Assembly: GCF_902506145.1 (NCBI RefSeq)
Contig: NZ_LR733520.1
Coordinates: forward strand, 2,617,771-2,681,770
Source of the DNA: Burkholderia sp. 8Y
GTDB lineage: Bacteria > Pseudomonadota > Gammaproteobacteria > Burkholderiales > Burkholderiaceae
DNA: 64,000 nucleotides
Direction: 5' to 3'
In this document: positions 1 to 64,000 of the stretch, piece after piece
Position numbering within the stretch: position 1 is the stretch's first letter
How the letters are laid out: every line of letters starts with the position of its first letter
Made by a program: the position numbers and the translations under genes
Notes under the pieces: model-generated
What the model was told of the DNA's origin: nothing
What the model saw: the letters and a program-made list of their open reading frames with translations, nothing else
Databases searched by the model: none

Positions 1-310
1 AGTGGATCGTGTCCACGATTGCCGATCATGGGCACGATCCCCCGTGATCTATACGAATTCCACCACGACAGCACCATCATGCCTCACGCGCGCGCGAATC
101 AGGAACTGGCCCAGCCGAGTCGCTTACAAACAGGCAACGACTCCTGGCGCTTCAAAAACAGCACGGCGGGGCAGCCCGCTTCGCGGGCTGCAACCCGGAA
201 AAGCTCACCCAAACGACAAAAAGAGGAGGAAATCGACGCACCGAAATGACGTTTCTGCACATCAGGGGTGGGTCAGTTTTAGATGCAAAAAGTGGGTCAG
301 TTTCCGGCGC
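1..310 (+). mobile_element. Decayed right end of an IS21-family element (istB 3' fragment plus terminal repeats)
   Basis: A plus-strand frame ending with TGA at 247-249 contains the string TGNDSWRFKN, which I recognise as the C-terminal end of IstB, the ATPase helper of IS21 transposition. The residues before it do not look like IstB, so the gene is internally deleted. Just downstream GTGGGTCAGTTT occurs twice, at 268-279 and 292-303. Such repeated sequences are typical of IS21 termini. No istA or intact istB is present. This probably marks the left boundary of the accessory island. The IstB identification rests on a short motif and is moderately sure. Confidence 0.55.
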
Positions 311-345
311 AAATCAACACAAGCCGCGCTCCCGCAAAGCTCGAC

Positions 346-1080
346 CTACGCGGCCGAAGTCTGCGCAACTGCCTCTGGGATGTGTGCATCGGGAAGTGCT
401 TGAGCCTCGGCAAATTCCCAATGCAGTCCGGCTCGGACTACCGGCGCCCACTTCCGCCAGCTAAAGAAGCTGCTGGGATGCCGGACGAACAAGAGTTGCA
501 CGGGCCGCCCGGTCGCCGTATGGACCAATCCTGTGCGCGCGCAGAATCGACCGATTTTCGTCGGATGCCGTGCCACGCTGCAATGAAGTTGGCGGCCGCC
601 TGCAGTCAGTCGAAGCGCGCCCACCGACTCCACACCGAAGACGAGACATTGCTCAACACCCAAGACGTCAAACAAGTCCAGAGCCGCGTCCCAACCGCTC
701 TGATATTGCGACTGCGTGGGCCGCTCGTCGACCGACTCCATCACATCTAGCACGAGGTTGTAATAGGCAACGGTCGACCAAAGCCGCTGCTTCTGGTCGT
801 CGCTCGGATTGCGCCGTTGAAATATCGCGCGCTCGACATTGCGGACGTAGCGAGATGGTCTCTGGAACTTCAGCGCATGGTTCGCGTGGGTTTCACGCAG
901 ACCGGACGTCCGCGCATATCGGTTCTGGAATTTCTCGCGCTCGGCCCAACAATATACGCTCTCGCCCAGAATCATCGTCTTAACAGCGGACCGTGAATAG
1001 TCGCGACCGACCCACGGCCACCACCTCACTTCCTTGTTGACTTCGAACAGGTGGTCAAACGACAAATCGAGGTGGTCCAT
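346..1080 (-). CDS. Hypothetical protein with GES and HPS motifs reminiscent of uracil-DNA glycosylases
   Basis: A protein of about 244 residues, third gene of a tight minus-strand unit. The start at 1080 was chosen because the residues upstream are antisense to the preceding gene and it begins 13 nt after that gene's stop. No clear ribosome site is visible, so it is probably translated by coupling. Near the N terminus it has ILGESVY and near the C terminus RHPSS, with LVFGVES between. The order GES...HPS recalls the uracil-DNA glycosylase superfamily, but essential residues cannot be confirmed by eye. I do not recognise the family with certainty. Function is unknown; a nucleic-acid-related role is a guess. 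Confidence 0.6.
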   Translation of the reverse strand: MDHLDLSFDHLFEVNKEVRWWPWVGRDYSRSAVKTMILGESVYCWAEREKFQNRYARTSGLRETHANHALKFQRPSRYVRNVERAIFQRRNPSDDQKQRLWSTVAYYNLVLDVMESVDERPTQSQYQSGWDAALDLFDVLGVEQCLVFGVESVGALRLTAGGRQLHCSVARHPTKIGRFCARTGLVHTATGRPVQLLFVRHPSSFFSWRKWAPVVRAGLHWEFAEAQALPDAHIPEAVAQTSAA

Positions 1081-1093
1081 GCAGAATTGGCTA

Positions 1094-1393
1094 TTAGTTT
1101 TGTTTGAGTTCAAGGCGTTGGATGGCAAGTACGCCTGCTTCCATTTTCGCGCGCGCCGAACTGTTCGCAGAGTGTACGGAAATCTTCGGCGGCCTGAAGC
1201 CTCGAAGCGCCACCGCCTCTTCAATCCATAGAATGACATCATAGCCCGTGCCGCAGTCGTCGTCCCCGAGGTCGTGGTCAAGGCTAATCTCTTCGACTGT
1301 GCCTAACTCCAAGAGTCGGATTGCTTCGTGCGGCCAGTGAACACGCGTCCAACCGTCCGGCGTGACGCGCTCGTCGTCGAGGAAGACCTTCAT
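1094..1393 (-). CDS. Cyclic-phosphate processing receiver (cREC) domain protein
   Basis: A 99-residue single-domain protein. It starts MKVFLDDER, has the central acidic stretch SLDHDLGDDD, and ends with the segment ISVHSANSSAR. This pattern matches the small receiver-like family described as cREC (cyclic-phosphate processing receiver), which is usually found in conflict or nucleotide-signalling islands. Its ATG overlaps the TGA of the upstream zinc-ribbon gene by 4 nt, so the two are translationally coupled. The next gene starts 13 nt after its stop. The biochemical role is not established. The family call is from pattern memory and fairly confident. Confidence 0.75.
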   Translation of the reverse strand: MKVFLDDERVTPDGWTRVHWPHEAIRLLELGTVEEISLDHDLGDDDCGTGYDVILWIEEAVALRGFRPPKISVHSANSSARAKMEAGVLAIQRLELKQN

Positions 1394-1827
1394 ACAGCGA
1401 CGCCTAATTCCGACTCGTCGAACGATGATGCGCGACGTGGTTCAGCACAGCCCGAGCAGTAGACGGCTAGCTCGCGTTCATCGACGACTCGAGCTGAGAC
1501 CGGCCAAGGCTGCGAGTCGTCTTCGAACCTCGTCATGCTGACAGAGACGTGAGGCTCTTTCCGGTCCACTGGTCGCAGGCAAAGCGAGCACGGCACAGTC
1601 TTGGCGGCAGTCGGATATGGAGAGGTCAAGGTGGAGCTGATGGCTGCCTCGGCATAGTCGGCGCACTCTTGGCCGCAGAAATCTGTGAGCAGGTTGTCGT
1701 CTGAAACCAAGACGACGCCGGGTTCGTTGCCGGTTACGGATAGGCTGCGCTTCGACAGGCTGAAGTAGCCGCAGCCCAGTTCGTGGTCGCAAATGCCGCA
1801 GAAACGGCCTTGATAGGAGCCTTCCAT
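1390..1827 (-). CDS. Zinc-ribbon-like hypothetical protein, copy 1
   Basis: A 145-residue protein with cysteine pairs CGIC (about residue 12), CGQEC, CSLC and CSGC, suggesting two zinc-binding knuckles. ATG 1827 was chosen; a GTG two codons upstream is also possible. It is first in a three-gene unit with the cREC and GES/HPS proteins. A clear paralogue lies at 9135-9584 with the same cysteine spacing and the same ending ESELGVAV. I do not know the function. The duplication suggests either an ancestral tandem block around the intervening genes or two related modules. No membrane segment or signal peptide is visible. Confidence 0.7.
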   Translation of the reverse strand: MEGSYQGRFCGICDHELGCGYFSLSKRSLSVTGNEPGVVLVSDDNLLTDFCGQECADYAEAAISSTLTSPYPTAAKTVPCSLCLRPVDRKEPHVSVSMTRFEDDSQPWPVSARVVDERELAVYCSGCAEPRRASSFDESELGVAV

Positions 1828-1995
1828 GCTCACTCATCGCCGAATGAAATAAGACGACGGGGAACGAGTAACAGCTTAGTCTCCCACTGAGACATCCCGC
1901 GTCTCAGTCCACGACCACATTCTTGATTCTGGGCAACATTGCGACGAAACCGCGGGGGAAAACTTGGTCAATCGAACGCGAGCACAAGCGCTCAG

Positions 1996-2811
1996 TCACT
2001 CGCTGGCAAGCCCCTCAGGGTGCGCGAATTCTCCGGTTTGAGCTTCAATTGCCAGACGCGTTTTCCTAACCTCGTAGTCTTCCGATTCGCGATTGTTCAA
2101 CTCGTCCAACACCACCGCCCGGTACTCGTCAAAGCTCTTGCCATTTTTTAACGCCGAAGTCAAACCAGATACGCGGTCTTCGAGGTAGCGGATGCGCTCG
2201 GTCATCCGACGCTCAAGTTCGAACAGCTTGCTGGGCAGGTCGCCAAGTGTAGTGTCAGTCCACGCTTTGCGCATTCGCTCATCTCGCTCTATCTCAGTCG
2301 TTGCGAACTGGACGGCGTGCTTGTCTGCCACGTCGAGGACGGTGCGCTTCTGAGGCCATGGCTGACGTTCTTTGTATTCCTTCCTCGCGCGAAGGCGCTC
2401 TTGGTTCTCCGGCTTCGATAGGTATTCGAGCAACGCCTTCATTGCCCATTCGGGGCAAAACCGGCTGCTAGCTTTGCCAGGCTCGATTAGCCACGCCTGC
2501 ACCGTGCGTGCTGAGACGTTCCGAGCTGCAAACCTAGAAATTACTGACGCTACGTATTGGCGGTCCCCTGCGAATTCGTTTTCCACTAGGGAGCGCATCA
2601 TCGTGCGGCGCCGCTCGTCGAGCAGGGCCGCCCACAATTCATCCTTCAGGGTTTCAATCTCTGTAATAGAGAACTGCTGTCTCGGACCCGACGTTGGCCG
2701 AATGGTGATATCTGCTTTCGATTGCGTATTGCGAGCGTACTCAATCGTGAAAACAGTTCCGGTTTCTTTATGAGTTCCTTTGTTGCTCAGGTAGGAATAA
2801 ATCCAAGCCAT
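1996..2811 (-). CDS. Hypothetical protein, possible DNA-binding segment and C-terminal coiled coil
   Basis: A 271-residue protein starting MAWIYSYLSNKG. ATG 2811 is preferred because GGAGAG lies 6 nt upstream; the ATG at 2844 lies inside the palindrome at 2837-2864. Around residues 95-120 the string RNVSARTVQAWL resembles a helix-turn-helix, with SARTVQAW as the recognition-type helix. The C-terminal third is charged and helical (ELERRMTERIRYLEDRV), compatible with a coiled coil. With the palindrome just upstream, this could be a self-regulating DNA-binding protein. Both the fold and the role are inferred; I do not recognise the family. Confidence 0.6.
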   Translation of the reverse strand: MAWIYSYLSNKGTHKETGTVFTIEYARNTQSKADITIRPTSGPRQQFSITEIETLKDELWAALLDERRRTMMRSLVENEFAGDRQYVASVISRFAARNVSARTVQAWLIEPGKASSRFCPEWAMKALLEYLSKPENQERLRARKEYKERQPWPQKRTVLDVADKHAVQFATTEIERDERMRKAWTDTTLGDLPSKLFELERRMTERIRYLEDRVSGLTSALKNGKSFDEYRAVVLDELNNRESEDYEVRKTRLAIEAQTGEFAHPEGLASE

Positions 2812-2836
2812 CGTGCTCTCTCCATTCGCGTCTGCA

Positions 2837-2864
2837 GCGCACATTGTGCGCGCACAATGTGCGC
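2837..2864. promoter_or_regulatory. Perfect 28-bp palindrome, candidate operator
   Basis: The half site GCGCACATTGTGCG is followed immediately by its exact reverse complement. It ends 26 bp upstream of the ATG at 2811. A further partial copy, GCGCAATGT, follows on the plus side. The position fits a repressor or activator site for the minus-strand gene. It could also form a cruciform or a hairpin in the leader RNA. Confidence 0.6.
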
Positions 2865-2977
2865 AATGTCAACAGCGGCACCGCGCAGGAGAGCAGCATT
2901 AGGTGCTGTCGTAGTGTCTCCGCACAAAGACAGGGGCGATGATTGAACGACGCAGCATTCGACTGTGAAAAACTACG

Positions 2978-4801
2978 TTAGGTGGTCTCAACCATCTGCG
3001 CTGCGGCAGCGAGCGTACGCGAGCTTCTGGCTTCCTGTTGCGTGGGCCAGAGTGCCAACGATTCAGCCGCCCGCTTGCGCCCGGCGTCAGTGATTCGGAA
3101 AGACGGGTCCTTTGGATGAGCATCAAGCAATCCAGCCTGTGCGAGCAATTGCATCGCGCAGTACAGCCGGTCGGTCAAAACTGGGGGCTCTGTCAGCTTC
3201 GTCTCGTTTTCGAGGTCGCGCTCAAGCCCCTCGTCGCCCGGAACAATCCGATAGCGGTCCCGAAGGTTACCGGGCTCCGCCTCCGAGCGCTCACGGACGA
3301 CCGAGAAGTGTAGATTGACGACGAAGTCCCGAATTACCATCGCAACGAGTTCAGTCACCGGCTTGTCGGCATAACGTCGAGCAAGCGTGGCCAAGTGCGC
3401 AGGTGACAGACGGTCTCGCGTGTCGTCTCGCCGGTAGAACCCTCCCTCCGGCCAGTTTTCGGCTTCGGCCGCACAATATGTGAGGGCAACAGCGACGAGC
3501 AGGACGGCCTTCTTGGCCTTCTCGAAAGTCTTGAACTTGGACGCTTTTCGAAGCTCATCGAACAGCACGTGCAGGCTCTTCATCGGAACAACTTGCGAAG
3601 CGTAGCCGGTTCCCGCCATGCCGGCCTCATATAAGGTATCGGCGTCGCCCTGAGCCGTCTGCCAGGCATCAACCCATGTTCCCACGGTCAGCGTCATTCC
3701 CGGTTCGTTAGCTCCGAGATTCGCGGCGAGCGCGGCTACGTCGCCGATGCGACGCGGGTCCTGCTTGGTCATTAAGTCGTGAATTTGAAGCTCAGTCAGG
3801 CGCAGCAACGTCTCAAGAACAAGTTTGATGTACTGGCGAACCTGCAAACTAGCCCAGAGTCCTCGAGCGTCAGGCAAGTTGGTCAAGTCAATTTGGCTGC
3901 CGCCGGGAGCGAAGCCGCTGCCCATCGCATGCCTGACAATGTCGACCGGCACGAAACCATCCTCCGCCGCGAAGCGTTCCTCTGCCGCGACAAGCGCACG
4001 CAGGGCGAGCGTCAGCCCCTTGTGACGCATGTCCCAGAGCTTATCGATAGGGAACTGACCTGGCGACGGCAGGTACTGCGAGAGAAAAGCAGCCTGTTCC
4101 GCCGGATGTGCCGAGTCGAGCCTCAGTAGAGGGTAAAAGCTCGAGACGTTCGCGGGCAGGATTTGCACTTGGCGCGCGTCCGCGAGCCAGTCGATTTGGG
4201 CCTGAACCGCGGCAATGTCATCGCTTGTTGCAGCCATTTCGGCGAGATGACGTGCAAATCCGTCGGCTAGGTCCTTTCCTGCCTCGCTGAGCATGAAGGC
4301 ACCCGGGATGGCTTTGGTGTCGAGTTGGAGGAACTGAAGGCCATTCACAAGGCTCGGGCGATATTGAGGTGCGGTAAGCAGATACGCACCTCTGGCGGTA
4401 TTCACCTGGAGGCCGTCTTTCTTCCGCGTTCTCTGCTCGTCGCTGAGGATTTCGCTCAATCGCAGGGTCGCAAGCTCATTCTCTTTTGGCCAATGCCGGT
4501 CCGTGCCCGGCAAACCGCCGCGGTGCTCACGATTGCACCACACGAGCAACAGGTCCATTTTCTCGAGAGCGGCGGTACAGAGTTCCCGCGCTTCTTCAGG
4601 GTTCTTCGCGTCTCGCCGCGCAAGCTCCCTCGCTTCACGCAGGACCCAGCAAAGTGCCGAGTAGACGCGAATAGAGTTCGCGACGTTGTTGATGCCCGGC
4701 AACAAGGTGCGGTAGAGCGACATGTTCGCGCTCTGCAATCCCAAGGGGTCAATGCTCTGCGCGTGCTTGGCTCGAGTCGTAAAAACAGGTGCTTTATGCA
4801 T
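2978..4801 (-). CDS. Unknown 607-residue partner of the PLD-type protein
   Basis: A soluble protein of 607 residues I cannot assign. It starts one base after the stop of the PLD-type gene, with GGAG 8 nt before the ATG, so the two are co-translated. A second possible start is at codon 27 (MSLYRTLL). Near residue 170 LSEAGKDLADGF, and near the C terminus LLAQAGLLDAHP...ITDAGRKRA, look like winged-helix elements, hinting at DNA binding. No nuclease, helicase or membrane motif was found. The tight coupling says it works with the PLD protein, perhaps as its specificity or sensor subunit; that is inference. Confidence 0.75.
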   Translation of the reverse strand: MHKAPVFTTRAKHAQSIDPLGLQSANMSLYRTLLPGINNVANSIRVYSALCWVLREARELARRDAKNPEEARELCTAALEKMDLLLVWCNREHRGGLPGTDRHWPKENELATLRLSEILSDEQRTRKKDGLQVNTARGAYLLTAPQYRPSLVNGLQFLQLDTKAIPGAFMLSEAGKDLADGFARHLAEMAATSDDIAAVQAQIDWLADARQVQILPANVSSFYPLLRLDSAHPAEQAAFLSQYLPSPGQFPIDKLWDMRHKGLTLALRALVAAEERFAAEDGFVPVDIVRHAMGSGFAPGGSQIDLTNLPDARGLWASLQVRQYIKLVLETLLRLTELQIHDLMTKQDPRRIGDVAALAANLGANEPGMTLTVGTWVDAWQTAQGDADTLYEAGMAGTGYASQVVPMKSLHVLFDELRKASKFKTFEKAKKAVLLVAVALTYCAAEAENWPEGGFYRRDDTRDRLSPAHLATLARRYADKPVTELVAMVIRDFVVNLHFSVVRERSEAEPGNLRDRYRIVPGDEGLERDLENETKLTEPPVLTDRLYCAMQLLAQAGLLDAHPKDPSFRITDAGRKRAAESLALWPTQQEARSSRTLAAAAQMVETT

Positions 4802-4802
4802 T

Positions 4803-7403
4803 TCAACGACTCCAATCGGCGTAAAGACTCTTCAGCACGTTGTAGCGGGTCAATTCGGCCGCGCGCAAACCGGCAAACACCGGTTTTTCGCAATAGCCGT
4901 GAATGGTGACGCGGCGGGTTCGCAGCGCACTTACCTCGCCGATGTTGCGAACCACCGTGCGACAGTTTGGACATGACGCTACGTTCGTGAGCGGAATTTC
5001 CTGCGGAATAAGTCCGAACACGGTCTCGTTCTTAGCCAGTTTGCGGTCTTTGAGCTTTTGCAGGCACTCGAACACTTTTTGGTATCGCGGATTGACGCCG
5101 CTTGGGGTGGCATCGCCGAACAGGGAACCTAGCATCAACTCGAGTTCTTCTCGAAGCGTCAGGCTGCCTACAATTCGTGCAACGTGTGTGAATACACGAC
5201 TGGTCGCACCGGCGTCCCGAACCAGTTCGAACGCATCAAGGTCCAAGCCCAGGGCGACAGCCTCCTCCCATTCGCCAAGCGGGACCTCGCGTTGCGCGAA
5301 GTCCTCAATCTGTTCCTTGATGGCGCCAAGCGCGAGTGTTGGTGACGCATCATAGGCGCAACAAGCGAACGTGCAGAGCACTGGCAGCAATCGCTCACGG
5401 TTGTCGACGTCATACGCGTAAGCGCTGTATTGAGCCAGCCAGGCACCCAATCCGTATGGGTCAGTGGGCGTAAACGCCTGCATTGTCGCGTTCGCCGTCG
5501 GCGCTTGCACACCGCCCGCTGTCATGACGACAATCGCTTCAGCCAGCGCGTCGGTCGCAGCCATCGCGACCGCAGCCGAAACCATCGGCCCGGTCGCGTC
5601 TTTCGCGAGTACCACGGGAAGCTTTTCCAGCATTGCGTCGATGGCATTTTGCTCTTTTGCTACGCCGTTTTCGACGTCGTCCTCAACGGGCGCTTTGTTG
5701 CTGCCGTACTCCTGTTCGGGAGTAATGATGTCGAGTTGCCCGAGCGCGCGACCAACGGGACCGAAGCGAGTGCGTCGAATGTCGTCGTTGAGGCTTCGAA
5801 AGGCGGCCGCCATACTTTCCTCGGCAAGCTGGGCGGACACATTCAACGCCGGCTCGTCGCCCTTGCGCCAGTCCTGGTACGCGCGAAGCTCCTTGAGCTT
5901 GCGCTGCTCTTCGCGCTGATTGCCCCCATTCGAGGTCGGCGCAGGGGTGCGTTTAGCGTCGGCCTTGCCGTCTGGCGTGGGCTCGGGCTTGCGATGCAAA
6001 ACTCCTGTCATCCAGTTCAGCACAGGACGTAGGTCCCGGTCGTTGCCTGTGCCGCTGCGGATTCGCGCGGCGGCGCGCGCAAGCTCCTTCTCCCACGGTC
6101 TTGCCGCAAGTTCGCTCTCGACGTTGAGCCAGCCGATAACCGTGAATAGCTCCGACGTGAGCTTGAGTCGACGAGCACCTTCGCCGGTGCTTCGGCTCAC
6201 TCTCGTTGTGGTGAACGAACCGTCAGACTCCAGTTCCACGTCATCGAGGGTATGTTCGAGGTCGGAGTCGCGCCAGATTTCCAGGCTTACGGTGTGCGCG
6301 TTCGGACGCGGCGACACCTTGCCGGTGATGACGCCGTCCGACTGCCATTGGGCATCGAGTGCCGGTGCTTTGCGTCCAAGCTCAGGAGACTTGAATTTGC
6401 ACGCTTCGTACTCGACGCCGGCCAATTCTTCTTCGGTCAGCGTCTTCCACTTGAACGCCGGTGCATTCAGCTTCCGGGCTAGGGAAATCTCAACGTTTTC
6501 CAGCCCAAAGAGGCTCTGATTGGTCGCGTTGACTGAGCCAGTCATGACCATGCATCCGGTTGGCGAGCGGACTTCAAATACTTTCGCGTGCGCGAACCGG
6601 TTCTCGACCTTCTCTTCGGGCACCACGTACCGTGTGCCGCGGGGTAACGCGTTCACCTTCTCCAAGGGAATGACGTAGCCCTTTTTGCCTTGACGCACGC
6701 CAAGCGAAAGCTCCGACGTTCCGCACTGGCGCGCGAGCTCGCACGCCGCGTTCGCAGCCGGGTCAAAATACGGGCCGAACACAGTCAAGCCAACTGCGTC
6801 CGGTAGATGCTGACGAACCAGACTTGCGAATTGCTGGCCCGCGTTACCTACCAGAGTGTGCACAAGCCATGCGGACGTATTCTCACGCGCCGCCGGCGGC
6901 GCGCTGGCGGCAACCGCAGAAGCGCGTTCCGCGTAGTACCGCAGGTTGGCAGCGGCTTTGGCAGACAGGCCCGGGGTCAGGACGAACTGGCTCGCAAATT
7001 CCGCAAAGGCCTCGAACACCAAAGGGTGCGCCTGCGCGGTCACCGAATCCAGCACTTCGAGATTCGCGTTTTGCCCGCTCGTCGTCAAATTGCCGCTGCC
7101 TACGACCAGAACGTCGTCGCCCGAGCCACGTTCGAGGTAGGCAATTTTAGGGTGGAAGAATCCGCCTGAGTCCTGGTGGACGGGGATGACTCGATAGGCG
7201 TTGCCGGCGTAGAGGCTGGTCGACTCGTCGGTGGACTTGCAGGCTTCACGCGAGTCGACCAGCAAGTCGACCTTTCCACAGCCTGACACCTTGAGCAATG
7301 GAAGGCAAAACGACTCGAACCAGTTGACGCTAAGCGTGAACGTGGTGAACAACGCGCGGCGCGGGCGGACGGCGTCGATGATTGCTTGAAGTCTGGTCTG
7401 CAT
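4803..7403 (-). CDS. Phospholipase D-superfamily protein, probable nuclease
   Basis: An 866-residue protein with two PLD (HKD-type) motifs in the N-terminal third. The first has HPK at residues 84-86 with GSGNLTTSG from 102. The second has HAK near residue 271 with TGSVNATNQ about 15 residues later. Paired motifs form one active site in this superfamily, which includes nucleases such as BfiI-type restriction enzymes and Nuc. The remaining 550 residues are unknown. A CPNC pair lies close to the C terminus. ATG 7403 follows a GGGGG stretch. It is the first gene of a two-gene unit. No signal peptide is visible, so it is cytoplasmic and more likely acts on nucleic acid than on lipid. Confidence 0.8.
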   Translation of the reverse strand: MQTRLQAIIDAVRPRRALFTTFTLSVNWFESFCLPLLKVSGCGKVDLLVDSREACKSTDESTSLYAGNAYRVIPVHQDSGGFFHPKIAYLERGSGDDVLVVGSGNLTTSGQNANLEVLDSVTAQAHPLVFEAFAEFASQFVLTPGLSAKAAANLRYYAERASAVAASAPPAARENTSAWLVHTLVGNAGQQFASLVRQHLPDAVGLTVFGPYFDPAANAACELARQCGTSELSLGVRQGKKGYVIPLEKVNALPRGTRYVVPEEKVENRFAHAKVFEVRSPTGCMVMTGSVNATNQSLFGLENVEISLARKLNAPAFKWKTLTEEELAGVEYEACKFKSPELGRKAPALDAQWQSDGVITGKVSPRPNAHTVSLEIWRDSDLEHTLDDVELESDGSFTTTRVSRSTGEGARRLKLTSELFTVIGWLNVESELAARPWEKELARAAARIRSGTGNDRDLRPVLNWMTGVLHRKPEPTPDGKADAKRTPAPTSNGGNQREEQRKLKELRAYQDWRKGDEPALNVSAQLAEESMAAAFRSLNDDIRRTRFGPVGRALGQLDIITPEQEYGSNKAPVEDDVENGVAKEQNAIDAMLEKLPVVLAKDATGPMVSAAVAMAATDALAEAIVVMTAGGVQAPTANATMQAFTPTDPYGLGAWLAQYSAYAYDVDNRERLLPVLCTFACCAYDASPTLALGAIKEQIEDFAQREVPLGEWEEAVALGLDLDAFELVRDAGATSRVFTHVARIVGSLTLREELELMLGSLFGDATPSGVNPRYQKVFECLQKLKDRKLAKNETVFGLIPQEIPLTNVASCPNCRTVVRNIGEVSALRTRRVTIHGYCEKPVFAGLRAAELTRYNVLKSLYADWSR

Positions 7404-7735
7404 GGATGCCCCCGAAAGGCCTTTCGCGGCTCGCGGTGTTTGTAATCGTTCGGCGCATTTTAGCTATCGAAAGGCTGCACGTCACGAAAACGCCAGACGC
7501 CAGACGCTCTTTAGCAAAACATTCACCGCAGGCATCTCGCGTGACCGCGACGGATGCACTGACCTAGCTTGAACCGCTACCCTGGAGCGACTTAAAGGTC
7601 GCGTTGCGCCTCTCAGCTGCGTGCGTTAGCTACGGAAGCGCCATGCATTGCAAGCGCCCGACTGTCGGCTCCTGGACCTTGCGCCTTTGCTTGCGGAACA
7701 TGCGGCGGCTACTACGTTAGCCAGTATCTGACAAA
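7404..7735. other. Intergenic region upstream of the PLD-type gene
   Basis: This 332-bp stretch should contain the promoter of the PLD-type operon (minus strand) and the end of the lipoprotein gene transcript. I see no convincing open frame, no strong hairpin terminator and no recognisable RNA gene. Confidence 0.4.
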
Positions 7736-8308
7736 CTACAAATCGGTCCGATTCAGCAACCACGACCCGTCTTGATTTATGAACTCGTAATAGACGCCTT
7801 GGCTCTCGCCGCTTTCAGGGCTGTAATAAACCGCCCGAAATTGAAAAGCATTAAGCGACTTTTGTTTCCAGGAATCAGTCCGCAGAACGCTCAAGCAGCG
7901 GTTCTTCGGAGCATATTGCATGCTACCGACTCCCCACGGGCCGTAAATGGTCCCGTTCCCGAGATTCGCGGAGCTATACATTCTTAAAACAGGTGCATTG
8001 TTCCAGTGTTGATAGCAAGCGGCCTTCGACATAACTGCTACCCCAACCGGTTGCGCTGATGCGACCATATTGCGCATACCTGCGTCACGCGATGCAACGG
8101 ATGCAGCCAACGCATTGCTCAGTTGAGCACGTTGGTCCGCCGATAAAGACGGCGCAAACATGGTGGGAACGCCATTGGGAGATGGCGCGAGGGCCTGATT
8201 AACTTGCGATAGACCGCTATTAAGGCTTTGCAAAGCAGCACCCGTCTCCGCACAGGCCGCCAAACTGGATGTCAACACTAGCGCGGCTAGCCGATAACTA
8301 TTTCTCAC
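7736..8308 (-). CDS. Exported lipoprotein of unknown function
   Basis: A 190-residue protein. The GTG start at 8308 was chosen because AGGGG lies 6 nt upstream and the next residues form a signal peptide, NSYRLAALVLTSSLAACAE, with the lipobox LAAC. The upstream extension of this open frame looks non-coding. Residues about 25-60 are low in complexity and helical. The C-terminal half is rich in Tyr, Trp and Asn and contains two cysteines (ACYQHW and NRCLSV) that could pair. It ends SWLLNRTDL. It is probably an outer-membrane or periplasmic lipoprotein. The family is not recognised. Confidence 0.7.
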   Translation of the reverse strand: MRNSYRLAALVLTSSLAACAETGAALQSLNSGLSQVNQALAPSPNGVPTMFAPSLSADQRAQLSNALAASVASRDAGMRNMVASAQPVGVAVMSKAACYQHWNNAPVLRMYSSANLGNGTIYGPWGVGSMQYAPKNRCLSVLRTDSWKQKSLNAFQFRAVYYSPESGESQGVYYEFINQDGSWLLNRTDL

Positions 8309-8771
8309 TTTAGTCCCCTGCAAAAAAAAATGCGACACCGGGGTTAACGGACGGTCGCCCGCGTTCTTTAGGTTGATGGCGCCGCGTTGAAGATGCGGCC
8401 AACTCAACTGCGACGCAGAAATGCGCTGCTCGCGCCCCGTCGCGGTTACATACCTTGCTGCCATTGTCCGGCCGAAGGGAGCGGTTTGCTCGCAGTTTTC
8501 CCTCTGCTCGGAATCGTCCTCTCTCTGTCTTCTCACCGAGTACGTGGCCCGTGTTTGTGATTTCGTTGCTCCGCGGCATGGTGCTCGGGCAGTCTCGTTT
8601 GCCGCCTTCTGCTTGAGGCTCGCAGTGTTGTTGCGGAACCGAGGCATTGCAGTAGCATTCGGGACCCCACTCTTACTCTCAACGCTCGTACAATGGGTTA
8701 CTAAGCTGATTGCGTACGGCGCAGTTGCAGGGACAAGACGCAACGCTTGATGTGTCGCCAAGGAGAAGAAC
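8309..8771. other. Intergenic region without a convincing gene
   Basis: This 463-bp stretch lies between the divergent lipoprotein (minus) and the small protein at 8772 (plus). Several open frames cross it on both strands, but none has a ribosome site with protein-like composition. It presumably holds two divergent promoters. Confidence 0.4.
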
Positions 8772-9029
8772 ATGGCTGCGAGCGCGGAACTGATAGAGAT
8801 TCCAAGCAACGAGCTGGTTTCCCTTTTGGACTTGATGGTCTGGGAGATGACCAATAGAGGTCGTCCCGACGTGCTGATGTGGCGGACGGAATTACTGTCA
8901 CGGGACGACGCAACAAGTGTCGACGTGCTACGCGCTATCGCAGTGTGCGACGATTATCTCGCGCCGGAGGGTTCGGAAGATGGCCGAGCCGCCCAAGCCA
9001 TTGCTTGGCCGGACCTCAGTCGGAAGTAG
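8772..9029 (+). CDS. Small hypothetical protein (85 aa)
   Basis: AAGGAGAAGAAC immediately precedes the ATG, an excellent ribosome site that makes this small frame credible. The protein is acidic, has a helical N-terminal half (ELVSLLDLMVWEMTNRG) and no cysteine cluster or membrane segment. It is isolated among island genes and reads opposite to its neighbours. I do not recognise a family. Confidence 0.6.
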   Translation: MAASAELIEIPSNELVSLLDLMVWEMTNRGRPDVLMWRTELLSRDDATSVDVLRAIAVCDDYLAPEGSEDGRAAQAIAWPDLSRK

Positions 9030-9134
9030 CTAAGCGATGAAACGGGCGGTGCCCGTATAAGTTTGCAAGCTAGATGAAGGATGAATTTTCTTCCTATAAG
9101 CGATACCTCGCGCAAAGCCTCGCTCGCCGGTCGG

Positions 9135-9584
9135 TCATACTGCAACTCCCAACTCGGACTCGTCGAATGCTTGCAACGCGCGACCCGGTTGAGCACATGC
9201 TGCGCAGTAGACGGCTAGCTCGCGCTCGTCGACGACTCGCGCGGAACAAAGCCATGGCTGCGAGGCGTCTTCGAATTGCGTCATGTTGACAGAGACGTGA
9301 GGCAACGCGCGGTCGACTGGTTGCAGACAAAGCGAGCAAGGGACGGTTTTGCCCCGCGATGGGTACGGGGATGTGAGCGTCGATGTGATTGCCGCTTCGG
9401 CGTACTCGCTACACTCAGAGCCGCAGAAGTCTGTTACCAGTTCGTCGTCTGAGACCATAACGACCGTTCCGGACGGCGTGTCCGTGAGTGTCTGGCTGCG
9501 CTTGCACAAGCTGAAGTATCCTTTATGCAGCTCGTGCTCACAGACGCCGCAATATCGACCTTCGTAAGAATTTGCCATGTTCAT
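9135..9584 (-). CDS. Zinc-ribbon-like hypothetical protein, copy 2
   Basis: A 149-residue paralogue of the protein at 1390-1827. It keeps all the cysteine pairs (CGVC, CGSEC, CSLC, CAAC), the central TSPYP...KTVPCSLCL block and the ending FDESELGVAV. By eye about two thirds of positions agree. AAGGAG precedes the start by 4 nt; a second ATG two codons in is also possible. Unlike copy 1 it is not followed by cREC or GES/HPS genes. Function is unknown. The paired cysteines predict zinc binding. Confidence 0.7.
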   Translation of the reverse strand: MNMANSYEGRYCGVCEHELHKGYFSLCKRSQTLTDTPSGTVVMVSDDELVTDFCGSECSEYAEAAITSTLTSPYPSRGKTVPCSLCLQPVDRALPHVSVNMTQFEDASQPWLCSARVVDERELAVYCAACAQPGRALQAFDESELGVAV

Positions 9585-9711
9585 TCATCTCCTTGCCGCC
9601 GGCGCGACTGACATAGCGGCAGTCTAGGTTCTAAGCAAGACATACTGCGTCTCAATCAACTGGACAGTCTAATAGGCTGAGCAATGCCTCAGCACGGAGA
9701 AGGAGGCCCTG

Positions 9712-9984
9712 ATGATACGCAAAACGCTTAACGCTTCTCGCCTCCAGAACGAGGTCGACAGGCGCATTCATCGACTGCAAGAGGTGATAGAAGATGGCGT
9801 GAAGATACAAGTGCCGCGCCCTCGACTGCAGGAAGCAGACGCAACGGGCTGCAATTGGACCATGAGCCATTTCGGGAACGCGGTCGGTTTTGAAGGCGCC
9901 ATCGAGCGTGTGCTGAAGGCAGTACGCGCGGAATACAACCTCAGCACGGAGACGAAAGAGAAAGCCGACCCCTTCGCGACTTAG
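9712..9984 (+). CDS. Small hypothetical protein (90 aa)
   Basis: GGAGAAGGAGG lies 5-6 nt before the ATG, a very strong ribosome site. The protein starts MIRKTLNASRL, is mostly helical, and has a central CNWTMSHFGN segment. No known motif is seen. The similar size and orientation to the gene at 8772 suggest small cargo genes of the island. Function is unknown. Confidence 0.6.
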   Translation: MIRKTLNASRLQNEVDRRIHRLQEVIEDGVKIQVPRPRLQEADATGCNWTMSHFGNAVGFEGAIERVLKAVRAEYNLSTETKEKADPFAT

Positions 9985-10065
9985 GCAAGAAACCGAGATT
10001 ATCGAGGTGCGCGGGAAGCTCCGCAGGCGAGCTCATGGGCTGACTATGGCCGCTGCGGCGAAGTC

Positions 10066-10530
10066 TCACCCTTCCGCCTCTCCCCCGTCGTCTTGCGGTT
10101 CGTCGAAATCCAGGTTCTTTTCAACTATCTCGACGCGGATTTCTTCTGGCTCTTCTTCGATGTCAATCTGCCTTGGCGGGGTGGCGACCACTTTGAAGTC
10201 AAAGCCCAACCCGCTCGCGTATGCGACGTGTTCTCCCTCGTCGTCATCGCGCAAGACTTCGTCGTCAAGCATCGACCGGCGCTCGGTATGGAAGTCTTTT
10301 CCCGTTAGAACGACTTCCTCTTCCTCGCCGATTTCGGAATCGACGACCAAGAGCTTCAAGGTTCCAGATGGTTCAAGCATGCCTTCTCCCGGGTGCTTGT
10401 GGTTTCGGACTGCCCCAACAAGCGTGAATTTCCCGCTTTGTCCCCCAGAAGATATTAGCGGCAACGAAATGGTCGCAGCGACGTACAGGTCGCCGGTCGT
10501 CTCTATCCGCGCTACAATATCATCGAACAA
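10066..10530 (-). CDS. Acidic hypothetical protein divergent from the LexA-like gene
   Basis: A frame of 154 residues, strongly acidic in its C-terminal half (EIGEEEEVV, DDDEGEH, DIEEEPEE). The only early start is TTG at 10530, with no good ribosome site, so the true start is uncertain and may lie inside. The first 50 residues look like beta strands. The start region lies inside the operator-like inverted repeat at 10,521-10,540, so the gene could be controlled by the divergent repressor. The family is not recognised, and overlapping plus-strand frames exist, so confidence is limited. Confidence 0.42.
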   Translation of the reverse strand: MFDDIVARIETTGDLYVAATISLPLISSGGQSGKFTLVGAVRNHKHPGEGMLEPSGTLKLLVVDSEIGEEEEVVLTGKDFHTERRSMLDDEVLRDDDEGEHVAYASGLGFDFKVVATPPRQIDIEEEPEEIRVEIVEKNLDFDEPQDDGGEAEG

Positions 10531-10540
10531 ACATTCGATG
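10521..10540. promoter_or_regulatory. Candidate operator of the LexA-like repressor
   Basis: CATCGAA and TTCGATG form an exact 7-bp inverted repeat separated by 6 bp. It resembles the CGAAC-N4-GTTCG type of LexA box. A possible -10 element, TACAAT, lies at 10,513-10,518 just before it, and the repressor ATG is 10 bp after it. This fits autoregulation. Confidence 0.5.
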
Positions 10541-10550
10541 GAGCGAACGA

Positions 10551-11126
10551 ATGACTGACGAGGAACACCTGGCCGCCCTACGAACGTACTGGAAACGAAA
10601 TCAGGCGTTTCCCGCCATGGCGAAGCTTTGCGACGTGGTCGGCCTTAACAGCACCAGCAGCGTCTTTGCGCTCATCAAACGACTTGCCGACGCAGGCTAT
10701 GTGGAGCGAGTTGAAGGTCGGGTGGCCCCGACTAGACGCTTTTTTGGTCGCCCAGTCATTGGCGCTGTGCGCGCAGGCTTGCCACAACCGGAAGGACAGG
10801 AGCCGCCCGAGTTGCTGACAATCGACGACTATCTCGTTGATGACCCCAACAGGACTGTCCTCTGTCGTGTTCGGGGCCAGTCGATGCGGGACGTCGGCCT
10901 CTTGGACGGTGACCTCGTGGTCGTCGAAAAGAATCGGCCGACTAAGCCGGGCGACATTGTGGTGGCAGTGGTTGATGGCGAGATGACGGTCAAGACTCTT
11001 TGCCTCGGCAAGGACGGGGCGTTCTATCTTGAGCCCGCAAATCCGGAATTCCAGCCGATTCGACCACAGGGTTCGCTCGAGATAGTCGGCGTCGTGGTCG
11101 GTTCTGTTCGCCGCTATGGACGGTGA
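10551..11126 (+). CDS. LexA-like S24-family autoproteolytic transcriptional repressor
   Basis: A 191-residue protein with LexA layout. Residues 1-65 form a winged helix with LexA-like wording (LCDVVGLNSTSSVFALIKRL...GYVERVEG). The C-terminal S24 peptidase domain holds the catalytic serine in GQSMRDVGLLDGD and the lysine in VDGEMTVKTL. Family knowledge says such proteins cleave themselves when RecA is activated, releasing target promoters. GGAG precedes the ATG by 7 nt. It is not the housekeeping LexA by context: it sits in an accessory island and probably controls island genes, including the divergent acidic-protein gene and perhaps the 164-aa gene downstream. Confidence 0.85.
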   Translation: MTDEEHLAALRTYWKRNQAFPAMAKLCDVVGLNSTSSVFALIKRLADAGYVERVEGRVAPTRRFFGRPVIGAVRAGLPQPEGQEPPELLTIDDYLVDDPNRTVLCRVRGQSMRDVGLLDGDLVVVEKNRPTKPGDIVVAVVDGEMTVKTLCLGKDGAFYLEPANPEFQPIRPQGSLEIVGVVVGSVRRYGR

Positions 11127-11226
11127 GCATTCTGCTTGAGTTTGCCGTTTGCAAGAAGGGATTGGTACCATTTCGTCAATGCGATGAGCGCGAACGACAC
11201 AGCAGGGCAACTGCGAGCAAGGCGGA

Positions 11227-11721
11227 ATGGATATTTTTTACTATTGGCAGCAGCTAGAACGGAACCTCAAGGACGGCCAGGTCGGCTATTTCGGTTCCAA
11301 CAACACGAAGATTCTTGAACTCAAGGAGCGGCTGCCCAGACGCGTGTGGGTGTTCAAAACGCCCAAGGGCATGAAGGGTTCTATTCAACTGCTTGGCTCA
11401 CTGCTTGTAAGTGATGAGCCGAAAGTCGCCGTAACCACCGAGTATCCCAACCTCATTTACTACGACCCGTTCTCGCCGCAGTCCGTTATGTTCACCGATT
11501 CGGACGCGCCCGAACGAATCGACGAGGTGAGCCGCCTCCTTCAGTACCGTCTTCTTCACGCTTTCAAGTCAAACTTCCAAGGTGACGCGGGGCTGCAAGC
11601 ATTGGAATCAAATGTCGTGCGGGAGTTGGAAGCAATGACGGCGGGCTGGGCAAAGGTTCAAATGCTTGAACTGGTGAAGGACCGAAAGAAGGTTCAGCCA
11701 ATCAATCCGTTTGCGCGTTAG
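11227..11721 (+). CDS. Hypothetical protein downstream of the LexA-like gene
   Basis: A 164-residue protein starting MDIFYYWQQLERNL. A purine-rich AAGGCGGA touches the ATG, so the start spacing is poor. The N-terminal part resembles an RNA-binding or EVE-like beta fold (VGYFGSNNTKILEL, VWVFKTPKGM), but this is only an impression. The C-terminal 60 residues are helical. It lies 100 bp after the repressor gene in the same direction and may share its transcript and DNA-damage control. The family is not recognised. Confidence 0.6.
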   Translation: MDIFYYWQQLERNLKDGQVGYFGSNNTKILELKERLPRRVWVFKTPKGMKGSIQLLGSLLVSDEPKVAVTTEYPNLIYYDPFSPQSVMFTDSDAPERIDEVSRLLQYRLLHAFKSNFQGDAGLQALESNVVRELEAMTAGWAKVQMLELVKDRKKVQPINPFAR

Positions 11722-11826
11722 GGCACTAAACGATAGCGACGTCGGGGGCAGTCAAGAGTTTGCAAGCGCGGGGCGCTATTTGCAAATGACCACCGCGGTA
11801 CCAGGCTTCGGTGCCCGAGCCGGTTC

Positions 11827-12564
11827 TCAGGGCTTCTCGTTTAATTGGTGGGCAGCCGGCCCGTAGCTATCGTGTTCAGCAATCAGCCGAGATTCGAGGG
11901 CAGCTAGGCTCTCGTCTGGCCCGCAGTTGCACAAGTACGTGAAAACAATGCGGGCCCCCACTTCTAGAGCGTTGGCCAAGGCGTAATGCACCTTGCGATA
12001 GTCTCTGTTCGGGTTCGCCGAATATGGCAATCCAAGTTGAATACCTCTCACACGATTTCGATAACGATTGAAGCGCACTGGGCCTTGAGATGCTCGGGCG
12101 AGACCAATGTAGACGCCCACGAGCGCGTTGCTGTCATCGAAAATCTGCCAACGATAGATTAGCTCGCGCGAGATATCCACGCCGTCGGCAACAACCTCGG
12201 GGTCGAATGTTCGCAACGTGCCAAGCGGGCGAACTGCCGTCTTCTCGGTACCAGAGCGTGCGTCTTCGCCTGGGCGGTGCCCAGCTTCGGCTGCGATTAG
12301 CGCAAGCTCGAGGTCGACGATTGAGAGCAGCTCGGCAACAGAGCCTGAAAACCGATGCGTCGCGCTCTTATTCTTTGTCGCTCTAAACGTTGCGGCGCGT
12401 TTCACTTCAAAGACGCCAGCGCGACTCGTGCAGGATAGTCGGATGACTCGTTTCTTTGAACCCTCCGCATTAAATACCCAGTAAGAATGGCCGTCCGCGA
12501 TTCTGTCAGCGTGAAGCCCGCGCCCTGCAAGTAAAAGTCCGGTGTGGAGTTCAGTAAGAGACAT
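11827..12564 (-). CDS. GIY-YIG-like protein downstream of the large helicase-nuclease
   Basis: A protein of 245 residues, with ATG 12564 chosen because upstream residues overlap the helicase gene and look non-coding. Residues about 149-235 read GVYIGLARA, then an Arg-rich helix and later LESRLIAEH. This order of YIG, Arg and Glu fits a GIY-YIG endonuclease fold, whose usual motif is GIY/VYxG...R...E. The N-terminal 140 residues are beta-rich and unknown. It starts 64 bp after the helicase stop on the same strand, so the two are probably one operon. The nuclease call is tentative because the first GIY strand is degenerate. Confidence 0.6.
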   Translation of the reverse strand: MSLTELHTGLLLAGRGLHADRIADGHSYWVFNAEGSKKRVIRLSCTSRAGVFEVKRAATFRATKNKSATHRFSGSVAELLSIVDLELALIAAEAGHRPGEDARSGTEKTAVRPLGTLRTFDPEVVADGVDISRELIYRWQIFDDSNALVGVYIGLARASQGPVRFNRYRNRVRGIQLGLPYSANPNRDYRKVHYALANALEVGARIVFTYLCNCGPDESLAALESRLIAEHDSYGPAAHQLNEKP

Positions 12565-12628
12565 GTCGCGCAAACATAAGAGCAAGGGAGCCAAGGTGCA
12601 GCAGGAACATCGGAGTGCCTTTGATGAG

Positions 12629-15600
12629 TCAATCCGACATGTCGTCCCACACGCGTTGCAGTCTTTCCCGATTTGCAGCGCGCAGCTTTGACAGACCAAG
12701 CCTTTTAGTCATTGCAACCATGCCAGCCTCACGATTCGACTCGTGTGACTTGATTTCCTTTGCGAGTGCGCTAAGTTCCAAGCTTGAAACTTCATCGAGA
12801 ACTCGGGCGCCGCCTTTGGGTGGCCGACGGAAGGACCATTCTTTCCCCGCGCTCCCTTTCTCCCGGAAGAAGAGTCCAACATCCTCATGGTCGCAGTCGA
12901 AGTGTCTTTTCGCCACCTCCACCACTCGGTCCAGAATGCGGCCTCCGGTGCGAGACCATCCATGCGCCCGAGCGATTCGGCGCGCGAGGACTTCGTCGCG
13001 GATTGGCGCTTCAATTGCCACCACATGGGCAAGCATTGACGCTAACTGCGGGTCGTAATCCTTGTCGAAGAAGCGTTCTGGTGAACATACATGCTCCGTC
13101 AAGTCGAAATCAGCCTCAATGAAGATTGCTGCCGAAGGTTCCGATTCAGTCAGCGACGTCGCCCGAGCGTATCTTGCGGAACCCGGAGCTCGTATCGTGT
13201 CCAACGCTTCGTCGCCATCTTCTTCATCAGCGTTGTCAACTTCCGTTGAGACCGCCCGCTCGAGTTCGTCTGGGCCAGATGCTCTCGCCGCCGCAATTAC
13301 CTCTTCCGCGATGGCCGCAGCCTCCGTCTCGTTAAGGGCGCCTTGCTCGCGCTGACCAGCCAAGAGTGCCCGGAGTTGCGCATCGACTTTCTCGAGCGTG
13401 CCAGGCATGTCAATCCACCAATCGGTCGACCAGATGCGGACAATCTCCCATCCAAGACCGCGCAGGACTTGCTCTCGCAACTTATCGCGGTCGCGCGCGG
13501 TCGCGGACCGGTGGTAAGTCGCTCCATCACACTCAATGCCGGCGACATAGCGGCCCGGAGCATCCGGGTCAACGACGCCTAAATCGATACGGAAAGCGGA
13601 CACGCCGACTTGGGGATGGACCGTCCAGCCGCGTTCGGCGAGTGCAACGCAAACTGCTTTCTCGAAGGGGCTGTCGAAATCGCCAATGCTGCCGGCGACC
13701 GCTTCACCGAGTGCCCTCGCACCTCGCTCAGCAAACTCGAGGAAGTGCTTGAGGTCGCGGACGCCGAGCGCTTGGGTTCGAGACAAGTCCATCTTCTCGG
13801 GCCTGAAGCTTCCGAAGACGCGCAACTCTTGACGGGCCCGCGTAATGGCGACGTTCAGACGCCGCTCACCACCCTGCTGATTCATCGGGCCAAAGTTCAT
13901 TGGCATCGTGCCATCGACGCCCGGGCCGTAGGTAATAGAAAAGTACATGACGTCGCGCTCATCACCCTGCACGCTTTCGAGGTTCTTCACAAACACCGGT
14001 TCGAGCGCGGTATCGGCGAAGTGCTGCTCGATGGAAGGGTCCTTTCGGCGCTCAGCGTCCAATAGGTCCTCAATGAGTCGCTGCTGCTCAGCGTTGAATG
14101 TCACGACGCCAACGGTTTGCCCGCTTTCAGCGAATCCCGGAGACTTAAGACGACCGACGAGGTCTGCGACGAGGGCTTTTGCCTCAGGCTTGTTTGTACG
14201 GGAAGCCCCGCGCTCGTACTGTCCTCCGGTGGCCAGATGGAAACTCACAGCGCGGTCATCCGTGACCGGGCTCGGGAAGGTCACAAGGTCGCCACCGTAG
14301 TAGCGATAATTGGAGAAGGCGATAAGACTTTCGTGACGGCTGCGATAGTGCCATGACAGCTTCATCGTCGGCAGGTTCGCGCCGATACACTCTTCTAAGA
14401 TACTTTCGAGTTCGGTTTCGATGTCGGTGTCGTCAACGTCAGATTCCGCGCGGTCGAAAAAGCTTGTCGGTGGAAGCTGTTTCGGGTCGCCGACCATAAT
14501 CACTTGGCGGCCCCGCGCCATGGCGCCAATCGCGTCCCATACGGGAATTTGAGAGGCTTCGTCGAAGACCACCACATCGAAGTCGGACGTTTCTGCCGGC
14601 AAGTACTGAGCAATCGACAACGGGCTCATCAGCAAGCAGGGCGTGAGGCGCAGAATCGCGCTCGATGCCTTCGTCATCAATTCACGAAGTGGCAGGTGGC
14701 GCGTCTTCTTCTGCATCTCATAGCGCAGAAGCCCCCACTCGGACCCGTGCGAAACCCTCGCTGGCGACGGGAGTCCGGCCGAGAGCTGCGCTCTGACCCA
14801 AGCCTGGGTCAGAGCGATGAACTGCTCGTCCAATTCACGGAAATCCTGGATGCGCTTTTCGTGCTCCGCGGAGACGAAGGTCCGCAGAACTTCGTCGGCG
14901 TCAACGACGGCGTTAAGCCACCAGCGACAATAGTCTGTCTCAAAGACTTCCTTGACGCGGCCTCGCGCAACGATGCCCTGCTCAACGCCTGCAACCAACG
15001 GTGCCAGCCCGAGCGAGAGTGCTTGCTGGCGAACCTTGCGCCAAGCACACCACGCGTTCAAGCGGTTCGAGTTCTTCGGTACGTTCCCGGCACGTTCAGC
15101 GAGTTCTGCAGGCAACAGTGCCGCGAAGCTCGTATGCTCCGTTAGAGCGAGACCGCTCGCTGATGCGAACTTTGTGACTGCTTCCTCGAGCGACTTGAGC
15201 GCATCCGCATAGACCCTGCCAGTGCCAGCAACGATGCCTGATGGTTCGAGCAACACATTGCTGTCCCCAAGCAACAGACCCACCGGTCCCCTTACGGCCG
15301 AAAGGAGCTCGGGGGTTGCGGCGAGACTCGCGAGAGCCACAGCCAACGACTCAAAGAATTCCAGCGCAGGTTCGACGCCCTCAGTTTTTGTTCTAAGGCC
15401 ATTCCAGAGACCAGACGTCTTCGTCGACAGGTCGGAGTGCTCTTCGAGGCGCGCGCGAAGCGACACGAGCTCGCGCATCTTCTTGATATCAGCGGCGGCA
15501 GTTGCTCCGGCACGTCCAGATGCAATAGTGGAGAAGCCGTCGTCGAGCCAATGGCTTTCAGCGCGCGCGGCCGCTAACGCACCTTGGAACGTCAGGTAGG

Positions 15601-18600
15601 CCTTCGCCACGCCGACTTCGGTCTGGAAGCCGCTCCAGATTCCGTCTGTCTCGGCCGTGAGCGGTGAGAGACGCTGGACAACCTGCTCAACCTGACGCAG
15701 TTCACGCATGCGCTCGAGGTCATCACGAGCCGCATCACCGCACTGGCCTCGGCTGACCGGGTCGAGACTGATATCCTCCCACGCCTCGCGTGCATGAACC
15801 CGAAGCAATGCGGCCTGAAACGCGAGGAGCGCGCGAACGACATCGATGTCCGTCTTCAAGCCGGCCCACGCATTAGACGTCGGCAACGACAGGTCGTCGA
15901 GAGCCTTGATTTGCTCGTTAAACGCGTCGATTCTCGCCAAGCGCTCTATGTCGCCTTCGATGTCGGGCTCGCTACCGCCAGTGGCAAGTTCCTTGAGCTT
16001 CTTGACAAGCGAGCGCTTGCGCATCATGCTCATCGGCCAGCTCGAATCCTTCAGTTCGCGGAGGTCAGATTGCAACTCGGCTACTGTTTTGCTCGGAATG
16101 CTCTCGTTGTAAGGCAGAGATAGTTGACCCGCGGTGTCAAGACGGCTGCGCAGCAACTCAATGCCCGTAGCCAGACGGCTTCTCAACGTCTCATTCCATG
16201 GCCGGGACAACTTGGCACTCAGTTCCGCGTCACGCTCCACCTGAGCGATGCCAAGTCGCAGGTCGTCGAGCGTCTGGTTGCTTTTGGGAGTCGACAGACC
16301 TGCGAGCAATTCACGATATCGCTCCAGCATCGGGACTGCTTGCCGGAGCGCGTCAGCTATCGACTTTGCGTCCGGACGCAACGCGAAACGCCAATCGTAG
16401 CCAGACGCCAAGGGCAGCGTTGCTGCGAGCATGCGCATTCCCTCACGCACTCGAGCGTCAAGTAGAAGCGCCGGAAGTCCGATTGCCGCGAGAAGGTCAT
16501 CAGCGGCCTTCTCAAACGTGGCGACAACCTGTGGTACGGCTTGGGCAGCATCCAGCAAGGCTGACTGCCATAGAGGGGACCATTCCGTTTGAGCAATATG
16601 AGCCAGCGGCGTCGAATTAAGCTGCCCCTCGCCGAACGCCTTTGCGTTGATGTCGAGCAATTCCGCCGTTTCTCGCAGGGAGCGCATGCCATCGAGGTTA
16701 TGCGCCTTTGAGGACGGCCACGACAATCGCAGTTCCGGCAGGTCATGGCCGCCGACCACTCGGCCGATGGCTTCATAGACACTCAGGCCGTTTTCATGGC
16801 GTTGGTGGAGCCGCTCGACATAGCCGTTCAGTTGCGAACGAATCGCCTCCAGTCGCTCGGCCTCGGCATGCCACTGTTCGGGGGCGAGCGCAGACGTTGC
16901 GTCCCACGAGGTACGGAGCTGCTCGAGCACCTCCGTCTTACGAGCTTTGCTCGAATGAAGTTCGAGACAGAAGCTTCCAAGACCCACATCAGCGAGACGC
17001 CGATAGACGACATCGAGCGCAGCCATTTTCTCGGAAACGAATAGCACCCGCTTCTTCTCAGCAAGGAACTGCGCAATGAGGTTGGAAATGGTCTGGCTCT
17101 TGCCGGTTCCAGGAGGTCCGATAAGGACAAAATCCTTGCCCTTGCTGCCGGCAACCACTGCGGACAACTGAGACGAATCGGCAGGCAGCGGACAGAAGGT
17201 TTCCTTGACCGGCAGCTCTCGGTCCAGCCGCCGTACGTCGGGGAATTCGACGCTCGTCTGGTACGAATCGCGCGGAGTATCAATAAGATGACGAACGACG
17301 GAATTCTGCTTGAGTTGCTCGGTGCGTTCGGTAAGGTCCCGCCACATCAGATACTTCGCGAACGAGAATGACGCGAGAACGACGTCTTCTACGACTTCCC
17401 AACCCTTGATGTCTTTGATTGCGTTCGAGACAGTCTTCCAGATGCCGGCTACGTCGAGTCCAGAGTCATCTTTCGGCAACTCTGTGTCACGAATACCCAA
17501 CTCCAGTTCAAAATCTTGGCGCAGCATCTCGATGAGCGTCGGATTGAATCGTGGCTCATCGTCGTGCAGCCTGAGACTGAACCCGGAACGAGCGCTACGC
17601 CGCTCCAACGAGACGGGCACCAATATAAGAGGCGCGCGATATTTCTTGTCGTCTTTGTCGTCCCGGGTCCACGAGAGGAAACCTACGGCGAGGTAGAGTG
17701 TGTTTGACCCGCCCTCTTGAAGCGTCGTCCGAGAACTGCGGAATAGCTCGAGTAAGCGGTCATCCATCTCCTCTTGCGGAAGACCGATAAACACTTCCTT
17801 CCGCTTGAGTGCATCGAGCGCGTGTCGACGCCGAATGTTCTCGCGCTCGCGAGCTTCATGAACCGCCTGACTTCGCGGGTCCGCGCCGTCCATCAGGTCC
17901 GGACGGGTGAGAAGCTTGAGCGCTTGGCCCTCCGCGAGAATGTCTTCCAGCAGCCCCGGCTCGGGGGCATCCAGTTTGACCGATTTCTTGCCGGCTTTAA
18001 AGCTTAGCAGGTTGTTCCGAAGGGACAGGTCGAGCAGCTTCCGCTGCCAGCGAGTAAGCCGGTCTTCTGGACGCTCGAGGTCGCCGTCGACCTCGGTGTC
18101 CCCGAAAGTCGTAGGAAGGTCGGGAGCCTCTTCCCAGGTGGGCGTGCGATTCTCGCTCGAATCTTCGTCCGAAGCACCGCGCACGACCACCTGCTCACTT
18201 GCCAGCGGCTTAATGCGCTGCAGACGCGCGCGATGGATGTCCACCGCTAGTTCGAACTTGCCTTCGGAACCTTCCGCGATGCGTTCCTCGCCCTTTTCCG
18301 CCGCGAAACTAAACTTTGGGAGGGGCCGCTGCGCAAGATACGTGGACTCGAATAAGACCATCTCCTTAAGCTTCACGCGCTTCCTAAGCGCGGTGATGTC
18401 GTCAACGACCGTCGTGGAGAATTCCTCCGGTTTCAGCCAGACGCCCGGGAACGCATGCCCTTCCTGGAAAACGACGAGCGGATTAAGGCCAGCTTGCTCG
18501 AGCGCAGCACAAGCGAAAAGAGCCAGGTCGAGACAGGTTCCAAGCTTCGATTCTGCGATATGGCCGGGAGCGCGCACTTTCTGGCCGTTGTATTCAAAGC

Positions 18601-19234
18601 TCGCCGGCGGCACCGCGTAATCGATGCCCATGGCACCAATGGCGTTCCAGATGGCCGAAGCTAGTTCCCAGGCGCGCTTAGGTCCATCCTGATAGCCATT
18701 GATGGCCCCGGGCTTCCCGGCGCCGCGTAGAACTTCCGCCGCTTGTTTGAGGACACGCTCGATGGCCGGTTCGTTCGGCTGAACGAATGCTGCCACCATA
18801 TCGGGAAGCGAAGATAGACCGCTCCATTGGTTTCGAGGGAGTAGTTCAACAATCGCCTCGGCCAAAGCCAATTCCGCTGGCTCGTCATTGCCATCGATAA
18901 GGCGGAACGTGACAACCGCCTTCTCGGACTCCGTCAGTCGTCCCAGTAGCGGCCCGTCCAGCCCAAGGTCGATGTCCGAGAGCCGAACCGTCTGACCCGA
19001 CGCCAACTGGTCGATATGCCAGGTCTTGGGTTTCAAGAACGGCGGCTCTGAGCCGACCGTCAGTCGCAACGACTTGTAGTCGCTACTCGTCCCGTTGACG
19101 AGCGACAACTCGCGAATCACCGGGACGGCGTTCTGAAAGTCGGCGAGATTGACCTTGGTGGCAAGCGTTGTCTTGATTTCGACGCAGCTCGGCTCTTCCG
19201 GCTGAACTGCCGGCTCGATTGCTACTGTATCCAT
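12629..19234 (-). CDS. Giant transglutaminase-like / DUF4011 / SF1 helicase / endonuclease / DUF3320 protein
   Basis: A 2201-residue multidomain protein. In order: an unknown N-terminal domain; a transglutaminase-like region with Cys near 234 (GTCLDLALF), His near 258 (EGHAFPGVW) and Asp near 277; DUF4011 near 391-411 (KLLDLSLRNNLLSF); a superfamily-1 helicase of the COG1112 type with Walker A GPPGTGKS near 704, Walker B VVFDEASQ near 1558 and motif VI NVAITRARQ near 1800; a PD-(D/E)XK/Vsr-like nuclease near 1855-1941 (FRIDLGV, AGIECDGATYH, GWEIVRIWS); and DUF3320 near 2090. Such proteins occur in defence islands. It probably unwinds and cuts foreign nucleic acid; the transglutaminase-like part may be structural or a protease. 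The GIY-YIG-like gene follows. Confidence 0.88.
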   Translation of the reverse strand: MDTVAIEPAVQPEEPSCVEIKTTLATKVNLADFQNAVPVIRELSLVNGTSSDYKSLRLTVGSEPPFLKPKTWHIDQLASGQTVRLSDIDLGLDGPLLGRLTESEKAVVTFRLIDGNDEPAELALAEAIVELLPRNQWSGLSSLPDMVAAFVQPNEPAIERVLKQAAEVLRGAGKPGAINGYQDGPKRAWELASAIWNAIGAMGIDYAVPPASFEYNGQKVRAPGHIAESKLGTCLDLALFACAALEQAGLNPLVVFQEGHAFPGVWLKPEEFSTTVVDDITALRKRVKLKEMVLFESTYLAQRPLPKFSFAAEKGEERIAEGSEGKFELAVDIHRARLQRIKPLASEQVVVRGASDEDSSENRTPTWEEAPDLPTTFGDTEVDGDLERPEDRLTRWQRKLLDLSLRNNLLSFKAGKKSVKLDAPEPGLLEDILAEGQALKLLTRPDLMDGADPRSQAVHEARERENIRRRHALDALKRKEVFIGLPQEEMDDRLLELFRSSRTTLQEGGSNTLYLAVGFLSWTRDDKDDKKYRAPLILVPVSLERRSARSGFSLRLHDDEPRFNPTLIEMLRQDFELELGIRDTELPKDDSGLDVAGIWKTVSNAIKDIKGWEVVEDVVLASFSFAKYLMWRDLTERTEQLKQNSVVRHLIDTPRDSYQTSVEFPDVRRLDRELPVKETFCPLPADSSQLSAVVAGSKGKDFVLIGPPGTGKSQTISNLIAQFLAEKKRVLFVSEKMAALDVVYRRLADVGLGSFCLELHSSKARKTEVLEQLRTSWDATSALAPEQWHAEAERLEAIRSQLNGYVERLHQRHENGLSVYEAIGRVVGGHDLPELRLSWPSSKAHNLDGMRSLRETAELLDINAKAFGEGQLNSTPLAHIAQTEWSPLWQSALLDAAQAVPQVVATFEKAADDLLAAIGLPALLLDARVREGMRMLAATLPLASGYDWRFALRPDAKSIADALRQAVPMLERYRELLAGLSTPKSNQTLDDLRLGIAQVERDAELSAKLSRPWNETLRSRLATGIELLRSRLDTAGQLSLPYNESIPSKTVAELQSDLRELKDSSWPMSMMRKRSLVKKLKELATGGSEPDIEGDIERLARIDAFNEQIKALDDLSLPTSNAWAGLKTDIDVVRALLAFQAALLRVHAREAWEDISLDPVSRGQCGDAARDDLERMRELRQVEQVVQRLSPLTAETDGIWSGFQTEVGVAKAYLTFQGALAAARAESHWLDDGFSTIASGRAGATAAADIKKMRELVSLRARLEEHSDLSTKTSGLWNGLRTKTEGVEPALEFFESLAVALASLAATPELLSAVRGPVGLLLGDSNVLLEPSGIVAGTGRVYADALKSLEEAVTKFASASGLALTEHTSFAALLPAELAERAGNVPKNSNRLNAWCAWRKVRQQALSLGLAPLVAGVEQGIVARGRVKEVFETDYCRWWLNAVVDADEVLRTFVSAEHEKRIQDFRELDEQFIALTQAWVRAQLSAGLPSPARVSHGSEWGLLRYEMQKKTRHLPLRELMTKASSAILRLTPCLLMSPLSIAQYLPAETSDFDVVVFDEASQIPVWDAIGAMARGRQVIMVGDPKQLPPTSFFDRAESDVDDTDIETELESILEECIGANLPTMKLSWHYRSRHESLIAFSNYRYYGGDLVTFPSPVTDDRAVSFHLATGGQYERGASRTNKPEAKALVADLVGRLKSPGFAESGQTVGVVTFNAEQQRLIEDLLDAERRKDPSIEQHFADTALEPVFVKNLESVQGDERDVMYFSITYGPGVDGTMPMNFGPMNQQGGERRLNVAITRARQELRVFGSFRPEKMDLSRTQALGVRDLKHFLEFAERGARALGEAVAGSIGDFDSPFEKAVCVALAERGWTVHPQVGVSAFRIDLGVVDPDAPGRYVAGIECDGATYHRSATARDRDKLREQVLRGLGWEIVRIWSTDWWIDMPGTLEKVDAQLRALLAGQREQGALNETEAAAIAEEVIAAARASGPDELERAVSTEVDNADEEDGDEALDTIRAPGSARYARATSLTESEPSAAIFIEADFDLTEHVCSPERFFDKDYDPQLASMLAHVVAIEAPIRDEVLARRIARAHGWSRTGGRILDRVVEVAKRHFDCDHEDVGLFFREKGSAGKEWSFRRPPKGGARVLDEVSSLELSALAKEIKSHESNREAGMVAMTKRLGLSKLRAANRERLQRVWDDMSD

Positions 19235-19265
19235 CTGGCCCCGAATCCCTAACTCTTGTACTTAA

Positions 19266-19397
19266 TTAGATTGTGTCTTTCTTAGCAGCCGGGTCATTTT
19301 GCAAGCAAAGGGCAATTTCATCGGCAATTCGGCTCACCGAAGGCCGACCGGGCATTTCGCGCCTGCACCGGAACGAGAACGCGCGCGAGCTTCCCAT
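19266..19397 (-). CDS. Possible 43-aa ORF or gene remnant upstream of the helicase gene
   Basis: A minus-strand frame MGSSRAFSFRCRRE... ending ALCLQNDPAAKKDTI and TAA at 19,266. The same frame is open upstream to about 19,488 with protein-like wording (TLVEESALRGLKAMG). It may be the tail of an older gene cut by the IS3 end at 19,500. It stops 31 bp before the helicase ATG. No ribosome site was found at the ATG. It could equally be non-coding. Confidence 0.3.
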   Translation of the reverse strand: MGSSRAFSFRCRREMPGRPSVSRIADEIALCLQNDPAAKKDTI

Positions 19398-19499
19398 CGC
19401 TTTCAAGCCACGCAACGCTGATTCTTCGACCAGTGTCGGCCGGCACAGAGATGGTAACGCTGATTCCGCGTCCCCTCCAACGGGTGCTTAGCGCTGACT

Positions 19500-19626
19500 T
19501 GACCTGCCTGAGTTCTTCGGACCGTTTTAATCTTGGAGAACGGCCTCGATTGCTTCAGTTGAACAATACCGCTGCTTGAACTCGTCGGGCGTCAGGTAGG
19601 CCAGGCTTGAATGCGGCCGGATGGCA
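19500..19626 (-). mobile_element. IS3-family transposase C-terminal remnant
   Basis: On the minus strand the codons up to TAA (19,527-19,529) read [11 protein letters not shown] followed by DEFKQRY and a short tail ending LQD. RPHSSLxYxTPxEF is the typical C-terminal signature of IS3-family OrfB (DDE transposase). The sequence TGACCTGCC beginning at 19,500 could be the terminal inverted repeat. Only about 32 codons survive. Upstream, at 19,627, the frame runs directly into 16S rRNA sequence. Confidence 0.75.
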
Positions 19627-19834
19627 GTCCGAAGATCCCCCGCTTTCCTCCGTAGATCGTATGCGGTATTAATCCGGCTTTCGCCGGGCTATCCCCCACT
19701 ACAGGACACGTTCCGATGTATTACTCACCCGTTCGCCACTCGCCACCAGGGTTACCCCCGTGCTGCCGTTCGACTTGCATGTGTAAGGCATGCCGCCAGC
19801 GTTCAATCTGAGCCAGGATCAAACTCTTCAGTTC
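19627..19834 (-). rRNA. Truncated 16S rRNA gene, 5' 208 nt only
   Basis: The universal 5' sequence AGAGTTTGATCCTGGCTCAG is present on the minus strand at 19,808-19,827. It continues as a Burkholderia/Paraburkholderia-type 16S through GGGGGATCTTCGGAC. At about 19,627 the expected CTCGCGCT is replaced by IS3 transposase sequence. The rest of the rRNA operon is absent. It is either a genuine pseudogene made by IS recombination or an assembly join between two multicopy sequences. Confidence 0.88.
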
Positions 19835-20033
19835 AAACCCTGTTACTGTTTTCGGTTCCGTTAGAAACCGGTCGCTCACTCAACGTACTGACGATGATTT
19901 ATTCCATCCTAAGATGAAAAAACCTTCCTCTGATACTTCGTGTGAGACTCTTGATACTGTTGCTTTTGCCGCAGCGCCTAAGCACCACAACCGCACTCGC
20001 CATCAAGCGCCCACACTTATCGGCTGTTAGTTT

Positions 20034-20044
20034 TTAAAGAGCAA
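20034..20044 (-). promoter_or_regulatory. rrn leader boxA antitermination element
   Basis: On the minus strand the leader reads TTGCTCTTTAA, the classical boxA bound by NusB/S10 in rRNA leaders. It lies about 200 nt upstream of the 16S 5' end, as in Burkholderia rrn operons. Confidence 0.65.
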
Positions 20045-20132
20045 TCCGCCAAGACTTCCTGCTTCGCCGCACCGAGCACCTCGCTCAGCACCGCTTCGTC
20101 TTGCGTCGCTGCATCAGCAGCAGAGAAACGAG

Positions 20133-20161
20133 ATTATGAAGAATCTTTTTCTCCTTGTCAA
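20133..20161 (-). promoter_or_regulatory. Strong rrn promoter (TTGACA-17-CATAAT)
   Basis: On the minus strand TTGACA (20,161-20,156) and CATAAT (20,138-20,133) are separated by exactly 17 bp, close to the sigma-70 consensus. It is the promoter of the truncated rrn operon and points toward the island helicase gene. A second possible element, TTGACC, lies further upstream near 20,260. Confidence 0.7.
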
Positions 20162-20317
20162 CGGCTTTTTTCGCTTTCGCTTCCAAAACTGTGGACTTCG
20201 GAGGCCGCTTTGTTTCTTTCGCGGCGCTCATCTTGCGACGAGGAGCGGAATTCTAGGTCAAGCAAACGCCAATGACAAGCTGATGACGCAAGTTTTTTTG
20301 CTGTGCTCCCGCGACTC

Positions 20318-21604
20318 CTATTTCGCCGTGCCTAGCACGGCGTCCACCGGGACGGTCGACGCCATCGCCGCATAGCCCGCGTCGCTCGGATGAATGTGGT
20401 CGCCGCTGTCGTAGCGCCGTTGCAGCACGCTCGGCCGAGCCGGATCGCGGAGCGCCTGATCGAAGTCGATCACACCATCGAACGCCCGGCTCGCGCGGAT
20501 CGAAGCGTTGACCGCCGTGCGGATGGCCTCCCGCTCGGGCGGCAGCGACGCCGGCGTAAGCGTCGCGCCGTAGATCTTGAGCCCGCGCTGATGCGCCTGC
20601 GCGATGAGCCGTTGGTACCCGCGCAGCAGCGCGTCCGCGTTCACCTCGGTATGCGGTGCATCGCAGTCTAGGCCGCCATGCGCGGGCATCGCGGCGAAAT
20701 TGATGTCGTTGATGCCGATCAGCACGAGGACCGCGCGCACGCCCGGCTGCCGCAGCGCGTCGCGATCGAATCGGCTCACGAGCGCCTCGCCGTAGCACGG
20801 CGAATTGCTCAGCAGCCGGTTTCCGCTGATGCCGACATTGATGACCGCCGCCTGCCCGCCGCTTTTCTCGGCGATCTGACGTGCAAGAGCGTCGGGCCAG
20901 CGTCGATTGGCGTTCATGGTCGAGCGCATGCCGTCCGTGATTGAATCGCCGATCGCGACAACTGCTCGCGCGGAAGGGTTCTCCACGGAAAGGTTGGTCA
21001 GCCACGCGTACTGCGTGAAACGAGTCCGGAAGGCGGCGGGCGAGGCGTCGTCTGTGCGATCGCCCGGCGTCGAAACGTAGTTGACCTGGCTCGCCACGCG
21101 ATGCCACGCCGCCAGCCTCTGATTCGCCCCCATGAACATGCTGACCGCGAGCGGCTGACCGGCGGCGACCCCGAACGCGACCGGATCGCTCGTGGCTTGC
21201 GCGCCCGGCGCGACCGTCACCGTCTTGCTGCCGCCGAACAGCACGGGTCGACTGCTGCCGCCCTGGATCGCCGGACTGCTGCCGCTCACGGCGCGCGCCA
21301 CCGTCATTGATTCGACGACGAGCGGCTCCGCGCCATACACGTTGCTGATGCGCAAGCGCATTTGCTTGCCCGCGATCTGCGGGTAGATCAATTGCCGAAC
21401 GGTTCGGCCGCCGACTTCCGGCGCGCGATAAAGCGGCGGCACATTCGCGAGCTGCGGAATCGACTGGAGCGCCGTGCCCCAGGCGCTGACCCAATGGTCG
21501 TTCGCGGGCGATTCGGCCGTCCCGGCGGCGAACGCGAGCGATGCGGCGGTGAACGGAAAAGCAAGCGCGGTCGCGCAGAGTGCGGCGAGAACCTTGGATT
21601 TCAT
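20318..21604 (-). CDS. Exported SGNH/GDSL-family hydrolase
   Basis: A 428-residue protein. The start at 21604 gives the signal peptide MKSKVLAALCATALAFPFTAASLAFA. SGNH blocks are visible: GDSITDG (nucleophile Ser), GISGNRLL (Gly), IGINDIN (Asn) and GDHIHPSDAG (Asp-His). The N-terminal 200 residues are beta-rich, as in the bacterial SGNH esterases that have an extra N-terminal domain. It is probably a periplasmic or secreted carbohydrate or lipid esterase; the substrate is unknown. It follows the rrn promoter region and shares the minus strand with the truncated 16S, and the divergent methyltransferase starts 143 bp away. Confidence 0.85.
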   Translation of the reverse strand: MKSKVLAALCATALAFPFTAASLAFAAGTAESPANDHWVSAWGTALQSIPQLANVPPLYRAPEVGGRTVRQLIYPQIAGKQMRLRISNVYGAEPLVVESMTVARAVSGSSPAIQGGSSRPVLFGGSKTVTVAPGAQATSDPVAFGVAAGQPLAVSMFMGANQRLAAWHRVASQVNYVSTPGDRTDDASPAAFRTRFTQYAWLTNLSVENPSARAVVAIGDSITDGMRSTMNANRRWPDALARQIAEKSGGQAAVINVGISGNRLLSNSPCYGEALVSRFDRDALRQPGVRAVLVLIGINDINFAAMPAHGGLDCDAPHTEVNADALLRGYQRLIAQAHQRGLKIYGATLTPASLPPEREAIRTAVNASIRASRAFDGVIDFDQALRDPARPSVLQRRYDSGDHIHPSDAGYAAMASTVPVDAVLGTAK

Positions 21605-21747
21605 TCGGCGATGGCGTTCGGAAAAGTCCAAATTGTGCACGAACGATTGACCGACCGCGACGCCGAATGAAGAACAAAGCGCGCACCGCCGTCCCGCCAG
21701 CACCGAATGGCCTCACAATGCAGCCAATTCTTCCTGGACGTACGTAT

Positions 21748-22905
21748 ATGCAACCCGAAAGCTCCACGCCGCAACTCCATTGGGACGAGGACGGCGAAAG
21801 CCGCTCTGCTCGCTGGCGCTCCGAAAGCGGCAATCAGCCGCCCAAGCGCGTCGTCATCGGCCACGATCAGATGACGGCCGATCACGCCTACCGCCTCGCC
21901 TGCGAAGGCACGGCCATCCTCTGGCGTGGCGATTTTCAGAACGCGCGCCAGTTATTACAGGCGATGGCACGCCGGATCGATAACAAGCCGCGCAAGGCGA
22001 AGAAAGCGGCGTCGGACAAGGACAAACCGACGTCCCCGGTCGATGCGTTCAACATGCACCGTCTCGCCCAATCGCAGCGCGCACGCACGCTCGCGATGCT
22101 CGTGCTTCCGCTCGACGAGCAGTACGCCATCCCGCTGCGCCGCGCGCCCGACGTGCGCGAAGCCTGCGAGGAAGCGTATGGCCCGCCGCAGGAAGCATCG
22201 GTTGTGTCGTTGCGCGAGGTGCTCGGTCTGGTCGGCGCCCACGAGTGGCGCAAGAAGGGCGTCGAAATTAAGGCGACAGGCGGCCGGATCCATCCGTACT
22301 ACGGCGTCTTTTCGCCGGTGCGCGGCGAATACGTCGATCTGATCGCGAATCAGCCGTTACCGTCGACATCGCTCGCGTTCGACGTGGGCACCGGCACCGG
22401 CGTGCTCGCGGCGGTGCTGGCGCGGCGCGGCGTCGAGCGCATCGTGGCGACGGACGTCGATCCGCGCGCCCTTGCTTGCGCACGCGAGAACATCGCGCGG
22501 CTCGGCCTCGGCAAGCAGGTTCAGGTCGTGGAGGCGAATCTCTTTCCGGAAGGACGCGCGCCGCTCGTCGTCTGCAATCCGCCGTGGCTGCCCGCCCGCC
22601 CGAGCGCGGCGATCGAGCACGCGATCTACGACCCCGAAAGCCGCATGTTGCGCGGTTTCCTCGATGGTCTCGCCGCCCACCTGACGCCGGGCGGCGAAGG
22701 CTGGCTGATCCTGTCCGATTTCGCCGAACATCTCGGCCTGCGCACGCGCGCGCAGCTTCAGCAATGGATCGACGCAGCGGGGCTGAAGGTGGATGGCCGC
22801 ATCGACGTGAGGCCGCATCATCCGCGTGCGGCGGACAAGTCGGACCCGCTGCACGCCGCGCGGTCGGCGGAAGTGACGTCGCTTTGGCGGCTGGTCGCCG
22901 GTTGA
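21748..22905 (+). CDS. Class I SAM-dependent methyltransferase with NPPW motif
   Basis: A protein of about 385 residues. The SAM-binding loop is FDVGTGTGVLAAVLARRG, followed by the acidic TDVDPRAL, and the catalytic CNPPWLP motif is of the type used to methylate nitrogens in nucleic acids or glutamine side chains (RlmG and PrmC families). ATG 21748 is preferred; in-frame ATGs at 21,718 and 21,667 are alternatives. The N-terminal 200 residues carry a lysine-rich linker. The substrate is probably rRNA or a translation protein, but that is inference. Cytoplasmic and monocistronic. Confidence 0.8.
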   Translation: MQPESSTPQLHWDEDGESRSARWRSESGNQPPKRVVIGHDQMTADHAYRLACEGTAILWRGDFQNARQLLQAMARRIDNKPRKAKKAASDKDKPTSPVDAFNMHRLAQSQRARTLAMLVLPLDEQYAIPLRRAPDVREACEEAYGPPQEASVVSLREVLGLVGAHEWRKKGVEIKATGGRIHPYYGVFSPVRGEYVDLIANQPLPSTSLAFDVGTGTGVLAAVLARRGVERIVATDVDPRALACARENIARLGLGKQVQVVEANLFPEGRAPLVVCNPPWLPARPSAAIEHAIYDPESRMLRGFLDGLAAHLTPGGEGWLILSDFAEHLGLRTRAQLQQWIDAAGLKVDGRIDVRPHHPRAADKSDPLHAARSAEVTSLWRLVAG

Positions 22906-22914
22906 GGATTGCGG

Positions 22915-23690
22915 GTTGGCTGCTTGGCGTCTGGTAACGCGTGAGCGTCGGGCTTCGCCGCTTCGCGTGCAACGCGTTTGGCGCGTTTGGCGCGTTTGGC
23001 GCGTTGCCGCGACGCTTGGGGCTTGGCCCGGCGACGTCTGGCCTATATGGCCCGTCGCCGGATGACGCCTGAGGGTAAGAACTTGGCCGCTTCGCGTTTG
23101 GCGCGCGTGGCTCGTCGCCCTGCGACGCGCCGGAGCGAGACGCGCGGCTGCTTCGTGTTTGGAGCATGCAGCTTGTCGCCGCGCGACGCCTGGGACCTGG
23201 ACTTGTGCGTTTGGGCGTTGGGCGTTGGGCGTTTGGCGTTTCGCGCTTGGCGCATGGCGCTTGTCGCCGAATCACGACGAGGCGTGGGCTTTGGCCGCTT
23301 CGCGTTGGGCACATGAGGCTCGTCGCAGCGCGACGTCTGGGGCGTGGACTTGTCTGTTTGGCGTTTCGCGCTTGGAAAATGAGCCTCGTCACCGCGTCAG
23401 GCCGCGGGGCACCGGCTTCTGCCAGTTCGCGTTCGGCGCTTGGCGCATGACGCTCGTCGCCGAATCACGACGAGGCGTGCGCTTCGGCCGCTTCGCGTTG
23501 GGCGCATGCGGCTCGTCGCAGCGCGACGCCCTGCGCTTCACGCTTGGCCGCTTCGCGTTTAGCTTCCTACGCCTCGATGCGTGGCTCGGTCACTTGGCCA
23601 ATTCACATTTGCCGCGTTCGGCGCGTTCGGCGCGTTCGGCGCGTGCGGATAGTCGCCGCGCGACGCCTGCGGCGTGGACTTAGCCGCGTG
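22915..23690. repeat. Degenerate repeat field rich in GCGTTTGGC and TTCGCGTT words
   Basis: No gene is convincing in this 0.9-kb gap. A 10-bp word GCGCGTTTGG is repeated in tandem at 22,973-23,005, and GCGTTCGGC is repeated at 23,620-23,645. Between them an imperfect block of about 85 bp occurs at 23,244 and again at 23,437, a spacing of 193 bp. Many partial copies of CGCTTGGCGCATG, CTCGTCGCNGCGCGACG and GGCCGCTTCGCGTT are scattered around. Spacing is irregular and units diverge, so it is not a CRISPR array. Confidence 0.7.
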
Positions 23691-23826
23691 ACGTCTGACC
23701 CATGCGGCCCGTCACCGTGCGAAGCTTCAGGTTTGGCCGCTCGGCGCTCGCTATTTGTGGATAGACGCTCGACGCGTCACATCCGGCGTTCGTTACGCGC
23801 AGGGTGCCGCACGTCCGGTGCCCACG

Positions 23827-25095
23827 CTAACGCCCACCTCGCTCGCCGAGCCAAGCCAGCGCCCCTTCCCCCGCGACAAGCCCGCTCGCGAAGCACGCCG
23901 TCAACAGATAGCCGCCCGTCGGCGCTTCCCAGTCGAGCATTTCGCCCGCGCAGAACACGCCCGGCAGCACGGTGAGCATCGAACGGTCATCGAGCGATTC
24001 GAACGCCACGCCGCCCGCGCTGCTGATCACTTCCGCGATCGGACGCGCGCGCCGCACGCGCACCGGCAGCGCCTTGATGCGCGCGGCGAGCGTGTCGAGA
24101 TCGGCGAATTCGTCCTTCGTGAGACATTCGCGCAGCAGACCGGCCTTCGCGCCCGCCAGATGCAGCCGGCTTTGGAGATGGCTCGACAACGAGCGCGCGC
24201 CGCGCGGATGCAATACCTCCGCGCGGACGCGCTCGGCGGAAAGCTGCGGCGCGAGATCGAGCAGAACGCGCGTGCCGGCGTCGCCACGTTCCAATAGGCG
24301 ATCTCGAATCTGCGCGGACAGCGCGTAGATCAGACTGCCCTCGATGCCATGCTCCGTCAGCAGGCATTCCCCGACGCGCCAGTCGACCGAGCCGTCTGCC
24401 CGCTCGAGCCCGATTGCAACGGACTTGAGCGGCTCCCCAGCGAAGCGTTCGCGAAAATGCGCCGACCAGTCCACGTCGAAGCCGCAGTTCGACGGCAGGA
24501 ACGGCCGCACATCGACGCCGCGCGCCGCCAGATGCGTGACCGCGCGACCGTCCGAGCCGAGCTGCGGCCAGCTCGCGCCGCCGACCGCGAGCACGAGCGC
24601 GTCGTGACGGACGCGCTTTTCGCCGTCGGGCGTCGCGAAGCGGGACTCGGACACGCCCGCGTCCGTCCAGCCCAGCCAGCGATGCCGCATATGCAGCCGC
24701 ACACCCGACGCGCGCAGCCGATGCAGCCACGCGCGCAGCATCGGCGCGGCTTTCATGTCCGTCGGAAACACGCGGCCCGAGCTGCCGACAAATGTTTCCA
24801 CGCCCAGCCCGTGCACCCACTCGCGCAGCGCGGCGGCATCGAAGCGCGCGAGCAGCGGCGCAACCTCCGCGCGACGCTTGCCGTAGCGGGCGATGAACGC
24901 GTCGGCAGGCTCCGAATGCGTCAGGTTCATGCCGCCCTTGCCGGCCATCAGGAACTTGCGCCCGACTGACGGCATCGCGTCGAACACATCGACGCTCGCG
25001 CCGCCGGCCGCCAGCGCCTCGGCCGCCATGAGTCCGGCCGGTCCGCCGCCGACGACCGCCACGTGCACGGATTCGATGTTTTCGACTGAGGTCAT
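23827..25095 (-). CDS. FAD-dependent oxidoreductase of the TIGR03862/HI0933 flavoprotein type
   Basis: A 422-residue protein. The dinucleotide-binding motif VVGGGPAGLMAAEAL is near the N terminus, followed by GRKFLMAGKGGMNLTHSE, typical of the HI0933/BaiN-like flavoproteins. The C terminus has GVFCAGEMLDWEAPTGGYLLTACFASG, the second FAD-contacting segment. ATG 25095 puts the nucleotide fold 11 residues from the start; an upstream ATG at 25125 is possible. The exact reaction is unknown. A soluble, single-gene unit, divergent from the MFS gene. Confidence 0.85.
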   Translation of the reverse strand: MTSVENIESVHVAVVGGGPAGLMAAEALAAGGASVDVFDAMPSVGRKFLMAGKGGMNLTHSEPADAFIARYGKRRAEVAPLLARFDAAALREWVHGLGVETFVGSSGRVFPTDMKAAPMLRAWLHRLRASGVRLHMRHRWLGWTDAGVSESRFATPDGEKRVRHDALVLAVGGASWPQLGSDGRAVTHLAARGVDVRPFLPSNCGFDVDWSAHFRERFAGEPLKSVAIGLERADGSVDWRVGECLLTEHGIEGSLIYALSAQIRDRLLERGDAGTRVLLDLAPQLSAERVRAEVLHPRGARSLSSHLQSRLHLAGAKAGLLRECLTKDEFADLDTLAARIKALPVRVRRARPIAEVISSAGGVAFESLDDRSMLTVLPGVFCAGEMLDWEAPTGGYLLTACFASGLVAGEGALAWLGERGGR

Positions 25096-25273
25096 GCTAG
25101 GTAGCGAGAAAACGAGGAGCGACATTGTCGCATCGCGTTCAATGGCTGGCCGACGAAGACGCGCGCCCGACCGTAAGTCATTAAATAACAAAAAAGAATT
25201 TGGTGAGCGCCCGCCACCGGGCTACGATCCGGCGATTCGTTGCCTCGGCAAATTTTCACGGTTCCATCCCATC

Positions 25274-26767
25274 ATGTCCGTTTCCATCGCGCCCGAGCGA
25301 ACACCTTCCCGGACCGGCGCCGCCGATGCGCGGCCCATCATCCGCAGCGCCGCCGACGTCTCCAATCTCGTCAATCGCGGCGCGGCCATCGGCAGCGATG
25401 CGCGCATCGTCGTTGCGATCGCGCTCGGCGGCATCTTTCTCGATGCCTACGATCTCGGCGCGCTCGCGTTCGGCGTCAAGGACATCGCCCGCGAGTTTTC
25501 GCTGACGCCGACTGGAACCGGTTTCGTCGCCTCGGCGATCACCTTTGGCGCGATCATCGGCGCGTTCTTCGGCGGCTATCTGACGGACAAGATCGGCCGC
25601 TACCGCGTCTTCATGGCCGACATGTTCTTCTTCGTCGTGGCGGCGATCGCCTGCGCGCTCGCCCCGAACGCGTGGGTGCTGGGCGGAGCGCGCTTCGTGA
25701 TGGGACTGGGCGTCGGCATCGACTTGCCGGTCGCGATGGCCTTTCTCGCCGAATTCTCGCGGCTGCAGGGTCGTGGCAACAAAGCCGCGCGTGTCGCGAT
25801 GTGGTGCCCGACGTGGTACGCCGCGATCAGCATCTCGTACTTGCTCGTGCTCGGTCTGTACGCGGCGCTGCCTGCGCACGACGCGGGCTGGCTCTGGCGG
25901 CTGATTCTCGGCTTCGGCGCGGTGCCCGCCATCGCGATCATCGTGATCCGCAGCCGCTACATGAGCGAATCGCCCGTCTGGGCCGCGAATCAGGGCGATC
26001 TGGCGGGCGCGGCGGCGATCCTGAAACGCTCTTATGGCGTCGATGCCCGCGTCGATGCTCGCGTCGATCCGGACGCGCTGAGCGCATCGAAAGCCGCCAA
26101 GCCGCGTGGCGCGACGTGGAGCAACTACGGCGCGCTGCTGCGCGGCGTGTACCGTCGGCGCACGGTGCTGGCGACGGTCATCGCGATTGCATCATCGTTC
26201 GCGTACAACGCGGTGGCGTTCGGTCTGCCGGTCATCATTTCGAGCTTCCTCGCGCAGTCGATGCTGACGACGATCCTCGCCTCGCTCGCGCTGAATCTCT
26301 GCTTCGCGTTCGCCGGCGGGCTGTTCGCGGTCCGCACCGTGCCGAAGTTCGGCGCGTGGAAGCTGACGGTCGTCGGGTACGCGTTCCAGCTCCTGGCGCT
26401 GATCGGGCTGGCCGTCGTCGGCAAGCCGGCGACGGGCGTGCAAGTCGTCATCGCGATTGCTTTGCTCGCTGCGTTCCTGCTCGGGCAAGGCGTCGGGCCG
26501 GGCTCGCACAGCATGACGTTCGCGTCGCTCAGCTATCCGACATCGCTGCGCGGCGTGGGCGTCGGCTTCAATCAGACGCTAATGCGCGCCAGTTCCACGG
26601 TTTCCCTCTTTCTGTTTCCGGTGCTGTCGGCGGCGCTCGGAACGAAAGTGTTCTGGATCATCGCGGTTGCGCCGCTTGCCGGACTCGTCGCGCTGATGGC
26701 CGTGCGCTGGGAGCCGTCGGGCTACGACGTGGATGCCGAAGATTTCGCGGGACAACGCGTCAGGTAA
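25274..26767 (+). CDS. Major facilitator superfamily transporter
   Basis: A 497-residue inner-membrane protein with about 12 hydrophobic segments. The first half has the MFS signature between helices 2 and 3 ([12 protein letters not shown]) and a helix-1 motif [12 protein letters not shown] of the organic-acid or sugar-type subfamilies. The central loop holds a short repeat [13 protein letters not shown] 25274 was chosen because the upstream part of the frame is antisense to the flavoprotein. A strong terminator follows. The substrate cannot be inferred; the neighbouring phenylacetate genes are separated by a terminator, so linkage is unproven. Confidence 0.85.
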
Positions 26768-26798
26768 AGGCGCTCAGACGGAAAGTTTGCCGTTCATA

Positions 26799-26838
26799 AA
26801 AGCGGTGCGGCCCGTAAGCGGGCGGCACCGCTTTTTTC
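26799..26838 (+). terminator. Rho-independent terminator after the MFS gene
   Basis: AAAGCGGTGC and GCACCGCTTTTTT arms flank a second small stem GCCCG/CGGGC, followed by a T run. It separates the MFS gene from paaA. Confidence 0.85.
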
Positions 26839-26898
26839 TTGGCGCTCCGGTTTCCACCGTCCGCCTCGGGAAAAACCCGCTCATCGCGAAAAATGCGA

Positions 26899-26926
26899 TT
26901 CACCGACCGTCCGGTCGGTTTATAAT
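26899..26926 (+). promoter_or_regulatory. paaA promoter with embedded TetR-type operator
   Basis: TATAAT at 26,921-26,926 with TTCACC 16 bp upstream. The operator ACCGACCG-TC-CGGTCGGT (26,902-26,919) is a perfect 8-2-8 inverted repeat filling the -35/-10 spacer. This matches the known PaaR-type (TetR family) sites of beta-proteobacteria, where binding blocks paa transcription and phenylacetyl-CoA relieves it. Confidence 0.85.
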
Positions 26927-26963
26927 CGCCGCACAGCGACTTTTTCAAGAGCGAGTGTCCGAC

Positions 26964-27965
26964 ATGTACACCCAATCTCTCGACCTCCCCGGTCAGCCGG
27001 CCGCGCCTGACGCGCCCGCCGATGCCTCCTCGCAGCAGCAACGCTTCGACGCGATCATGCAGGCCGACGGCAAGATCGAGCCGCAGGACTGGATGCCCGA
27101 GGCGTACCGCAAGACTTTGGTGCGGCAGATTTCGCAGCACGCGCATTCGGAAATCATCGGCATGCAGCCGGAGGGCAACTGGATCAGCCGCGCGCCGAGC
27201 CTCAAGCGCAAGGCGATCCTGCTCGCGAAGGTGCAGGACGAAGGCGGCCACGGTCTCTATTTATATAGCGCCGCCGAAACGCTCGGCGTCTCGCGCGATC
27301 AATTGGTCGCCGCGCTGCACGCGGGCAAGGCCAAATACTCGAGCATCTTCAACTATCCGACGCCCACGTGGGCCGACGTCGGCGTGATCGGCTGGCTCGT
27401 CGACGGCGCCGCGATCATGAACCAGATTCCGCTCTGCCGCTGCACTTACGGGCCGTACGCGCGCGCGATGATCCGCATCTGCAAGGAAGAGTCGTTCCAT
27501 CAGCGCCAGGGCTTCGACGCGTTGCTCGCGATGATGAAAGGCACGCAAGCGCAAAAGGACCTCGTGCAGCAGGCCGTGAACCGCTGGTGGTGGCCCGTGC
27601 TGATGATGTTCGGCCCGAGCGACAAGGATTCGATTCACAGCGGGCAGTCGTTCACGTGGGGCATCAAGCGCATTTCGAACGACGACCTGCGCCAGAAGTT
27701 CGTGGATGCCACCGTCGAGCAAGCCAAGATTCTCGGCGTGACGCTGCCCGATCCCGACCTCAAGTGGAATGCGGCGCGCGGCGCGCACGACTACGGCGAG
27801 ATCGACTGGGACGAATTCTGGCGCGTCGTCAACGGCGACGGTCCCTGCAACAAGGAGCGTCTCGCCACGCGCGTGAAGGCGCACGACGAGGGCGCATGGG
27901 TCCGCGAAGCCGCGCTCGCCTATGCCGAAAAACAAAAGGCGCGCGCGCAGAAGCAAGCCGCCTGA
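26964..27965 (+). CDS. paaA: Phenylacetyl-CoA epoxidase catalytic subunit PaaA
   Basis: A 333-residue oxygenase alpha subunit of the ring 1,2-phenylacetyl-CoA epoxidase. It uses O2 and electrons from PaaE to convert phenylacetyl-CoA to its ring epoxide in the cytoplasm. Di-iron ligands are visible in [14 protein letters not shown] and [10 protein letters not shown]. The length matches the family (about 310-335). ATG 26964 is the first start after the promoter with its operator. It heads paaABCDE, all plus strand, with paaB 16 nt downstream. Confidence 0.97.
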
Positions 27966-27981
27966 ACGGGAGACATCGAAA

Positions 27982-28266
27982 ATGAGCAAGGAATGGCCGA
28001 TCTGGGAAGTCTTCGTGCGCAGCAAGCAGGGACTGGATCACAAGCATTGCGGCAGTCTGCACGCCGCCGACGCGGCGACCGCGCTGCGCATGGCGCGCGA
28101 TGTCTACACGCGCCGCCAGGAAGGCGTGAGCATCTGGGTGGTGCCGTCGTCGGCGATCACGGCGTCGGACCCGGCGGACAAGGGCGAATTCTTCGAACCG
28201 GCAGGCGACAAGATTTATCGGCATCCGACGTTCTTCGTGCTGCCCGACGAAATCAACCATATGTGA
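27982..28266 (+). CDS. paaB: Phenylacetyl-CoA epoxidase subunit PaaB
   Basis: A 94-residue subunit, starting MSKEWPIWEVFVRSKQGLDHKHCGSLHA, the characteristic PaaB sequence. It bridges PaaAC heterodimers in the epoxidase complex and has no catalytic site of its own. GGGAG precedes the ATG by about 11 nt. The next gene, paaC, starts 9 nt after its stop. Length and sequence are as expected for the family. Confidence 0.96.
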   Translation: MSKEWPIWEVFVRSKQGLDHKHCGSLHAADAATALRMARDVYTRRQEGVSIWVVPSSAITASDPADKGEFFEPAGDKIYRHPTFFVLPDEINHM

Positions 28267-28275
28267 GCGCGCGAC

Positions 28276-29073
28276 ATGAGCACCGAACATCTCGCCTATG
28301 TGCTGCGCCTCGCCGATAACGCGCTGATCCTCGGTCAGCGCAACGCCGAATGGTGCAGCCACGGTCCCGCGCTGGAAGAGGACATTGCGCTGGCCAACAT
28401 CAGCCTCGATCTGATCGGACAGGCGCGGCTGCTGTATTCGCACGCGGCCACGCTCGACGGCGAACTGAACGGCGTGACGAGGACCGAAGACGACTACGCC
28501 TATTTCCGCACGGAACGCGAGTTCGCCAATTACACGCTGGTCGAACTGCCGCATTTCGGGCCGCTCGCGGGCACGGCGCGCACCGAGCGCGATTACGCCG
28601 TGACGATCGTGCGCAACTTCCTGTACTCGGCGTTCATGGCGCACGTCTGGACCGCGCTTCAGGCTTCGTCGGACGCGCAACTCGCGGCCATCGCGGCGAA
28701 ATCGATCAAGGAAACGCGCTATCACGTGCACCACGCCCGCGACTGGCTCGTGCGTTTTGGCGACGGCACCGAGGAATCGCATCGGCGGGCGCAGGCGGCG
28801 CTCGACTATCTGATGCCGTACACGCGCGAGTTCTTCCACGCGGACGCCGTCGAACGCGCGGTGGCGGAAGCCGGCATCGCGCCGCTCGCAAGCGATCTGG
28901 AACCCGAATGGCGCGACGATGTGCAATCCGCGCTCGATGAAGCCACGCTGCAAGCGCCCGCCGAGGTCAAGCACGTCAGCACGGGCAAGCTCGGCGAGCA
29001 TTCGGAGCACATGGGCTATCTGCTCGCGGAAATGCAAAGCCTCGCGCGGCAGCATCCGGGCGCGAGCTGGTAA
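28276..29073 (+). CDS. paaC: Phenylacetyl-CoA epoxidase structural subunit PaaC
   Basis: A 265-residue helical subunit related to PaaA. In the family it is the non-catalytic partner that forms the PaaAC heterodimer needed for activity. The N terminus (EHLAYVLRLADNALILGQR) and the helix ETRYHVHHARDWLVRFGDGTEES are typical. The gene is embedded in the paa operon: paaB ends 9 nt before it and paaD starts 2 nt after its stop. No anomaly is seen. Confidence 0.96.
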   Translation: MSTEHLAYVLRLADNALILGQRNAEWCSHGPALEEDIALANISLDLIGQARLLYSHAATLDGELNGVTRTEDDYAYFRTEREFANYTLVELPHFGPLAGTARTERDYAVTIVRNFLYSAFMAHVWTALQASSDAQLAAIAAKSIKETRYHVHHARDWLVRFGDGTEESHRRAQAALDYLMPYTREFFHADAVERAVAEAGIAPLASDLEPEWRDDVQSALDEATLQAPAEVKHVSTGKLGEHSEHMGYLLAEMQSLARQHPGASW

Positions 29074-29075
29074 GC

Positions 29076-29579
29076 ATGGACGCGACGATAGAACGCGCGT
29101 GGTCCGTGCTCGAAGCCGTGCCGGACCCTGAAATTCCGGTGGTGTCGATCCGCGAACTGGGCATCTTGCGCGACGTGCGTCACGGCGACGACGGCGTGCT
29201 CGAAGTCGTCATCACGCCGACGTACTCCGGCTGCCCGGCGATGTCGCAGATCGCGGAGGACATCGCCGAGGCCATCGACCGCGCGCAGCTCGGCGCGCAT
29301 CGCGTGCAAACGGTGCTTGCGCCGGCGTGGACCACCGACTGGATCACCGACGAAGCGCGCGACAAGCTGCGCCGCTACGGCATCGCGCCGCCGACAGGCA
29401 CATGCAGCAGCACGGAAAAGCCTATGCGCTTCGTGCCCTACAAGAAGGAAGTCATCGCCTGTCCGCGCTGCGGCTCCACGCACACGGAAAGGCTCGCGCA
29501 ATTCGGCTCGACAGCGTGCAAGGCGCTCTATCGGTGTCTCGATTGCCGCGAGCCGTTCGATTACTTCAAGCCGTACTGA
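29076..29579 (+). CDS. paaD: Phenylacetate pathway protein PaaD (MIP18/DUF59 family)
   Basis: A 167-residue protein. Residues 1-105 form the MIP18 domain (VPDPEIPVVSIRELGIL, TPTYSGCPAM), which is linked to iron-sulfur assembly. The C terminus has a zinc-finger-like block, CPRCGS...CKALYRCLDC. Family knowledge implies a role in maturing the Fe-S or di-iron centre of the epoxidase rather than catalysis. It starts 2 nt after paaC, so translation is coupled. The length is normal. Confidence 0.94.
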   Translation: MDATIERAWSVLEAVPDPEIPVVSIRELGILRDVRHGDDGVLEVVITPTYSGCPAMSQIAEDIAEAIDRAQLGAHRVQTVLAPAWTTDWITDEARDKLRRYGIAPPTGTCSSTEKPMRFVPYKKEVIACPRCGSTHTERLAQFGSTACKALYRCLDCREPFDYFKPY

Positions 29580-29600
29580 CCTCTCCACGAGACGACTCTT

Positions 29601-30689
29601 ATGGCGACTCCGCAATTCCATCCGCTGCGTATCCGCGACGTGCGCCCCGAGACGGCCGACGCGGTCACGGTTTCCTTCGACGTGCCGCCGGACCTGCGCG
29701 ACGCGTTTCGCTTCACGCAGGGCCAGTTTGTGACGCTGAAAACGCATATCGACGGCGAAGAAACGCGCCGCTCGTATTCCATCTGCGTCGGCGTGACCGA
29801 CTACGACCGCGACGGCGAACTGCGCATCGGCATCAAACGCGTGCGCGGCGGGCGCTTTTCGAACTTCGCGTTCGATACGCTGAAACCCGGCCACGAAATC
29901 GAGGTGATGACGCCCGATGGACGCTTCTTCACGCATCTGAACGCGGACCACGCGAAGCATTACGTGGCGTTCTCCGGCGGCTCGGGCATCACGCCGGTGC
30001 TGGCGATCATCAAGACCACGCTCGACATGGAGCCGACGAGCCGTTTCACGCTCGTCTACGGCAATCGCAGCGTGGACGCGATCATGTTCGCCGAGGAACT
30101 CGAAGACCTGAAGAACCGCTACATGAGCCGGTTCTCGCTGTATCACGTGCTCTCCGACGATCTGCAGGACGTCGAACTCTTTAACGGCGTGCTCGATCAG
30201 GCCAAGTGCAAGGCGTTTCTCGAATCGCTGTTGCCGCCCGGCGAGATCGACGAAGCCTTCATCTGCGGCCCCGGCCCGATGATGGATGCCGCCGAAGCCG
30301 CGCTGAAGGAATCGGGCGTCGCGCGCGAGCGCATTCACGTCGAACGATTCGGCACGCCGTTGCCGCAGGCGGGCGCGCCGCAGATTGAGATCACGGAAAG
30401 CACGCCCGCGGCGGATCTCGAACTCGTCATCGACGGGAAAAAGCGCAAGCTGCGCCTGCCGTACGAAGGCGTGAGCGTGCTCGATGTCGGCCTGAAGGCA
30501 GGGCTCGCGCTGCCGTACGCGTGCAAGGGCGGCGTCTGCTGCACGTGTCGCGCGAAAGTGCTCGAAGGCGAAGTCAAAATGGACAAGAACTACACGCTGG
30601 AACAGCACGAAATCGACGACGGCTTCGTGCTGACGTGCCAGTGTCATCCGGTGAGCGAGCGCGTGGTCGTGAGCTTCGACGAACGCTGA
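29601..30689 (+). CDS. paaE: Phenylacetyl-CoA epoxidase reductase PaaE
   Basis: A 362-residue flavoprotein reductase that passes electrons from NADPH to PaaA. The flavin-binding segment is RRSYSICVG near residue 55. The nucleotide-binding part has FSGGSGITPVLAI and CGPGPMMDAAE. The C-terminal plant-type ferredoxin domain carries the [2Fe-2S] ligands in PYACKGGVCCTCRAK and a final Cys in LTCQCHP. It is the last gene of the paa operon; the gap to the next gene is about 100 bp. Confidence 0.96.
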   Translation: MATPQFHPLRIRDVRPETADAVTVSFDVPPDLRDAFRFTQGQFVTLKTHIDGEETRRSYSICVGVTDYDRDGELRIGIKRVRGGRFSNFAFDTLKPGHEIEVMTPDGRFFTHLNADHAKHYVAFSGGSGITPVLAIIKTTLDMEPTSRFTLVYGNRSVDAIMFAEELEDLKNRYMSRFSLYHVLSDDLQDVELFNGVLDQAKCKAFLESLLPPGEIDEAFICGPGPMMDAAEAALKESGVARERIHVERFGTPLPQAGAPQIEITESTPAADLELVIDGKKRKLRLPYEGVSVLDVGLKAGLALPYACKGGVCCTCRAKVLEGEVKMDKNYTLEQHEIDDGFVLTCQCHPVSERVVVSFDER

Positions 30690-30785
30690 TTTCGCGCGCC
30701 AACCCACACCGGCGCATATCGGGATTGGCTAAACTGGGGATCGCTCTTGCGGGCGGTCCTTCGTCTTTCCGTCAAGCCGATACCC

Positions 30786-31586
30786 ATGAATACGATTCAC
30801 GTCACCAACGGCGATTGCGCGGCCGACGCTCTCACGAACGCGCTGCGGCTCGCGGAACGCACGGAAGAAGTCATCGCGCTGCGCGACGATCTCGCCGTCG
30901 GGCCGCTGCGGGATATCGACGAGTCGCCTGTCGCTCGCGCGGCCTTCTGGCGTCAGGTATCGAATTCGCCTGCGGATGTCGAGGAGCAGCTTGAGAGCCA
31001 GCTCGCGCTGCTCGGGCGGCTTGCGCGCGGCGAAGGTCAGCTCGTCGTGTGGCACGGCCAAAGCGCGGCGGATCAGCTCACGCTTCGCCGCGTGGCGTAT
31101 CACCTGCGCAATGCGCCCCAGCGTCTGAACGAAGCGAAACTGAAGTTCGACGACCTCGCCATCGAAGCGCCGGACGCGCATTCCGAAACCGTGCGCCGGC
31201 CCGACGGCGCGACGTCCGTCGGCATGTTCTCCCCCCGTCAACTGCTTGCGAAGCTGCCAACCGCTGCGCCGATTTCGGTGCTGCGTATCAGCCGGCTCGC
31301 ACTCGAACGGCAGGAGGCGAAGCATTCGAGCGCGGAAAACCGTCGCCTGCGCGACAACATGCTCGTGTCCGGAACGTGGCTGGATGTCGATGAAACGCTG
31401 CTCGAACTCGCGTCTTCGGAATGGCAGCCAGCAACGCGCATCGCCGCGGGCGCCATGGCGCGGCGCTTCGATTTCCTGCTGAGCGACTCTGTGGCGTTCT
31501 GGCGCTGCCGGGAACTGGTCACGGCGGGCCAGCTTAGAATACGCGGCACGCCGTCGGAAATGGCTCACGCCGAATTGCGACGCTAA
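30786..31586 (+). CDS. DUF1835 / DUF3658 domain protein
   Basis: A 266-residue soluble protein beginning MNTIHVTNGDCAADALTNAL, a typical DUF1835 start, with the segment RDDLAVGPLRDID. The C-terminal half fits DUF3658. These proteins have no established function. The ATG at 30786 was selected because the upstream frame has no conserved residues. It lies between paaE and the TetR gene on the same strand, so it may be on the paa transcript. Confidence 0.8.
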   Translation: MNTIHVTNGDCAADALTNALRLAERTEEVIALRDDLAVGPLRDIDESPVARAAFWRQVSNSPADVEEQLESQLALLGRLARGEGQLVVWHGQSAADQLTLRRVAYHLRNAPQRLNEAKLKFDDLAIEAPDAHSETVRRPDGATSVGMFSPRQLLAKLPTAAPISVLRISRLALERQEAKHSSAENRRLRDNMLVSGTWLDVDETLLELASSEWQPATRIAAGAMARRFDFLLSDSVAFWRCRELVTAGQLRIRGTPSEMAHAELRR

Positions 31587-31626
31587 CCAATAAGTTTGAA
31601 TAAGCCGAAAGAACGCTTCGAAGCCC

Positions 31627-32229
31627 ATGGCCCGTACCAAAGCGCCTGACCACGACACTCAACGCGAACAGATTCTCGAACTCGCCGCCGCCAAATTTGC
31701 CCAGACGAGCTACCCGAGCACGTCGATGTCGGACCTCGCCGCCGCGAGCGGCACCTCGAAGGCGCGGCTCTATCACTATTACGCGAGCAAGGAAGCGATC
31801 CTCTTCGATCTGCTGGACCGCTACACGAAGCGGCTCATGCTGATCATCGCGGAAGTGGAAGGCGCGAGCCAGCGGCGCGGCCTGGGCGAGCGGGAAGCCT
31901 TCGCGGAACTCGTGCGCGCGTTTCTCGCGGAATACGAGACATCGCACAGCCGGCACGTCGCGCTTCTGAACGACGTGAAGTATCTGGAAGACACGCAGCG
32001 CCAGATCGTGCTCGACCGCCAGCGGGATATCGTCGCGGCGTTCACGCGCCAGTTGGCGCGCGCCTACCCCGAGCGCGTGACGAGGGAAAACCAGACCGCG
32101 CTGACGATGATGGTCTTCGGCATGATCAACTGGACGTTCACGTGGCTTAAGCCGGGCGGCAAGCTGGGGTATCGCGATTTCGCGGAGCAGGTCGTGCAGA
32201 TGATCGAGCACGGACTCGCAGCCGAATAG
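31627..32229 (+). CDS. paaR: TetR-family regulator, probable PaaR
   Basis: A 200-residue protein. The N-terminal helix-turn-helix reads TSMSDLAAASGTSKARLYHYYASKEAILF, standard for TetR proteins. The C-terminal helical domain includes WTFTWLKPGGKLGY, seen in PaaR-type regulators. Together with the perfect ACCGACCG palindrome in the paaA promoter, this suggests it represses paaABCDE and responds to phenylacetyl-CoA. The symbol is by context plus resemblance, not by experiment. It follows the DUF1835 gene by 40 bp. Confidence 0.8.
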   Translation: MARTKAPDHDTQREQILELAAAKFAQTSYPSTSMSDLAAASGTSKARLYHYYASKEAILFDLLDRYTKRLMLIIAEVEGASQRRGLGEREAFAELVRAFLAEYETSHSRHVALLNDVKYLEDTQRQIVLDRQRDIVAAFTRQLARAYPERVTRENQTALTMMVFGMINWTFTWLKPGGKLGYRDFAEQVVQMIEHGLAAE

Positions 32230-32423
32230 CGGCGTGCTGCGGTGCGTCACTATGACCGTGGCGCGCTGACAGGCGCGTAAGCCTTTGAATTCGCGGGCTT
32301 TGTCTGAGCAATCGACGCACTAGAACGTCTCCTCCACCACTTTTAAGGGTTTTCCCGTACGCGTTTTTCCTGGAAGCGATAAAATTCGTTTTGCTTTGCA
32401 GCATACGAACAAGGAGAAACACC

Positions 32424-33092
32424 GTGGAACTGACCTTTAACCGCACCGCCCAGCAGATCGTCGCGCCTGACCGGCCGCTGGCGGACGCCGCGCGCTTGCC
32501 GGTTCTCGTCCGCGAGTTGTCCTCCGCCGACCGCGCACGGCTGCTCACCCATTTTCTCGCGCTCGATGAAGACGACCGGCTCCTGCGCTTCGGCCAGATC
32601 GTGCCGGATCACGTCATCGAAAACTACGTGCAGAACCTGAACTTCACCAATGACACCGTGTTCGGCGTGTTCGGCAATTCGCTGGAACTGCTGGGCGTCG
32701 GTCATCTGGCGTATCTACCGGCCGAAGGCGACAAGCGCACTGCCGAGTTCGGCGTTTCCGTGCTGGAAAGCGCGCGCGGTCGTGGCATCGGTACCAAGCT
32801 GTTCGAGCGCGCCGCCATGCGCAGCCGCAATACGCACGTTTCCGTGCTGTACATGCACTGCCTGTCGCGCAACGCGAGAATGATGCACATTGCGCGCAAG
32901 TCGGGCATGAAGATCGAATACGCATACGGCGAAGCCGACGCTTATCTTTCGCTCGCGCCCGCCGACCAGACAAGCATCGTGGCCGAAATGCTGCAGGAAC
33001 AAGCCGCCGTGTTCGATTACGCGATCAAGCGCCAGGCGCATCGCGCATCACAGGTTTTCCGGGCGTTCATGCCGACGGCGGACGCGGCCTGA
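32424..33092 (+). CDS. GNAT-family N-acetyltransferase
   Basis: A 222-residue protein. The GTG start was chosen because AAGGAGA lies 8 nt upstream. The acetyl-CoA loop is visible in ESARGRGIGTKLFERA, with strand GVGHLAYLPAEG before it and LYMHCLSRNARMMHIARKSGM after it. The substrate is unknown. The frame has about 60 additional N-terminal residues before the GNAT core. A hairpin terminator follows, shared with the converging Lrp gene. Confidence 0.85.
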   Translation: MELTFNRTAQQIVAPDRPLADAARLPVLVRELSSADRARLLTHFLALDEDDRLLRFGQIVPDHVIENYVQNLNFTNDTVFGVFGNSLELLGVGHLAYLPAEGDKRTAEFGVSVLESARGRGIGTKLFERAAMRSRNTHVSVLYMHCLSRNARMMHIARKSGMKIEYAYGEADAYLSLAPADQTSIVAEMLQEQAAVFDYAIKRQAHRASQVFRAFMPTADAA

Positions 33093-33137
33093 ATCATCAA
33101 CAGCGCGCGGTTTGCGCTGCCAGCGGGACCATGACAC

Positions 33138-33160
33138 AGGGCGGCTCGGACCGCCCTTAT
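33138..33160. terminator. Terminator between the convergent GNAT and Lrp genes
   Basis: GGGCGG and CCGCCC arms with a CTCGGA loop, followed by TTATTCGTTT. The compact stem serves the plus-strand gene and possibly the opposite one. Confidence 0.6.
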
Positions 33161-33176
33161 TCGTTTCGGGGCCGGC

Positions 33177-33680
33177 TCACCGCAGCGGCAGCGCGGTCGT
33201 CTCCTTGATGCGTTCCAGCGAGAAGCTCGAGCGCACGTCGATCACCGAAGGGTGATGCAGCAGTTGATCCTGCACGAAGCGCGAAAAATGGTCCATGTCG
33301 CGCACCTGAACGCGCAGCAGAAAATCCATCTCTCCGGTCATCGCGTCGCAGGCCACCACTTCCGGCCAGGAACGCACGGCTTCGCGGAACAGATCGCCGT
33401 GCGTCGGCCGATTCGGCGTGCCCGCCGCCGCCGGCATGCCGCCGCGTTTCTCCAGCCGCACGTTGATGTACGCGAGCAGCCCAAGGCCGAGCTTCTTCGC
33501 GTCGAGCAGCGCGACGTAGCCACGAATGACGCCTGTCTCCTCCAGCCGGCGAATCCGCCGCAAACACGGGCTCGGCGACAGATTCACGCGATCCGCGATT
33601 TCCTGATTCGACAGCCGCCCGTTTTCCTGAAGAATCGCGAGGATTCTCCGATCCATCGTGTCCAGCTCCGGTTCGGCCAT
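33177..33680 (-). CDS. Lrp/AsnC-family transcriptional regulator
   Basis: A 167-residue regulator. An N-terminal helix-turn-helix (LDTMDRRILAILQENGRLSNQEIADRV followed by SPSPCLRRI) is joined to a C-terminal RAM ligand-binding domain (ACDAMTGEMDFLLRV). ATG 33680 gives the standard start MAEPELD. It is divergent from hppD, with 145 bp between the starts, an arrangement in which Lrp-type regulators commonly activate hydroxyphenylpyruvate dioxygenase in response to tyrosine metabolites. The effector is inferred. Confidence 0.92.
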   Translation of the reverse strand: MAEPELDTMDRRILAILQENGRLSNQEIADRVNLSPSPCLRRIRRLEETGVIRGYVALLDAKKLGLGLLAYINVRLEKRGGMPAAAGTPNRPTHGDLFREAVRSWPEVVACDAMTGEMDFLLRVQVRDMDHFSRFVQDQLLHHPSVIDVRSSFSLERIKETTALPLR

Positions 33681-33714
33681 GTTCGGTCTCCACTCAGGCT
33701 CAAGTAGCAGTTTC

Positions 33715-33760
33715 GTGCGCAATATTAGAAACGAGCGATTTGTTTCGCAAGTTTTTGCCG
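33715..33760. promoter_or_regulatory. Candidate Lrp-type site in the hppD divergent promoter region
   Basis: An AT-rich patch with the inverted repeat GAAAC-N9-GTTTC (33,728-33,746) in an otherwise G+C-rich stretch, midway between the lrp-like gene and hppD. This fits a regulator binding site. The exact site is inferred. Confidence 0.4.
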
Positions 33761-33825
33761 CTGACTGCTCGCTAAACTTTCCCGACATCGCGGCAAGGCG
33801 CCGCATCCGAAAACAGGAGACACGC

Positions 33826-34926
33826 ATGAGCACTTCGACCTGGGAAAATCCCGTCGGCACCGACGGTTTCGAATTCATCGAATACACCGCGCCGGACCCG
33901 GTCGCGCTCGGCAAGCTGTTTGAGCAAATGGGTTTCACGGCCATCGCGCGGCACCGGCACAAGAACGTGACGCTGTATCGGCAGGGCGAGATCAACTTCA
34001 TCGTCAACGCAGAGCCTGATTCGTTCGCGCAACGTTTTGCGCGCCTGCACGGGCCGTCGATCTGCGCGATCGCGTTTCGTGTCGCGGACGCGGCGAAAGC
34101 GTACAAGCGCGCCCTCGACCTCGGCGCATGGGGCTTCGACAACAAAACCGGCCCGATGGAACTGAATATTCCCGCGATCAAGGGCATCGGCGATTCGCTG
34201 ATCTATTTCGTGGACCGCTGGCGCGGCAAGAACGGCGCGCAGCCGGGCAGCATCGGCGATATCAGCATCTACGACGTCGACTTCGAGCCGATTGCCGGGG
34301 CGAATCAGAATCCCGTCGGTCACGGGCTGACGTATATCGATCACCTGACGCATAACGTGCATCGCGGCCGGATGATCGAATGGGCGGAATTCTATGAGCG
34401 CCTCTTCAATTTCCGCGAAGTGCGTTATTTTGATATCGAAGGCAAGGTGACGGCGGTCAAATCCAAAGCGATGACCTCGCCGTGCGGCAAGATCCGCATT
34501 CCGATCAACGAAGAAGGCTCGGAAAACGCCGGTCAGATTCAGGAATATCTCGACGCGTATCGCGGCGAAGGCATTCAGCACATCGCGCTCGGCACCGACA
34601 ATATCTATGAGACCGTCGACGGCCTGCGCGCGTCGAATATCGCGCTGCTCGACACTATCGACACGTATTACGAACTCGTCGACCGGCGCGTGCCGAACCA
34701 CGGCGAATCGATCGCGGAACTGAAGAAGCGCAAGATTCTCATCGACGGCGTCCGCGACGAAATCTTGCTGCAAATCTTCACGGAGAATCAGATCGGCCCG
34801 ATCTTCTTCGAGATCATTCAGCGCAAGGGCAATCAGGGCTTCGGCGAGGGCAACTTCAAGGCGCTGTTCGAATCGATCGAACTGGATCAGATGCGGCGCG
34901 GCGTGCTGAAAGGCACGAGCGCGTAA
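33826..34926 (+). CDS. hppD: 4-Hydroxyphenylpyruvate dioxygenase
   Basis: A 366-residue Fe(II) dioxygenase that converts 4-hydroxyphenylpyruvate to homogentisate in tyrosine degradation. The C-terminal vicinal-oxygen-chelate domain holds the iron ligands: His in TYIDHLTHNV, His in GIQHIALGT, and Glu in PIFFEIIQRKG. CAGGAGA lies 8 nt before ATG 33826. The length is typical. It is divergent from the Lrp gene and followed by a strong terminator. Together with the downstream indolepyruvate oxidoreductase it forms an aromatic keto-acid block. Confidence 0.97.
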   Translation: MSTSTWENPVGTDGFEFIEYTAPDPVALGKLFEQMGFTAIARHRHKNVTLYRQGEINFIVNAEPDSFAQRFARLHGPSICAIAFRVADAAKAYKRALDLGAWGFDNKTGPMELNIPAIKGIGDSLIYFVDRWRGKNGAQPGSIGDISIYDVDFEPIAGANQNPVGHGLTYIDHLTHNVHRGRMIEWAEFYERLFNFREVRYFDIEGKVTAVKSKAMTSPCGKIRIPINEEGSENAGQIQEYLDAYRGEGIQHIALGTDNIYETVDGLRASNIALLDTIDTYYELVDRRVPNHGESIAELKKRKILIDGVRDEILLQIFTENQIGPIFFEIIQRKGNQGFGEGNFKALFESIELDQMRRGVLKGTSA

Positions 34927-34943
34927 AACCGAAAAGGCGCAAA

Positions 34944-34984
34944 AAAGGGACATGAACGCGGCGTTCATGTCCCTTTCGTTTTTC
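34944..34984 (+). terminator. Rho-independent terminator after hppD
   Basis: A perfect 15-bp stem AAGGGACATGAACGC / GCGTTCATGTCCCTT with a single-base loop, followed by TCGTTTTT. Confidence 0.9.
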
Positions 34985-35060
34985 TGACAGATGTCTAGGC
35001 GGCGCTGTCGTCGCTGCTCTGCTCGGATTCGCGGCGCTCGCCGCGGCGCATCTGCGGCGT

Positions 35061-35201
35061 CTAAATACGCACCTGCGCGACGGGCGGAACGGAAGTGGCC
35101 CCGAACGGCGTGCCGCTCGCGCGCGCGCCGCCCACCGGCGCGCTGATCGCGAAAAAGGCCGCCGAGACCATGAGGAAACTCTGGATGTGGCGTTGCTTCA
35201 T
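35061..35201 (-). CDS. Small exported protein (46 aa), possibly cut short by an in-frame TAG
   Basis: AGAAGGAGAAAATA precedes ATG 35201. The product starts MKQRHIQSFLMVSAAFFAISAPVGGA, a clear signal peptide, and continues SGTPFGATSVPPVAQVRI to TAG at 35,061. The same frame goes on for 21 more codons (TPQMRRGERRES then EQSSDDSAA) to a second TAG at 34,995. This suggests a recent nonsense change or a genuinely short protein. It is probably secreted to the periplasm. The family resembles small DUF4148-type exported proteins, but that is uncertain. Confidence 0.6.
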   Translation of the reverse strand: MKQRHIQSFLMVSAAFFAISAPVGGARASGTPFGATSVPPVAQVRI

Positions 35202-35539
35202 TATTTTCTCCTTCTGACTGCGTGTTTACGGCTGCTGGCACCTCCGCGCTTTGAAAAGACCAGGCGAAACTGCGCAAGCGCCCGTTTAGACACAGCCGCG
35301 ACCGAGGGTTCCGCCCATCGGTCACATTTACACCCTGTAACAAACGTCTCGACGCACCGCGCCGCGCGTCAACGTTTTGACGCAAACTGCACCTAAGTGA
35401 GGATTTTTTAACGGGTTTCTCCCACTGTCTGGAACGCGCGGGCATCGGCAAACTTGAAGTCCCGGCCTGCGCGTCCACAAGACGCAACGGCCCGAAACAT
35501 GCTTTGGCGATCCCAAACTCGGGTGGAGGAGTACACAGA
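35202..35539. other. Divergent intergenic region before the indolepyruvate oxidoreductase gene
   Basis: This 338-bp stretch holds the promoters of the small exported protein (minus) and of the oxidoreductase (plus). Apart from the inverted repeat listed at 35,328 I see no gene, RNA or terminator. Confidence 0.45.
35328..35340. promoter_or_regulatory. Inverted repeat TTACA-CCC-TGTAA
   Basis: A perfect 5-3-5 inverted repeat with flanking text similar to OmpR-type boxes. It is 127 bp upstream of the small exported protein and 200 bp upstream of the oxidoreductase. The regulator is unknown. Confidence 0.35.
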
Positions 35540-38500
35540 ATGAACGCCCCGCTAGACGCAGAACAAAGAGCTTCGCTAGAAGCCGCGCTGAAATCCGTCA
35601 CGCTCGACGACAAGTACACCCTCGAACGCGGCCGCGCGTACATGAGCGGCATCCAGGCGCTGGTTCGCCTGCCGATGCTTCAGCAAGAACGCGACCGAGC
35701 CGCCGGTCTCAACACCGCCGGGTTCATCTCCGGCTATCGCGGTTCTCCCCTTGGTGGTCTCGACCAGTCGCTCTGGAAGGCGAAGCAGCATCTCGCGGCG
35801 CATCAGGTCGTGTTTCAGCCGGGCGTGAACGAAGACCTCGCGGCCACCGCCGTCTGGGGATCGCAGCAAGTCAATCTGTACCCGAGCGCCAAATACGACG
35901 GCGTGTTCTCGATGTGGTACGGCAAAGGCCCCGGCGTCGACCGTTCGGGCGATGTCTTCAAGCACGGCAATTCCGCCGGATCGTCGCAGCATGGCGGCGT
36001 GCTCGTGCTCGCGGGCGACGACCACGCGGCGAAGTCATCGACGCTCGCGCATCAGTCCGAGCACATCTTCAAGGCGTGCGGCCTGCCGGTGCTGTTTCCG
36101 TCGAACGTGCAGGAATACCTCGACTTCGGCCTGCACGGCTGGGCGATGTCGCGCTACTCCGGCCTCTGGGTCGCGATGAAATGCGTGACCGACGTGGTGG
36201 AATCGTCGGCGTCGGTGGATATCGACCCGCATCGCACGCAGATCGTGATTCCGACCGATTTCGCGATGCCGGACGGCGGCCTCAACATCCGCTGGCCCGA
36301 TCCGCCGCTCGTGCAGGAAGCGCGTCTGCTCGACTACAAGTGGTACGCCGCGCTCGCCTACGTGCGCGCGAACAAGCTCGACCGCATCGAGATCGATGCG
36401 CCGCACGCGCGCTTCGGCATCATGACGGGCGGCAAGGCGTATCTCGACGTGCGTCAGGCGCTGACGGACCTCGGCCTCGACGACCAAACCTGCGCGCAGA
36501 TCGGCATCCGTCTGTACAAGGTCGGCTGCGTGTGGCCGCTCGAAGCGCAAGGCGCGCAAGAGTTCGCGCGCGGCCTCCAGGAGATTCTGGTGGTCGAGGA
36601 GAAGCGCCAGATTCTCGAATACGCGATCAAGGAAGAGCTTTACAACTGGCCGGATGCGCAACGTCCGCGCGTCTTCGGCAAGTTCGACGAGAAAGACGGC
36701 GCGGGCGGCGAATGGTCCGTGCCGATGGGCAACTGGTTGCTGCCCGCGCACTACGAGCTGTCGCCCGCGATCATCGCGAAGGCCATTGCCGCGCGGCTCG
36801 CGAAATTCGACCTGCCCGCCGACGTGCGCGCGCGCATCGCGGCCCGCATCGCCGTGATCGAGGCGAAGGAAAAGGCGCTCGCGCGGCCACGCGTGGAAGC
36901 GGAGCGGAAGCCCTGGTTCTGCTCCGGCTGCCCGCACAACACGTCGACGAACGTTCCTGAAGGCTCGCGCGCAATGGCGGGCATCGGCTGTCACTACATG
37001 ACGGTCTGGATGGACCGCAACACGAGCACATTCAGCCAGATGGGCGGCGAAGGCGTCGCGTGGGTCGGGCAGGCGCCGTTCACCCACGACAAGCACGTAT
37101 TCGCCAATCTCGGCGACGGCACGTACTTCCATTCGGGGCTGCTCGCGATTCGCGCGGCGATCGCCTCGAAGGTCAACATCACGTACAAGATCTTGTACAA
37201 CGACGCCGTTGCGATGACCGGCGGCCAGCCGGTCGACGGCGTGCTGACCGTGCCGCAGATCACGCATCAGCTCGCGGCGGAAGGCGCGGCGAAGATCGTC
37301 ATCGTCACGGATCAGCCGGAAAAATACACGCCGAACGTCGGGCTTGCGCCGGGCATCGACGTGCATCATCGCGACGAACTCGATGACATTCAGCGCCAGT
37401 TGCGCGAGATTGCCGGCACGTCGATTCTGATCTACGACCAGACCTGCGCCACCGAAAAGCGCCGCCGCAGGAAGCGCGGCGCGTTTCCGGACCCGGCGAA
37501 GCGCGTCGTCATCAACGAGGCCGTGTGCGAAGGCTGCGGCGATTGCTCGGTCAAGTCGAACTGCCTGTCCGTCGAGCCGCTCGACACGGAATACGGCACG
37601 AAGCGGCAGATCAATCAGTCGACGTGCAACAAGGATTACTCGTGTCTGAACGGCTTCTGCCCGAGCTTCGTGACGGTCGAAGGCGGCCAGTTGAAGAAGC
37701 CGAAGGCGACGAGCGTCGCCGGCGATGCGATGCCGCCGGTCCCGACGCCCGAACTGCCCGAGATCGACCGGCCGTACGGCGTGCTGGTCACGGGCGTCGG
37801 CGGAACGGGCGTCGTCACGATCGGCGCGCTGCTTGGCATGGCGGCGCATCTGGAGCAAAAGGGCGTCACCGTGCTCGACGTGACCGGCCTCGCGCAGAAA
37901 GGCGGCGCCGTGATGAGTCACGTGCAGATCGCGAACCGCCCGACCGATATTCACGCGACGCGCATCGCGATGGGCGAGGCAGATCTCGTCATCGGCTGCG
38001 ACGCGATTGTCACGGCAAGCGACGAATGCGGCTCGCGGATGCAGCCGGGCCACACGCGCGTGGTCGTGAACAGCGCGCAAACGCCGACCGCCGCGTTCAT
38101 CAAGGACCCGAACTGGCGCTTTCCGGGCGCGAGCGCGGAGGCCGATATCCGCGCGGCGGCGGGCGAGCACGTGGCGCTCGTCGATGCCAACCGCTTCGCC
38201 GTCGCGCTGATGGGCGACGCCATCTACACGAATCCGTTCGTGCTGGGTTATGCGTGGCAGATGGGCTGGGTGCCGCTGCGGCACGAGTCGATTGCGCGCG
38301 CCATCGAGCTGAACGCCGTGCAGGTCGAGAAGAATCTTGCCGCGTTCGAATGGGGCCGCCGCGCCGCGCACGATATTGCGGCTGTAACGCGCCTCGCACA
38401 GGGAACACGTGCGACGCCGGATGCGGCGCCGGGCAAAATCATCGCGTTGCACACGCCGAAGGGGCTGGATGCGCTGATCGACAAGCGCCTCGACTACCTC

Positions 38501-39121
38501 GCGAAGTATCAGAACGCCGCGTATGCCGCGCATTACGGACGGCTCGTCGCGCAAGTGCGCGCGGCGGAAGCGGAACTGGGCGTCGGCGATTATCTGCTGA
38601 CCGAGGCCGTCGCGAAGAATCTGCACAAGCTGATGGCGTACAAGGACGAATACGAAGTCGCGCGTTTATATGCCGACCCGGCTTTCCTTGACAAGGTGCG
38701 CAGCAGTTTCGAAGGTGACTGGAAGATCAAGATGCATCTTGCACCGCCGTCCTTGTCGAAGAAGGACGCGCACGGACACTTGGTCAAAAAGCAGTACGGC
38801 CCGTGGATGATGTCGGCGATGCGCGTGCTCGCGCGATTGAAGTTCCTGCGCGGGACGGCGCTCGATCCGTTCGGCCGCACGGAAGAGCGGAAGATGGAGC
38901 GGGCGTTAATTGGCGAGTACGAGGCGCTGGTTAAGGAACTGATCGCCGGATTGACGATGCAGAAGCTCCCGCTGGCGATTGAACTGGCGAGTCTGCCGGA
39001 TTCCATGCGCGGCTACGGGCATATCAAGGACAACAACGTCAAGGCGGCTAAGGTGAAGTGGGAGAAGCTGCTGGCGCGGTGGCGTTCTGATGAAGGTGGG
39101 GAGAAGCGGCAGGTGGCTTGA
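35540..39121 (+). CDS. Indolepyruvate ferredoxin oxidoreductase, fused alpha-beta type
   Basis: A 1193-residue fusion enzyme that oxidatively decarboxylates arylpyruvates to aryl-acetyl-CoA, passing electrons to ferredoxin or a quinone carrier. The N terminus has a pyruvate:ferredoxin oxidoreductase-like domain (FISGYRGSPLGGLDQ). The thiamine diphosphate site is ANLGDGTYFHSG followed by YNDAVAMTGGQP. Fe-S ligands follow in CEGCGDCSVKSNCLSV and CNKDYSCLNGFCPS. The C terminus contains the gamma-type domain (GVGGTGVVTIGALLGMAA). GGAGGAG precedes ATG 35540. It is next to hppD and likely feeds phenylacetyl-CoA to the paa pathway. Confidence 0.92.
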   Translation: MNAPLDAEQRASLEAALKSVTLDDKYTLERGRAYMSGIQALVRLPMLQQERDRAAGLNTAGFISGYRGSPLGGLDQSLWKAKQHLAAHQVVFQPGVNEDLAATAVWGSQQVNLYPSAKYDGVFSMWYGKGPGVDRSGDVFKHGNSAGSSQHGGVLVLAGDDHAAKSSTLAHQSEHIFKACGLPVLFPSNVQEYLDFGLHGWAMSRYSGLWVAMKCVTDVVESSASVDIDPHRTQIVIPTDFAMPDGGLNIRWPDPPLVQEARLLDYKWYAALAYVRANKLDRIEIDAPHARFGIMTGGKAYLDVRQALTDLGLDDQTCAQIGIRLYKVGCVWPLEAQGAQEFARGLQEILVVEEKRQILEYAIKEELYNWPDAQRPRVFGKFDEKDGAGGEWSVPMGNWLLPAHYELSPAIIAKAIAARLAKFDLPADVRARIAARIAVIEAKEKALARPRVEAERKPWFCSGCPHNTSTNVPEGSRAMAGIGCHYMTVWMDRNTSTFSQMGGEGVAWVGQAPFTHDKHVFANLGDGTYFHSGLLAIRAAIASKVNITYKILYNDAVAMTGGQPVDGVLTVPQITHQLAAEGAAKIVIVTDQPEKYTPNVGLAPGIDVHHRDELDDIQRQLREIAGTSILIYDQTCATEKRRRRKRGAFPDPAKRVVINEAVCEGCGDCSVKSNCLSVEPLDTEYGTKRQINQSTCNKDYSCLNGFCPSFVTVEGGQLKKPKATSVAGDAMPPVPTPELPEIDRPYGVLVTGVGGTGVVTIGALLGMAAHLEQKGVTVLDVTGLAQKGGAVMSHVQIANRPTDIHATRIAMGEADLVIGCDAIVTASDECGSRMQPGHTRVVVNSAQTPTAAFIKDPNWRFPGASAEADIRAAAGEHVALVDANRFAVALMGDAIYTNPFVLGYAWQMGWVPLRHESIARAIELNAVQVEKNLAAFEWGRRAAHDIAAVTRLAQGTRATPDAAPGKIIALHTPKGLDALIDKRLDYLAKYQNAAYAAHYGRLVAQVRAAEAELGVGDYLLTEAVAKNLHKLMAYKDEYEVARLYADPAFLDKVRSSFEGDWKIKMHLAPPSLSKKDAHGHLVKKQYGPWMMSAMRVLARLKFLRGTALDPFGRTEERKMERALIGEYEALVKELIAGLTMQKLPLAIELASLPDSMRGYGHIKDNNVKAAKVKWEKLLARWRSDEGGEKRQVA

Positions 39122-39142
39122 TCGGTTGCCGCTTCACGCTCG

Positions 39143-39174
39143 AAGGCGGTTCGCGAAAGCGGACCGCCTTTTTC
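39143..39174 (+). terminator. Terminator after the indolepyruvate oxidoreductase gene
   Basis: Stem AAGGCGGTTCGC / GCGGACCGCCTT with a GAAA tetraloop, one G-T pair and a following TTTTTC. Confidence 0.85.
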
Positions 39175-39559
39175 ATTGCGACGCCTTCGCATTGGCCTCG
39201 CCGAACATCGTGGTGATGAATCGCTGGGCTTCCTCGATGCTCACTCGTTTGAACGCCGCTGCATGGTGTGCGTAGAGCAACGGCGTTCCTCGACATCGAA
39301 TCAACTTCACGTCCAGGCGAAACAGCGTGCCGATAGGGTACTGCGCGCGCATACTTTTGCTGCACTCCACGCGAAATTCCGTGCTAAACCCTTGGCCCGC
39401 TAACGGACGCACACGGATTGGCGACGATGAGTTTTCGCCTCGCGCACGAAACGTTTGAACTATTATCTCCAACGACCGCTCCGTTCGTTCATTTGGATAC
39501 CGAATTAAACCATGACCGGGCCGAAAGACATTCGACCGCTCGAGATAAGGCGTCTTCAA
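39173..39559 (-). CDS. Hypothetical protein
   Basis: A frame of up to 128 residues. The core AGQGFSTEFRVECSKSMRAQYPIGTLFRLDVKLI reads like a real beta-rich domain, and the C terminus SIEEAQRFITTMFGEANAK is helical. The upstream-most start is TTG at 39559, just after the maeB terminator, so the true start may be a later codon. The stop overlaps the plus-strand terminator, as for convergent genes. Function is unknown. Moderate confidence that it is expressed. Confidence 0.5.
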   Translation of the reverse strand: MKTPYLERSNVFRPGHGLIRYPNERTERSLEIIVQTFRARGENSSSPIRVRPLAGQGFSTEFRVECSKSMRAQYPIGTLFRLDVKLIRCRGTPLLYAHHAAAFKRVSIEEAQRFITTMFGEANAKASQ

Positions 39560-39561
39560 AA

Positions 39562-39598
39562 CAAAAAACGGCGACCCAGCCCCCCGAATCGCCGTCCA
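39562..39598 (-). terminator. Terminator after maeB
   Basis: On the minus strand ACGGCGA and TCGCCGT arms are separated by a G-rich loop and followed by TTTTTTG, just downstream of the malic enzyme stop. Confidence 0.75.
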
Positions 39599-39619
39599 TT
39601 ACTTCTACGCTAAACCGCG

Positions 39620-41899
39620 TTACTTCCCCTTCATCACGCTCGCGTTTGCCGAAGCCACCGCCGTCATATTAATAATCCGCCGCACGGTCGCCGCCGGCGT
39701 CAGAATATGCACGGGCTTCGAAGCGCCCAGCAAGAACGGCCCCACCGTCACGCCTTCCCCGCTCACCATCTTGAGCAAGTTGTACGTGATATTCGCCGCT
39801 TCCACGTTCGGCATGATGAGCAGATTCGCCTCGCCCGAAAGCGTCGTGCCGGGGAACGACGCCTTGCGCACCGTCTCCGACAAAGCCGCATCGCCGTGCA
39901 TTTCGCCATCGACTTCGAGATTCGGCGCGCGCTCCGCGATCAGCTTGCGCGCCTCGGCCATGCGCTTGCTCGACGCGCTCGGCACGCTGCCGAAGTTTGA
40001 ATTCGACACGAGCGCGACCTTCGGCTGAATGCCAAACCGCTCGATTTCGCGCGCCGCGAGAATCGTCATGTCGGCGAGTTGCTCGGGCGTCGGCAGTTCG
40101 TTGACGTAGGTATCGCTGATGAAGATATTGCGCCCTTGCAGCATCAGCAGGTTCATCGCCGCGAAGTTGTCCGCGCCTTCAGCCTTGCCGAGCACCTGAT
40201 CGATAAACTTCAGGTGATCCTGATACGTGTCGATGAGGCCGCAGATCATGCCGTCCGCATCGCCGGTATGCACGAGGATCGCGCCGATTAGCGTGTTGAA
40301 CTTGCGCAGCGCCGCCTTCGCGCTGTCCGGCGTCACGCCCTGACGCGCGGCGATCTCGTGATACGCCTGCCAGCTTTTCTGATAGCGCGGATCGTCTTCC
40401 GGATTCACGATCTCGAAATCGACGCCCGGCTTGAGCTTCGAGCCCATCTTCTGCAGACGCATTTCGACGACCGCCGGCCGCCCGATGATGATCGGCTTCG
40501 CGATGTTCTCGAGCAGCACGAATTGCGCGGCGCGCAGCACGCGCTCGTCCTCGCCTTCCGCGAACGCGATGCGCGCGGGCGCGGCCTTCGCCGCCGCGAA
40601 CACGGGGCGCATCACCATGCCGGTGCGGTAGACGGTCGCGCCGAGCGTCTCGCGATACGCGTCCATGTCCTGAATCGGGCGCGTCGCGACGCCGGAATCC
40701 ATCGCGGCTTGTGCGACAGCCGGCGCAATCTTGATGATGAGACGCGGATCGAACGGCTTCGGAATCAGATATTCCGGACCGAATTCGAGCGAATGGCCTT
40801 CGTACGCCTTCGCGACTTCATCGCCCTGATCGGTCTCTTCCGCCAGTTCCGCGATCGCGCGCACGCACGCGAGCTTCATCTGTTCCGTGATGGTCGTCGC
40901 GCCGACATCCAGCGCGCCGCGGAAGATGAACGGGAAGCACAGCACGTTGTTGACCTGGTTCGGATAGTCCGAACGGCCCGTCGCGATGATGCAGTCCGGG
41001 CGCACCTTCTTCGCCTCTTCGGGCCGGATTTCCGGCTCGGGATTGGCCAGCGCGAGAATCAGCGGCTTGTCGGCCATCGTCACGACCATCTCCGGCTTGA
41101 GCACGCCCGCGCTCGAACAGCCGAGGAACACGTCGCAGCCGTGCATCGCGTCGCCGAGCGTGCGCGCGTCCGTGCTCGCCTGATACCGCTCCTTCGACGC
41201 ATCCAGATTGCCGCGCCCTTCGAAGATCACGCCCTTCGAATCGACGACGATGGTGTTCGACTTCTTCAGGCCGAGATCCACCAGCAGGTCCAGACACGCG
41301 ATGGCCGCCGCGCCCGCGCCCGAGCAGACGAGCTTCACGTTGTCGAGCGTCTTGCCGACCACTTTCAGGCCGTTGAGAATCGCCGCCGACGCGATGATCG
41401 CCGTACCGTGCTGATCGTCATGGAAGACGGGAATCTTCATGCGCTCGCGCAGCTTCTTTTCGATGTAGAAGCATTCCGGCGCCTTGATGTCCTCCAGATT
41501 GATGCCGCCGAGCGTCGGTTCCAGCATCGCGATGGCGTCGACGAGCTTGTCCGGATCGGTCTCGTCCAGTTCGATATCGAAGACGTCGATGCCCGCGAAC
41601 TTCTTGAACAGGCAGCCTTTGCCCTCCATGACCGGCTTGGCCGCGAGCGGACCGATGTTGCCGAGGCCGAGCACGGCGGTGCCGTTCGTCACGACGCCGA
41701 CGAGGTTCGCGCGCGACGTGTACTTCTGCGCGTCGAGCGGTTCGTCGTAGATCGCCATGCACGCAGCCGCGACGCCCGGCGAATACGCGAGCGACAAGTC
41801 GAGCTGGTTGGACAGCGGTTTGGTCGGCGTGACGGAAATCTTGCCGGGACGCGGATTTTGGTGGTACGCGAGTGCGCTTTGCTTCAGTTGTTCGTCCAT
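39620..41899 (-). CDS. maeB: NADP-dependent malic enzyme with phosphotransacetylase-like domain
   Basis: A 759-residue enzyme that decarboxylates malate to pyruvate, producing NADPH. Residues 1-430 are the malic enzyme: [33 protein letters not shown] and the dinucleotide loop [14 protein letters not shown]. Residues 430-759 resemble phosphotransacetylase ([12 protein letters not shown]), a fusion normal in MaeB, where it acts in regulation by acetyl-CoA rather than catalysis. The length is typical. It is single on the minus strand and ends at a terminator. Confidence 0.95.
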
Positions 41900-42186
41900 G
41901 ATTAGCCTGAGACGTTTGGAAATTATTTGAACAGGGGTTCACAGCCGGCGGCCACGGAGCACGGTGGGCGGAATGTGAATCGATGGACCAAGGTTTTCAG
42001 TCACCCGGCGCGTCGGATAGACGCAGCGTGCCGCCCGGCAGGGGTGAAGCGGGCGAACGGAGCCTTGTTTTTGGATGTTCAGTGTACACCGCGTATTCGA
42101 AATGACGCGACGCAGCAATCAACGCGCAAAGCGTTGCTGGGCGTGCGTTTCATCGGACGAAGGGACGAAGGCGCGCGCCGTTTCGT

Positions 42187-43428
42187 TCAGTCGAGTTCCA
42201 CGCCGCGCTTTTCGGGAATGAGAAAGAGCGTCGCCGCGACGTCGAGCAGATAGATGCTGGCGAGAAACGCGAGCGCCACCGCGAACGTGTAGCGCGCCGC
42301 GAGCGCGCCCACGACGACCGGCCCCAGTCCGCCGACCGCTCGCCCGATGTTGAACAGCACGTTCTGCGCGGTGGCGCGCGCTTCGGTCGGATAAATCTCG
42401 GAGATCAGCGCGCCGTAGCCGCCGATCATCCCGTTGACGAACACGCCCATCGCCGCGCCGCCGATCAGGAGCGCGGCCGGGCTCGTCAGGTTCGAATAGA
42501 CGAAGACCATCGCGACCGCGCCGATCTGATACGCGAGAAACGCGGGCTTGCGCCCGAAGCGGTCGGCGGCGATGCCGAAAAGCCAGATGCCGAGCGCCAT
42601 GCCGAGCACGGTCGCCGCCGTCCAGAGGCCCGATTTCGTGAGCGAATAGCCGAAGGTCTTCGACAGATAGCTCGGCAGCCAGATCATCAGCCCGTAGTAG
42701 CCGAAGTTCTGCACCGAGCACAGCACGATCACGCCGAGGCTCGCGCGTGCGGTGCGTGCATCGTCGAAAAGGCGCTTGAACGGCAGTTTGCGCACGGGGG
42801 CGGTGGCGCGGCGCGCGGTGAAAAGCGCCGGCTCGGCGACGCGCCGCCGCACCAGAAACGAGACGACCGCCGGAGCCAGGCCGACGGCGAACATGCCGCG
42901 CCAGCCGATCATCGGCAAGAGAAGCGGCGTGAGGAGCGCGGCGGCCAGCACGCCGAGCTGCCAGCCAAGCCCGACATACGACGACACGCGCGCCCGCTGC
43001 CGCGCGGGCCACGCCTCAGCGACGAGCGCCATGCCGATGCCGAACTCGCCGCCCAGCCCGACGCCCGCCATCGTGCGATAGAACAACAGGTCGCCGTATC
43101 CGCGTGCGAGCGCGCAAAGGCCGGTGAACACGGCGAACAGCAGGATGGTCCACGTGAGCATCCGCACGCGCCCGTAGGAGTCGGACAGCACGCCGAACAC
43201 GACGCCGCCCGCCACCGCGCCCGCGAGCGTCCATGTGACAAGCGCGCCGGATTGGGCGGGCGTCAAGTGCAAGTCGGCAGCGATCGCGGGGAGCATGAAG
43301 CCGAGAATCAGCAGATCGAAGCCGTCCATCGCGTAGCCGAGCACGGAGGCGGCGAGCGCATGCCACGCGTGGCGAGGTAAGGAACCGAGGGAATCGGGAG
43401 AATCGGTCGGGCGGGAAGCGGGTGTCAT
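42187..43428 (-). CDS. MFS transporter, aromatic-acid/organic-acid symporter type
   Basis: A 413-residue inner-membrane protein with about 12 hydrophobic helices. The helix-1 motif AMDGFDLLILGFMLPA, the loop FGVLSDSYGRVR and GVGLGGEFGIGMALVAE match the AAHS/MHS-like branch that carries organic or aromatic acids with protons. The substrate cannot be told from sequence. The start MTPASRP leaves a short 20-residue cytoplasmic lead. It is divergent from pyrE. Confidence 0.88.
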   Translation of the reverse strand: MTPASRPTDSPDSLGSLPRHAWHALAASVLGYAMDGFDLLILGFMLPAIAADLHLTPAQSGALVTWTLAGAVAGGVVFGVLSDSYGRVRMLTWTILLFAVFTGLCALARGYGDLLFYRTMAGVGLGGEFGIGMALVAEAWPARQRARVSSYVGLGWQLGVLAAALLTPLLLPMIGWRGMFAVGLAPAVVSFLVRRRVAEPALFTARRATAPVRKLPFKRLFDDARTARASLGVIVLCSVQNFGYYGLMIWLPSYLSKTFGYSLTKSGLWTAATVLGMALGIWLFGIAADRFGRKPAFLAYQIGAVAMVFVYSNLTSPAALLIGGAAMGVFVNGMIGGYGALISEIYPTEARATAQNVLFNIGRAVGGLGPVVVGALAARYTFAVALAFLASIYLLDVAATLFLIPEKRGVELD

Positions 43429-43733
43429 CGGGGCGAATGCGTTGAGGGCGCGGCGAGTGTACTGGCGAGCGGGCCGCCGTCACAACCGGAAAAAAGTCGC
43501 CTGCGCGACTGCCGCCGCGCTGCTCGCCCCGCCGCGCAGGCTCGGGTAAAATCGCGGGTTAGCTGTGCATGGGACAACGCAGGCGCTCACGCGCCGAGTC
43601 CCGTCGACACGCGCGCAGAAAAGCGCCAGACAGCCCTTCGAAAGACGGCTCGTCCGGCGTCCGATTCATGCGCCAGGGCCCTCGCGGCCGCCTTCCGCTT
43701 CCAGAAGCGCCACATCAGTCCAAGGATTCGCCC
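43429..43733. other. Divergent promoter region between MFS gene and pyrE
   Basis: 305 bp with no convincing gene. The pyrE frame remains open upstream, but its residues are Arg-rich and unlike PyrE, so they are taken as untranslated. No attenuator hairpin is obvious. Confidence 0.4.
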
Positions 43734-44420
43734 ATGACAGGCTTCGATCGCCAGACGATCTCCGACACCACCGCCAAGATGCTGCTCGAAGTGCAGGCGG
43801 TGCATTTCAACGCGGAAAAACCGTTCATCTTCACGTCCGGCTGGGCGAGCCCGGTGTACATCGACTGCCGCAAGCTGATTTCGTATCCGCGCGTGCGTCG
43901 CGGGCTGATGGAAATGGCCGAAGCGACCATTCTGCGCGATGTCGGCTACGAGCAGATCGACGCCGTCGCGGGCGGCGAGACCGCCGGTATCCCGTTCGCC
44001 GCGTGGATCGCCGACCGTCTGATGGTGCCGATGCAGTACGTGCGCAAGAAGCCGAAGGGTTTCGGCCGCAACGCACAGATCGAAGGCTTGCTGACCGAAG
44101 GTCAGCGCGTGCTGCTGGTCGAAGACCTGACCACGGACAGCCGCAGCAAGATCAACTTCATCAATGCGCTGCGCACGGCGGGCGCGACGGTGAACCACTG
44201 CTTCGTGCTGTTCCACTACAACATCTTCAAGGAAAGCGTGTCCGTGCTGAAGGACATCGACGTGGACCTGCACGCGCTCGCCACGTGGTGGGACGTGTTG
44301 CGCGTCGCGAAGCAACAGGGCTATTTCGAATCGAAGACGCTGGATGAAGTCGAAAAATTCCTGCACGCACCGGCCGAATGGTCGGCGGCGCACGGCGGCG
44401 CCACTGCCACGCCGCAATAA
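43734..44420 (+). CDS. pyrE: Orotate phosphoribosyltransferase
   Basis: A 228-residue enzyme of pyrimidine synthesis: orotate plus PRPP gives OMP. The PRPP-binding segment is [14 protein letters not shown], which differs from the usual VDDVxTxG form but keeps the acidic pair. The flexible-loop segment [16 protein letters not shown] is present. ATG 43734 gives [11 protein letters not shown]. It is a single gene with a strong terminator downstream. I regard the variant motif as normal for this beta-proteobacterial type. Confidence 0.94.
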
Positions 44421-44450
44421 ATAATCGTTGCCAGTTGTCGATTGAAAATA

Positions 44451-44483
44451 AAAAGCCGCTGATTCAGTCAGCGGCTTTTTTAT
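44451..44483 (+). terminator. Terminator after pyrE
   Basis: AAGCCGCTGA / TCAGCGGCTT stem with a short TTCAG loop, flanked by an A run and TTTTTT; it could act in both directions. Confidence 0.9.
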
Positions 44484-44501
44484 TCTTTGGCGAATGTGCG
44501 C

Positions 44502-45215
44502 CTATAACGACTTCGAATCCGACAACGGCGTGTCTTCGAGCGAGCCATCGCCTGTATAGGCGGACAGGTTCATTAATCCGTTACTTTGCGCGTATTGGAA
44601 TAATTCGGAATCACGTTCGATGCCGAGTTTGCGCATCGCCGTGTTCTTCTGCGTGCTGATGGTCTTGATACTGCGCCGCAGTTGTCCCGCGATTTCCGTA
44701 ATGGTCATGCCCGACACGAAGAGGCGCACCACTTCCAGTTCGCGCTTGGACAGGATAACGCCGCGCTGCTGTCCAGACGCGCCGATGCCCATGCTGTCCA
44801 GCGCCGCCTTCACCGACGGCCCGAGATACTCTTGCCCGCGCATCACGTGCTGGATGGCCCAGCCGATATGGTTCATGTCGTCGGCCTTGTTGATGATCGA
44901 CACGACGCCGACTTCGCGCAAACGTTTGAGCAAAGCCGGATTTTCGAGCATGGTCAGCACCACGAGCCGCACCTTCGGAAACTGCCGGCCGATATAGCCG
45001 AGCAGCGGCATGCCGTCGCCGTATGAGCCGCCGGGCATGGCGAGATCGGTCACCAGCACGTCGCACGGCGTTTTCTGCAGCAGCTGGACGAGTTCAGTGG
45101 ACTGACGCGCCTGGCCAACGACATCGACTTCCGGAAACTTGCTGAGCGCCTGCGCGGCGCCGAACAAAATCACAGGATGGTCGTCTGCGATGATGACCTG
45201 AATTCGCTGGCTCAT
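44502..45215 (-). CDS. RcsB-like response regulator (receiver plus LuxR-type HTH)
   Basis: A 237-residue two-domain regulator. The receiver holds acidic residues in IIADDHP, the phospho-acceptor Asp in VLVTDLAMPGG, Thr in VLTMLENP and Lys in INKADDM. The LuxR/NarL-type HTH is LSKRELEVVRLFVSGMTITEIAGQL followed by TISTQKNTAMRKLGI. The wording resembles RcsB. No histidine kinase gene is adjacent, so the partner is elsewhere. It converges on the pyrE terminator. Confidence 0.9.
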   Translation of the reverse strand: MSQRIQVIIADDHPVILFGAAQALSKFPEVDVVGQARQSTELVQLLQKTPCDVLVTDLAMPGGSYGDGMPLLGYIGRQFPKVRLVVLTMLENPALLKRLREVGVVSIINKADDMNHIGWAIQHVMRGQEYLGPSVKAALDSMGIGASGQQRGVILSKRELEVVRLFVSGMTITEIAGQLRRSIKTISTQKNTAMRKLGIERDSELFQYAQSNGLMNLSAYTGDGSLEDTPLSDSKSL

Positions 45216-45493
45216 TTATTCTTCTCCCAAATCCGGTCGACTGACTGCCACGCGAATCAAGTTCAAATGGTTCATATGTTGATCTACGAAGTTGAATCTT
45301 CGCCATCAGCCGCACGCACATAACGAGGACGACTGATTTTGCGCCATAGGTTAAGTCCCAAGGATCAACCTTTTAATGCTTTGTTGCAATGTTAAACTGC
45401 AACCTCCTACGAAGCGCATCACTGAGACAAAAAACATCGTTGCAGTGGGCGAAACGCTGCTATATGAGCTTCAGCCGCTGCCAGGAGTCAGCC

Positions 45494-46087
45494 ATGCGCC
45501 TCGCATGTCGAATCGTGCGTTCGGGTAATGCTGTCGCTGCATTCACGCTCGGCCTCGCCAGTGGGGCGGCGGTTCTGTGTCATGCGCGCGTCGCGGCGGC
45601 GCAAGACGCCTTCTCGGTGACGAGCCCGGAATTGGCGCCGGGCAAGGCCATCGGCCGTGAGCTGCTTTTCAACGAATCGGACTGCAAGGGCGGCAATCGC
45701 TCGCCGCAGCTTTCGTGGCGCGGTGCGCCCGCGCAGACCCGCAGCTTCGCCGTGACGATTTTCGATCCCGACGCGCCCGGCCGTGGCTGGTGGCACTGGG
45801 CTGTCGCCGGCATTCCGCCGACGGTCACGCGCTTGCCGGCAAACGCCAGCGCCTCGGGCGCGCTGCGCAAGATCGGCGCGGTGGAAGCGCGCAACGACTG
45901 GGACACCGACGGCTACGGCGGCCCCTGCCCGCCGCCCGGCAAGCCGCATCGGTATATCGTCACCGTGTACGCGCTCAATAGCGACGACTTGCGCCTGCGC
46001 CAGGGCACGCCCGCGCTCATGTTCGATCACGAGATTCGCGCGACGGCCATCGCAAGCGCGCAACTCACATTCACAGTCGGACGATAG
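45494..46087 (+). CDS. Exported PEBP (YbhB/YbcL) family protein
   Basis: A 197-residue protein. CCAGGAGTC precedes ATG 45494. An N-terminal signal peptide ends near AHARVAAAQDA. The PEBP fold has its ligand-pocket motifs FDPDAPGRGWWHWAV and DGYGGPCPPPGKPHRY. Bacterial members have no firm function; raf-kinase-inhibitor-like binding of anionic ligands is assumed. Periplasmic, single gene. Confidence 0.9.
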   Translation: MRLACRIVRSGNAVAAFTLGLASGAAVLCHARVAAAQDAFSVTSPELAPGKAIGRELLFNESDCKGGNRSPQLSWRGAPAQTRSFAVTIFDPDAPGRGWWHWAVAGIPPTVTRLPANASASGALRKIGAVEARNDWDTDGYGGPCPPPGKPHRYIVTVYALNSDDLRLRQGTPALMFDHEIRATAIASAQLTFTVGR

Positions 46088-46285
46088 CGGCCGCGCCATT
46101 GTTTCGCCGCGTGCGTGCGTTAGCGCCGGTATCGCGAAAATTGGCCGCGCTAGACTGACTGCGTCCGTCCGCCGGTCGCGCTTCTAGCTCGATGTCTCCG
46201 CGAACCGCCTAGTCGTGAAGCACCGGCGGCCATCACGCAACACGCGCGTCGCTGCTCGCGCCGCCACGCGCGGCAAGAGGGAATC

Positions 46286-46885
46286 ATGCCGAACATCGTC
46301 ATCGTGTATCACAGCGGCTACGGTCACACGAAGAAAGTCGCGGAAGCCGTGCTCGCCGGCGCCACCGAAGCCGGCGCGAACGGCAAGCTGATGCCCGTCG
46401 GCGAGGTGGACGACGCCGCATGGGCCGAACTCGAAGCCGCCGACGCCATCATTTTCGGCGCGCCGACCTACATGGGCGGCCCGTCCGCGGACTTCAAGAA
46501 ATTTGCCGACGCCAGCTCCAAGCCCTGGTTCGAGCAGAAGTGGAAGGACAAGATCGCGGCGGGCTTCACCAACTCCGCGCACATGAACGGCGACAAGTTC
46601 CTGACCATTTCCTACTTCGTCACGCTCGCGATGCAGCACGGCATGCTCTGGGTGGGCGCGGGCATGATGCCGTCGAACACGAAAGCCGCCACGCGCAACG
46701 ACCTGAACTTCGTTGGCGGCTTCACGGGGCTGCTCACGCAGTCGCCCGCGGATGCGTCGCCGGAAGAAGCGCCGCCGCCCGGCGATATCGAGACGGCGAA
46801 GACGTTCGGCGCGCGCATCGCCGCCGTCGCGGCGCGCTGGGCGCATCGTCCGGACGAATCCGAGGCGGCACCGGCGACGCCCTGA
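46286..46885 (+). CDS. WrbA-like flavodoxin-fold NAD(P)H:quinone oxidoreductase
   Basis: A 199-residue protein. The FMN phosphate loop is YHSGYGHTKKVAEAV at the N terminus, and a second FMN contact is IIFGAPTYMGGPSADFK. This is the flavodoxin/WrbA family, which reduces quinones by two electrons. The C terminus is Ala-rich and acidic. The start MPNIVIVYHS is standard. It is monocistronic; argC follows 115 bp later. Confidence 0.88.
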   Translation: MPNIVIVYHSGYGHTKKVAEAVLAGATEAGANGKLMPVGEVDDAAWAELEAADAIIFGAPTYMGGPSADFKKFADASSKPWFEQKWKDKIAAGFTNSAHMNGDKFLTISYFVTLAMQHGMLWVGAGMMPSNTKAATRNDLNFVGGFTGLLTQSPADASPEEAPPPGDIETAKTFGARIAAVAARWAHRPDESEAAPATP

Positions 46886-46999
46886 CGCGCGCCGCCGCCG
46901 CATCGACGTCAACCGGACATCAAGCGGCCTCGAAATCGCCTTAGAATGGCGGTTCTGCGGCGGGCGCACGCGCGGCGGCCACGAACCAGCGAGATCGAG

Positions 47000-47953
47000 A
47001 TGACCACGAAAGTATTTGTCGACGGACAGGAAGGCACCACCGGCCTGAAGATTTTCGAATATCTGTCGCAGCGCCGTGACATCGAAGTGCTGCGCATCGA
47101 CGAGGCGAAGCGCAAGGACGTCGAGGAGCGCCGCCGGCTGATCAACGCCTCGGACGTGACGTTCCTATGCCTGCCGGATGTCGCGTCGCGGGAGTCGGTT
47201 GCGCTCGTGGAACCGGGCAACGACCGGACCTGCGTGATCGACGCGAGCACCGCCTTCCGCACGGACGACGACTGGGCGTACGGCCTGCCCGAGCTGTCGC
47301 GCGCGCAGCGCGAGCGGCTGCGCACGGCGAAGCGCATCGCGGTGCCGGGCTGCCACGCGTCGGCGTTCGTTCTGTCCATGCAGCCGCTCGTTGCAGGCGG
47401 GCTCGTGCCGGCCAATTTCCCCGCGCACGCCTATTCGATCACCGGCTACAGCGGCGGCGGCAAGAAGATGATCGCGGAATACGAAGCCGGCGGCGATGCG
47501 CGCCTCGATAGTCCGCGCGCCTACGCGCTCGGCCTGACGCACAAGCATCTGCCGGAGATGTCGGTCCGCACGGGTTTGTCGCGCGCCCCGATTTTCACGC
47601 CGATCGTCGGACCGTTCCTGAAGGGCCTCGCGGTCACCACTTACGTCTCGCCGGACCAGCTCGCGCGTGCTGCCAAGCCGCAGGACGTGCGCGACATGCT
47701 CGCCGAATACTATGCCGGCGAGCCGTTCGTGCGCGTCATGCCGTTCGACGCGGACAGCAATCTGGACAGCGGTTTCTTCGACGTGCAAGCCTGCAACGAC
47801 ACGAATCGCGTCGACGTGTTCGTGTTCGGAAATGACGAGCGTTTCGTCACCGTGACGCGCCTCGACAATCTGGGCAAGGGCGCTTCGGGCGCGGCGATTC
47901 AGTGCATGAACCTCGCCATCGGCGCGGACGAAGCGACCGGACTCGCGCGCTAA
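47000..47953 (+). CDS. argC: N-acetyl-gamma-glutamyl-phosphate reductase, type 2
   Basis: A 317-residue enzyme reducing N-acetylglutamyl phosphate with NADPH in arginine synthesis. The N-terminal segment [19 protein letters not shown] is typical of the shorter type-2 ArgC. The catalytic cysteine lies in VPGCHASAF. The His in THKHLPEM and the glycine-rich [12 protein letters not shown] belong to the active site. ATG 47000 was chosen. A terminator follows 20 bp downstream. Confidence 0.95.
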
Positions 47954-47974
47954 CTTACGCTTATTCGGCATCTG

Positions 47975-48000
47975 GAGCCGGCCTGCGGGCCGGCTTTTTC
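47975..48000 (+). terminator. Terminator after argC
   Basis: AGCCGGCC / GGCCGGCT stem with a TGCG loop and TTTTTC tail. Confidence 0.9.
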
Positions 48001-48028
48001 ATGCGCCGCAACATACAAGCGACGGACG

Positions 48029-48056
48029 AAAAAAAGCCCGCCTAGGTTGGCGGGCT
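48029..48056 (-). terminator. Terminator after the receiver protein gene
   Basis: On the minus strand AGCCCGCC / GGCGGGCT arms are followed by a run of seven T. Confidence 0.88.
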
Positions 48057-48132
48057 GAATCCATATCAGTGGAGACATGGAGGAGACAGGGACCACTATA
48101 GCAAGAATTTTGGTGCATTGCAACACGATCCA

Positions 48133-48498
48133 TCACGGCTGCGTCATCGACAAGACGAATTGAAGCTGATCCGCCGAAATCGGCTTGACGAGATGGATGT
48201 CGAAGCCAGCCTCGAGCGTCATTTCGCGATGTTGCGGCTGGCCCCAGCCGGTCAGCGCGACGAGGAGCATGGCGGCTCCGTTCGGCGCCTTGCGCAGTTC
48301 GCGCGCGGCGGCGAGGCCGTCGACGAGCGGCATGCCGAGATCGAGAATCACCACTTCCGGCGCGAACTGCGCCGCCACTTCTACCGCCTGCGCGCCGTTG
48401 GCAGCGAGTGCGACTTCGTGGCCCATGCCGTTGAGAAGATTCGCGAGGCCGGCGAGCGCGTCGTCGTCGTCATCGGCTATCAGGATGCGCTTGCTCAC
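48133..48498 (-). CDS. Single-domain response regulator
   Basis: A 121-residue receiver domain with no output domain. Acidic pocket LIADDDDDAL, phospho-acceptor Asp in VILDLGMPLVDG, Thr in VALTGWGQ and Lys in HLVKPIS are all present, so it should be phosphorylatable. The same architecture occurs again at 58,258. It begins just upstream of an exported-protein gene on the same strand (7 bp gap), so both may be one transcript. The kinase partner is unknown. Confidence 0.9.
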   Translation of the reverse strand: MSKRILIADDDDDALAGLANLLNGMGHEVALAANGAQAVEVAAQFAPEVVILDLGMPLVDGLAAARELRKAPNGAAMLLVALTGWGQPQHREMTLEAGFDIHLVKPISADQLQFVLSMTQP

Positions 48499-48505
48499 GA
48501 TGGCC

Positions 48506-48940
48506 TCACCGGGTTGCGTGGATTTCGAGCTTCAGTTTGTTCGAGCCGGCCTGTGCCGCCGTGATTTCCGTGCGCGCGCCGCGTGCGCCGACATAGAAAT
48601 GCTGGCGAGCGGGCGAGTTCTGATCGTGCGTGGCGTCGGGCAGGCAGGAGGCGATGTCGGCGGCCACGCCTTGCAGCGCGTCGGCGCCGGAGCTGCCGTG
48701 CGGCGTCCAAGTGCAGCGATAGTCGGTCTGGGAGGCGGCGCATTGGGCGTCGTCGCCGTAGGGCAGCGCGAGCGGCCGACCGTCGATGGCCGTCAGCGAG
48801 GAGAACGTCGGCGATGCCGCCACGATGTGCTTCAGGGCATCGCAAGAGCTGGGCGTATCGTCGGCGCGGGCGGCGGGCGCGGTCGTCAGCACACCGCAAT
48901 AAAGTGCGGCGAACGCGACGTTGAAGGTCTTCCCATGCAT
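48506..48940 (-). CDS. Exported hypothetical protein
   Basis: A 144-residue protein. CAGGAGA lies 6 nt before ATG 48940. The signal peptide MHGKTFNVAFAALYCGVL continues to a cleavage site near PAARADD. The mature part has four or five cysteines (SSCDALK, QCAAS, YRCTW, ASCLPD), suggesting disulfides. No family is recognised. The receiver gene follows after 7 bp, so they may be co-transcribed. Confidence 0.75.
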   Translation of the reverse strand: MHGKTFNVAFAALYCGVLTTAPAARADDTPSSCDALKHIVAASPTFSSLTAIDGRPLALPYGDDAQCAASQTDYRCTWTPHGSSGADALQGVAADIASCLPDATHDQNSPARQHFYVGARGARTEITAAQAGSNKLKLEIHATR

Positions 48941-49204
48941 CCGTGTCTCCTGTGGGCGGTCACTGCGGCTTGAGCTTTCCACCGCCAACCTCAGCGGATC
49001 GGTCAGCCGCGGTCGGCTCGCGACCGGCACCCATCTGATCGTGCATCGCCCCAAACGTAAGACCGATCACGATGGCTACTATCCCCCGCCCAGCGGCCCG
49101 CGTATGTTCGGAAGCGAATGAAGGCTCGACATAAGTCGAGCAAACCGTGCGCCCGTTCGGGCGAGGCTTCGAGGGCGAACGCACACAGGATCGGCCGAAG
49201 ATGC

Positions 49205-49867
49205 TCAGTGCCGAAGCAGCGCCATCATCGCGCCGAAGCCGATGAACACGCCGCCCGTCAGCCGGTTGAATGCCTTCGCGACCGCCGCGCTTTTCAGCTT
49301 CTCGCCGATGCGCGCGCCGAGCCCCGCATAGACCGCGAACCAGCTCACCTCGATTACCGCGAGCGTCGCGACGAGCACCGCGAATTGCGGCAGCACAGGC
49401 CGCGCCGCGTCGATGAATTGCGGCAGCAGCGCCGCCGCGAAGAGCATTGACTTGGGATTGCTGCCCGCAACGATAAAGCCGTTGCGAAAGAGCGCCGCCG
49501 GTTTCGCGTACGGCGTCGGCGCTTCGCTGCTTTCGCCGCTTTGATCGCTTTGATCGCTTTGGTCGCGAACCGCAATCGCGCTCGCCTTCGCGCGCCAGCT
49601 TTTGACGCCTAGCCAAACGAGATACGCCGCGCCGATAAGACGCAGCGCATCGAAGAGACGCGGCCACGCTTCGAGAAACACGCCGAGCCCTGCCGCCGAC
49701 ACCGACACCATCAGAACGAGCGCGCCGAGAGAGCCGGCCATCGTCGCGATGGAGCGGCGCAGGCCGAAGCGTGCGCCGTGCGTCATCACGAGCAGCATGG
49801 TGGGGCCTGGAATAGCGGATACGACGAACACCGTGGCGACGAACATCCACCAGACATGCAGACTCAT
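49205..49867 (-). CDS. LysE/RhtB-family amino-acid exporter
   Basis: A 220-residue inner-membrane protein with about six hydrophobic helices. The N-terminal signature SAIPGPTMLLVMTHGARFGLRRS is typical of LysE/RhtB translocators that export amino acids or homoserine lactones. The cytoplasmic loop near residues 100-115 has a short repeat DQSDQSDQSGESSE encoded by a 9-bp-like DNA repeat. The substrate is unknown. Confidence 0.92.
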   Translation of the reverse strand: MSLHVWWMFVATVFVVSAIPGPTMLLVMTHGARFGLRRSIATMAGSLGALVLMVSVSAAGLGVFLEAWPRLFDALRLIGAAYLVWLGVKSWRAKASAIAVRDQSDQSDQSGESSEAPTPYAKPAALFRNGFIVAGSNPKSMLFAAALLPQFIDAARPVLPQFAVLVATLAVIEVSWFAVYAGLGARIGEKLKSAAVAKAFNRLTGGVFIGFGAMMALLRH

Positions 49868-49925
49868 TGCGGCTCACCAGGAAGAAAGCGGGACCGCGAT
49901 TATGCCGCGTCTTCCCGCCTTGAAC

Positions 49926-50798
49926 TCACTGCCCCGCGCGCCGCGCCGCCACTTCGCCCAGCACGGCGAAGTCCTTCTCGCCGTCGCCGTGAGCGAGGGC
50001 ATCCACGAGGTTGTCGCGCACGACGCTCGCGACGGGCAACGGCACGTTCACCGCGTCGCCGGCGGCAATCGCGAGCCGCACGTCCTTCAACCCGAGCCGC
50101 GCCTTGAAGAGCGCCGGTTCATAGCGGCGCTCGGCGATCATCTTGCCGTAGCCCTGATACACCGGCCCCGGAAACAGCGAGTTCGTGATGACGTCGAGGA
50201 ACGTCTGCGCCTCGATGCCGTGTCCGGTGACGAGCGCCGCCGCCTCGCCGACGGTTTCGATCGCCGCGCCCAGCATGAAATTCGCCGCCAGCTTCAGCAC
50301 GTTCGCGTGTTCCGGCTGCTGACCGACGCGCCACGTCTTCTGGCCGATCGCGTCGAACACCGGCTGCACGCGGTCGATGTCCGCGTCCGCGCCCGCCGCG
50401 AGAATGTTCAGCTTGCCCGCCGCGGCGACATCGGGCCGGCCGAGCACCGGCGCGGCGACATAGCCGACGCCGTGCTGCGCGTGCAACTGCGCGAGTTCGA
50501 CGGCGAGCGCAGTCGAAATCGTCGCCATGTTCACGTGCACGAGGCCCTTCGAAGCATGCTTGAGCAAGCCGCCTTCGACCAGAACGGAGCGCAGCGCGTG
50601 GTCGTCGGCGAGCATGGAGAAGACGGCATCGCCGGAAAACGCCTGCTCGGGCGTATCGACCACCGACGCGCCCTGGTCCGCCAGCGCCCGCGTCTTGTCG
50701 CGCGAGCGGTTCCACACGCGCACCGAGTGGCCCGCCTTCAACGCGTTGCTCGCCATCGCGCCGCCCATTTCGCCCAATCCGATGAATCCGATATCCAT
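49926..50798 (-). CDS. NAD(P)-dependent 3-hydroxyisobutyrate dehydrogenase-like protein
   Basis: A 290-residue beta-hydroxyacid dehydrogenase. The nucleotide fold begins MDIGFIGLGEMGGAMASNALKAG. The substrate motif that normally reads DAPVSGG is here VAAPVLGRPDVA, typical of the GLYR1-like branch. The catalytic lysine lies in KLAANFMLG. The reaction is reduction or oxidation of a small hydroxyacid; the substrate is unknown. ATG 50798 gives the exact family start. Confidence 0.88.
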   Translation of the reverse strand: MDIGFIGLGEMGGAMASNALKAGHSVRVWNRSRDKTRALADQGASVVDTPEQAFSGDAVFSMLADDHALRSVLVEGGLLKHASKGLVHVNMATISTALAVELAQLHAQHGVGYVAAPVLGRPDVAAAGKLNILAAGADADIDRVQPVFDAIGQKTWRVGQQPEHANVLKLAANFMLGAAIETVGEAAALVTGHGIEAQTFLDVITNSLFPGPVYQGYGKMIAERRYEPALFKARLGLKDVRLAIAAGDAVNVPLPVASVVRDNLVDALAHGDGEKDFAVLGEVAARRAGQ

Positions 50799-50921
50799 TG
50801 CCTGTGCGCTCCTTGCGTCATGAATGATCTGTCGCGGCCACGCCCACGGCGCGCGGCCCGTGCGCCAGTAGAGCACATCGCCCGTCAGCACGCAGCGGCG
50901 CCCGATGCCATACTTGCCTGC

Positions 50922-51680
50922 ATGGTCAACGCGCGCTTTCATTTCCACGATGAACTGAACGACTTCCTCGCCCGGCCGCAGCGAGGGCGCACGTTCGAGT
51001 GCGCGTGCGCGCCCACGTCGTCGACCAAGCATATGATCGAAGCCCTCGGCGTGCCGCACACGGAAGTCGGGCTGATCTTGCGCAACGGCCTTCCCGCTGG
51101 CTTCGACGCGCAGATTCAGTCCGGCGACTTCATCGAGGTCTTCGCGGCGGGCCACGCGCGGCCCGATCTCGCGGATGGCGGCTCGCTGCTGCGCCCGCCC
51201 TTGCAGCCGGCGGATCTGCGCTTCATCGCGGACGCGCATCTCGGCGGGCTCGCGCAACTGCTGCGGCTCGCGGGCTTCGACACGCGCTACGACAACAACT
51301 TCGCCGACGATGAAATCGAGCGCCTCGCGCACGACGAATCGCGCATCGTGCTGACGCGCGACCGCGAGTTGCTCAAGCGCCGCACGGTGCTGCACGGCTG
51401 CTACGTGCGCGCGCTGCAACCGGAAGAACAATGGCGCGAGATCGCGGAGCGGCTGGATCTCGCCGCGCATGTGCGCGCATTCCGCCTGTGCCTGATGTGC
51501 AACGCGCCGCTGCGCCCCGCCGCGCCCGACGAGATCGACGGTCGCGTGCCGGACGGCGTGCGCGAACGCCATACACGCTTCGTCACCTGCGATGTCTGCC
51601 GTCGCGTGTTCTGGGAAGGCTCGCATTGGCGGCGCATGCGCGCGCGCATCGATGCGATGGCGGAACCCGGTCCGGCATGA
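50922..51680 (+). CDS. Mut7-C RNase-domain protein with ubiquitin-like N terminus
   Basis: A 252-residue protein. Residues 1-85 form a Mut7-C ubiquitin-like domain (ARFHFHDELNDFL, GLPAGFDAQIQSGDFIEVF). Residues 95-190 are the PIN-like Mut7-C domain with acidic residues in FIADAHLGGLAQLLRLAGFD, DDEIERLA and VLTRDREL. The C terminus has a zinc ribbon, CLMCNAPLRP...CDVCRRVFW. Cytoplasmic RNase activity is presumed from the family but unproven. An upstream start at 50,820 is possible. Confidence 0.88.
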   Translation: MVNARFHFHDELNDFLARPQRGRTFECACAPTSSTKHMIEALGVPHTEVGLILRNGLPAGFDAQIQSGDFIEVFAAGHARPDLADGGSLLRPPLQPADLRFIADAHLGGLAQLLRLAGFDTRYDNNFADDEIERLAHDESRIVLTRDRELLKRRTVLHGCYVRALQPEEQWREIAERLDLAAHVRAFRLCLMCNAPLRPAAPDEIDGRVPDGVRERHTRFVTCDVCRRVFWEGSHWRRMRARIDAMAEPGPA

Positions 51681-51756
51681 GTCACGCGTGAGGCAAAGCG
51701 CGCTAGCCGGGCCAGTACAATACGGCTCCATCGAAACTGCGGCCCCGGAGCATCAC

Positions 51757-52026
51757 ATGAACAAATTTCAGCTGGAACAAACCAAGGCATTCAAGCTCGC
51801 CAACGATCTGAAGCAAGGCGGCCGCTCACGCGCGGGCGCGGCTGACGCGCCGAAAACCGACCGCCGCGAGCAGCGCAAGCTCGATCAGGCGAAAGGGCTC
51901 GTGCCCTTCGCGTGCAAGCTCGACGAGAAGCTCGTGAAGCAACTGAAGGAACGCGCTGAAACTCACGAAGGCGGCATGACCGAAGTGCTCGCCGAACTGC
52001 TGGTCGCGGCGGGCCTTGCGCGTTGA
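51757..52026 (+). CDS. Small conserved-looking hypothetical protein
   Basis: An 89-residue basic protein. The C-terminal half, KGLVPFACKLDEKLVKQLKERAETHEGG, is helical and resembles ribbon-helix-helix-like or plasmid-partition tails, but I cannot assign it. The ATG at 51757 follows CCCCGGAGCATCAC, with GGAG 8 nt upstream. It lies between Mut7-C and the opposite-strand cupin gene. Confidence 0.7.
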   Translation: MNKFQLEQTKAFKLANDLKQGGRSRAGAADAPKTDRREQRKLDQAKGLVPFACKLDEKLVKQLKERAETHEGGMTEVLAELLVAAGLAR

Positions 52027-52033
52027 GCGCCGC

Positions 52034-52345
52034 TCAGACGCTGCCTTCTTTTTCGATCACCAGAATGCGCGCCGCGCCGACCGGCTCGGCGTAATGCTCG
52101 TCGCCGGCCTGCGCGTGGAAGATATCGCCCGCGTTGAGCGTGACCGTGCGCTCGCCTTGCGCGTCGCGCACGTGCATCCGCACCACGCCGTCCATGACGG
52201 CGAACACTTCCTCGCCGTCGTTGACGTGCCACTTGTACGGCGCGTCCGTCCAGTGCAGACGGCACGACGTGCCGTTCATCACGCAGATATCGAGCGCGCC
52301 CCACGCGCGCTCGGCTGTGAACTTGCCGCTTTCGATCACTTTCAT
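52034..52345 (-). CDS. Cupin-domain protein
   Basis: A 103-residue single-cupin protein. Metal-site residues are WHVNDGEEVFAVMDG and AGDIFHAQAGDEHYAEP. Cupins of this size bind small molecules or act in sugar or antibiotic metabolism; no substrate can be inferred. It starts 10 bp after the ProP-type transporter's stop, so the transporter and cupin are probably one operon. Confidence 0.85.
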   Translation of the reverse strand: MKVIESGKFTAERAWGALDICVMNGTSCRLHWTDAPYKWHVNDGEEVFAVMDGVVRMHVRDAQGERTVTLNAGDIFHAQAGDEHYAEPVGAARILVIEKEGSV

Positions 52346-52355
52346 GTGATGCCGC

Positions 52356-53645
52356 CTAGCGTGTGAAATCGCGCGCGTCGTCCACATCGCCGTGGCGCGT
52401 CGCGGGAATCGCCGCCACCGCGATCAGCGAGAGCACGAGGCCGGCCATCACGTAAAAGGTCGGCGCGAGTTGCGAACCCGTGACGCGAATGAGCCACGTC
52501 ACGATGAACTGTCCGAAGCCGCCGAAGATCATCACCGCGAAGTTGTACGCGAGCGAGAGGCCCGTCGAGCGCACGTGCGCGGGAAAAAGCTCGGAGAGCA
52601 GCGCGCCGAACGGCCCGTAATAGCCCGACAGCACGATCGAGAGGAGAGCCTGCACGATCACGAGCCGCAGCACGCTCGGCTCCGAAGCGAGCCACGCAAA
52701 GAGCGGGTAAATGATGACGAGCGTGATGAACAGCGACCAGAGCGTGAGCGTCTTGCGTCCGATGCGGTCGGACCACGCACCCGCCACCGGCGAAAGCACC
52801 GTCAACAGCAGATTGCCGACGATCAGCGCGGTGAACGACTGCCCGTACGGCAGCTTCAGTTGCTTGACCGCGAAGGTCGGCAGATACGCGATCAGCACAT
52901 AGACCGTCACCGTCAGCGCGATCACCGAGCCGAGACCGCATAGCACCTCGCGGCCATGCGTGCGGAAGACTTCGCCGAGCGTCGCGCGGCGCGCGGCCTT
53001 CTTCACGTGCATGAACGCTTCCGTGTCCGACATGTTGCGGCGGATATACAGACCGATCGGCCCGATCACGAGCCCGATGATGAACGGCACGCGCCAGCCC
53101 CACGACTCCAGCGCCTCTGGCGACAGCCCGCGCGAGATCGCCGCGCCCACGACCGCGCCGAGCAGCAGCGCCGCCGCCTGACTCGCCATCTGGAAGCTGC
53201 CGTAAAAGCCGCGCTTGGAGAACGGCGCGGCCTCGATGAGAAGCGCGGTGGAACTGCCGAACTCGCCGCCCGCCGAGAAGCCCTGTATGAGCCGCGCGAC
53301 GACGATCAGAATCGGCGCGCCGATGCCGATGGCCGAGTAAGGCGGCGCAATCGCGAGCAGCAGAATGCCCACTGTCATCAGCGCGATCACGAGCGTGAGC
53401 GCCGGCTTGCGCCCGGCGCGGTCCGCATACAGCCCGAGCACGATGCCGCCTACCGGCCGCATCACGAAGGCCACGCCGAAGCTCGCGGTGGTGAGCAGCA
53501 CCGACGAGTAATCACTTTCGCTCGGAAAGAAGAGCCGCGCGATCACAACCGTCATGAAACCGAACACGACGAAGTCGTACCATTCGAGCGCGTTGCCGAT
53601 CACCGCCGCGCTCACCGCGCGCACATTCAATGGTCTGCCTGCCAT
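52356..53645 (-). CDS. MHS-family (ProP/ShiA-like) metabolite:proton symporter
   Basis: A 429-residue MFS protein with 12 predicted helices. It begins with the MHS hallmark VIGNALEWYDFVVFGFMT and has FVMRPVGGIVLGLYADRAGRK and LIQGFSAGGEFGSS. These carry osmolytes or organic acids with protons. The substrate is unknown. The start MAGRPLN is the natural one. The downstream cupin gene is 10 bp away. Confidence 0.92.
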   Translation of the reverse strand: MAGRPLNVRAVSAAVIGNALEWYDFVVFGFMTVVIARLFFPSESDYSSVLLTTASFGVAFVMRPVGGIVLGLYADRAGRKPALTLVIALMTVGILLLAIAPPYSAIGIGAPILIVVARLIQGFSAGGEFGSSTALLIEAAPFSKRGFYGSFQMASQAAALLLGAVVGAAISRGLSPEALESWGWRVPFIIGLVIGPIGLYIRRNMSDTEAFMHVKKAARRATLGEVFRTHGREVLCGLGSVIALTVTVYVLIAYLPTFAVKQLKLPYGQSFTALIVGNLLLTVLSPVAGAWSDRIGRKTLTLWSLFITLVIIYPLFAWLASEPSVLRLVIVQALLSIVLSGYYGPFGALLSELFPAHVRSTGLSLAYNFAVMIFGGFGQFIVTWLIRVTGSQLAPTFYVMAGLVLSLIAVAAIPATRHGDVDDARDFTR

Positions 53646-53749
53646 GCGTATCCCTTGTGGTCGTTGGTTGATCGGCGCCGTGCATGTGCGGCCGGGGATC
53701 GTGGTGCCTTGGCGAGTGTAAAGACCGGGCGTTGCCTTATCAAGCGACG

Positions 53750-53788
53750 AAGAAAAGCGCGCCGGGCTTGGCAGCCGGGCGCGCTTCT
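53750..53788 (-). terminator. Terminator after the HiPIP gene
   Basis: On the minus strand AAGCGCGCCCGGCT / AGCCCGGCGCGCTT arms with a GCCA loop and TTTTC tail. Confidence 0.85.
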
Positions 53789-53807
53789 TCTTACCGTTGT
53801 TTCGGGA

Positions 53808-54122
53808 TCAGGCCTTCTTGGCGTAGGCGCTGCACCAGCCCTTCGCGGCCACCTGCTTGCCGCCGAACATCGGGCACGGCGCGAACGGATCGGACGCCTT
53901 GCCTTGATAGAACTGGCAGTTGCCGCAATCCTGGCCGGGCGCGTACTTCGCGAACTTGGCCTTGTCGACCTTGCTCGCGTCCATCTTGTAGCCGAGCGCC
54001 TGCGCGGTCGGATCGGTTTCCTCGACCTTCGGCGCATCGGCGAACGCGACGCGCGAGCCGAGCGCGAGCGTCGACGCAACGCCTACGCTCGTCATCAGAA
54101 ATGTGCGACGGGATGTCTTCAT
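53808..54122 (-). CDS. High-potential iron-sulfur protein (HiPIP)
   Basis: A 104-residue electron-transfer protein. The twin-arginine signal SRRTFLMTSVGVAS sends it folded to the periplasm. The [4Fe-4S] ligands are four cysteines in QDCGNCQFY, APCPMFGG and GWCSAY, the normal HiPIP spacing. Mature size about 75 residues is typical. It shuttles electrons between respiratory complexes and reductases. A short gap separates it from the LhgO-like gene. Confidence 0.94.
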   Translation of the reverse strand: MKTSRRTFLMTSVGVASTLALGSRVAFADAPKVEETDPTAQALGYKMDASKVDKAKFAKYAPGQDCGNCQFYQGKASDPFAPCPMFGGKQVAAKGWCSAYAKKA

Positions 54123-54243
54123 GGTGACTCGCTCCATGTTGTATTGGGGGAAAGCGCCGTTCTGACGACGGCGATGTCCGAGCATAACAACACCGGAGCG
54201 ATTCGATGACGACAAATGTCGGAGATAAGCGCCGACGAACGCT

Positions 54244-55344
54244 TTAGCGCGCCATGTCGGCCACCCGTTCGCCGATGGCGAGCGACGCCGTCAGCCCCGG
54301 CGATTCGATGCCGAACAGGTTCACGAGCCCCGGCACGCCGTGCGCCGATTTGCCCTGGATCATGAAATCCGCCGCCGCCTGACCGGGGCCGGAGAGCTTC
54401 GGCCGGATGCCGGCGTAGGCCGGTTGCAGCGCGCCGTCGGGCAAGCCGGGCCAATACGCGCGAATGGCCGCGTAGAAGGAATCGGCGCGGCGCGGATCGA
54501 CGTCGTAATTGAGCGACGGCACCCATTCCACGTCCGGGCCGAACTTCGCCTGCCCGCCCATATCGACGGTCAGATGCACGCCGAGTCCCGCTTCGTTCGG
54601 CATCGGATAGATCAGACGCTCGAACGGCGCGCGTCCGCTCACGCTGAAGTAGTTGCCCTTCGCGAAGTAGAGCGGCGGCACGTGGCGGTCGTCGAGGCCG
54701 CGAATGCGCCGCGCGATGTCGTTCGCGTGCAGCCCCGCGCTGTTGATCAGATACGACGCCCGGAAGCGCGCCGGCGCCTGCCCGCCCGTCTCGACGATGA
54801 AGCAGCCTTCGCGCGCCTCGATGCTCGCGACCGGCGTATGGAACACGACGCCCGCGCCGTGATGTTCGGCGTCGCCTTGCAGCGCGAGCATGTACTGGTG
54901 GCTGTCGACAATACCCGTGCGCGGCGAATACACCGCTTCGACGCATTGCAGTTGCGGCTCCATTTCCCGCGCCTCTGCGCCGCTGATTCGCACGAGCCCT
55001 TGCACGCGATTTTCGACGCCCTTCTGCTCGATCGCCGCCAACTGCGGAATCTGATTGCGCGCGGTGGCGACGAGCAGCTTTCCGCATTGCCGGTGCGGCA
55101 CGCCATGCGCCTCGCAAAACGCGTAGAGCATCTCGCGCCCGCGCACGCACAGGTCTGCCTTGAGCGACCCGCGCGGATAGTAGATGCCGGCGTGAATCAC
55201 TTCGCTGTTGCGCGAACTCGTGCCGATGCCGATGGCTTCCCCCGCTTCCAGCACCATCACTTCGCGCCCGCGCAGCGCCAGCGCCCGCGCGATGGCGAGC
55301 CCGACGACACCCGCCCCGATCACTACGCATTCGATCCGATCCAT
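54244..55344 (-). CDS. FAD-dependent oxidoreductase, L-2-hydroxyglutarate oxidase-like
   Basis: A 366-residue flavoprotein of the DAO family. The FAD loop is [23 protein letters not shown], and [23 protein letters not shown] is the characteristic LhgO/L2HGDH segment. The C terminus has [20 protein letters not shown]. The likely reaction is oxidation of L-2-hydroxyglutarate to 2-oxoglutarate, electrons going to the quinone pool. Substrate by resemblance only. Confidence 0.88.
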
Positions 55345-55527
55345 GTTTCTTCCCGCGCCACCTCGATGCCAACTATTCTACGTGCGGCTCTATTGCGCGT
55401 TGCACAACAACGCACGCAGTAAGCATCGTTTTCCGGTGCAATTCGGAAAAAGGCAAGAATCTGGCCGCCACGCGCGGAAAATGACGCGTTTCGGCGGCTT
55501 TTCGGCAAATCGCGAAACGAGGGCCCG

Positions 55528-56505
55528 CTAGAACCCGATCGATTTGCGGCGCGATTGCCGGTCGAGCTCGACATCGCGTGCCTCGACGTGATGCCTTCCG
55601 TCGATGCGCGCATTGCCGAACGCGTTGAGCATGGCGCGCCGCATGCCGCGCGGCGACGCCTGCGTGAGCGCGTCCAGCGGCGCGTCGCCGAGCGTCTCGG
55701 GAAAGCGGCTGCCCCACGCGTGCGCGTTGCGGATCTCCGCGTAAATGGCCTGCGCGATGCGCCGCGCGCCTTCGCGGTCCGGCGCGGGAATCTCGTACAC
55801 GTTCATGCGGTTGAGCAGCGGCTCGGGAATCGCGCGCGCGTCGTTGGCCGTGGCGATCCAGACGACATTGCCCGCGTTGATCGGCACCTCGGCGAATTCG
55901 TCGATGAAGGTCTGCGCCGTATCGTGTTCGAGCAGCGCGTAGAGCGCGCCGAGCGGATCGTATTGCGCGTCGCCGGTGGCCTTGTCGATTTCATCGACGG
56001 TCATCACGGGGTTCGCGTAGCTGCCGTTCACGAGCGCGTCGAAGACCTTGCCGGGCTTCGCGTTGCGCCATTGCGACGACGCGCCCGACAGAATCCACCC
56101 CGCCGTGAGCGAACTCATCGCGACGTAATGGCTGGACGTGCCGAGCAGCCGCGCGAGCTGCTTCGCGAAATGCGTCTTGCCGATGCCGGGCTCGCCCAGC
56201 AGCAGCATCGGCATGAGTTCGAGGCGGTCGTCGGTTTCGAGGCACAGCGCGATCTGCTTGCGGATATCGTCGAGCGGTTCCTCGAAGTTCGGCAGCGACG
56301 CCGCGAGATCGTCGGTGGAAGGCATGCGGTTGGGCTTCACGCAGAAGCGCAGGTTGCCGACCTTCAACATTTTTTCGTAGATCGCGCGCAAAGCTTCGCT
56401 CGCGCCGTCCGAGAGGTCGTTCAGCGCGGTCTCGACATCGTCCAGACTGTAGACCTTGCTGAACGACGCCACCGCCAGTTCTTGTTTGACCACGGCCGTC
56501 GTCAT
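55528..56505 (-). CDS. AAA+ ATPase related to Lon ATPase module
   Basis: A 325-residue protein. Walker A LLGEPGIGKTHFAKQ, Walker B VMTVDEIDK, sensor-1 IATANDARA and an arginine-bearing C-terminal helical lid (ASPRGMRRAMLNAF). It resembles the ATPase part of Lon but has no protease domain. ATG 56505 gives MTTAVVKQ. The function is unknown; it may remodel a protein complex. Single gene. Confidence 0.86.
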   Translation of the reverse strand: MTTAVVKQELAVASFSKVYSLDDVETALNDLSDGASEALRAIYEKMLKVGNLRFCVKPNRMPSTDDLAASLPNFEEPLDDIRKQIALCLETDDRLELMPMLLLGEPGIGKTHFAKQLARLLGTSSHYVAMSSLTAGWILSGASSQWRNAKPGKVFDALVNGSYANPVMTVDEIDKATGDAQYDPLGALYALLEHDTAQTFIDEFAEVPINAGNVVWIATANDARAIPEPLLNRMNVYEIPAPDREGARRIAQAIYAEIRNAHAWGSRFPETLGDAPLDALTQASPRGMRRAMLNAFGNARIDGRHHVEARDVELDRQSRRKSIGF

Positions 56506-56866
56506 GTCGCACCCCGTCTTTTTTCGCTTCGACGAGTCCAGTGTATCGATGACATGACCGCGCGCAAGCGAGCAGTCGCGGGAGTTTGCTGCCAATGTCA
56601 GGAAAGTGGGGCGCGCGTGGCGCACGCGAGTATCATCGTCGCGATGCCGTGGCGGTCGGGTTCGGAATGTGCTCAAGTAGGCGCGAGGTTGAGATCGACC
56701 GGACGCGGCCCTACATGATTCGCTGACGCGCTGAACCGCGTGAACCGCGCCCGATCCGTCGTGTCAGAACGAAGTCGCCGAGCCACACCCGTTCGGCGGC
56801 CGCCGCGCCGTGAGCCTTGCGCGGTCAGCCGCCATCCGATCCGCCCGCGCGCCGGAGAAGCCTTCA
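56506..56866. other. Intergenic region, divergent promoters
   Basis: 361 bp between the AAA+ gene (minus) and an exported protein (plus). No gene-like frame with a ribosome site and no terminator hairpin was found. Confidence 0.4.
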
Positions 56867-57397
56867 ATGACTCAAACGAACCGCATCGCAATTCCGCACC
56901 TCATTCGATCCGCGCTCCTCGCCTGCGCGTGTCTCGCCGCGAGCCACGGGGTGTTAGCGCAAAGCGCGCCGCAGCCCGTCACGTGGGAACTCCAGGTCGT
57001 GCGCGACGGCCAGCAGATCGACACTTTCTCGGCGACGACGAACGTCGGCCAGGCGCGCACCGATACGCATCACGATGTCGTGCAGAACCGCGTCGGCTGC
57101 GCGGACAAGCCGGCCGGCGACATCGATCTGCAACGCACGCTCACCGTTTCGCCGACGCACGCAAGCGCCGACGACATCACGCTCGCCATCGACGCGCAGG
57201 AGACGCTGCAGAGCGACGCATCGCAGGCGCTGCCGTCGGGCTGCAAGGTGCCGCCGGCGCCGCGCCAGGTGAACGCCTCGCATCCCGGCCTCGTGTTGAA
57301 ACCGGGCGAATGGGCGCAGTGGCAGATTATCGACAGCAATCCGTCGCTGACGTACCGGGTGCGCGCGAGCCTGGCATCGTCCGCGCCGGCGCAGTGA
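56867..57397 (+). CDS. Exported hypothetical protein
   Basis: A 176-residue protein with GGAGAAG 8 nt before ATG 56867. The signal peptide ends near SHGVLAQSAPQ. The mature part is beta-rich (VTWELQVVRDGQQIDTF), with two cysteines. It is periplasmic and not a recognised family. The nuclease gene at 57,439 starts 41 bp after its stop on the same strand. Confidence 0.78.
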   Translation: MTQTNRIAIPHLIRSALLACACLAASHGVLAQSAPQPVTWELQVVRDGQQIDTFSATTNVGQARTDTHHDVVQNRVGCADKPAGDIDLQRTLTVSPTHASADDITLAIDAQETLQSDASQALPSGCKVPPAPRQVNASHPGLVLKPGEWAQWQIIDSNPSLTYRVRASLASSAPAQ

Positions 57398-57438
57398 GCC
57401 AGCGCACGCCCGCGCCACCACGCACAAAGAACGAACGC

Positions 57439-58248
57439 ATGCGAAATCCAGAACATCTTCCGCCAGCACCGTCCGCGAACGTGGTCACGCCGTATTTCAC
57501 GGCGGTGAGCTGGAATCTGCACAAGGGCCGCTCGCCGCTCGGCCTGCGCGCATGGAACGCCATGCAGCGGTGGGTGCAGACCACCAACGCGGACGTCTAT
57601 TTTCTTCAGGAAGCCATGGCGCGGCGACTGCCGCAGCCCGTGCTCGAGAGCGGCTTCGGCACGCCGCTTTCCGCGCCGCTCGACGATGTCTGGCATTGCC
57701 AGGCCACCGAAATCGCCACCGCGCTCGAATTGCAGATCGCGCTTGGGCCCAACGTCTTCAAGCCGTCGTGGCGGCACGGCAACGCGATTCTTTCGCCGCA
57801 TCCGCTGGACCTTTCCGGGCGCTGGGATATTTCCGCGCATCGCTTCGAAAAACGCGGGCTTCTGGTCGCGCGCGCGACGTTCGCGGGACACGCGATCACG
57901 CTTCTATGCGCGCATCTCGCCCTCACGCGCGCCGCGCGGCTGCGTCAGATGAACTGGATCGCGCACTGGATCGCGAAGGAAGCGCCGGACGGACCGCTCG
58001 TGCTGGCGGGCGATTTCAACGACTGGCGCAACGATTCCGTGCCGCTTTTCGGCGAACTCGGCATGCACGAAGTCGCGACGATGCTCGGGGAATCCGGCCG
58101 CACGTTTCCGGCGTTCTCGCCGGCGCTCGCGCTCGACAAGATGTTCGTGCGCGGCCTGAAGCCCGTGGAGTGGATCGTGCCGACGCAGGATACCGCGTGG
58201 CTTTCCGATCACCTGCCGTACATGGCGAAGCTGTGCGTAGCGAGTTGA
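57439..58248 (+). CDS. Endonuclease/exonuclease/phosphatase family protein (YbhP-like)
   Basis: A 269-residue metal-dependent phosphohydrolase. Catalytic motifs are visible: SWNLHKG, FLQEAM (Glu), LAGDFNDWR (Asp-x-Asn) and SDHLPYMAKL (His). It resembles E. coli YbhP. The substrate may be DNA, RNA or a phospholipid; the family alone does not decide. ATG 57439 was chosen. It converges with the receiver gene. Confidence 0.88.
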   Translation: MRNPEHLPPAPSANVVTPYFTAVSWNLHKGRSPLGLRAWNAMQRWVQTTNADVYFLQEAMARRLPQPVLESGFGTPLSAPLDDVWHCQATEIATALELQIALGPNVFKPSWRHGNAILSPHPLDLSGRWDISAHRFEKRGLLVARATFAGHAITLLCAHLALTRAARLRQMNWIAHWIAKEAPDGPLVLAGDFNDWRNDSVPLFGELGMHEVATMLGESGRTFPAFSPALALDKMFVRGLKPVEWIVPTQDTAWLSDHLPYMAKLCVAS

Positions 58249-58257
58249 AACGCGCGG

Positions 58258-58650
58258 TTAGGGGCGCGTGAGCAGCGCCTCGAGATCGCCGATGGAAACC
58301 GGCTTGGTCAGATGATGATCGAAGCCGGCGTCGAGCGCGGTCTGCCGGTCCTCGGCGCTGCCGTAGCCGGTGAGCGCGAGCAGAAGCGCATCGCGGGTCG
58401 CATCGCGTTTGCGCATTTCGCGCGCCACCTCGAACCCGCTCATGCCCGGCAAGCCGATGTCCAGCACCACGACATCGGGCCGGAAATCGTCGATGGAACC
58501 GAGCGCGCACACGCCATCGGACTCCGTGCGCACTTCATGGCCGAGCGCCTCCAGCAGCATCGACAGGGCGAAGGCCGCATCGGCGCTGTCATCGACGAGG
58601 AGGATACGGCGGCACACTGCACCGTGATTCGTTTCGGCGTTGGGGGTCAT
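58258..58650 (-). CDS. Single-domain response regulator
   Basis: A 130-residue receiver. LLVDDSADAAFAL holds the acidic pocket, VVVLDIGLPGMSGFE the phospho-acceptor Asp, LALTGYGSAED the Thr, and HHLTKPVSIGDL the Lys. It has a 14-residue N-terminal extension and no output domain. No kinase is adjacent. It resembles the protein at 48,133 and receiver modules of hybrid kinases. Confidence 0.9.
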   Translation of the reverse strand: MTPNAETNHGAVCRRILLVDDSADAAFALSMLLEALGHEVRTESDGVCALGSIDDFRPDVVVLDIGLPGMSGFEVAREMRKRDATRDALLLALTGYGSAEDRQTALDAGFDHHLTKPVSIGDLEALLTRP

Positions 58651-58780
58651 GCGTGTCTTCGCATTATTGAGATAGCTCGCCGACTGTAGCACATGGCGCA
58701 CGGCCGGTCGGGGAAAGACACCGCAACGCGCCGCGCGATGGCTCTGCTATCGTGATTCTTTTGGCCGCATCCGCACTGCC

Positions 58781-59380
58781 ATGTTCGATCTCTTCGACGA
58801 CATTCCCAAGCCCGACATTGCGTGGCATCCGGACTGGATCGACGCGGACGCCGGCTCCGACCTGATGGCCGCGCTCATCGACGAAGTGCGCTGGCAGCAG
58901 GACACGATGAACACGCCGGGCGGACGTGTGCCGCTGCCGCGCTTGACCGCCTGGCAAGGCGAACCGGACGCGGTCTACGTCTATTCCGGCATCCGCAACG
59001 TGCCGCAGCCGTGGACGCCCGCCGTCGCGCAGCTACGCGACGCCGCGCAGGTTGCCAGCGGCGCGCGATTCAACAGCGTGCTCATCAACCGGTATCGCAG
59101 CGGGCTGGACAGCATGGGCTGGCACGCGGACAAGGAGCGCGAACTCGGCCCCGAGCCGGTCATTGCTTCGGTGAGTCTCGGCGCGACGCGCACCTTCGAA
59201 TTCCGCCACGCGCGCACGCATGCCACGCACGCGCTTTCGCTGACGCACGGCAGCCTGCTCGTGATGCGCGGGCGCACGCAGCAGGAATGGGTGCATCGCG
59301 TGCCGAAGGAGCCGGGCGCGCGCGGCGAGCGCATCAATCTCACGTTCCGCTGGGTGGACGCTTCGAAAGCGCGCAAGTGA
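58781..59380 (+). CDS. alkB: AlkB-family alpha-ketoglutarate-dependent dioxygenase
   Basis: A 199-residue Fe(II)/2-oxoglutarate enzyme that removes alkyl damage from DNA bases. The Fe ligands are His and Asp in GWHADKE and the distal His in WVHRVPK; the 2-oxoglutarate-binding Arg is in INLTFRW. NRYRSGLDSMGWHADKE is the ALKBH2/3-like signature rather than E. coli-like spacing. The symbol is used for the family. It is near the RidA gene, which is on the opposite strand. Confidence 0.9.
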   Translation: MFDLFDDIPKPDIAWHPDWIDADAGSDLMAALIDEVRWQQDTMNTPGGRVPLPRLTAWQGEPDAVYVYSGIRNVPQPWTPAVAQLRDAAQVASGARFNSVLINRYRSGLDSMGWHADKERELGPEPVIASVSLGATRTFEFRHARTHATHALSLTHGSLLVMRGRTQQEWVHRVPKEPGARGERINLTFRWVDASKARK

Positions 59381-59398
59381 GCCGCGCGGGCCGCGCAA

Positions 59399-59797
59399 TC
59401 AAGGCCGCCGGGCGATGAAATCGATCTCCACGAGCGCATCGCGCGCCAGTGCCGTCACGCCGACGCAGGTGCGCGCCGGCAACGGCTTCGGCAGAAAATA
59501 CGAGCGGTAGACGGCGTTCATGGCGTCGTAATCGCGCTTGAATTCCGTGAGGAAGATTCGCACGCTCACGACGTGATCGAGCGTCAGGCCAAGCCCGGTC
59601 AGCACGAGAATCAGGTTGTTCATCACGCGCCGCGTCTGTGCCGCGACGCCATCGGGCAGGGGTGCGCTGTCGTCGTCGGGATCGGTCGGCATCTGGCCGG
59701 TGAGAAACACCCAGCCGTCGGCTTCGGCCGCGTGCGAGAACGGGCCGACGGGCGTCGGCGCGGCGTCGATCATCGAGAATTTTGGTGACTGGGTCAT
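59399..59797 (-). CDS. RidA/YjgF-family enamine deaminase
   Basis: A 132-residue protein. The family start APTPVGPFSHA, the middle FLTGQMPTDPD and the C-terminal VEIDFIARRP, whose arginine binds the carboxylate, are all present. Such proteins hydrolyse reactive enamine/imine intermediates or act in degradation pathways. The trimer role is known for the family. The divergent or specific substrate is unknown. Confidence 0.9.
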   Translation of the reverse strand: MTQSPKFSMIDAAPTPVGPFSHAAEADGWVFLTGQMPTDPDDDSAPLPDGVAAQTRRVMNNLILVLTGLGLTLDHVVSVRIFLTEFKRDYDAMNAVYRSYFLPKPLPARTCVGVTALARDALVEIDFIARRP

Positions 59798-59964
59798 GGG
59801 CTGTTATCGAGTGCGCGGGATGCCACGGTAGCGCGCCAAAAATTGGCGCGGTGTGGCGGAGCGGGTCGGATGTGAAGATGAGCGGCTTTCGGTTGTTCGA
59901 TCGAACGAGACTCGAACTAGCCTCCGTGAGATCCGCGCCACGTTCCACGCAAAGCCCGATGAAC

Positions 59965-59996
59965 CAAAAAAGCGGCGAGCCATCCGGCCCGCCGCC
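59965..59996 (-). terminator. Terminator after the small exported protein gene
   Basis: On the minus strand GCGGCGGGC / GCTCGCCGC arms (one G-T pair), loop CGGATG, then TTTTTTGG. Confidence 0.75.
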
Positions 59997-60015
59997 TCAC
60001 CCGTAGCGTCTTCGA

Positions 60016-60312
60016 TTACCAGCCGTGGCGATCGTGCCAACGCTCTTCCCGATGCTCGCGCCGCCATTGATGTTCGCGCCATTCGCGGCGTTCACGCCAC
60101 TCGCGTTCGCGCCAGCGGTCCTCGCCGTAACCGTAGCCGTATCCATAGGCGACGGGCACCGCCGGCTGCACATACACCGGCTGCGCGGGCGCGTAATAGC
60201 CGGGTACGCCGATCCCCACTGCCACATCGACATGCGCGGACGCCGATGCCGACGCCGCCAGCGCCGCGATTCCCGCGAGCCCGATAACCGTACCAAGAAG
60301 TTTCTTCTTCAT
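60016..60312 (-). CDS. Small exported protein with Trp-Arg-Glu rich tail
   Basis: A 98-residue protein. The signal peptide MKKKLLGTVIGLAGIAALAASASASA is followed by a Pro/Tyr-rich stretch with YGYGYGYG, and then a repetitive tail made of WRERE-type units (REREWRERREWRE). Similar small exported proteins are common in Burkholderia and are of unknown function. GGAGG-like SD is upstream of ATG 60312. A terminator follows it. Confidence 0.8.
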   Translation of the reverse strand: MKKKLLGTVIGLAGIAALAASASASAHVDVAVGIGVPGYYAPAQPVYVQPAVPVAYGYGYGYGEDRWREREWRERREWREHQWRREHREERWHDRHGW

Positions 60313-60427
60313 TTCGCTTCCTCCCTGCACCGAGTGCCGTGTGAGTCAGATGCAGTCTAGAGAGCGATGTCTGACACAGGTGCAACAGCGATGCCAGAAA
60401 GGTAACGCGAGGTAACGGCCATGCGCG

Positions 60428-60850
60428 CTAGCGCACGCGCTTGCCGGTTTCGTCGATGATCACTTGGCCGTCTTCCTTCGCGAACGGTCCCTTCTGCGGC
60501 GAAGGCAACAGGTCGATCACGAGTTCCGACGGACGGCACAGGCGCGCGCCGAGCGGCGTATCGACGAACGGACGGTTGATCAGAATCGGGTGCGCGAGCA
60601 TCGCGTCGATGAGCTGATCGTCGGTGAGCGACGGATCGTCGAGACCCAGTTCGGCATAGGGCGTGCCCTTCTCGCGCAGCGCCTCGCGCACCGTGAGACC
60701 CGCACGCGCGATCAACGCGACGAGCGTCTCGCGGCTCGGCGGCGCCGTCAGATATTCGATGATGTTCGGCTCGATGCCCGCATTGCGGATCAGCGCAAGC
60801 GTGTTGCGCGACGTGCCGCACTGCGGGTTGTGGTAGAGGGTGACGGTCAT
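60428..60850 (-). CDS. arsC: Arsenate reductase (glutaredoxin-dependent type)
   Basis: A 140-residue enzyme reducing arsenate to arsenite with glutathione/glutaredoxin. The catalytic cysteine is in NPQCGTSRNTL near residue 11. Family arginines are seen in HPILINRPFVDTPLG and LCRPSE. It matches the plasmid R773 ArsC pattern over its whole length. No arsR, arsB or acr3 gene lies beside it, so it is a lone housekeeping-type copy. The ATG at 60850 is standard. Confidence 0.94.
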   Translation of the reverse strand: MTVTLYHNPQCGTSRNTLALIRNAGIEPNIIEYLTAPPSRETLVALIARAGLTVREALREKGTPYAELGLDDPSLTDDQLIDAMLAHPILINRPFVDTPLGARLCRPSELVIDLLPSPQKGPFAKEDGQVIIDETGKRVR

Positions 60851-61145
60851 GGCGCGCTCCGTTGTGTCGGTCGATGCCTCGCATTCTAGGGCCGCAACGC
60901 GCAATGCGCGCATGAAGAATGTCATGCGCGCCCGCATCGCGTCACGTCGTTGACCGAGTTGCGAGCGTATAAGCGAATCTGCTGTTCATTGCCGAATTGC
61001 GGCCTATAACGGAAGGGCGTGCGGCGCGCGGGTTGCTAAACGCGATGCAGCGACATGAAACCGTGCCGCAAGACACTGCGCCAGCGCAGGCCCCGCGCGA
61101 TCTGGAAGCGCCGCACGCCAGCGCGTCACTCTCAAGGAGCACAAC

Positions 61146-61427
61146 ATGAAATCACGTCTTGTCACGACGGCGCTCGCCGCCACGTTGCTCGCCGCCGCGG
61201 GCGTCGCCTCGGCGCAGCAAAGCTACTATCGGACCGCACAGGTGCCGGGCCAGGCCACGCCCGACACGTGGACGCAGTCCGCCGACACGCAGAGCCAGAC
61301 CGGGGATATGTCCTACGGCGGCGTTTCCTCCACGCGCAGCGACACCGGCTCCGCCGCCATGCGCCGCGACCCGATTTCAAAGCCGTGCGTGCGCGGCCCG
61401 CAGTGCGACATCTTCTTCGGCAACTGA
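61146..61427 (+). CDS. Small exported hypothetical protein
   Basis: A 93-residue protein. CAAGGAGCACAAC precedes ATG 61146. The signal peptide ends at GVASAQQ. The mature 70 residues are Ser/Thr/Gln-rich and unstructured, ending with two cysteines in PCVRGPQCDIFFGN, which may form a disulfide. It is probably periplasmic. Family unknown. Confidence 0.8.
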   Translation: MKSRLVTTALAATLLAAAGVASAQQSYYRTAQVPGQATPDTWTQSADTQSQTGDMSYGGVSSTRSDTGSAAMRRDPISKPCVRGPQCDIFFGN

Positions 61428-61518
61428 TGGAGGCTCACGCTAGCATCGGTGCATCGAGGGCGCGTCTCCCGTCCACACGGACCCGCGCCCTTTCACTCTC
61501 CTAGCCGAGACCGCCCTC

Positions 61519-61785
61519 ATGCACCGCGAAGAATTTCTCGCCAGCCTTTCCGCCGAAGGCTTCCACGAAGTCGCGACCGTCACGCGCGAACCGAACGGCT
61601 CGCTGGATACGCACACGCATCCGTTCGAAGCAAAGGCGCTGATCGTCGAAGGCGAACTTGCGCTGCGCATCGGCGACGATGCGCGGCTGTATCGAACGGG
61701 CGACATCTTTCATCTGCCGGCCAACGTCGAGCATTCGGAACGGTACGGGCCGCACGGCGTCAGCTATCTCGTCGGGCGTAAATAG
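61519..61785 (+). CDS. Small cupin protein
   Basis: An 88-residue single cupin. Metal ligands are in THTHPFEAKALIVEG (His, His, Glu) and HLPANVEHSE (His). It has a typical GDIFHLPA second motif. The start MHREEFLASL was taken. Substrate unknown; many such proteins bind small aldehydes or act as sensors. Monocistronic, between an exported protein gene and the DUF72 gene. Confidence 0.88.
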   Translation: MHREEFLASLSAEGFHEVATVTREPNGSLDTHTHPFEAKALIVEGELALRIGDDARLYRTGDIFHLPANVEHSERYGPHGVSYLVGRK

Positions 61786-61880
61786 CGCGCAAGCAGAGCG
61801 CAGGCAGCGCGGCGCACGTTCGTGCCGGGTTCGCTACACTCGTGACATCCAGCGATCTTGCATGAGACCGGAGATGCCCG

Positions 61881-62708
61881 ATGGCGGCGAAGAACAAGAC
61901 TGACAGCGCGGCACGCATACGTGTCGGTATCGGCGGATGGGATTTCGAGCCGTGGCGCGGCACGTTTTATCCCGAAGGTCTCACGCACAAACGCGAGCTT
62001 GAATTCGCGAGCCGCGCGCTGACGAGCATCGAGGTGAACGGCACGTTCTATCGCTTGCAGAAGCCGGACACGTTCGCCAAGTGGCGCGATGAAACGCCCG
62101 ACGACTTCGTGTTCTCGCTGAAGGCGCCGCGCTATGCCACTAATCGCCGCGTGCTGGCTGAAGCGGGCGATTCCATCGAACGCTTTTTCGGAAGCGGCGT
62201 GCTCGAACTGCAGGACAAGCTCGGCGCGATCAACTGGCAGTTCGCGCCGACCAAGCATTTCGATCCCGAAGACTTCGAGCGCTTTCTGAAGCTGCTGCCC
62301 GCGACGGTGGAAGGCCGCGCGATGCGTCACGCCGTGGAAGTGCGGCACGAAAGTTTCGCGGATCCCGCGTTCGTCGCGCTGTTGAGGAAGTACGGTGTCG
62401 CGGTTGTCGTAGCGGGCGATTCGAAGTATCCGCAGATCGCGGATATCACCGCGCCGTTCGTCTATGCGCGCATCATGGGCACGACCGAGAAGCAGAAGCT
62501 GGGTTACTCGAAGGCGGCTTTGGACCGCTGGGCGGCACGGGCGAAGGAATGGGCGGCGGGCGGTATGCCGGAGGATTTGCAGACGGCCGGCAAGGCGCCG
62601 GCCAAGGCATCGGCGCGCGATGTGTATCTGTACGTCATCAGCGGGCACAAGGCGGCTAATCCTTCGGCCGCGATGGCGCTTATCGAGCGATTGAATAAAG
62701 CGGCGTAG
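61881..62708 (+). CDS. DUF72 family protein (YecE-like)
   Basis: A 275-residue TIM-barrel-like protein. The N terminus RVGIGGWDFEPWRGTFYPEG, the middle VNGTFYRLQKPDTFAKWRDETPDDFVFSLKAPR, with its two halves conserved across the family, and the C-terminal VYLYVISGHKAANPSAA are typical. The family has no proven function. It lies at the end of the gene run before the 246-bp repeats. Confidence 0.88.
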   Translation: MAAKNKTDSAARIRVGIGGWDFEPWRGTFYPEGLTHKRELEFASRALTSIEVNGTFYRLQKPDTFAKWRDETPDDFVFSLKAPRYATNRRVLAEAGDSIERFFGSGVLELQDKLGAINWQFAPTKHFDPEDFERFLKLLPATVEGRAMRHAVEVRHESFADPAFVALLRKYGVAVVVAGDSKYPQIADITAPFVYARIMGTTEKQKLGYSKAALDRWAARAKEWAAGGMPEDLQTAGKAPAKASARDVYLYVISGHKAANPSAAMALIERLNKAA

Positions 62709-62861
62709 CGCGATGGCGCGGCTCGTTGACGAACTTCTGCGTGCAAGGAGGTATGGCACGGCAATGCCGTCGTCGCGTGCCGGAGTCGAGCTGGCGATCA
62801 GGCGAGGGCGAGAACGGCCGGAAATCGCGGACGACCATCCCTTTCGACGACGCCCTATTGA

Positions 62862-63330
62862 CCGCGCCGTCTCATTTCCGAACAACTGCGCTGCGGCGAA
62901 TCCGATGGTTCATCCGCATACCGTTGCATCGCGATTCGGTCGTCGCTCACGCCGAACGCGTGCTGCCGATTAAGGGCGCGCGTCGGCTTCGTCCCGCAGT
63001 CGGGGAACTGCATGCATGCGGTCCGCAACTTGCCGAACGACCCTCACCTTCGCCGACGCCCAGACTGCCGCAGGTTGCCTTCAAGTCGCCGACGCCGAGA
63101 CGCCGCACAGCTCCGTCTCATTCCCGAACAACTGCGCTGCGGTCGATCCGATGGTTCATCCGCACACCGTTGCATCGCGGTTCGGTCGTCGCTCACGCCG
63201 AACCCGTGCTGCCGACCAAGCGCGTGCGTCGGCTTCGTCCCGCAGTCGGGGAACTGCGTGCATGCGGTCCGCAACTTGCCCGAGAATCTCACCCTCGCCG
63301 ACGCCTAGCCGCCGCACAGCTTCGTCCGCC
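62862..63330. repeat. Tandem direct repeat of a 246-bp non-coding unit
   Basis: A block beginning near 62,865 (GTCTCATTTCCGAACAACTG) recurs near 63,111 with an offset of 246 bp. About 200 bp match well, including GATGGTTCATCCGCA, GTTGCATCGCG and CGTCGGCTTCGTCCCGCAGTC. A partial third copy begins near 63,310. Open frames run through it, but none has a ribosome site or protein-like composition. It lies between DUF72 and the GlxR-like gene. Confidence 0.8.
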
Positions 63331-63366
63331 TGAAGACCGGCACGACGCGCAGTTTTGCGAACGCCC

Positions 63367-64000
63367 CTACTTCGCCTCCTGCCCGATCTCGTGGTTCGCC
63401 AGAATCTCGAGCGCCCGCACCATCCCCGAGTGATCCCACGCTTTGCCGCCGTGCGCCGTGCAAGCGTTGAAAAGCGCCTGACACGTCGCCGTGTTCGGCA
63501 GCGCGACGCCGAGCGATTGCGCCGTCGAAAGCGCCAGATTCAAATCCTTCTGGTGCAGTTCGATCCGGAAGCCCGGATTGAACGTGCGTTTGGTCATCCG
63601 TTCGCCGTGGACTTCGAGAATGCGCGACGACGCGAAGCCGCCCATCAGCGCCGTGCGGACCTTCTCGGCATCGACGCCCGCTTTCGACGCAAGCAAAAGC
63701 GCCTCGCCGACGGCCTCGATGGTCGCCGCGACGATCACCTGATTCGCGACCTTGCAGACCTGGCCCGCGCCGACATCGCCGATCAGCGAGATGTTCTTGC
63801 CCATCATGTCGAAGAGCGGCTTGACCTTGTCGAACGTGGCCTGCGCGCCGCCGACCATGATCGTGAGCGATGCCGCCTTCGCGCCGACTTCGCCGCCGGA
63901 CACGGGCGCATCCAGATAATCCGCGCCGCGCTCGCGGACTTTCGCGGCGAACTCGCGCGTCGCGATGGGCGAAATCGAGCTCATGTCCACGACGATCTGA
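63367..64000 (-). CDS. glxR: 2-Hydroxy-3-oxopropionate (tartronate semialdehyde) reductase, N terminus outside the window
   Basis: The C-terminal 210 residues of a beta-hydroxyacid dehydrogenase that reduces tartronate semialdehyde to glycerate in glyoxylate metabolism. The frame is still open at 64,000 (QIVVDMSS), so the nucleotide-binding N terminus lies beyond the edge. Family motifs seen: YLDAPVSGGEVGA, the catalytic lysine in GQVCKVANQVIV, and MGGFASSRILEVHGERM followed by LHQKDLNLAL. The match to GlxR/GarR proteins is strong. Confidence 0.9.
   Translation of the reverse strand, partial: QIVVDMSSISPIATREFAAKVRERGADYLDAPVSGGEVGAKAASLTIMVGGAQATFDKVKPLFDMMGKNISLIGDVGAGQVCKVANQVIVAATIEAVGEALLLASKAGVDAEKVRTALMGGFASSRILEVHGERMTKRTFNPGFRIELHQKDLNLALSTAQSLGVALPNTATCQALFNACTAHGGKAWDHSGMVRALEILANHEIGQEAK

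Follow-up and report, generated by a model that had tools for sequence, protein, structure and literature searches.

The locus described here raises the question of whether two adjoining genes, one of them encoding a PLD-type protein, act together in defence and, if so, whether they form a system of a new kind. Both lie on the minus strand of the window, the whole stretch of 64,000 nucleotides from Burkholderia sp. 8Y that was analysed, where the initial annotation had placed ORFs of 866 and 607 amino acids with a single base between the stop of the first and the start of the second. Both ORFs and their spacing are as it described, with gene B first and gene A second, and translational coupling of B and A may be inferred from the junction TGA-A-ATG. 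The pair comprises the following features:

4803–7403, minus strand: gene B, an 866-residue ZacB-like protein of the PLD (HKD) superfamily (ORF; Pfam PLDc_2; PADLOC ZacB and PDC-M27B)
7056–7157, minus strand: first PLD motif of B, residues 83–116, F-H84-P-K86...S-x-N105-x-T...N-x-E116 (alignment)
6489–6590, minus strand: second PLD motif of B, residues 272–305, H272-A-K274...GS-x-N292...N-x-E305 (alignment, string search)
4881–4973, minus strand: CxxC...C zinc-finger-like segment near the C-terminus of B, residues 811–841 (comparison of nine B proteins)
4799–4805, minus strand: junction TGA-A-ATG, one base from the B stop to the A start (sequence)
2978–4801, minus strand: gene A, a 607-residue partner, distantly ZacA/DUF6361-like (ORF; hhalign of the A-family profile against ZacA; census, tree)
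4646–4756, minus strand: N-terminal signature of A, residues 16–52, DPLGLQ...LY..LLPGINN...R.Y....W, in common with ZacA (alignments, hhalign)
3068–3214, minus strand: C-terminal winged-helix-like segment of A, residues 530–578 (sub-threshold Mrr_N; weak matches in other members)

A and B are more than chance ORFs, since they are 71% and 77% identical, respectively, to those of the nearest relative (locus L007) and the nucleotide differences between the two loci are in excess at third codon positions (142/105/471 at positions 1/2/3 of B and 133/106/316 of A). The corresponding dN/dS values are approximately 0.08 for B and 0.12 for A, with dS near saturation.

The N-terminal third of B was said to contain two PLD motifs and this holds, as both HxK motifs are intact and located within the first 305 residues. 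The first reads FHPK...GSGN (H84, K86, N105 and E116) and the second HAK...GSVN (H272, K274, N292 and E305), and Pfam PLDc_2 (PF13091) matches window B in two stretches at an E-value of 8.9e-9. Window B thus has what marks the PLD (HKD) superfamily, namely two HxK motifs, each followed by an Asn and a Glu. Conservation of these positions is nearly complete across the 28 aligned B proteins: His-84, Lys-86, Asn-105 and Glu-116 are each kept in 27, His-272, Asn-292 and Glu-305 in all 28 and Lys-274 in 27, while the string H-A/S-K...GS-x-N of the second motif occurs in 27, the exception being L050, whose short B (573 amino acids) also lacks the first motif. The Asp that belongs to a classical HKD motif displays no conservation among the B proteins; BfiI and Tdp1 are likewise devoid of it. 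The CxxC...C segment is present in five of the six proteins from loci in which B precedes A (the window, L007, L020, L021 and L010, but not L050) and in none of the three compared from loci with the opposite order (L008, L022 and L024).

No lipid-enzyme PLD family matched window B at E<=1 in the Pfam and NCBIfam scans, so that a housekeeping phospholipase or cardiolipin synthase, the identity which the initial annotation had named as fatal to its reading, is rejected. Among 27 B proteins scanned against Pfam at E<=0.1, PLDc_2 was matched by 26, and the NgoFVII and Tdp1 families weakly by three each. Together with the lack of a lipid family these matches agree with the nuclease-type label originally given to B, which is probably a nuclease-type PLD protein that cuts nucleic acid, the substrate of PLD proteins not being fixed by sequence. 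PLD nucleases cut through a covalent phosphohistidine and are metal-free. B resembles the BfiI/NgoFVII-type nucleases and Tdp1 in its HxK...N motifs without a conserved Asp and in its weak RE_NgoFVII and Tyr-DNA_phospho matches. In contrast to both, it is much larger, has a regular partner and is accompanied by no constant methyltransferase. A PDB sequence search with B returned no match at E<=1.

The partner is less readily placed. Window A reaches the cut-off of no Pfam family, PADLOC and NCBIfam return nothing for it at E<=1, and its one match in a PDB sequence search is at chance level (E 0.56). Residues 530–578 give a sub-threshold Mrr_N match (Pfam, E 0.031), and among 33 aligned proteins (A-type, ZacA and PDC-M27A) at E<=0.1 in Pfam three match Mrr_N and one the winged-helix family HTH_45 (8.6e-6), which makes a C-terminal winged helix in A plausible; the second of the two winged-helix segments originally proposed is unconfirmed. 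Asp-18, Trp-52 and Gly-99 are invariant in the same 33 proteins, which include three ZacA and one PDC-M27A. DUF6361 is matched at E<=0.1 by five of the 33, three of them presumably the ZacA proteins.

Homologues of the two genes occur together with great regularity. Loci with both ORFs, 28 of which were tabulated, were found in Pseudomonadota and Bacteroidota, on chromosomes, plasmids and phage-like contigs, with Paraburkholderia, Polaromonas, Undibacterium, Rhizobium, Sphingopyxis, Sphingobium, Roseovarius, Myroides and Prevotella among the named hosts; the 28 are not independent, since they include near relatives (L058/L059; L052/L071/L076). L009, a B-first locus in which B is split into two ORFs, is excluded from this number, while L050 is counted. 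All 28 pairs are encoded on one strand; two have a gap of one base and the other 26 overlap, by 4 to 86 bases, some of these lengths reflecting starts that were set by rule at the first start codon. A precedes B in 22 and B precedes A in six (the window, L007, L020, L021, L010 and L050).

Searches seeded with A found it in two of 369 genomes of the class (three places, all with B adjoining) and in seven of 398 of the phylum (nine places, of which the window's own genome accounts for two), where B adjoins at eight. The ninth (L053) holds a divergent A without B, matched at E 9e-7 and, as a whole ORF, at 9e-19. This lone A-type protein of 524 amino acids (L053:8526–10100) lies about 400 bases from an ORF that reads as integrase-like. 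In plasmids, with same-genus repeat records left out of the tally, all seven full-length A places examined (L056–L062) are accompanied by B, as are L011 and L012; the short matches without B are a 115-residue fragment (L063) and a place with no matching ORF (L064). Six stretches of viral contigs carry the signature pattern, of which four have a complete A, each with B, and one (L075) has no A. Single-protein and alignment searches of the viral contigs found no relatives, and of two further DNA patterns one gave 16 stretches, none with a family member, and the other gave no stretch. In the sixth (L073:1–1100), also phage-like, A is interrupted after about 90 residues by what reads as a transposase-like frame; this locus, L009 and L063 represent broken copies of the pair. 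A second, divergent pair in A–B order is present in the window's own genome (L008:6625–10676), with a 172-residue ORF seven bases upstream.

Searches seeded with B were consistent with this distribution. B was found in eight of 299 relatives (nine places, A standing beside it at seven), and in a named genome collection the sole locus was that of Paraburkholderia phenoliruptrix. Genomes G020 and G054 hold a PLD protein of 754 amino acids with no A-profile match and a 1484-residue gene behind it. In the class, B matched nine of 369 genomes, strongly in the two with A and weakly in seven. One of the weak matches (L108, genome G486) belongs to a ZacA-ZacB-ZacC-like locus. Another (L107, genome G607) is a PLD protein located between an ORF with a DPLGF stretch (by reading), which does not match the A profile at E<=1, and a helicase-like ORF. 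The other five are ORFs of 304–411 amino acids. Seldom finding the homologues together was the other outcome that the initial annotation had held against itself; the 28 pairs speak otherwise, the lone divergent A of L053 being the one departure.

A and B also share their history. The distance matrices of the two proteins over 28 loci give a Mantel r of 0.947, a value inflated by related loci, and none of 2000 permutations was as high (largest 0.29). These correlated distances are read as a mark of co-inheritance and not of contact between A and B. In the trees of both A (29 proteins, with L009) and B (28 proteins), a branch supported at 100/100 separates the B-first proteins from the others, and a single switch of gene order is the apparent history of this sample; tree depth and rooting are unsure, since long branches meet at L010. 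Comparison of the window with the neighbourhoods of L007, L020, L021 and L050 at E<=1e-6 revealed only A and B in common. A count of ORFs of at least 100 amino acids lying no more than 8 kb from each of the 28 pairs gives A and B at all 28, HsdR at five, HsdM-type methylases at five, UvrD-type helicases at three and every other kind at two or fewer; no third gene, a methyltransferase included, is constant over this distance. The census, the trees and the neighbourhood comparison together rule out chance neighbours.

Is the pair, then, of a kind not described before, as had initially been claimed? Azaca reportedly goes back to Millman et al. 2022. It comprises three genes, including the helicase ZacC. 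One passage of PMC12278908 lists "Azaca (ZacC)" among helicase-bearing systems, which equates Zac with Azaca; a table in PMC10952713 gives a PLD-like domain for both Mokosh and Azaca, and part of PMC10482375 counts Azaca in 2023 among systems of unknown mechanism. Profile searches, which the initial annotation had suggested as a check, place B with PLDc_2 and also with two PADLOC models, ZacB (E 2.3e-12, residues 61–359) and PDC-M27B (6.5e-11), and give A the sub-threshold Mrr_N match. In hhalign the 28 B proteins align with four ZacB proteins at a probability of 98.9. The kinship of A is more distant: among eight A proteins scanned with PADLOC ZacA, those of L009, L011, L012 and L023 match weakly (1.5e-5 to 0.016) and those of the window, L007, L008 and L010 do not. 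The profile of 29 A proteins nevertheless aligns with four ZacA at a probability of 91% and a score of 57.8 over 85 N-terminal columns, the best of 104 controls scoring 28.9, while single ZacA proteins score 33–53 against the A profile and the PDC-M27A of L025 scores 36.6. Window A itself has no family above the Pfam cut-off, and the A proteins as a group appear distantly related to ZacA, with a homology confined to the N-terminus.

The likeness to Azaca consists of a double-motif PLD protein in B as in ZacB, an N-terminal signature in A as in ZacA (DUF6361) and adjoining genes. In contrast, A has 504–627 amino acids and the four ZacA 388–397, B has 776–871 (L050 573) and the four ZacB 595–622, one clade of the pair has the order B–A, and the A of the window has no ZacA match. 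The third gene differs most: profiles of three ZacC and two PDC-M27C helicases found no relative at 27 of the 28 pair loci, the window included, in flanks of up to 12.5 kb a side that were often shorter and were limited by contig ends in L052, L071, L072, L074 and L076. ZacA itself was found in three of 249 genomes of the phylum, in none of 14 control genomes and not in the genome of the window. At each of the three, the locus combines the ZacA ORF with a PLD ORF, weakly matched by the B profile (E 2e-7 to 1e-6), and a helicase-like ORF that reads as having a Walker-type motif and matches PDC-M27C.

A similar relation links the pair to the PADLOC candidate PDC-M27, represented by L025 (genome G020; M27A 4e-14, M27B 5e-23, M27C 3e-81). 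The PLD protein of PDC-M27 shares both motifs with B (hhalign probability 99.5), and its partner has a DPLGL stretch. In contrast, L025 has a 1484-residue helicase as third gene, which the two-gene pair does not; the kinship of A with M27A is weak (hhalign probability 28–32%, score 36.4–36.6, best control 28.9); and the window pair matches M27B only, so that M27A, M27B and M27C are not found there together. Other PLD proteins with a defence setting are further removed. DrmC of DISARM, PbeA and DpdK have a PLD domain and their models are matched weakly by B proteins, but the matches are short (about 20–62 residues) and the partners are unlike those of B. Mokosh has a PLD-like domain as B does, yet B matched no Mokosh model in PADLOC.

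Kinship with ZacA and ZacB rules out a wholly new kind of system. The claim that no described system holds such a pair therefore does not stand; the pair varies a theme already described, with ZacA and ZacB of Azaca and PDC-M27 as its relatives. With regard to the two-gene form itself, titles and abstract openings in the open-licence literature, searched mostly by name, gave no pointer to it, DUF6361 is absent from that literature as searched, and PMC12839542 and PMC9252829 do not contain "zac", nor do the passages of them consulted point to the pair. With moderate confidence, the pair is interpreted as a mobile two-gene module against phages or plasmids, a variant of the Azaca kind without a dedicated helicase. 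The same homologies, of B to ZacB and of A to ZacA, would be expected if the pair were a partial or decayed Azaca whose helicase was lost or is supplied in trans, rather than a system of its own. A locus of a Sphingobium plasmid (L060:4985–13973) encodes on one strand an SNF2 helicase, an uncharacterised 587-residue ORF, A and B. Its helicase, two genes upstream of the pair, matches the ZacC and PDC-M27C profiles and lends this alternative some weight, although it also clusters with the gene in the ZorD position of L057; UvrD-type helicases near three of the 28 pairs point the same way. These lie at L011:13558–16431, L049:4345–6663 and L052:3958–6906, and in L052 a topoisomerase zinc ribbon occurs as well. 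A decayed Azaca is nonetheless judged improbable, as the other 27 loci have no such helicase in the flanks examined, the two-gene form is widespread and divergent, the window's genome lacks ZacA, and A and B differ in length from ZacA and ZacB as given above.

The surroundings of the pairs are rich in matches to defence models. At E<=1e-20, 141 PADLOC models were matched among 106 neighbour proteins of at least 200 amino acids at 14 chromosomal loci, a figure that counts models rather than proteins and is inflated by redundant type I R-M models. The same count was four among 104 control proteins from stretches of the same genomes, these being 104 of the 187 ORFs in 14 stretches (the 83 omitted are some of L096–L101 and all of L102–L106). 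The control matches are two ShosA models and one PsyrA model (two proteins each) and mad2 (one protein). In a Myroides plasmid (L012) the pair is located inside an operon between hsdS and hsdR, in Polaromonas pPNAP01 (L057) it follows zorA and genes that read as zorB–D, and in L048 it lies 98 bases behind HsdM-S-R. Type I R-M genes also stand beside it in a Roseovarius plasmid (L056), a Prevotella plasmid (L062) and L024. Next to the pair in L010, but encoded on the other strand, a further PLD protein of 586 amino acids overlaps an AAA-domain gene (L010:14010–17251, minus strand). The proposed survey of neighbourhoods has thus returned both regular pairing and defence-model matches around it, in keeping with the accessory, defence-type setting first suggested, and pairs are carried by plasmids and phage-like contigs.

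Mobile contexts of this kind might also suit a pair that serves plasmids and prophages in maintenance, transfer or DNA repair and has no part in defence. The Sphingopyxis pairs (L058 and L059) lie within a tra region and have an AbiEii-type gene as neighbour, in L021 a TniQ-like gene is found 4.7 kb away, and other pairs occur in phage-like contigs. Such contexts are equally usual for defence cargo, however, and the rare and patchy occurrence of A in the class and phylum genomes (the window's own included), the position among defence genes and the kinship with Azaca make a non-defence function quite unlikely.

In the window the pair belongs to an accessory stretch adjoining a core operon, as judged from G+C content and the preceding DNA. 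G+C per kb is 55–61% over the window's first 20 kb, whereas beyond 21 kb values are mostly 61–70%, with three kb at 58–59%. The 20 kb before the window (L027, overlapping it by 130 bases) contain tRNA-Tyr, -Gly, -Thr and -Trp and ORFs that read, by their N-termini alone, like NusG, ribosomal proteins, RpoB and EF-G; they have 56–65% G+C, so that the left border is not marked by composition. At 12629–19234 (minus strand) the same stretch encodes a known defence protein, of 2201 amino acids and DUF4011/SF1 helicase/MTES_1575 nuclease composition, which matches the anti-phage ProA model of NCBIfam (2305 bits, cut-off 1500) and PADLOC PDC-S37. ProA is ruled out as a third gene of the system, being 5.2 kb away and of a type that does not recur with the pair. 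Paralogous Cys-rich ORFs of 147 and 149 amino acids (1390–1833 and 9135–9584, both minus strand) flank the pair and share a 287-nucleotide direct repeat that is 75% identical; this is possibly a duplication framing an insertion. A 99-residue cREC receiver-domain protein (1094–1393, minus strand; PF20274, 1.6e-27) overlaps an uncharacterised 311-residue ORF, and a 191-residue LexA/UmuD-like S24 peptidase with a LexA-type DNA-binding N-terminus is encoded at 10551–11126 on the plus strand.

How the two-gene module might act is suggested by its composition. The regular pairing of a PLD protein with a winged-helix-like one, with no constant methyltransferase or ATPase, would fit a complex in which A recognises or restrains and B cuts. 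A and B would associate; A, through its N-terminal signature and winged-helix-like end, would bind or sense invading DNA or a DNA state induced by infection, and would hold B in check in the uninfected cell; upon recognition, B would cut the invader's nucleic acid. With no constant methyltransferase, the cell's own DNA would be spared through recognition or inhibition and not through modification. Direct restriction of invading nucleic acid is the first choice among modes of action, and is considered moderately probable. The second is an abortive system, in which A would be a sensor and inhibitor and B, once freed, would destroy host DNA or RNA so that the infected cell dies, the trigger being for example an attack on a co-resident restriction system. 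Guard genes of this sort inside R-M operons are PrrC and RloC. The Myroides plasmid pair recalls such genes, type I R-M lies near five of the 28 pairs, and no methyltransferase that could protect the host is constant; yet 23 of the 28 loci are outside HsdR/HsdM clusters (dissimilar R-M genes would be missed), and abortive action is considered rather unlikely.

More tentatively, and with something short of an even chance, A and B may be the minimal core of a wide PLD-based defence superfamily that takes in Azaca, PDC-M27 and the two-gene form and in which the helicase is optional. On that view the two-gene form would restrict by itself, as a PLD system that needs no ATPase and has a new recognition protein, and would exist as two subtypes, one in A–B order and one in B–A order mostly with a zinc finger. 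The pair would also add a module without a name in PADLOC 2.0.0, NCBIfam 20.0 and Pfam, where window A is above no cut-off. A natural form with two of the three Azaca genes would uncouple recognition and cutting from the motor, so that what ZacA and ZacB each do could be tested directly.
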